Source: Bdellovibrio sp. ZAP7
GTDB lineage: Bacteria > Bacteroidota > Bacteroidia > Flavobacteriales > Flavobacteriaceae
Assembly: GCA_943324165.2 (NCBI GenBank)
Contig: CALPKO020000008.1
Location: 1-13,560, forward strand
Direction: 5' to 3'
Length of the DNA: 13,560 nucleotides
Shown here piece after piece: positions 1-13,560 of this stretch; the first letter of the stretch is position 1; each line of letters opens with the position of its first letter. The notes under the pieces were generated by a model. The model saw only the letters and a program-made list of their open reading frames with translations, was not told where the DNA came from and ran no database searches. Both the position numbers and the translations under genes were made by a program.

Positions 1-2
1 AC

Positions 3-476
3 GTAAACGGAATTTGGGGAGGATATACTGGCGAAGGCGCAAAAACGGTGATTGCTAGCAAAGCGTATGCGAAAATTTCGATGCGGTTAGTGCCAAATCA
101 AGATTGGGAAGAAATTACCGAACTGTTTTCTAAACATTTTGAAAGCATCGCGCCAAAGTCGGTAAAAGTGAAAGTTACACCTCACCACGGCGGACAAGGG
201 TATGTAACGCCAATTGACAGCATTGGTTACAAAGCGGCGAACATGGCTTATACAGAAACCTTCGGAATTCCAGCAATTCCTGTGCGTTCTGGCGGAAGTA
301 TTCCGATTGTGGCGTTGTTCGAAAAAGAATTAAAATCAAAAACGATATTAATGGGATTCGGATTGGATTCTGATGCGATTCACTCGCCAAATGAGCATTT
401 TGGGATTTTTAATTATTTAAAGGGCATTGAAACCATCCCACTTTTTTACAAGTATTTTGTGGAACTTTCAAAATAG
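3..476 (+). CDS. M20 family dipeptidase / metallopeptidase, C-terminal part (5' end outside window)
   Basis: The frame is open from the window edge, so the GTG at 48 is an internal valine and not a start. The visible 157 codons begin with NGIWGGYTGEGAKTVI and continue through RLVPNQDW, which matches the lid/dimerisation domain of M20 dipeptidases (CNDP-like). The end of the catalytic domain follows, with the TPHHGGQGY segment, the RSGGSIP loop that contacts substrate carboxylates in this family, and DAIHSPNEHF, whose first histidine is the usual late zinc ligand. The family hydrolyses di- or short peptides using two zinc ions. The catalytic N-terminal half lies upstream of the window. The gene ends in TAG and is followed 25 bp later by a strong hairpin terminator. 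The family is secure; the exact substrate cannot be told. Confidence 0.88.
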   Translation, partial: VNGIWGGYTGEGAKTVIASKAYAKISMRLVPNQDWEEITELFSKHFESIAPKSVKVKVTPHHGGQGYVTPIDSIGYKAANMAYTETFGIPAIPVRSGGSIPIVALFEKELKSKTILMGFGLDSDAIHSPNEHFGIFNYLKGIETIPLFYKYFVELSK

Positions 477-501
477 AAATTCTCGCAAAAGTATTAAGTC
501 G

Positions 502-540
502 AAAAATCCGTTTACTCAACTGTGTAAACGGATTTTTTAT
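502..540 (+). terminator. Rho-independent terminator after the M20 dipeptidase gene
   Basis: A perfect 14-bp stem pairs 502-515 with 524-537 around an 8-nt loop (516-523). The left arm starts with an A run and the right arm ends in a T run (533-538), so the hairpin could stop transcription in either direction. It lies 25 bp past the dipeptidase stop codon. Confidence 0.88.
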
Positions 541-647
541 TCTAATCAAAAACACAAGAACATTCTGTAAATATTGGCTTTACATTTGCACTAACTAATT
601 TCGCCAGTCTTAATAATGAACTTGTTTTGGTAACTAAATCAATCAAG

Positions 648-1239
648 ATGTTAAAAAAGTCCTTTATTCTATGTTCGGGTGCCGATAGCGACATTTTGAG
701 TGATTGTTCCAATGGTGAGTAAATCAAATATGCAGGAATTGGAGCAACTGTGTTTCATACTGCAATTATGGCTTTTATTGCCAATAGTTATGTGCTCTTT
801 ACCGTTTTTGACAATCCTTATATTGCGATGTCGTTCGGTTTGATTTGGGGATTACTTATTTTAAATCTCGACCGATTTATTGTTACGACCATCAAGAAAC
901 GAGAGTGTTTTAAGGATGAATTTATTCAAGCGATTCCAAGGATTCTTTTGGCGTTTATTTTGGCGATTGAAACTTCACCAATTATTGCAAAATTATTGTC
1001 TCCAAAAGGCGAATTTGATTTCAATGAAGTAGATGCTGAAATGGGAATTAAAAATCTGAGTGCCCTAAAAAGTTACCAAAGTGAATTGCAAAAGAAAACG
1101 GTTGCTAAGATGAACGATATGGTTTATGTTGATATCAAAGAAGATTAAGAATTGTATAAGTACAAGAAAAAATGTGCTTTAGAATTACTGAAATTTTAAA
1201 GCAGATGGATTTTTAGAAAAACAGAAAAAGACGGTATAA
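648..1239 (+). pseudogene. DUF4407 family membrane protein, degraded
   Basis: Reading from the ATG at 648 gives MLKKSFILCSGADSDIL, the usual DUF4407 N-terminus. An in-frame TAA at 720-722 follows, and then KYAGIGATVF resumes in the same frame. Two membrane segments follow, with the typical GLIWGLLILNLDRFIV and AIPRILL motifs. The text then jumps from the third membrane region straight into what looks like the last one (ETSPIIAKLLSPKGEFDF), so the middle soluble domain seems deleted. A second in-frame TAA lies at 1146-1148; same-frame reading then continues as ELYKYKKKCALELLKF. One extra T in the run 1194-1197 shifts the frame to KADGFLEKQKKTV, ending at TAA 1237-1239. The total is about 195 codons against roughly 350-400 that I recall for the family. 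The longest open piece is 750-1148. The function of intact members is unknown to me. A TACATTTG box at 581-588 may be the relic promoter. Confidence 0.82.
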
Positions 1240-1272
1240 TTTTTATTTTGGGAGAATTTTAAACACTTGATA

Positions 1273-1755
1273 CTATTTTATAATATCATTTATAATATCT
1301 ATATGATGTTTTGTGTGAATGGCTAAAAATAGGCAAGTTTGCTCTTTATTCAATAGTCCAAAACGTGAATGTTTGTAATTCGACTTTTGATTTAATTTTT
1401 CAAGTGTGGTAACGTTATTTTTGGTAAGTTCAAATTGAGACTTTAATTCTTCGAAAGTAATAATTCCAAAATTTCTATTTGAACTTGAACTTTTGAAACT
1501 TTTTCGTTTAATTTTTTTTCGAAAAAAAAGCACAATTCTCCTTAGGTTAAATGAATAAACGAAACGTTTAGGATTTGAATTTTTTAACTGAAAAACAGCA
1601 TCAGTTATAACTCTTAATGAGTGATCAATGTGCCAACCAGCTACTTTTCTGGAGATTTTATAATTTTGTTGTTCAAAATTTTCAAGATAACTTTCAAGTT
1701 CTTTCAATGCAATTTCAAGTTCATTCATTTTGGAAGCTATTTTATTATTTATCAT
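1273..1755 (-). CDS. DUF1569 family protein (DinB-like four-helix fold)
   Basis: The 160-residue protein has the family's paired histidine motifs: GWHIDHSLRVI (H42, H45) and, near the C-terminus, FLAIHTKHHIDIINDI (H147, H150, H151). In DinB-fold proteins such histidines bind a divalent metal. Other DUF1569 landmarks are NSNPKRFVYSFNLRR at about 60-73 and the HSRFGLL segment at about 129-135 before the last helix. It has no signal peptide or membrane segment and is probably cytoplasmic. The biochemical role of the family is not established; relatives of the DinB fold include thiol-dependent transferases. It stands alone on the minus strand, convergent with the DUF4407 pseudogene. The start at 1755 gives a normal family length. 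Confidence 0.8.
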   Translation of the reverse strand: MINNKIASKMNELEIALKELESYLENFEQQNYKISRKVAGWHIDHSLRVITDAVFQLKNSNPKRFVYSFNLRRIVLFFRKKIKRKSFKSSSSNRNFGIITFEELKSQFELTKNNVTTLEKLNQKSNYKHSRFGLLNKEQTCLFLAIHTKHHIDIINDIIK

Positions 1756-1788
1756 ATTAGCTTTAATTTGAAATATTATGCTTAAATT

Positions 1789-1890
1789 TTATTTTATAGT
1801 AGCTTGTTTTTTATGAGATGCGAAAACATCTAACCAAAAATAAATTTCTTCTATTGAAAGCTCTTTTTGATTTACTAAAATTTGTAGCAT
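1789..1890 (-). CDS. Possible small protein of 33 residues, unknown function
   Basis: An ATG at 1888-1890 opens a 33-codon frame starting MLQILVNQKELSIEEIYFWL and ending in TAA 33 bp before the start of the DUF1569 gene on the same strand. The amphipathic LSIEEIYFWLDVF stretch and charged tail look protein-like, and the spacing would allow co-transcription with the DUF1569 gene. The frame stays open upstream of the ATG until a TAG, so it could also be the end of a decayed gene. No family is recognised, and an ORF this short can arise by chance. Confidence 0.22.
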   Translation of the reverse strand: MLQILVNQKELSIEEIYFWLDVFASHKKQATIK

Positions 1891-2197
1891 TATCGATGTA
1901 GTTATGTCTTGTATTAAACATTTATTAAGTAGTAAAAACAAATAATTTATCTAAAAGTTTGTAAACGTATATCAAATCAATGAGTTTCACTTTTTATTAA
2001 AATCAAAAAATATTGCTTAATAACTTACTAAACTCAATTCTTTTTTTCTTGATTTGAAACAATCTGTAATTTCGTAATGGGTCTTTAATTCTTTCTTGTA
2101 GCTATGATTAAAATAGATAAGAACTGTTATTTATTAGCATCTTTTTCATTTTTATCAATAAAACAGTAAGAGATAAATGAGGTATTTTTTTTAATAA

Positions 2198-2307
2198 TTT
2201 GTTATTCAAGCTGCAATTTGATCCCCCGAACAAATTGTTTTATTTTACTAAAAGTATTAAACACCAATAAAAAGTACTTTTAAAACAGCGCAGCTTGAAA
2301 TAACAAA
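2198..2307. mobile_element. MITE-like element of about 110 bp with near-perfect inverted-repeat ends
   Basis: The arm 2198-2214 (TTTGTTATTCAAGCTGC) is the reverse complement of 2290-2307 except for one extra T, giving 17-18-bp terminal inverted repeats. Two further hairpins lie inside: CAATTTG 2214-2220 with CAAATTG 2231-2237 (loop ATCCCCCGAA), and TAAAAGTA 2249-2256 with TACTTTTA 2275-2282. Folded, this would make a three-way junction. No coding sequence fits inside and no clear target duplication is visible at the edges. A miniature non-autonomous transposon, a REP-type repeat or a structured RNA are all possible. Confidence 0.4.
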
Positions 2308-2397
2308 ATTTTTTAGTCAACCAATTTTGCTCGAATCCAATAAAATCAATGAAGAGTTTATATGTGATTTAATTATTTTTTTATTGTTTTGCACAAA

Positions 2398-2634
2398 TCA
2401 AACCTTATTATTGTATAACCCACCAAAAATCAAGCTTGAAAATGCGATTGCAAATAAAATTATTGACGTTGTTATATGGAATTCTAAATATTCTATCAAA
2501 ATCAATAAAATTATACCCAATGCGATTGATATATCATTAATTTCAAAATTTATTTCTGAATTTACTTCAGTATAAGATTTTTCCGAAGAATAATTTTTCT
2601 CTAAATTGGACTTTATTTTTCTAAAAATAATTAA
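2398..2634 (-). pseudogene. Fragment of a small membrane protein with no start codon
   Basis: The minus-strand frame is open for about 78 codons between stops but has no ATG, GTG or TTG at its 5' side. The translation begins with a charged part (RKIKSNLEKNYSSEKSYTEV). Two hydrophobic stretches follow, ISIALGIILLILIEYLEF and ITTSIILFAIAFSSLIFGGL, ending in YNNKV and a TGA at 2398-2400. The same frame then stays open for about 29 more codons. This charged-then-two-helix layout looks like real protein, so a decayed membrane-protein gene is the best reading. No family was recognised. Confidence 0.28.
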
Positions 2635-2809
2635 TTAATAAAAAAAAACTTCCAAGATTTTCAATAAAAACAAAACAATTTACGCCTTAAACGCCGATTA
2701 ATCAAATGCACAAAAAGGCGACTGTATCGAATTCTAATTATAATACAATTCAAATTTATTGGATTCAAATTGTTTAATTATAAAATTTTCGATGAACGTA
2801 CGTTTTATA

Positions 2810-2852
2810 TATTATAGAAGCAGTAAGCTGTCGACAAACGGTTTCTATAATA
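2810..2852 (-). terminator. AT-rich inverted repeat over the stop codon of the LytTR regulator gene
   Basis: TATTATAGAA (2810-2819) pairs exactly with TTCTATAATA (2843-2852) around a 23-nt loop containing GTCGAC. The right arm includes the stop codon of the last gene of the H-NOX operon. The stem is AT-rich and no clear U tract follows in the direction of transcription, so this is a weak or atypical terminator, or a 3'-end stabilising hairpin. Confidence 0.35.
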
Positions 2853-3546
2853 AATTTAATTGATTCATTAATTCGATTCGTTTATCCCTACTAATAGGAA
2901 TTATTTTATTTCTAATTAAAATAGTGCTGTTTTCGATATCTATAATTTTTTTAATATTAACAATATAGGAACGATGCGTTTTTACTAAAAATGAACTTTT
3001 TAATTTATCTTCAATTTTTTTTAAACTCGCATGAACTCGATATTCATTTTCATCAGTATTGATTATAATATAATCTTTATTTGTCTCGATATAATTAATA
3101 GTAGCTATTTCGATTCTGATTAATCGTTTATCGATATTGATATATATATCTGTCGTTGAGGTTGTTATGTTGTTCGTGGTTGAAGCTGTTTTACTTTTTT
3201 GCTTCGCTCTTTCAATGGCGCTTTCAAAACGAGATTGTTGAATAGGCTTTAATAAATAATCCGTCACACAGTTGTAATTAAATGCGTCTAGAGCAAAGTT
3301 TTTGTCGGTAGTTACAAGAATTATTTGAGGAAGATCCTTTAAAGTTTTAATTAAATCAATTCCAGAAAAGTTAGGCATGTGAATGTCTAAAAAAACCAAA
3401 TCTACCGCGTTGTTTTCATTAAAATATTTTATTGCGTCAATGGCATTTTCAAATATTTCAATTAGTTCAAGATTTGGAGTTTTTGATATTAATAAACACA
3501 ATACCTCTTGCGCTAATTTTTCGTCGTCTATAATTATACATTTCAT
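2845..3546 (-). CDS. LytTR family DNA-binding response regulator
   Basis: The 233-residue protein has a receiver domain (1-120) and a LytTR DNA-binding domain (about 133-233). Receiver landmarks are the acidic pair D7/D8, the phospho-acceptor D54 in VFLDIHMP, T79 in ILVTT, and K100 in LLKP. The LytTR part shows the typical IETNKDYIII and FLVKTHRSYIVNIKKI motifs. Such regulators bind direct repeats upstream of target genes when phosphorylated. It is the last gene of the H-NOX operon, 7 bp after the Hpt gene, so it is inferred to be the output of that relay. LytTR regulators in Bacteroidetes usually pair with membrane kinases of the His_kinase/YehU type; none is nearby. Its targets are not in the window. 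Confidence 0.93.
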   Translation of the reverse strand: MKCIIIDDEKLAQEVLCLLISKTPNLELIEIFENAIDAIKYFNENNAVDLVFLDIHMPNFSGIDLIKTLKDLPQIILVTTDKNFALDAFNYNCVTDYLLKPIQQSRFESAIERAKQKSKTASTTNNITTSTTDIYINIDKRLIRIEIATINYIETNKDYIIINTDENEYRVHASLKKIEDKLKSSFLVKTHRSYIVNIKKIIDIENSTILIRNKIIPISRDKRIELMNQLNLL

Positions 3547-3553
3547 AGGAATA

Positions 3554-3874
3554 CTATAGTGTTGTTAAAAAATTGTGTATTATATTCAATATATTTTCAA
3601 ATTCAAATTTTAAAAGAATAGAATTGTTCTTTAATTCTTGCTCATGATTATTTGATAATTCATAGGCTTTTTCCATACCTAAAAATCCTATTTTATGTCT
3701 AATTTTATGTACATTTTCAGCTGCATTTAATAAACAGTTATTTATCATATTAATATTGTATTGTTCTACTTCTGTAATAAATTCTGCTTTTAAGACTTTT
3801 AAAAGACTTTTTTTTGCAGCATTATCACCATCTGAAAGTTGATTTAAATAAATTAAATTAGGCGTTTCTTCCAT
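3554..3874 (-). CDS. Stand-alone Hpt (histidine phosphotransfer) protein
   Basis: The 106-residue, mostly helical protein has the Hpt signature ENVHKIRHKIGFLGMEKAYEL. H56 is the likely phospho-acceptor, corresponding to the histidine of the classic HKLKG box; here the motif reads HKIRH, with His in place of the usual Gly. It has no other domain, signal peptide or membrane segment. It starts 4 bp after the histidine kinase stop codon and ends 7 bp before the LytTR regulator, so co-transcription is almost certain. The role inferred from context is to pass phosphate from a receiver domain to the LytTR regulator. The kinase itself has no receiver domain, so the likely donor is the single-domain receiver encoded at 7070-7477. 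Confidence 0.82.
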   Translation of the reverse strand: MEETPNLIYLNQLSDGDNAAKKSLLKVLKAEFITEVEQYNINMINNCLLNAAENVHKIRHKIGFLGMEKAYELSNNHEQELKNNSILLKFEFENILNIIHNFLTTL

Positions 3875-3878
3875 GATT

Positions 3879-6509
3879 TTATTTTTTTAAAGTGAAGAAA
3901 AATGTTGTTCCAACTCCTTTTTCACTTTCTAACCAAATTTTTTCATCTTCGCTACTTAAGATTTTTTTAACTATCGAAAGTCCTATTCCCGTAGATTTAT
4001 ACTCTGCATTGAATGACTGAAACATTTCAAATATTTTTTTTTGATTTTTTCCTTCTATACCAACGCCGTTATCTTTTATTGCAAAGACAAAATGATCTTC
4101 AAATTCTTCTGATGAAATTTCTACATAGCCACTTGATTTGTCATTATAGTTGACTGCATTGCCGATAAGGTTTTGAAAAAGCTGTTGCATTCTGAATAGA
4201 TCATTATTAACAACCGGCAGTTTATTTTTTGTGATAATTTTTATATTTGAAGGGATAAAAATAATTTCCTTAACATTATCAATTACGTGATTTAAATTAA
4301 TTTTTGTTTTATTTTTTTTAGTATTTTCGATTTGTGAATAATTTAAAATGCCTTGTATAAGCAATTCCATTTTTTCAGTTTTATCTTGAATCATATTAAA
4401 ATACTTGATAGTTTTATCATTAAAAACCACATCTGTATCTTCTTTTATAAAAGTAATTAAGGAATGAATGCTGAGCAATGGAGATTTCAAATCGTGAGAT
4501 ACTATGTGCGCATAGTCATTTAATTGTTCGTTTTGTCTTTCGAGTTTTTCTAATAATAATTGTTGTCGTCTTTCGAGTTTTTTAATTTCAGTAATATCAA
4601 AATGTAAACCAATTGAACCAACAGCTTCTCCATTCAAATTATAGTTTGGAGCACCACTAATCATCCATGTTTTTTCCTCGCCATCTTTATTTTTTACATT
4701 TATTTCGTAGGAGTCTGAAATTCCTTTTGTTCTATCGATTTGTTTGCCTTGTAGCTTTTCTATATCTTCTTCTAGCAATAAAAGTTCTGCTCCTTTTTTT
4801 CCGATAAGAGAGCTAACTGTATATCCACTCATTTCTGAAAAACGTTGATTGGCCAGTAAAATAATACCATCATTGTCCACTTCTACTAGGCCAATATTCA
4901 TATTGTCGATAATACTTCTGTATTTTTCTTTTTCGTAATTTATACTTTCAGTATAATTTTTTTTTAAGGTAATATCATCATAACTCCATAAATTGCCTTT
5001 AAAATCTCCATCTATTATAATTGGGATGTATCTTCTCTCAAAAAATCTCCCATCAAGCAATTCTAGCTCCTCTTGTGCAACAAGTTCTTTTTTGCTTAAT
5101 ATCTCATTAATTCTATTAACAAAGTTGACTTTGTTTTTAAACATTTCTTTCACTTGTTCTGCAGAATTAGTGCAATCAAATCCAATCATTGTCTCTGGTT
5201 CTAATTCAATGCCGAACATATTGCAGAATTTTTTATTAACCAGTAGTATTTTTCTGTTTTCATCTTGTAACAAAATCCCAGACTGTAAATTTAAAATCAA
5301 AGAAGACAATCTGTTCTCTGATTCTTTAAGTTTATCTTTTATTGCTTTTTCTTTTGTGATGTCTTCAATAATAACGAAATACTGTACAAAATTACCTTTT
5401 GAATCTAAAACTGGTTGGCCTTTCATTCGTGTCCAGAAAGAACTTTTATTCTTTTTTTTGTGAAACACCTCAGAATCAAATGGAATTCCTTCATTAAATG
5501 ACGATATCATTTTTTTGACGCTGCCCAAGTTGGTCAATTCAGATACTCCTAAATCAACTAATGTTTTATCGATTATATCACTTTTTGTATATCCGGTAAG
5601 TTCAAGAAAGGAATCGTTAACCCAAAATACTTTTCCATCTAAATTACATAATACAACGCCGTTTTTATTGGCGCTTGCAACTAGTGAGAGTTTATTTAAT
5701 TCTTCTTGGCTTTGTTTTTGCTGAGAAATATCTCTGCCATAAATATTTATATAACCTTGTTTTTTTAGACTTTTACAAACAAACGAAAAATACTTTTTTT
5801 CACTTATTGCTTCAAAAATCCAACGCTCTTCATTAATGTCTATCTTATGAACGATATGTTTAAAAAAGGCTTCGGTTTCGTAATTTATACCTTCAAAAAC
5901 AAATGATTTGAAATTGTTTGCTGCGGGATTTGTTTTTAATAAATTCCCTTCGAAATCAATACGCAGTATAGGGTCTGGGTTTTGAGTTGGAAATAGTGCA
6001 ATTTCATAAATTTCTTTATTGGCTTTTTTTAAATCGTTTTTTTGCTTGTTTATTGTTGTTAATAATTCTTTAAGTTCTGCGTTATTAATTTCTTGATTTT
6101 TCAGAATAAGTAATAAATCTAATAAAGGATCGTGAAAAGCAAAATCGTGCAATGTCAATTGTTTTTCAACCATATCTTCCACCGAAGAAAACCAAGGTGA
6201 GCCTACAAAAAGAAAATAATCTTCTTGAATTTCAAATTGTCCTCGAAGCGAAATAGTTTTATTACTTTTAGCAACAATAACACAAAGCCGACCTAAAAGT
6301 TGATTAAAATTTTGAGGAATTAGGTTTTCTAAATGTGGTCTTAAGATTTGAAAAGAATCGGTAAAACATTTGTTTTCTTTTAATTCAGGAATAATTTTAA
6401 CAATGCTTTTCCCGACACTTTTGATATTTAAGTTCTTATCAATTAGAACATAAAAAGGAAAAATATTATTAAAACTACCAACATCAAAATTGAATTGTAT
6501 CTCTTTCAT
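3879..6509 (-). CDS. HNOBA-PAS histidine kinase, predicted partner of H-NOX
   Basis: This 876-residue protein lacks membrane segments and is probably cytoplasmic. Residues 10-137 form an HNOBA domain, the H-NOX-associated domain of soluble guanylate cyclases, with IFPFYVLIDKNLNI, SLRGQF, FLFVGSPWFSSVEDM and LHDFAFHDPLLDLLL. A coiled coil follows (about 138-170), then four PAS domains (about 175-262, 274-388, 398-518, 528-642). The HisKA domain has H672 in YAHIVSHDLKSPLLS. The ATPase domain has an N box at 779-790, DNGVGI at 813-818 and GIGLSIVKK at 841-849. There is no C-terminal receiver. Its ATG overlaps the stop codon of the H-NOX gene by 4 bp (ATGA, 6506-6509), which suggests translational coupling and a physical complex. 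The ligands of the PAS domains are unknown. Confidence 0.93.
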   Translation of the reverse strand: MKEIQFNFDVGSFNNIFPFYVLIDKNLNIKSVGKSIVKIIPELKENKCFTDSFQILRPHLENLIPQNFNQLLGRLCVIVAKSNKTISLRGQFEIQEDYFLFVGSPWFSSVEDMVEKQLTLHDFAFHDPLLDLLLILKNQEINNAELKELLTTINKQKNDLKKANKEIYEIALFPTQNPDPILRIDFEGNLLKTNPAANNFKSFVFEGINYETEAFFKHIVHKIDINEERWIFEAISEKKYFSFVCKSLKKQGYINIYGRDISQQKQSQEELNKLSLVASANKNGVVLCNLDGKVFWVNDSFLELTGYTKSDIIDKTLVDLGVSELTNLGSVKKMISSFNEGIPFDSEVFHKKKNKSSFWTRMKGQPVLDSKGNFVQYFVIIEDITKEKAIKDKLKESENRLSSLILNLQSGILLQDENRKILLVNKKFCNMFGIELEPETMIGFDCTNSAEQVKEMFKNKVNFVNRINEILSKKELVAQEELELLDGRFFERRYIPIIIDGDFKGNLWSYDDITLKKNYTESINYEKEKYRSIIDNMNIGLVEVDNDGIILLANQRFSEMSGYTVSSLIGKKGAELLLLEEDIEKLQGKQIDRTKGISDSYEINVKNKDGEEKTWMISGAPNYNLNGEAVGSIGLHFDITEIKKLERRQQLLLEKLERQNEQLNDYAHIVSHDLKSPLLSIHSLITFIKEDTDVVFNDKTIKYFNMIQDKTEKMELLIQGILNYSQIENTKKNKTKINLNHVIDNVKEIIFIPSNIKIITKNKLPVVNNDLFRMQQLFQNLIGNAVNYNDKSSGYVEISSEEFEDHFVFAIKDNGVGIEGKNQKKIFEMFQSFNAEYKSTGIGLSIVKKILSSEDEKIWLESEKGVGTTFFFTLKK

Positions 6510-7054
6510 TTTTTCCAGCTGACTTTAAATATCTCATGAGAATCACCTAAATCTCGCGTTTGAATTAAATTAATTGTAGTTGGAGTTTTGAACATGATTC
6601 CTAAACCTTGAATTAAACCTCTCACAAATTCTTGCAATCCTTCTCTTTTTGAAAAATAGTGTAAATGGATGCTATTTTCTGAAATTTGACTAACTTTAAA
6701 TTCTGGTGGTGTTAATTTTGGATAAATCAACATGATTCTATTGTGAAATAAAGGTAAGTTCACTAGGAATTCACTTAAATTTGTGCCTCCCGATTTCATT
6801 AATGCACCATATTTTTCTGTTGAAGTTCGTACAATCCACCATTCGCCAAAAGCAATTAGTACTTCGCTCACGGTCATATTCATTTCCTCAGAAACTGCAA
6901 ATGCGAGTTTAAAAGTAATGTCATCATCATAAGCTTCGCTGCTGATAAAGAAATCTTCGTCAATACCACTTCGCTCCAAAATGTTTTCCCAATTTTGTGC
7001 CCCGTAATTCTCGGTAACTAAATCTTGTATGGCTTTATTTACTATTCCGTACAT
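6506..7054 (-). CDS. H-NOX (heme NO-binding, HNOB) sensor protein
   Basis: The 182-residue protein is a complete stand-alone H-NOX domain. It begins MYGIVNKAIQDLV, as the family does. The proximal heme ligand is H104 in NLPLFHNRI. The conserved proline region is at 116-117 (KLTPPEF). The propionate-binding YxSxR motif is Y133-S135-R137. The YFSKREGLQEFV segment aligns without gaps to soluble guanylate cyclase beta1, placing F143 where beta1 has Ile145. There is no distal tyrosine of the kind that stabilises O2 in some anaerobe H-NOX proteins, so a preference for NO is inferred. It lies 15 bp after the receiver gene and overlaps the kinase start by 4 bp. H-NOX proteins in other bacteria control an adjacent kinase or a cyclic-di-GMP enzyme. 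Confidence 0.94.
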   Translation of the reverse strand: MYGIVNKAIQDLVTENYGAQNWENILERSGIDEDFFISSEAYDDDITFKLAFAVSEEMNMTVSEVLIAFGEWWIVRTSTEKYGALMKSGGTNLSEFLVNLPLFHNRIMLIYPKLTPPEFKVSQISENSIHLHYFSKREGLQEFVRGLIQGLGIMFKTPTTINLIQTRDLGDSHEIFKVSWKK

Positions 7055-7069
7055 TGTTAAAGTATATTG

Positions 7070-7477
7070 CTAAATTAGTTCATTACAACTCCAGTAATCT
7101 ACAAGTCGTTTAATTCTGTCCAGGTAATCATCATATTTCAATGGTTTTAAAATATATCCAGCAATGCCAATTTTATAGCATTCTAAAATATCTTTTTGAT
7201 TGCCTGAAGTTGTTAAAATAATAGAAGGTATGTATTTTAAAATTTTATCATTTTTTAAAATGGCAAGAAACTCTAATCCATTTAATTTTGGCATATTTAA
7301 ATCCAAAACTATAATGTCGGGAATATTTTCTTTTACTTTTAGTATCTGCAGTGCATCTTCACCATTATTGGCTTCTGTGATTTTGTGGTTTAATGCCAAC
7401 GCTTTTAAAACCCTTTTGAATTTCATTACTTCGATAGTATCGTCTTCGATTAGAAGTATATTTAGTGATTTTATCAT
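7070..7477 (-). CDS. Single-domain response regulator (CheY/Rcp1-like receiver)
   Basis: The 135-residue protein is a receiver domain with no output domain. It has the acidic triad E11/D12/D13, the phospho-acceptor D59 in IIVLDLNMP, T89/T90 in IILTTSGNQ and K111 in YILKPL. It lies directly upstream of the H-NOX gene with a 15-bp gap on the same strand. The operon also contains a kinase without a receiver and a lone Hpt, so this protein is well placed to act as the intermediate receiver, as Spo0F does in Bacillus. It could instead be a phosphate sink or act through protein-protein contact. The 74 bp upstream (7478-7551) show no recognisable promoter, so it may be transcribed from the gene before it. 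Confidence 0.92.
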   Translation of the reverse strand: MIKSLNILLIEDDTIEVMKFKRVLKALALNHKITEANNGEDALQILKVKENIPDIIVLDLNMPKLNGLEFLAILKNDKILKYIPSIILTTSGNQKDILECYKIGIAGYILKPLKYDDYLDRIKRLVDYWSCNELI

Positions 7478-7551
7478 TTTGTACAGTGATGTTGGTAAAC
7501 CTTTGAATTTGATAATAATTGCGGTACAGCTTATTTTTTCTTTTATAAAGA

Positions 7552-8247
7552 CTACATAAAGCCCAAAATTTCTCGCTTCAAATTATCGTATTCACCTTGC
7601 AGAATCAAACCATTGTCTAATAGTTTTTTATAATTCTGCAATTTCGCAAATAATTCGTCTTGAGTCAATTCTCCCATTCCTTTTTCATTTGCGTTTAAAG
7701 TTGTTGCTATTGGTTCTTCATACGAAGATTGATTATATATAGGAATAATTTCTGCAAAATTAGTAACTTCTTCGGTGGGCATTTCTTCTTCGGTTTCAAA
7801 TTCTTCAACAACTTCAATTGGAGTTATTAAATTTGGTGCATTTACAGTCGGATTTTTTAACAAATCCAATTGTTCTTTCGCAAAAGTATATAATTTCCGC
7901 GCTTGATTTTTAGGTAAATAATCAACGGTATGGGTTAATTCTGATTTCGTAGAAAATGTAAAATCAGAACCTAAAATTCCCTCTTTCACAAAACTTGCTT
8001 CAATATCGTCCCAATCATAATCCATAAACTCCATTGACAAACCTAAATTTTTTGGTTTGCATAAGATGATTCGTTTATTGGTAACAACAATACTTTCCGG
8101 AAGAATCGTTACAGCAGGTTTTTTTTGAACAGCAATGTATCCTATTTCTTCGTTGGACATAAGTAGATTTTCCAATTTAGAAGTTATTTTTTCTATTGCT
8201 TTTGGATCCTGGTCTTCGTTTAATATTTTTTTTAAATTGTCTATCAT
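7552..8247 (-). CDS. PH-like domain and SHOCT domain protein
   Basis: The protein has 231 residues. Residues about 30-130 look like a bacterial PH domain of the YokE type: a beta-rich stretch with SIVVTNKRIILCKPK, a DYDWDDIEASFVKEG segment and a final helix at about 114-130. An acidic, low-complexity linker follows (about 140-190). The last 33 residues (197-229; QDELFAKLQNYKKLLDNG, then GEYDNLKREIL) are a SHOCT motif, a short helical hairpin found at the ends of many proteins and thought to promote oligomer formation. No signal peptide is seen, so it is probably cytoplasmic. It is encoded 74 bp ahead of the receiver gene on the same strand and could be the first gene of the H-NOX transcript, but no function links it to that pathway. 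Confidence 0.72.
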   Translation of the reverse strand: MIDNLKKILNEDQDPKAIEKITSKLENLLMSNEEIGYIAVQKKPAVTILPESIVVTNKRIILCKPKNLGLSMEFMDYDWDDIEASFVKEGILGSDFTFSTKSELTHTVDYLPKNQARKLYTFAKEQLDLLKNPTVNAPNLITPIEVVEEFETEEEMPTEEVTNFAEIIPIYNQSSYEEPIATTLNANEKGMGELTQDELFAKLQNYKKLLDNGLILQGEYDNLKREILGFM

Positions 8248-8279
8248 TTATGTTGAACTTGTTTTAGTATCTTTCAATA

Positions 8280-8308
8280 CAAATTATTTTATGCTTCACG
8301 TTTCACAA
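8280..8308 (-). promoter_or_regulatory. Candidate Bacteroidetes promoter for the PH/SHOCT gene and possibly the H-NOX operon
   Basis: Read on the minus strand, a TTG (8306-8308) is followed after exactly 19 bp by TAATTTG (8280-8286), one base shorter than the Bacteroidetes -7 consensus TAnnTTTG. It ends 32 bp upstream of the ATG at 8247. It is the only promoter-like signal found between 8247 and the receiver gene. Confidence 0.35.
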
Positions 8309-8317
8309 AAGTAATGC

Positions 8318-8689
8318 CTAATCTTGGATTTCTAGAATTTCAGCTTGCATTTTTTTGGTCAAACTTTTGAAGACCAAATCGTAAGAGTGATTAATTAATT
8401 CGCAAATCATTTTGTCGGTAACATCACTGTTAAAATGGATTGTATTCCAGTGTGTTTTGCTCATGTGCCAGCCAGGGTTGATGGCTTCATATGTTGCTCG
8501 GAGCTCATTCGCTCTCTCTGGATCACATTTCAAATTGATACTGGCATTTTCATTTTCCCATTCTTTTAAGGAAGTCAAAGCAAACATTTTTCCTCCCACT
8601 TTAAACACCAAAGTGTCTTCATCAAAAGGAAAATGTTCCGTTACAGCTTTTTGAGAAAGACAAAATTCGTAAAGTTGTTGGATGTTCAT
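8318..8689 (-). CDS. MmcQ/YjbR family protein
   Basis: The 123-residue protein matches the MmcQ/YjbR family over its whole length: MNIQQLYEFCLSQKAVTEHF at the start, then FDEDTLVFKVGGKMFALTSL, INLKCDPERANELRATY and PGWHMSKTHWNTIHF. The family has a CyaY-like fold and is often annotated as DNA-binding, but its physiological role is unclear. It stands upstream of the PH/SHOCT gene, separated by 70 bp, and divergent from the aldehyde dehydrogenase gene. A perfect TAATTTTG box on the minus strand lies only 5 bp before the ATG, so a leaderless transcript is possible if that box is used. Confidence 0.87.
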   Translation of the reverse strand: MNIQQLYEFCLSQKAVTEHFPFDEDTLVFKVGGKMFALTSLKEWENENASINLKCDPERANELRATYEAINPGWHMSKTHWNTIHFNSDVTDKMICELINHSYDLVFKSLTKKMQAEILEIQD

Positions 8690-8726
8690 ATTTTCAAAAT
8701 TAATTAAATTTTATGAATTGTAGAAC

Positions 8727-8759
8727 TTGTTTTGAATTTAAAAAATGTTAATTTTAACA
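8727..8759 (+). promoter_or_regulatory. Candidate promoter with overlapping inverted repeat upstream of the aldehyde dehydrogenase
   Basis: TTG (8727-8729), a 19-bp spacer and TAATTTTA (8749-8756) fit the Bacteroidetes promoter pattern except for the last base. TGTTAA (8746-8751) and TTAACA (8754-8759) form an inverted repeat with a 2-bp gap directly over the -7 box, which could be an operator. The start codon at 8784 lies 27 bp beyond the box. Confidence 0.4.
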
Positions 8760-8783
8760 AAATTTTAATTTTATTCTTTTTCA

Positions 8784-10406
8784 ATGCAAAATCATATCTC
8801 TAAAAATCAGCTGTTTGATGTTTTTTCTTCTGTAAATTCTAAAGAAATCCCATTTATCAATCAAGAAGAATACTTGGTTAATGGAGCATTCAAACCTTGG
8901 AAGGGTCCTTTCAACGAAATCCATTCCGCTATTTGTAAACCATCAAACGATGAAAAATTAGAACGCATTTTAATTGGTAAAATTCCTAAAACTGGTTTAC
9001 CTGAAGCACTGGAATGTTTAGAAAGTTCCGAAAAAGCTTATGACAATGGTTTCGGAGAATGGCCAATGCTTTCAGTTGAAAAACGAATTCACCATGTAGA
9101 ACATTTTGTTGGTGAAATGCTAAACTTGAGAACAGAAGTAGTCAATTTATTGATGTGGGAAATTGGAAAATCTGAAAAAGATTCTGAAAAAGAATTTGAC
9201 AGAACCATAAAATACATTTACGACACGATTGAATCTTTAAAAAAATTAGAACGAAAATCGGCCAGTTTTACCATCGAAGAAGGTGTTATTGGTCAAGTTC
9301 GTCGATCACCACTTGGAATAACATTGTGTATAGGGCCATATAATTATCCGTTGAACGAAACGTATACTTTGTTAATTCCAGCCTTAATTATGGGCAACGT
9401 AATCATGTTTAAACCACCTAAGCATGGATGTTTGTTACACTATTGTTTGTCAAAAGCAATAGAAAAAAGTTTTCCTAAAGGTGTTGTGAACTATCTTTAC
9501 GGAAAAGGAAGTGAAATTGTTCAACCTTTAATGAATACCGGTAAAATCAATGTTTTAACTTTAATTGGATCGAGTAAAGTAGCTTCGGATATCAAAAAAG
9601 CGCATCCAAAAGTAAACCGTTTGCGCGCCATTTTAGGATTAGATGCCAAAAATCCAGCCATTGTTTTAGAAAATGCCAATTTAGAAAATGCAGTAGAAGA
9701 ATGCGTTTTAGGAAGTTTGTCATTCAATGGTCAAAGATGTACCGCATTGAAAATTTTATTTGTTCATGAAAACGTAAAAGATGAATTTATAAAAAAATTC
9801 TGTGAGAAAGTTGACGCCTTAAAATTTGGAATGCCTTGGGACGAAAAAGTGCAAATTACACCATTGCCAGAGGAAGATAAATTTAAGTATTTAAATGATT
9901 GTATAGCCGATGCAGAAAGCAAAGGAGCAAAAATCATGAATCAAAACGGTGCTGTTCAAAATGGATCTTTGTTTTTTCCGGCGGTAATGTATCCAGTTAG
10001 TGAAGGCATGAAATTGTATCGCGAGGAGCAATTTGGACCAATTGTTCCAATTGTTACTTTCAACGATTTGCAAGAACCGATTGATTATATGATAACTTCT
10101 AATTATGGTCAACAAGTGAGTATTTTTGGAACCGATGCAAAAGAAATTTCGCATTTAATTGATGGATTAGTCAACCAAGTTTCACGTGTTAACTTGAATG
10201 TTCAGTGCCAACGCGGACCAGATACTTTTCCATTTACAGGTCGCAAAGATTCTGCAGAAGGAACACTTTCGGTTTATGATGCACTGCGCTCTTTTTCAAT
10301 TAGAACTGTTGTTGCAACTAAAGAAAACAAGGAAAACAAGGCCATTATCAATGAAATTGTAACCGAAGGGGAGTCTAATTTTTTATCAACGAAGTTTATT
10401 TTTTAA
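8784..10406 (+). CDS. Aldehyde dehydrogenase, GapN-type (NADP-dependent non-phosphorylating glyceraldehyde-3-phosphate dehydrogenase-like)
   Basis: The 540-residue protein is a full-length member of the NAD(P)-dependent aldehyde dehydrogenase superfamily. The oxyanion-hole asparagine is N187 in IGPYNYPLNE, and the catalytic thiol is C319 in SFNGQRCTALK. The GQRCTxxK motif is characteristic of GapN enzymes, which oxidise glyceraldehyde 3-phosphate directly to 3-phosphoglycerate while producing NADPH. The EEQFGPIVP segment near the C-terminus is also typical. The residue aligned with the usual general base (Glu268 of ALDH2, 34 residues before the cysteine) is G285, because the canonical ELGGK reads GLDAK. 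The protein is longer than classical GapN by about 50-60 residues, partly at the N-terminus. It is transcribed alone. The substrate assignment is inferred from motifs only. Confidence 0.82.
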   Translation: MQNHISKNQLFDVFSSVNSKEIPFINQEEYLVNGAFKPWKGPFNEIHSAICKPSNDEKLERILIGKIPKTGLPEALECLESSEKAYDNGFGEWPMLSVEKRIHHVEHFVGEMLNLRTEVVNLLMWEIGKSEKDSEKEFDRTIKYIYDTIESLKKLERKSASFTIEEGVIGQVRRSPLGITLCIGPYNYPLNETYTLLIPALIMGNVIMFKPPKHGCLLHYCLSKAIEKSFPKGVVNYLYGKGSEIVQPLMNTGKINVLTLIGSSKVASDIKKAHPKVNRLRAILGLDAKNPAIVLENANLENAVEECVLGSLSFNGQRCTALKILFVHENVKDEFIKKFCEKVDALKFGMPWDEKVQITPLPEEDKFKYLNDCIADAESKGAKIMNQNGAVQNGSLFFPAVMYPVSEGMKLYREEQFGPIVPIVTFNDLQEPIDYMITSNYGQQVSIFGTDAKEISHLIDGLVNQVSRVNLNVQCQRGPDTFPFTGRKDSAEGTLSVYDALRSFSIRTVVATKENKENKAIINEIVTEGESNFLSTKFIF

Positions 10407-10413
10407 TTTTTAA

Positions 10414-10464
10414 TTTTCAGTTTTCATTCAAGTTTTTTTGTAAACAGCGAACGAAAACTGAAAA
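10414..10464. terminator. Bidirectional terminator between convergent genes
   Basis: TTTTCAGTTTTC (10414-10425) pairs exactly with GAAAACTGAAAA (10453-10464), a 12-bp stem with a 27-nt loop. T-rich and A-rich tracts flank it on both sides. It sits between the convergent aldehyde dehydrogenase and cyclase genes and probably serves both. Confidence 0.6.
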
Positions 10465-10468
10465 CTAA

Positions 10469-11221
10469 TTAATGAATTTTGTATAGAACGGGCTTGCTTG
10501 GACTAGCATCATTTTCAAAAGAAGCGATTTGCAAATTCAAAATATAACTGCCATCTGCGACTTGATTTTCAACATAAATCATTTCTGTAATGGTGCAATT
10601 TAATCTTGCATCACTATTTAAATGTTCGGTGTTTTTTACATTCCAAAATGCTTTGTGAGCTAATAATTTGCCTTCATCTTCTTCTCTATCAACACTTGGT
10701 AAATCAATCAGCAAATGTTGAATGCCGATTTCTCGAATATAAATCGCTGCCGCTTCGGTTAAATAAGCTGGATTGGAATTCGAATAATTCTTCGATTTTT
10801 TAGCGTCAGAATTAGGTAAAGTTCTAATAATTAAAGCTTCTGGAAATTTCCCATTCAAAAGATTTTCAATTTGATCTTTGGTAATAATTAAGTCATTATC
10901 TAAAATTGCGGGTTCAACAGATATTAATTCTGCAAAAAAGAAAAACTGTTTCAAACATTGATTAATGCTATAAAAATCATGTGTAATATGTCCTAAACAT
11001 TCGGTGTGCGTTCCGTGTCCGTGCGGATTAAAAAAGATGTTATTGAAATTGGTTGAACTTCCTTCACTCACTTTTCCAATCCAATCACCAAATTTCACTG
11101 GTTCAATTGCAGGTTTTTCAATGTACCACGCAATTGGATTTTCATTCGTATTAGACAAAGGAATGGAAATATCAATCGGATTTGATAAGTCGATTTGGAA
11201 GTTTTGGATTATTGCTTTCAT
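10469..11221 (-). CDS. Cyclase family protein (kynurenine formamidase-like metal hydrolase)
   Basis: The 250-residue protein belongs to the cyclase family (PF04199), which includes kynurenine formamidase and polyketide cyclase-like enzymes. The metal-binding motif is NPHGHGTHTECLGHI (H67, H69, H72, E74, H78), a variant of the usual HxGTHxDxPxH. A second family motif, LLIDLPSVDREEDEGKLLAH, lies at about 167-187, and the C-terminus carries the conserved GSYILNLQIA strand. It is cytoplasmic, with no signal peptide. The real substrate is unknown. Its start codon lies only 3 bp from the left inverted repeat of the GxxExxY cassette, so it and hemW were probably neighbours before that cassette arrived. 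Confidence 0.85.
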   Translation of the reverse strand: MKAIIQNFQIDLSNPIDISIPLSNTNENPIAWYIEKPAIEPVKFGDWIGKVSEGSSTNFNNIFFNPHGHGTHTECLGHITHDFYSINQCLKQFFFFAELISVEPAILDNDLIITKDQIENLLNGKFPEALIIRTLPNSDAKKSKNYSNSNPAYLTEAAAIYIREIGIQHLLIDLPSVDREEDEGKLLAHKAFWNVKNTEHLNSDARLNCTITEMIYVENQVADGSYILNLQIASFENDASPSKPVLYKIH

Positions 11222-11224
11222 TTT

Positions 11225-11262
11225 TTAACCGCAAGGTGCGCAAGGTTTTACGCAAGGTGCGC
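11225..11262 (-). repeat. Left 38-bp inverted repeat of the GxxExxY cassette
   Basis: This stretch begins TTAACCGCAAGG and contains CGCAAGGTGCGC twice (11230-11241 and 11251-11262). It matches the reverse complement of 11727-11764 at 30 of 38 positions without gaps. It starts 3 bp upstream of the cyclase start codon. Confidence 0.75.
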
Positions 11263-11269
11263 TAAGATT

Positions 11270-11647
11270 TTAAAGATTATTTACTACTCGTCTTATTCCG
11301 TTTTTAATCAAATTTACATTGAAATTGATTAACATTCCAAGTTTGCAATTAGTTAATTTTAAATAAGTTAAAAGTTGAGCAAAATGAATATCATTTAATG
11401 CTTCAACAGATTTTATTTCTAAAATAAGTTTATTTTCAACAATAATATCAATTCTATAGCCAATATCTAATCTCACTTCTTCATATACTATTAGTAGTGC
11501 TTTTTGTTTTTGGATAGCAAGGCCTGTTTTTTTTAATTCATAGAAAAGGCACTCTTCATAAGCGCTTTCCAATAACCCAGGTCCTAAATTTTGATGAACT
11601 TTCAAAGCACAATCAAACACGATTTTTGATAACTCATTTTCTGTCAT
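11270..11647 (-). CDS. GxxExxY protein (PD-(D/E)XK nuclease-like fold)
   Basis: The 125-residue protein has the family name motif GLLESAY (G24, E27, Y30) after KVHQNLGPG. A PD-(D/E)XK-like core follows: D67 in GYRIDIIV, and E77 and K79 in LILEIKS. A conserved QLLTYL helix starts at Q91. The fold predicts nucleic-acid cleavage or binding, but I know of no demonstrated function for the family. It is the only gene in a 540-bp block bounded by 38-bp imperfect inverted repeats and fits exactly between the hemW stop codon and the cyclase start codon. Its reading frame and active-site residues are intact, so it is not simply debris. Confidence 0.9.
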   Translation of the reverse strand: MTENELSKIVFDCALKVHQNLGPGLLESAYEECLFYELKKTGLAIQKQKALLIVYEEVRLDIGYRIDIIVENKLILEIKSVEALNDIHFAQLLTYLKLTNCKLGMLINFNVNLIKNGIRRVVNNL

Positions 11648-11726
11648 GACTTATTTTAACAACTATTCTTACTTATCACATCCAAGCGTTGAGCCTAATT
11701 ATATAATGCTTAAAATTTAATACCAT

Positions 11727-11764
11727 GCGAACTTAGCGTAAATCTTTGCGGCCTTTGCGGTTAA
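11727..11764 (+). repeat. Right 38-bp inverted repeat of the GxxExxY cassette
   Basis: Read on the minus strand it starts TTAACCGCAAAGG and continues with further CGCAAAG-like units. It matches the left arm (11225-11262) at 30 of 38 positions in inverted orientation. It ends one base before the hemW stop codon. Confidence 0.75.
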
Positions 11765-11765
11765 A

Positions 11766-12899
11766 CTAAACCAAATTTACTAAAAACAAATCACTTGCAA
11801 TTCCATCGCACAAAAATTTACCTTTTGGAGTGGGTTTTAAAATTTCGTTTTCTATAAAAAGAAAATCATCATTGATAAATTTCAAGGCGTGTTTGCGGAT
11901 ATATTCCAAATAAAAACTCCCAAATTCCCTTTCAATTCTGTCTAAAGAAATTCCCCAAATGGTGCGCAAACCAGTCATTACATATTCGTTGTATCGGTCT
12001 GTTTTTGTGAGGATTTCACTTTCAGACGGCAACTTGTTCTCGTCAATTGATTTTAAATAAGTGGAATTATTAGATACATTCCAACTGCGTTTTTCGCCAT
12101 CAAAACTGTGTGCCGAAGGCCCAATCCCGATGTATTTTTTCCCTAACCAATAGGCGGAATTGTTTCTAGAAAAGTAATTTTCCTTTCCGAAATTGGATAA
12201 TTCATAATGAATAAGACCATTTTCTTCTAGTTTTTTTACCAAAATAGAGAAGTGTTCGGCTGCAATTTCATCTTTTGGAGCAGCAATTTCTCCGTTTTCA
12301 ATCAGTTTTTTCAGAGCTGTTTTTGGTTCAACGGTTAAAGCGTAACTCGAAATATGAGGAATTCCGAATGAAAGCGCGGTTTCAATATTTTCGGCCCATT
12401 TTTCATTTGAAAGTCCCGGAATCCCATAAATTAAATCCACAGAAATATTGTCGAAATACTGCGTTGCAATTTGCAAGCATTTTTTTGCTTCCTCCGCATT
12501 ATGGGCGCGATTCATCATTTTCAAATCTTCTTCAAAAAAAGATTGAATTCCTATCGAAAGTCGGTTTATCCCAATTTTCGAGAGTTGAATTAAATATGCT
12601 TCAGATAAATCATCGGGATTGGCTTCGAGTGTAATTTCAGGATTTTGAGCTACATTATAATTATGGTAAACGGAATCAATCAACAATTTAATTTCAGGAA
12701 TTTGCAATCTACTTGGTGTTCCACCACCAAAATAAATGGTTTCAACAACTTCCCCTTGAAACTCACTTTTGCGCATTTCAATTTCTTTAGCCAAAGCAAT
12801 AACCATTTCCTCTTTTTTCTTCATTGAAGTAGAAAAATGGAAATCGCAGTAGTTACAAGCTTGTTTGCAAAATGGGATATGGATGTAAATGCCGCTCAT
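11766..12899 (-). CDS. hemW: Radical SAM family heme chaperone HemW
   Basis: The 377-residue protein is a complete HemW. It begins with MSGIYIHIPFCKQACNYCDF, whose CxxxCxxC cluster motif is C11, C15 and C18. It continues with YFGGGTPSRL (57-66), EANPDDL, INRLSIGIQSF and DLIYGIPG, and ends with the HemN-type C-terminal domain (GLRTIWGISLDRIEREFG). HemW uses a 4Fe-4S cluster and S-adenosylmethionine and binds heme to deliver it to respiratory enzymes; it is often mis-annotated as oxygen-independent coproporphyrinogen oxidase (HemN). The N-terminal IHIPFC and the extra Cys-poor spacing fit HemW rather than HemN. It sits between the GxxExxY cassette at its 3' end and the GTGTTCAG array at its 5' end. 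No link with the H-NOX genes 5 kb away is implied. Confidence 0.93.
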   Translation of the reverse strand: MSGIYIHIPFCKQACNYCDFHFSTSMKKKEEMVIALAKEIEMRKSEFQGEVVETIYFGGGTPSRLQIPEIKLLIDSVYHNYNVAQNPEITLEANPDDLSEAYLIQLSKIGINRLSIGIQSFFEEDLKMMNRAHNAEEAKKCLQIATQYFDNISVDLIYGIPGLSNEKWAENIETALSFGIPHISSYALTVEPKTALKKLIENGEIAAPKDEIAAEHFSILVKKLEENGLIHYELSNFGKENYFSRNNSAYWLGKKYIGIGPSAHSFDGEKRSWNVSNNSTYLKSIDENKLPSESEILTKTDRYNEYVMTGLRTIWGISLDRIEREFGSFYLEYIRKHALKFINDDFLFIENEILKPTPKGKFLCDGIASDLFLVNLV

Positions 12900-12905
12900 T
12901 GATTA

Positions 12906-13213
12906 GTGTTCAGATTTAAAAAGTATTCAGTGTTCAGTTTTTATTGTTTAGATTGAAAAGTGTTCAGTTTTAAGTTTTTTAGTGTTAAGTTTTTAATTTT
13001 TAGTGTTCAGTAATTTGGTGTTCAGTTTAAAAGCTTAAAGTTTTTGGTTTTTAGTGTTCAGTGTTCAGATTTAAATAGTGTTCAGCAGTAACTTTTTTAA
13101 TAATTAGTTAATAAAACTTTTAATTTGAGTGGTTTCAAGTATTGTTATATTTAAATGAAGACTAAGCAAATGAAGACTGTGACTGTATAAATGAGCACTA
13201 ATCAACTGAACAG
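12906..13213 (+). repeat. Dense interspersed array of GTGTTCAG repeats
   Basis: Eight exact copies of GTGTTCAG occur within 180 bp, starting at 12906, 12930, 12960, 13003, 13018, 13054, 13061 and 13078. Degenerate copies (for example GTGTTAAG at 12982) and AGTTTTTA-like spacers lie between them. One inverted copy, CTGAACA, lies at 13206-13212 near the end of the four-helix-bundle gene. A separate direct repeat, AAATGAAGACT, occurs at 13153-13163 and 13168-13178, and a 10-bp palindrome AGTGATCACT at 13212-13221. The 328-bp interval between hemW and the next gene holds no coding sequence. Confidence 0.75.
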
Positions 13214-13227
13214 TGATCACTTTATTA

Positions 13228-13560
13228 TCATTCCTTTTTAACGCCAAATTTTTCTGAATTTAATAACATATAATTTATTAATTTTCCAACTTCGATACTT
13301 TCAAATAGCAATTCATTATAGGTTTCGTTAGATATATATTTACATGAAGCAGCAAATTCCAACCAAACTTGGGTTTCCGAATTCTCACCATCAGAATCTG
13401 TTAATTTACTATAAAAATGTTTTGGATAAACCCGCTTTCTGTAAGCTTCAGCAATTGTGGCTGGAACGCTCCTAGAACTTCGTCTGATTTGAGCAGATAA
13501 CGAATATATTTCTTCTTTCGGAAATGTTTTTGTTATTTCAAAAATTTTCATTGCTAATGC
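13228..13560 (-). CDS. Four-helix-bundle protein (23S rRNA intervening-sequence type), 5' end outside window
   Basis: The visible 110 codons include the family hallmark: IFEITKTFPKEEIYSL, then SAQIRRSSRSVPATIAEAYRKR, followed by the helices with SKLTDSDGENSETQVWLEFA and ESIEVGKLINYML. The frame remains open to the window edge and reads ALAMKIFE, so the ATG at 13549 is probably internal; the usual helix 1 (consensus like LKVWQKA) lies outside. The fold is shared by S23/IVP proteins found in 23S rRNA intervening sequences and by Avd proteins of diversity-generating retroelements. Here it is a free-standing gene with no rRNA, reverse transcriptase or template repeat nearby. It is followed at its 3' side by the GTGTTCAG array. 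Confidence 0.85.
   Translation of the reverse strand, partial: ALAMKIFEITKTFPKEEIYSLSAQIRRSSRSVPATIAEAYRKRVYPKHFYSKLTDSDGENSETQVWLEFAASCKYISNETYNELLFESIEVGKLINYMLLNSEKFGVKKE

Follow-up and report, generated by a model that had tools for sequence, protein, structure and literature searches.

A putative NO-responsive phosphorelay with one module per gene and a predicted LytTR output in a flavobacterial operon

The window analysed in this work is a stretch of 13,560 nucleotides from Bdellovibrio sp. ZAP7 (GTDB lineage Flavobacteriaceae; contig CALPKO020000008.1 of assembly GCA_943324165.2). Its minus strand carries five open reading frames (Table 1), separated by 15, -4, 4 and 7 bp, that encode a lone receiver, an H-NOX protein, a sensor histidine kinase, a small Hpt-like protein and a LytTR response regulator. 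This gene set had been given in a preliminary description of the same DNA, whose coordinates, gaps and active residues were borne out by the open reading frames and by Pfam.

Table 1. Features of the window, in the direction of transcription.
Feature	Coordinates	Strand	Description
bPH_3-domain gene	7552..8247	-	PF14470 3.1e-21; 74 bp upstream of the receiver gene
Lone receiver	7070..7477	-	135 aa; PF00072 2.3e-22; D59; proposed first phosphate acceptor
H-NOX sensor	6506..7054	-	182 aa; PF07700 4.5e-48; H104; YFSKR 133-137
Sensor histidine kinase	3879..6509	-	876 aa; HNOBA, PAS domains, HisKA (H672), HATPase (Pfam)
Lone Hpt phosphotransfer protein	3554..3874	-	106 aa; H56; by predicted fold and homologue
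LytTR response regulator	2845..3546	-	233 aa; PF04397 1.8e-17; PF00072 1.5e-15; D54
Predicted LytTR site	2784..2843	-	three boxes in register 0/21/42 with a weak middle box; directly behind the LytTR stop codon
Predicted -7 box, TAAATTTG	2751..2758	-	offset 85 from site start

By sequence comparison, the nearest solved structures of the lone receiver include the phytochrome response regulators RcpA, RcpB and RCP1. The H-NOX protein possesses the HNOB domain, the proximal histidine and the YxSxR heme motif of its family. Its nearest PDB sequence is Nostoc Alr2278 (6.5e-49), followed by sGC beta1, and it is the sole H-NOX detected in its own genome, which is 68% complete. Judging from its family, the protein would be expected to bind heme and NO. 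The adjoining kinase gene overlaps the H-NOX gene by 4 bp and encodes an HNOBA domain (PF07701, 4.6e-21, best stretch 81–167), the hallmark of an H-NOX-associated kinase, and its activity may, as its family suggests, be set by NO-bound H-NOX. The HisKA match of the kinase lies barely above the cut-off (27.8 vs 26.9 bits), and Pfam gave no receiver domain within this protein. The last gene encodes both a receiver and a LytTR domain, the composition of a LytTR response regulator.

The 106-aa protein is an Hpt by its predicted fold and a homologue. The window protein itself matched no Pfam or NCBIfam model at 0.01 / 0.001, PF01627 included; one homologue, P0016, matches PF01627. The AlphaFold2 Hpt model (pLDDT 94.4) is a four-helix bundle, and all of the first 20 rows of a Foldseek search with this model were Hpt proteins, with a best E value no lower than 7e-3; the top VIA rows for the Hpt model were likewise Hpt proteins. 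The phospho-histidine expected of this fold, H56, is kept in 89 of 89 aligned Hpt proteins.

Gene order and the proposed route of phosphate

Joint conservation of the five genes had been set beforehand as a test of the proposed relay, and the proposal withstood it in two surveys. PF07700 was detected in 27 of 395 Bacteroidota genomes. Among 30 Bacteroidota H-NOX places, 13, the window included, hold the receiver, H-NOX, kinase, Hpt and LytTR genes on one strand, and the other 17 are of a different type. In the second survey, genome contigs were fished with the receiver alone and the best 80 of at least 583 relatives were kept; by title, these are flavobacteria together with a few Bacteroidetes whose names are less precise, and in three of them (L068, L106 and L139) the contig ends inside the operon. 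The receiver is present by construction in these best 80 of at least 583 loci, which additionally hold the kinase in 77 cases, the Hpt in 76, the LytTR regulator in 72, H-NOX in 70 and a FIST protein in 44 (one a fragment); 65 loci have the full set of H-NOX, kinase, Hpt and LytTR behind the receiver. Because the order recurs in both surveys, the five-gene arrangement is not a product of chance. H-NOX is missing from 10 of these best 80 loci, in which tblastn within the locus gave no match, and six of the ten are devoid of FIST too.

A larger operon set of 97 loci comprises the window, the best 80 and 16 further loci, two of which duplicate members of the best 80. The latter derive from 29 further stretches, 13 of which had no receiver above threshold and were left out. 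The median gaps in this set are 2.5 bp between receiver and H-NOX, -1 bp between H-NOX and kinase, -1 bp between kinase and Hpt, and 10 bp between Hpt and LytTR. Residues D59 and K111 of the receiver are kept in 97 of 97 aligned loci, and D54 of the LytTR regulator in 85 of 85. The window is a diverged member, its LytTR regulator having a median identity of 51% with the other loci, below the values among those loci, and its Hpt an identity of 40%.

The surroundings of the operon were also recorded. Homologues of the bPH_3-domain protein are encoded upstream in six other loci (two of them from one genome) and downstream in one, and the bPH_3 gene of the window is possibly co-transcribed with the receiver operon. 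In 10 of the 97 loci the operon is preceded, on the same strand, by a gene cluster with Molybdopterin oxidoreductase domains (checked member in L076), and in 8 of the 97 by a cluster with a nitrite/sulfite-reductase domain (one member checked).

Strong Hpt matches (E 1e-24 or better) were obtained in 16 of 16 genomes with H-NOX versus 3 of 20 without it, and in three H-NOX-less genomes receiver, kinase and Hpt persist together. Retention of the receiver without H-NOX was judged on regions picked by their Hpt, since the receiver-fished set would be circular. Five of six regions chosen by Hpt matches away from H-NOX contained receiver and kinase (G154, G202, G324, G088 and G312); in the L168 region the Hpt is present and the receiver absent.

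The preliminary description is supported in its list of parts, in the logic of the relay and in LytTR as the output, and the modules of a His-Asp-His-Asp chain, as required for a multi-step phosphorelay, are all present. We consider it probable that the operon encodes a multi-step phosphorelay that responds to NO, has a separate gene for each module and directs its LytTR output to local genes. In this relay, H-NOX would bind NO and act on the HNOBA end of the kinase, as its family suggests; the kinase would autophosphorylate on H672 and hand the phosphate to D59 of the lone receiver, from which it would move to H56 of the Hpt and then to D54 of the LytTR regulator. This order is read from domain content, conservation and fused relatives. 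An Hpt requires an aspartyl phosphate donor, and family knowledge points to the lone receiver in this role because it is the only non-output receiver in the operon.

The fused relatives were found in 4 of the 17 other H-NOX places (L035, L036, L038 and L039), where a hybrid kinase with HisKA, HATPase, receiver and Hpt domains, arranged in this order, adjoins H-NOX. The Hpt domain of the L035 protein lies barely above the cut-off, and in L038 a LytTR gene overlaps that of the fused kinase by 4 bp. The remaining 13 places revealed no such fused kinase in the tests applied.

The kinase could also phosphorylate the LytTR regulator, or another regulator, directly. In a branched system of this kind, the kinase would phosphorylate the receiver and the LytTR regulator separately, the receiver would take up phosphate as a sink or bind a protein as an output, and the role of the Hpt would be to drain or balance phosphate instead of passing the signal on. 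One kinase can in general address several receivers, and in L040 and L041 receiver, H-NOX and kinase lie together with no Hpt gene next to them. However, the genomes of both loci hold a receiver-kinase-Hpt-LytTR set elsewhere, the fused relatives place receiver and Hpt in series behind the kinase, and an Hpt is present in 76 of the best 80 of at least 583 loci. We therefore regard branching as quite unlikely and favour the serial relay.

Candidate sensors feeding the proposed relay

The H-NOX slot is occupied by two main kinds of protein and a small intermediate group. The closest PDB entries of the kind not found in the window (reference L044) are 6bdd/6bde (1e-98), which we take to be the Kordia H-NOX. 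Among the loci where the kinase was read, HNOBA is present in 22 of 22 with the window kind of H-NOX, in 3 of 3 of the intermediate group and in 0 of 59 with the other kind. Between loci of the two H-NOX kinds, median identity amounts to 25% for H-NOX and 14% for the first 150 aa of the kinase, whereas the receiver reaches 67%, the LytTR regulator 68%, the kinase core 49% and the Hpt 47%. Because H-NOX and the kinase front end diverge while the receiver, Hpt, LytTR regulator and kinase core stay related, the sensors appear to be swapped on a relay that stays.

In the kinase-core tree, whose bootstrap had not settled, the window belongs to a starred set of 29 rows (100/99) together with HNOBA kinases and H-NOX-less Flavobacterium kinases. 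The FIST-linked kinases lie apart from the window's set, and the row closest to the kinase core of the window is a second kinase of L096 (100/97).

A 377-aa protein that is placed before the Hpt in many loci corresponds to FIST (PF08495 and PF10442; checked in L034 and L044), which the passages cited from PMC12570481 describe as the domain of NosP NO sensors. FIST is followed by its own kinase in 43 of the 44 FIST-bearing loci of the best 80, the exception being the fragment in L064. The FIST proteins of these loci may bind heme or NO, and they are candidates for a second NO sensor of the relay loci. The operon genes of the window include no FIST, and the remainder of its 68%-complete genome yielded none either. 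Within a locus, the cores of the first and second kinase share 48% identity (median of 52), and a third kinase exists in four of the 97 loci, two of which are the same genome. H-NOX-linked, FIST-linked and third kinases have in common a SHDLK-x-PLR consensus around the phospho-histidine (PLL in the window), which fits one common partner for the three kinase kinds. The relay of the window had been called complete; all His-Asp-His-Asp modules were indeed found, but a fuller form exists elsewhere, with intact FIST and its own kinase in 43 of the best 80 loci. Given the frequency of this pair and the lack of H-NOX in 10 of the 80, it seems to be the relay that is conserved as a unit, H-NOX being one of its exchangeable inputs.

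Genomes G154, G202 and G324 contain a kinase with HNOBA and no H-NOX, which indicates that NO sensed through H-NOX is not the sole input. FIST is present in G202, whose LytTR gene is inverted and whose locus is apparently the same record as L067, and in G324, in the stretch of which LytTR was not seen. Moreover, NO need not be the main signal, because H-NOX-less loci and genomes keep the relay, some of them without FIST. The main signal could then be something else, such as PAS ligands, redox or oxygen, with H-NOX as an accessory or a redox sensor and not an NO switch. The ten H-NOX-less loci among the best 80, six of them FIST-less, and the PAS domains of the kinase would fit this, and some H-NOX studies reportedly deal with oxidation, which was counted on the same side. 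Nevertheless, H-NOX or intact FIST, both NO-sensor families, occurs in 73 of the best 80 of at least 583 loci, and 76 of 87 H-NOX proteins possess YxSxR and the proximal histidine, the remaining 11 being without YxSxR and some of them short. Furthermore, none of those 76 has a tyrosine at the position that we presume to be the distal one. A main signal other than NO is quite unlikely in our view, and we retain the NO-responsive relay as the preferred reading.

A candidate LytTR site and the genes behind it

LytTR sites are typically direct repeats about two helical turns apart. In the relatives, repeats of the form CCATTCGTC[GT]A[CT]ACTTA lie 21 bp apart upstream of the receiver gene, and LytTR-P is proposed to bind CCATTCGTC[GT]A[CT]AC. 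With up to 2 mismatches, 134 boxes were found in the 97 upstream regions, versus a mean of 3.2 in shuffles (first-order Markov resamplings) and 4 on the reverse strand. A third box, ending in CGAAA, is in register with the two others. In 89 of 97 loci, the region preceding the receiver gene scored at least 15 bits with a three-box matrix, and a version trained without near copies recovered 88 of 97 regions. The site is followed by TAnnTTTG, which we take to be of the Bacteroidetes -7 type, in 33 of 87 receiver promoters, 30 times at offset 84 or 85, against a shuffle mean of 4. The repeats are candidates for the LytTR binding site.

A stringent pattern matched exactly once in 8 of 11 genomes, always next to the operon, with the opposite strand carrying the match in G335; it had no match in the other three (G000, G304 and G158), and the reversed pattern had none. 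A second pattern matched 11 times, in 6 of 36 genomes and never farther than about 7 kb from the H-NOX gene; it matched in none of the 20 genomes without H-NOX, nor in 10 of the 16 H-NOX genomes, the window's own genome among the latter. A missing second pattern does not equal a missing system, because three of the 20 carry the relay and two of these, the H-NOX-less genomes G202 and G324, have a receiver-promoter site above 50 bits by the matrix.

Across 1.82 Mb of operon loci, 195 sites exceeded 18 bits versus 0 in one shuffled copy. After merging, 85 corresponded to receiver promoters and 45 lay downstream, on the same strand and within 150 bp of a gene. The genes preceded by such sites include a cluster of 28 from 28 loci, three Pfam-checked members of which (L033, L044 and L086) carry a T9SS tail; a cluster of 11 small proteins, of which the one Pfam-checked (L034) is a STAS protein; and five chain-length/AAA_31 or GNVR-type proteins, two of them Pfam-checked (L065 and L113). 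UDP-sugar dehydrogenase, nucleotidyl transferase, glycosyl transferase, cytidylyltransferase and outer-membrane efflux proteins occur singly or in pairs, and further site-preceded genes had no Pfam match. Their names suggest that these genes may serve surface and matrix functions. In the relatives, LytTR-P would bind the 21-bp-spaced direct repeats just upstream of the TAnnTTTG -7 box and control its own operon and, in some of them, neighbouring genes for T9SS-secreted proteins and polysaccharides.

In the window, the 250 bp preceding the receiver gene contain no three-box site. An upstream site is also missing in L073, L094, L096, L119, L135 and L138, and that of L117 is slightly below the 15-bit mark (14.4). 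The window instead contains one degenerate downstream site (Table 1), which scored 19.6 bits with the three-box matrix, the next best score in the window being -2.5 and 0 of 500 shuffles scoring as high, and 19.8 bits with a matrix built on 56 sites, all from loci whose H-NOX is of the other kind. With a two-box matrix it scored merely 9.4 bits, equalled by 3 of 200 shuffles, and the single-box pattern with 3 mismatches had no match in the window. A site above 8 bits within 300 bp after the LytTR gene was found in 31 of 83 loci with sequence there, the window included, and in 20 of these 31 a -7 box stands at offset 84 or 85. Behind the site in the window, there was no recognisable target gene.

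The operon of the window may alternatively be seen as decaying, its FIST branch and autoregulatory site lost, its LytTR regulator diverged and its target gene absent. The lack of FIST, of an upstream site and of a recognised target, together with the divergence of LytTR, would agree with decay; however, the five frames are intact with their active residues kept, and in the remaining site boxes 1 and 3, as well as the -7 box, still stand in register. Decay appears unlikely to us. The window is probably a reduced member with its relay still intact; it would be a diverged form without the FIST-kinase branch and the operon-upstream site, and with one site after the LytTR gene.

Comparison with known systems

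In Shewanella oneidensis, H-NOX and a FIST-type sensor (NosP) feed one biofilm-controlling network that ends in c-di-GMP enzymes. Unlike that network, the relay proposed here would end in a LytTR regulator, and GGDEF was found in 0 of the 16 H-NOX genomes, in a search for this domain alone, with a control found in 8 of 14 and the window's own genome incomplete. We tentatively propose, with confidence somewhat short of even, that GGDEF-less flavobacteria use a transferable NO phosphorelay instead of c-di-GMP. Plug-in inputs (H-NOX of two distant clades, or FIST) would feed a receiver-Hpt-LytTR core, and a 21-bp triple-repeat site would switch a cassette of T9SS surface-protein and exopolysaccharide genes, with NO setting attachment transcriptionally. 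For bacteria without detected GGDEF, such a scheme would offer a testable route from NO to the surface, built on a compact set of genes and a defined DNA site. The exchange of the H-NOX kind and the kinase front end on a kept relay would, in addition, represent a natural experiment in sensor rewiring.

The Bacillus Spo0F-Spo0B-Spo0A phosphorelay likewise has separate genes for receiver, phosphotransferase and transcription factor, with several kinases acting on one receiver. Unlike the window relay, it serves unrelated signals, Spo0B is no classical Hpt and the genes are scattered.

The preliminary description had named c-di-GMP enzymes and hybrid factors as the end points of known H-NOX relays. 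This view is incomplete, as the passages cited from PMC6759604 describe a Vibrio parahaemolyticus route from H-NOX/HqsK to the lone Hpt LuxU and on to the transcription factor LuxO. The general course from H-NOX through a kinase and a lone Hpt to a transcription factor is, by that account, already known. The window resembles this circuit in having a putatively H-NOX-controlled kinase and a His-Asp-His-Asp chain that would run via a lone Hpt to a transcription factor; that the Vibrio Hpt is phosphorylated solely through a receiver domain, as the same passages state, would be a further likeness (PMC6759604). In Vibrio, however, the receiver is located inside a hybrid kinase, the Hpt is common to quorum sensing and the output consists of LuxO and small RNAs (PMC6759604, passages cited), whereas the window operon gives every module its own gene and would have LytTR as its output.

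The NosP/NosK/NosR operon, in the passages cited from PMC12570481, has FIST adjoining a kinase, a pair also seen in 43 of the best 80 of at least 583 relatives; its output is a regulator with a c-di-GMP-type domain, and the window is without FIST. Legionella H-NOX2, similarly to the window H-NOX, adjoins a kinase and a CheY-like receiver, and the passages cited from PMC8738867 describe it without mention of an Hpt or LytTR protein. The open-access literature gave no recognisable description of a one-module-per-gene H-NOX-LytTR operon, of its combination with FIST, of the site or of the sensor exchange. Against these known systems, the new elements appear to be the one-module-per-gene operon ending in LytTR, the FIST combination, the triple-repeat site and the exchange of sensors.

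Other reading frames of the window

Relatives of the window's DUF4407 gene align separately to two adjoining stretches, 648-941 and 942-1229, so this contig may carry a broken reading frame there. The coordinates of this and other features are collected in the table.

Features of the window and of related loci
Feature	Location	Strand	Position
DUF4407 gene	window 648-1229	plus	
Short hydrophobic reading frame, 40 aa from TTG	window 2398-2520	minus	behind predicted LytTR site
Molybdopterin oxidoreductase / nitrite/sulfite-reductase-domain genes	L076 4924-9875	that of relay operon	
1504-aa and 488-aa genes	L032 10782-16767		upstream of operon
1504-aa and 488-aa genes	L034 695-6680		upstream of operon
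Lone receiver, then bacterial sugar transferase	L035 13765-15386		after H-NOX and fused hybrid kinase

Repeated and additional modules in related loci

The receiver/H-NOX segment occurs in two similar copies, approximately 57 kb apart, in the single genome that holds loci L055 and L056, and the kinase frame in one copy measures 214 aa, spanning the HNOBA part only. Locus L048 carries a second, tandem Hpt-LytTR pair (10971-13242) after the first. Within the L035 sugar transferase lies a weak receiver-like stretch, below the cut-off.

Genes upstream of the relay operon

Members of a gene cluster assigned to Molybdopterin oxidoreductase from its L076 member lie upstream of the relay operon, on its strand, in 10 of the 97 loci of the operon set, and those of a nitrite/sulfite-reductase-domain cluster, likewise assigned from one member, in 8. 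We infer that the former are nitrate reductase-like, a name given on that footing. The 1504-aa and 488-aa genes of L032 and L034 presumably resemble glutamate synthase subunits.
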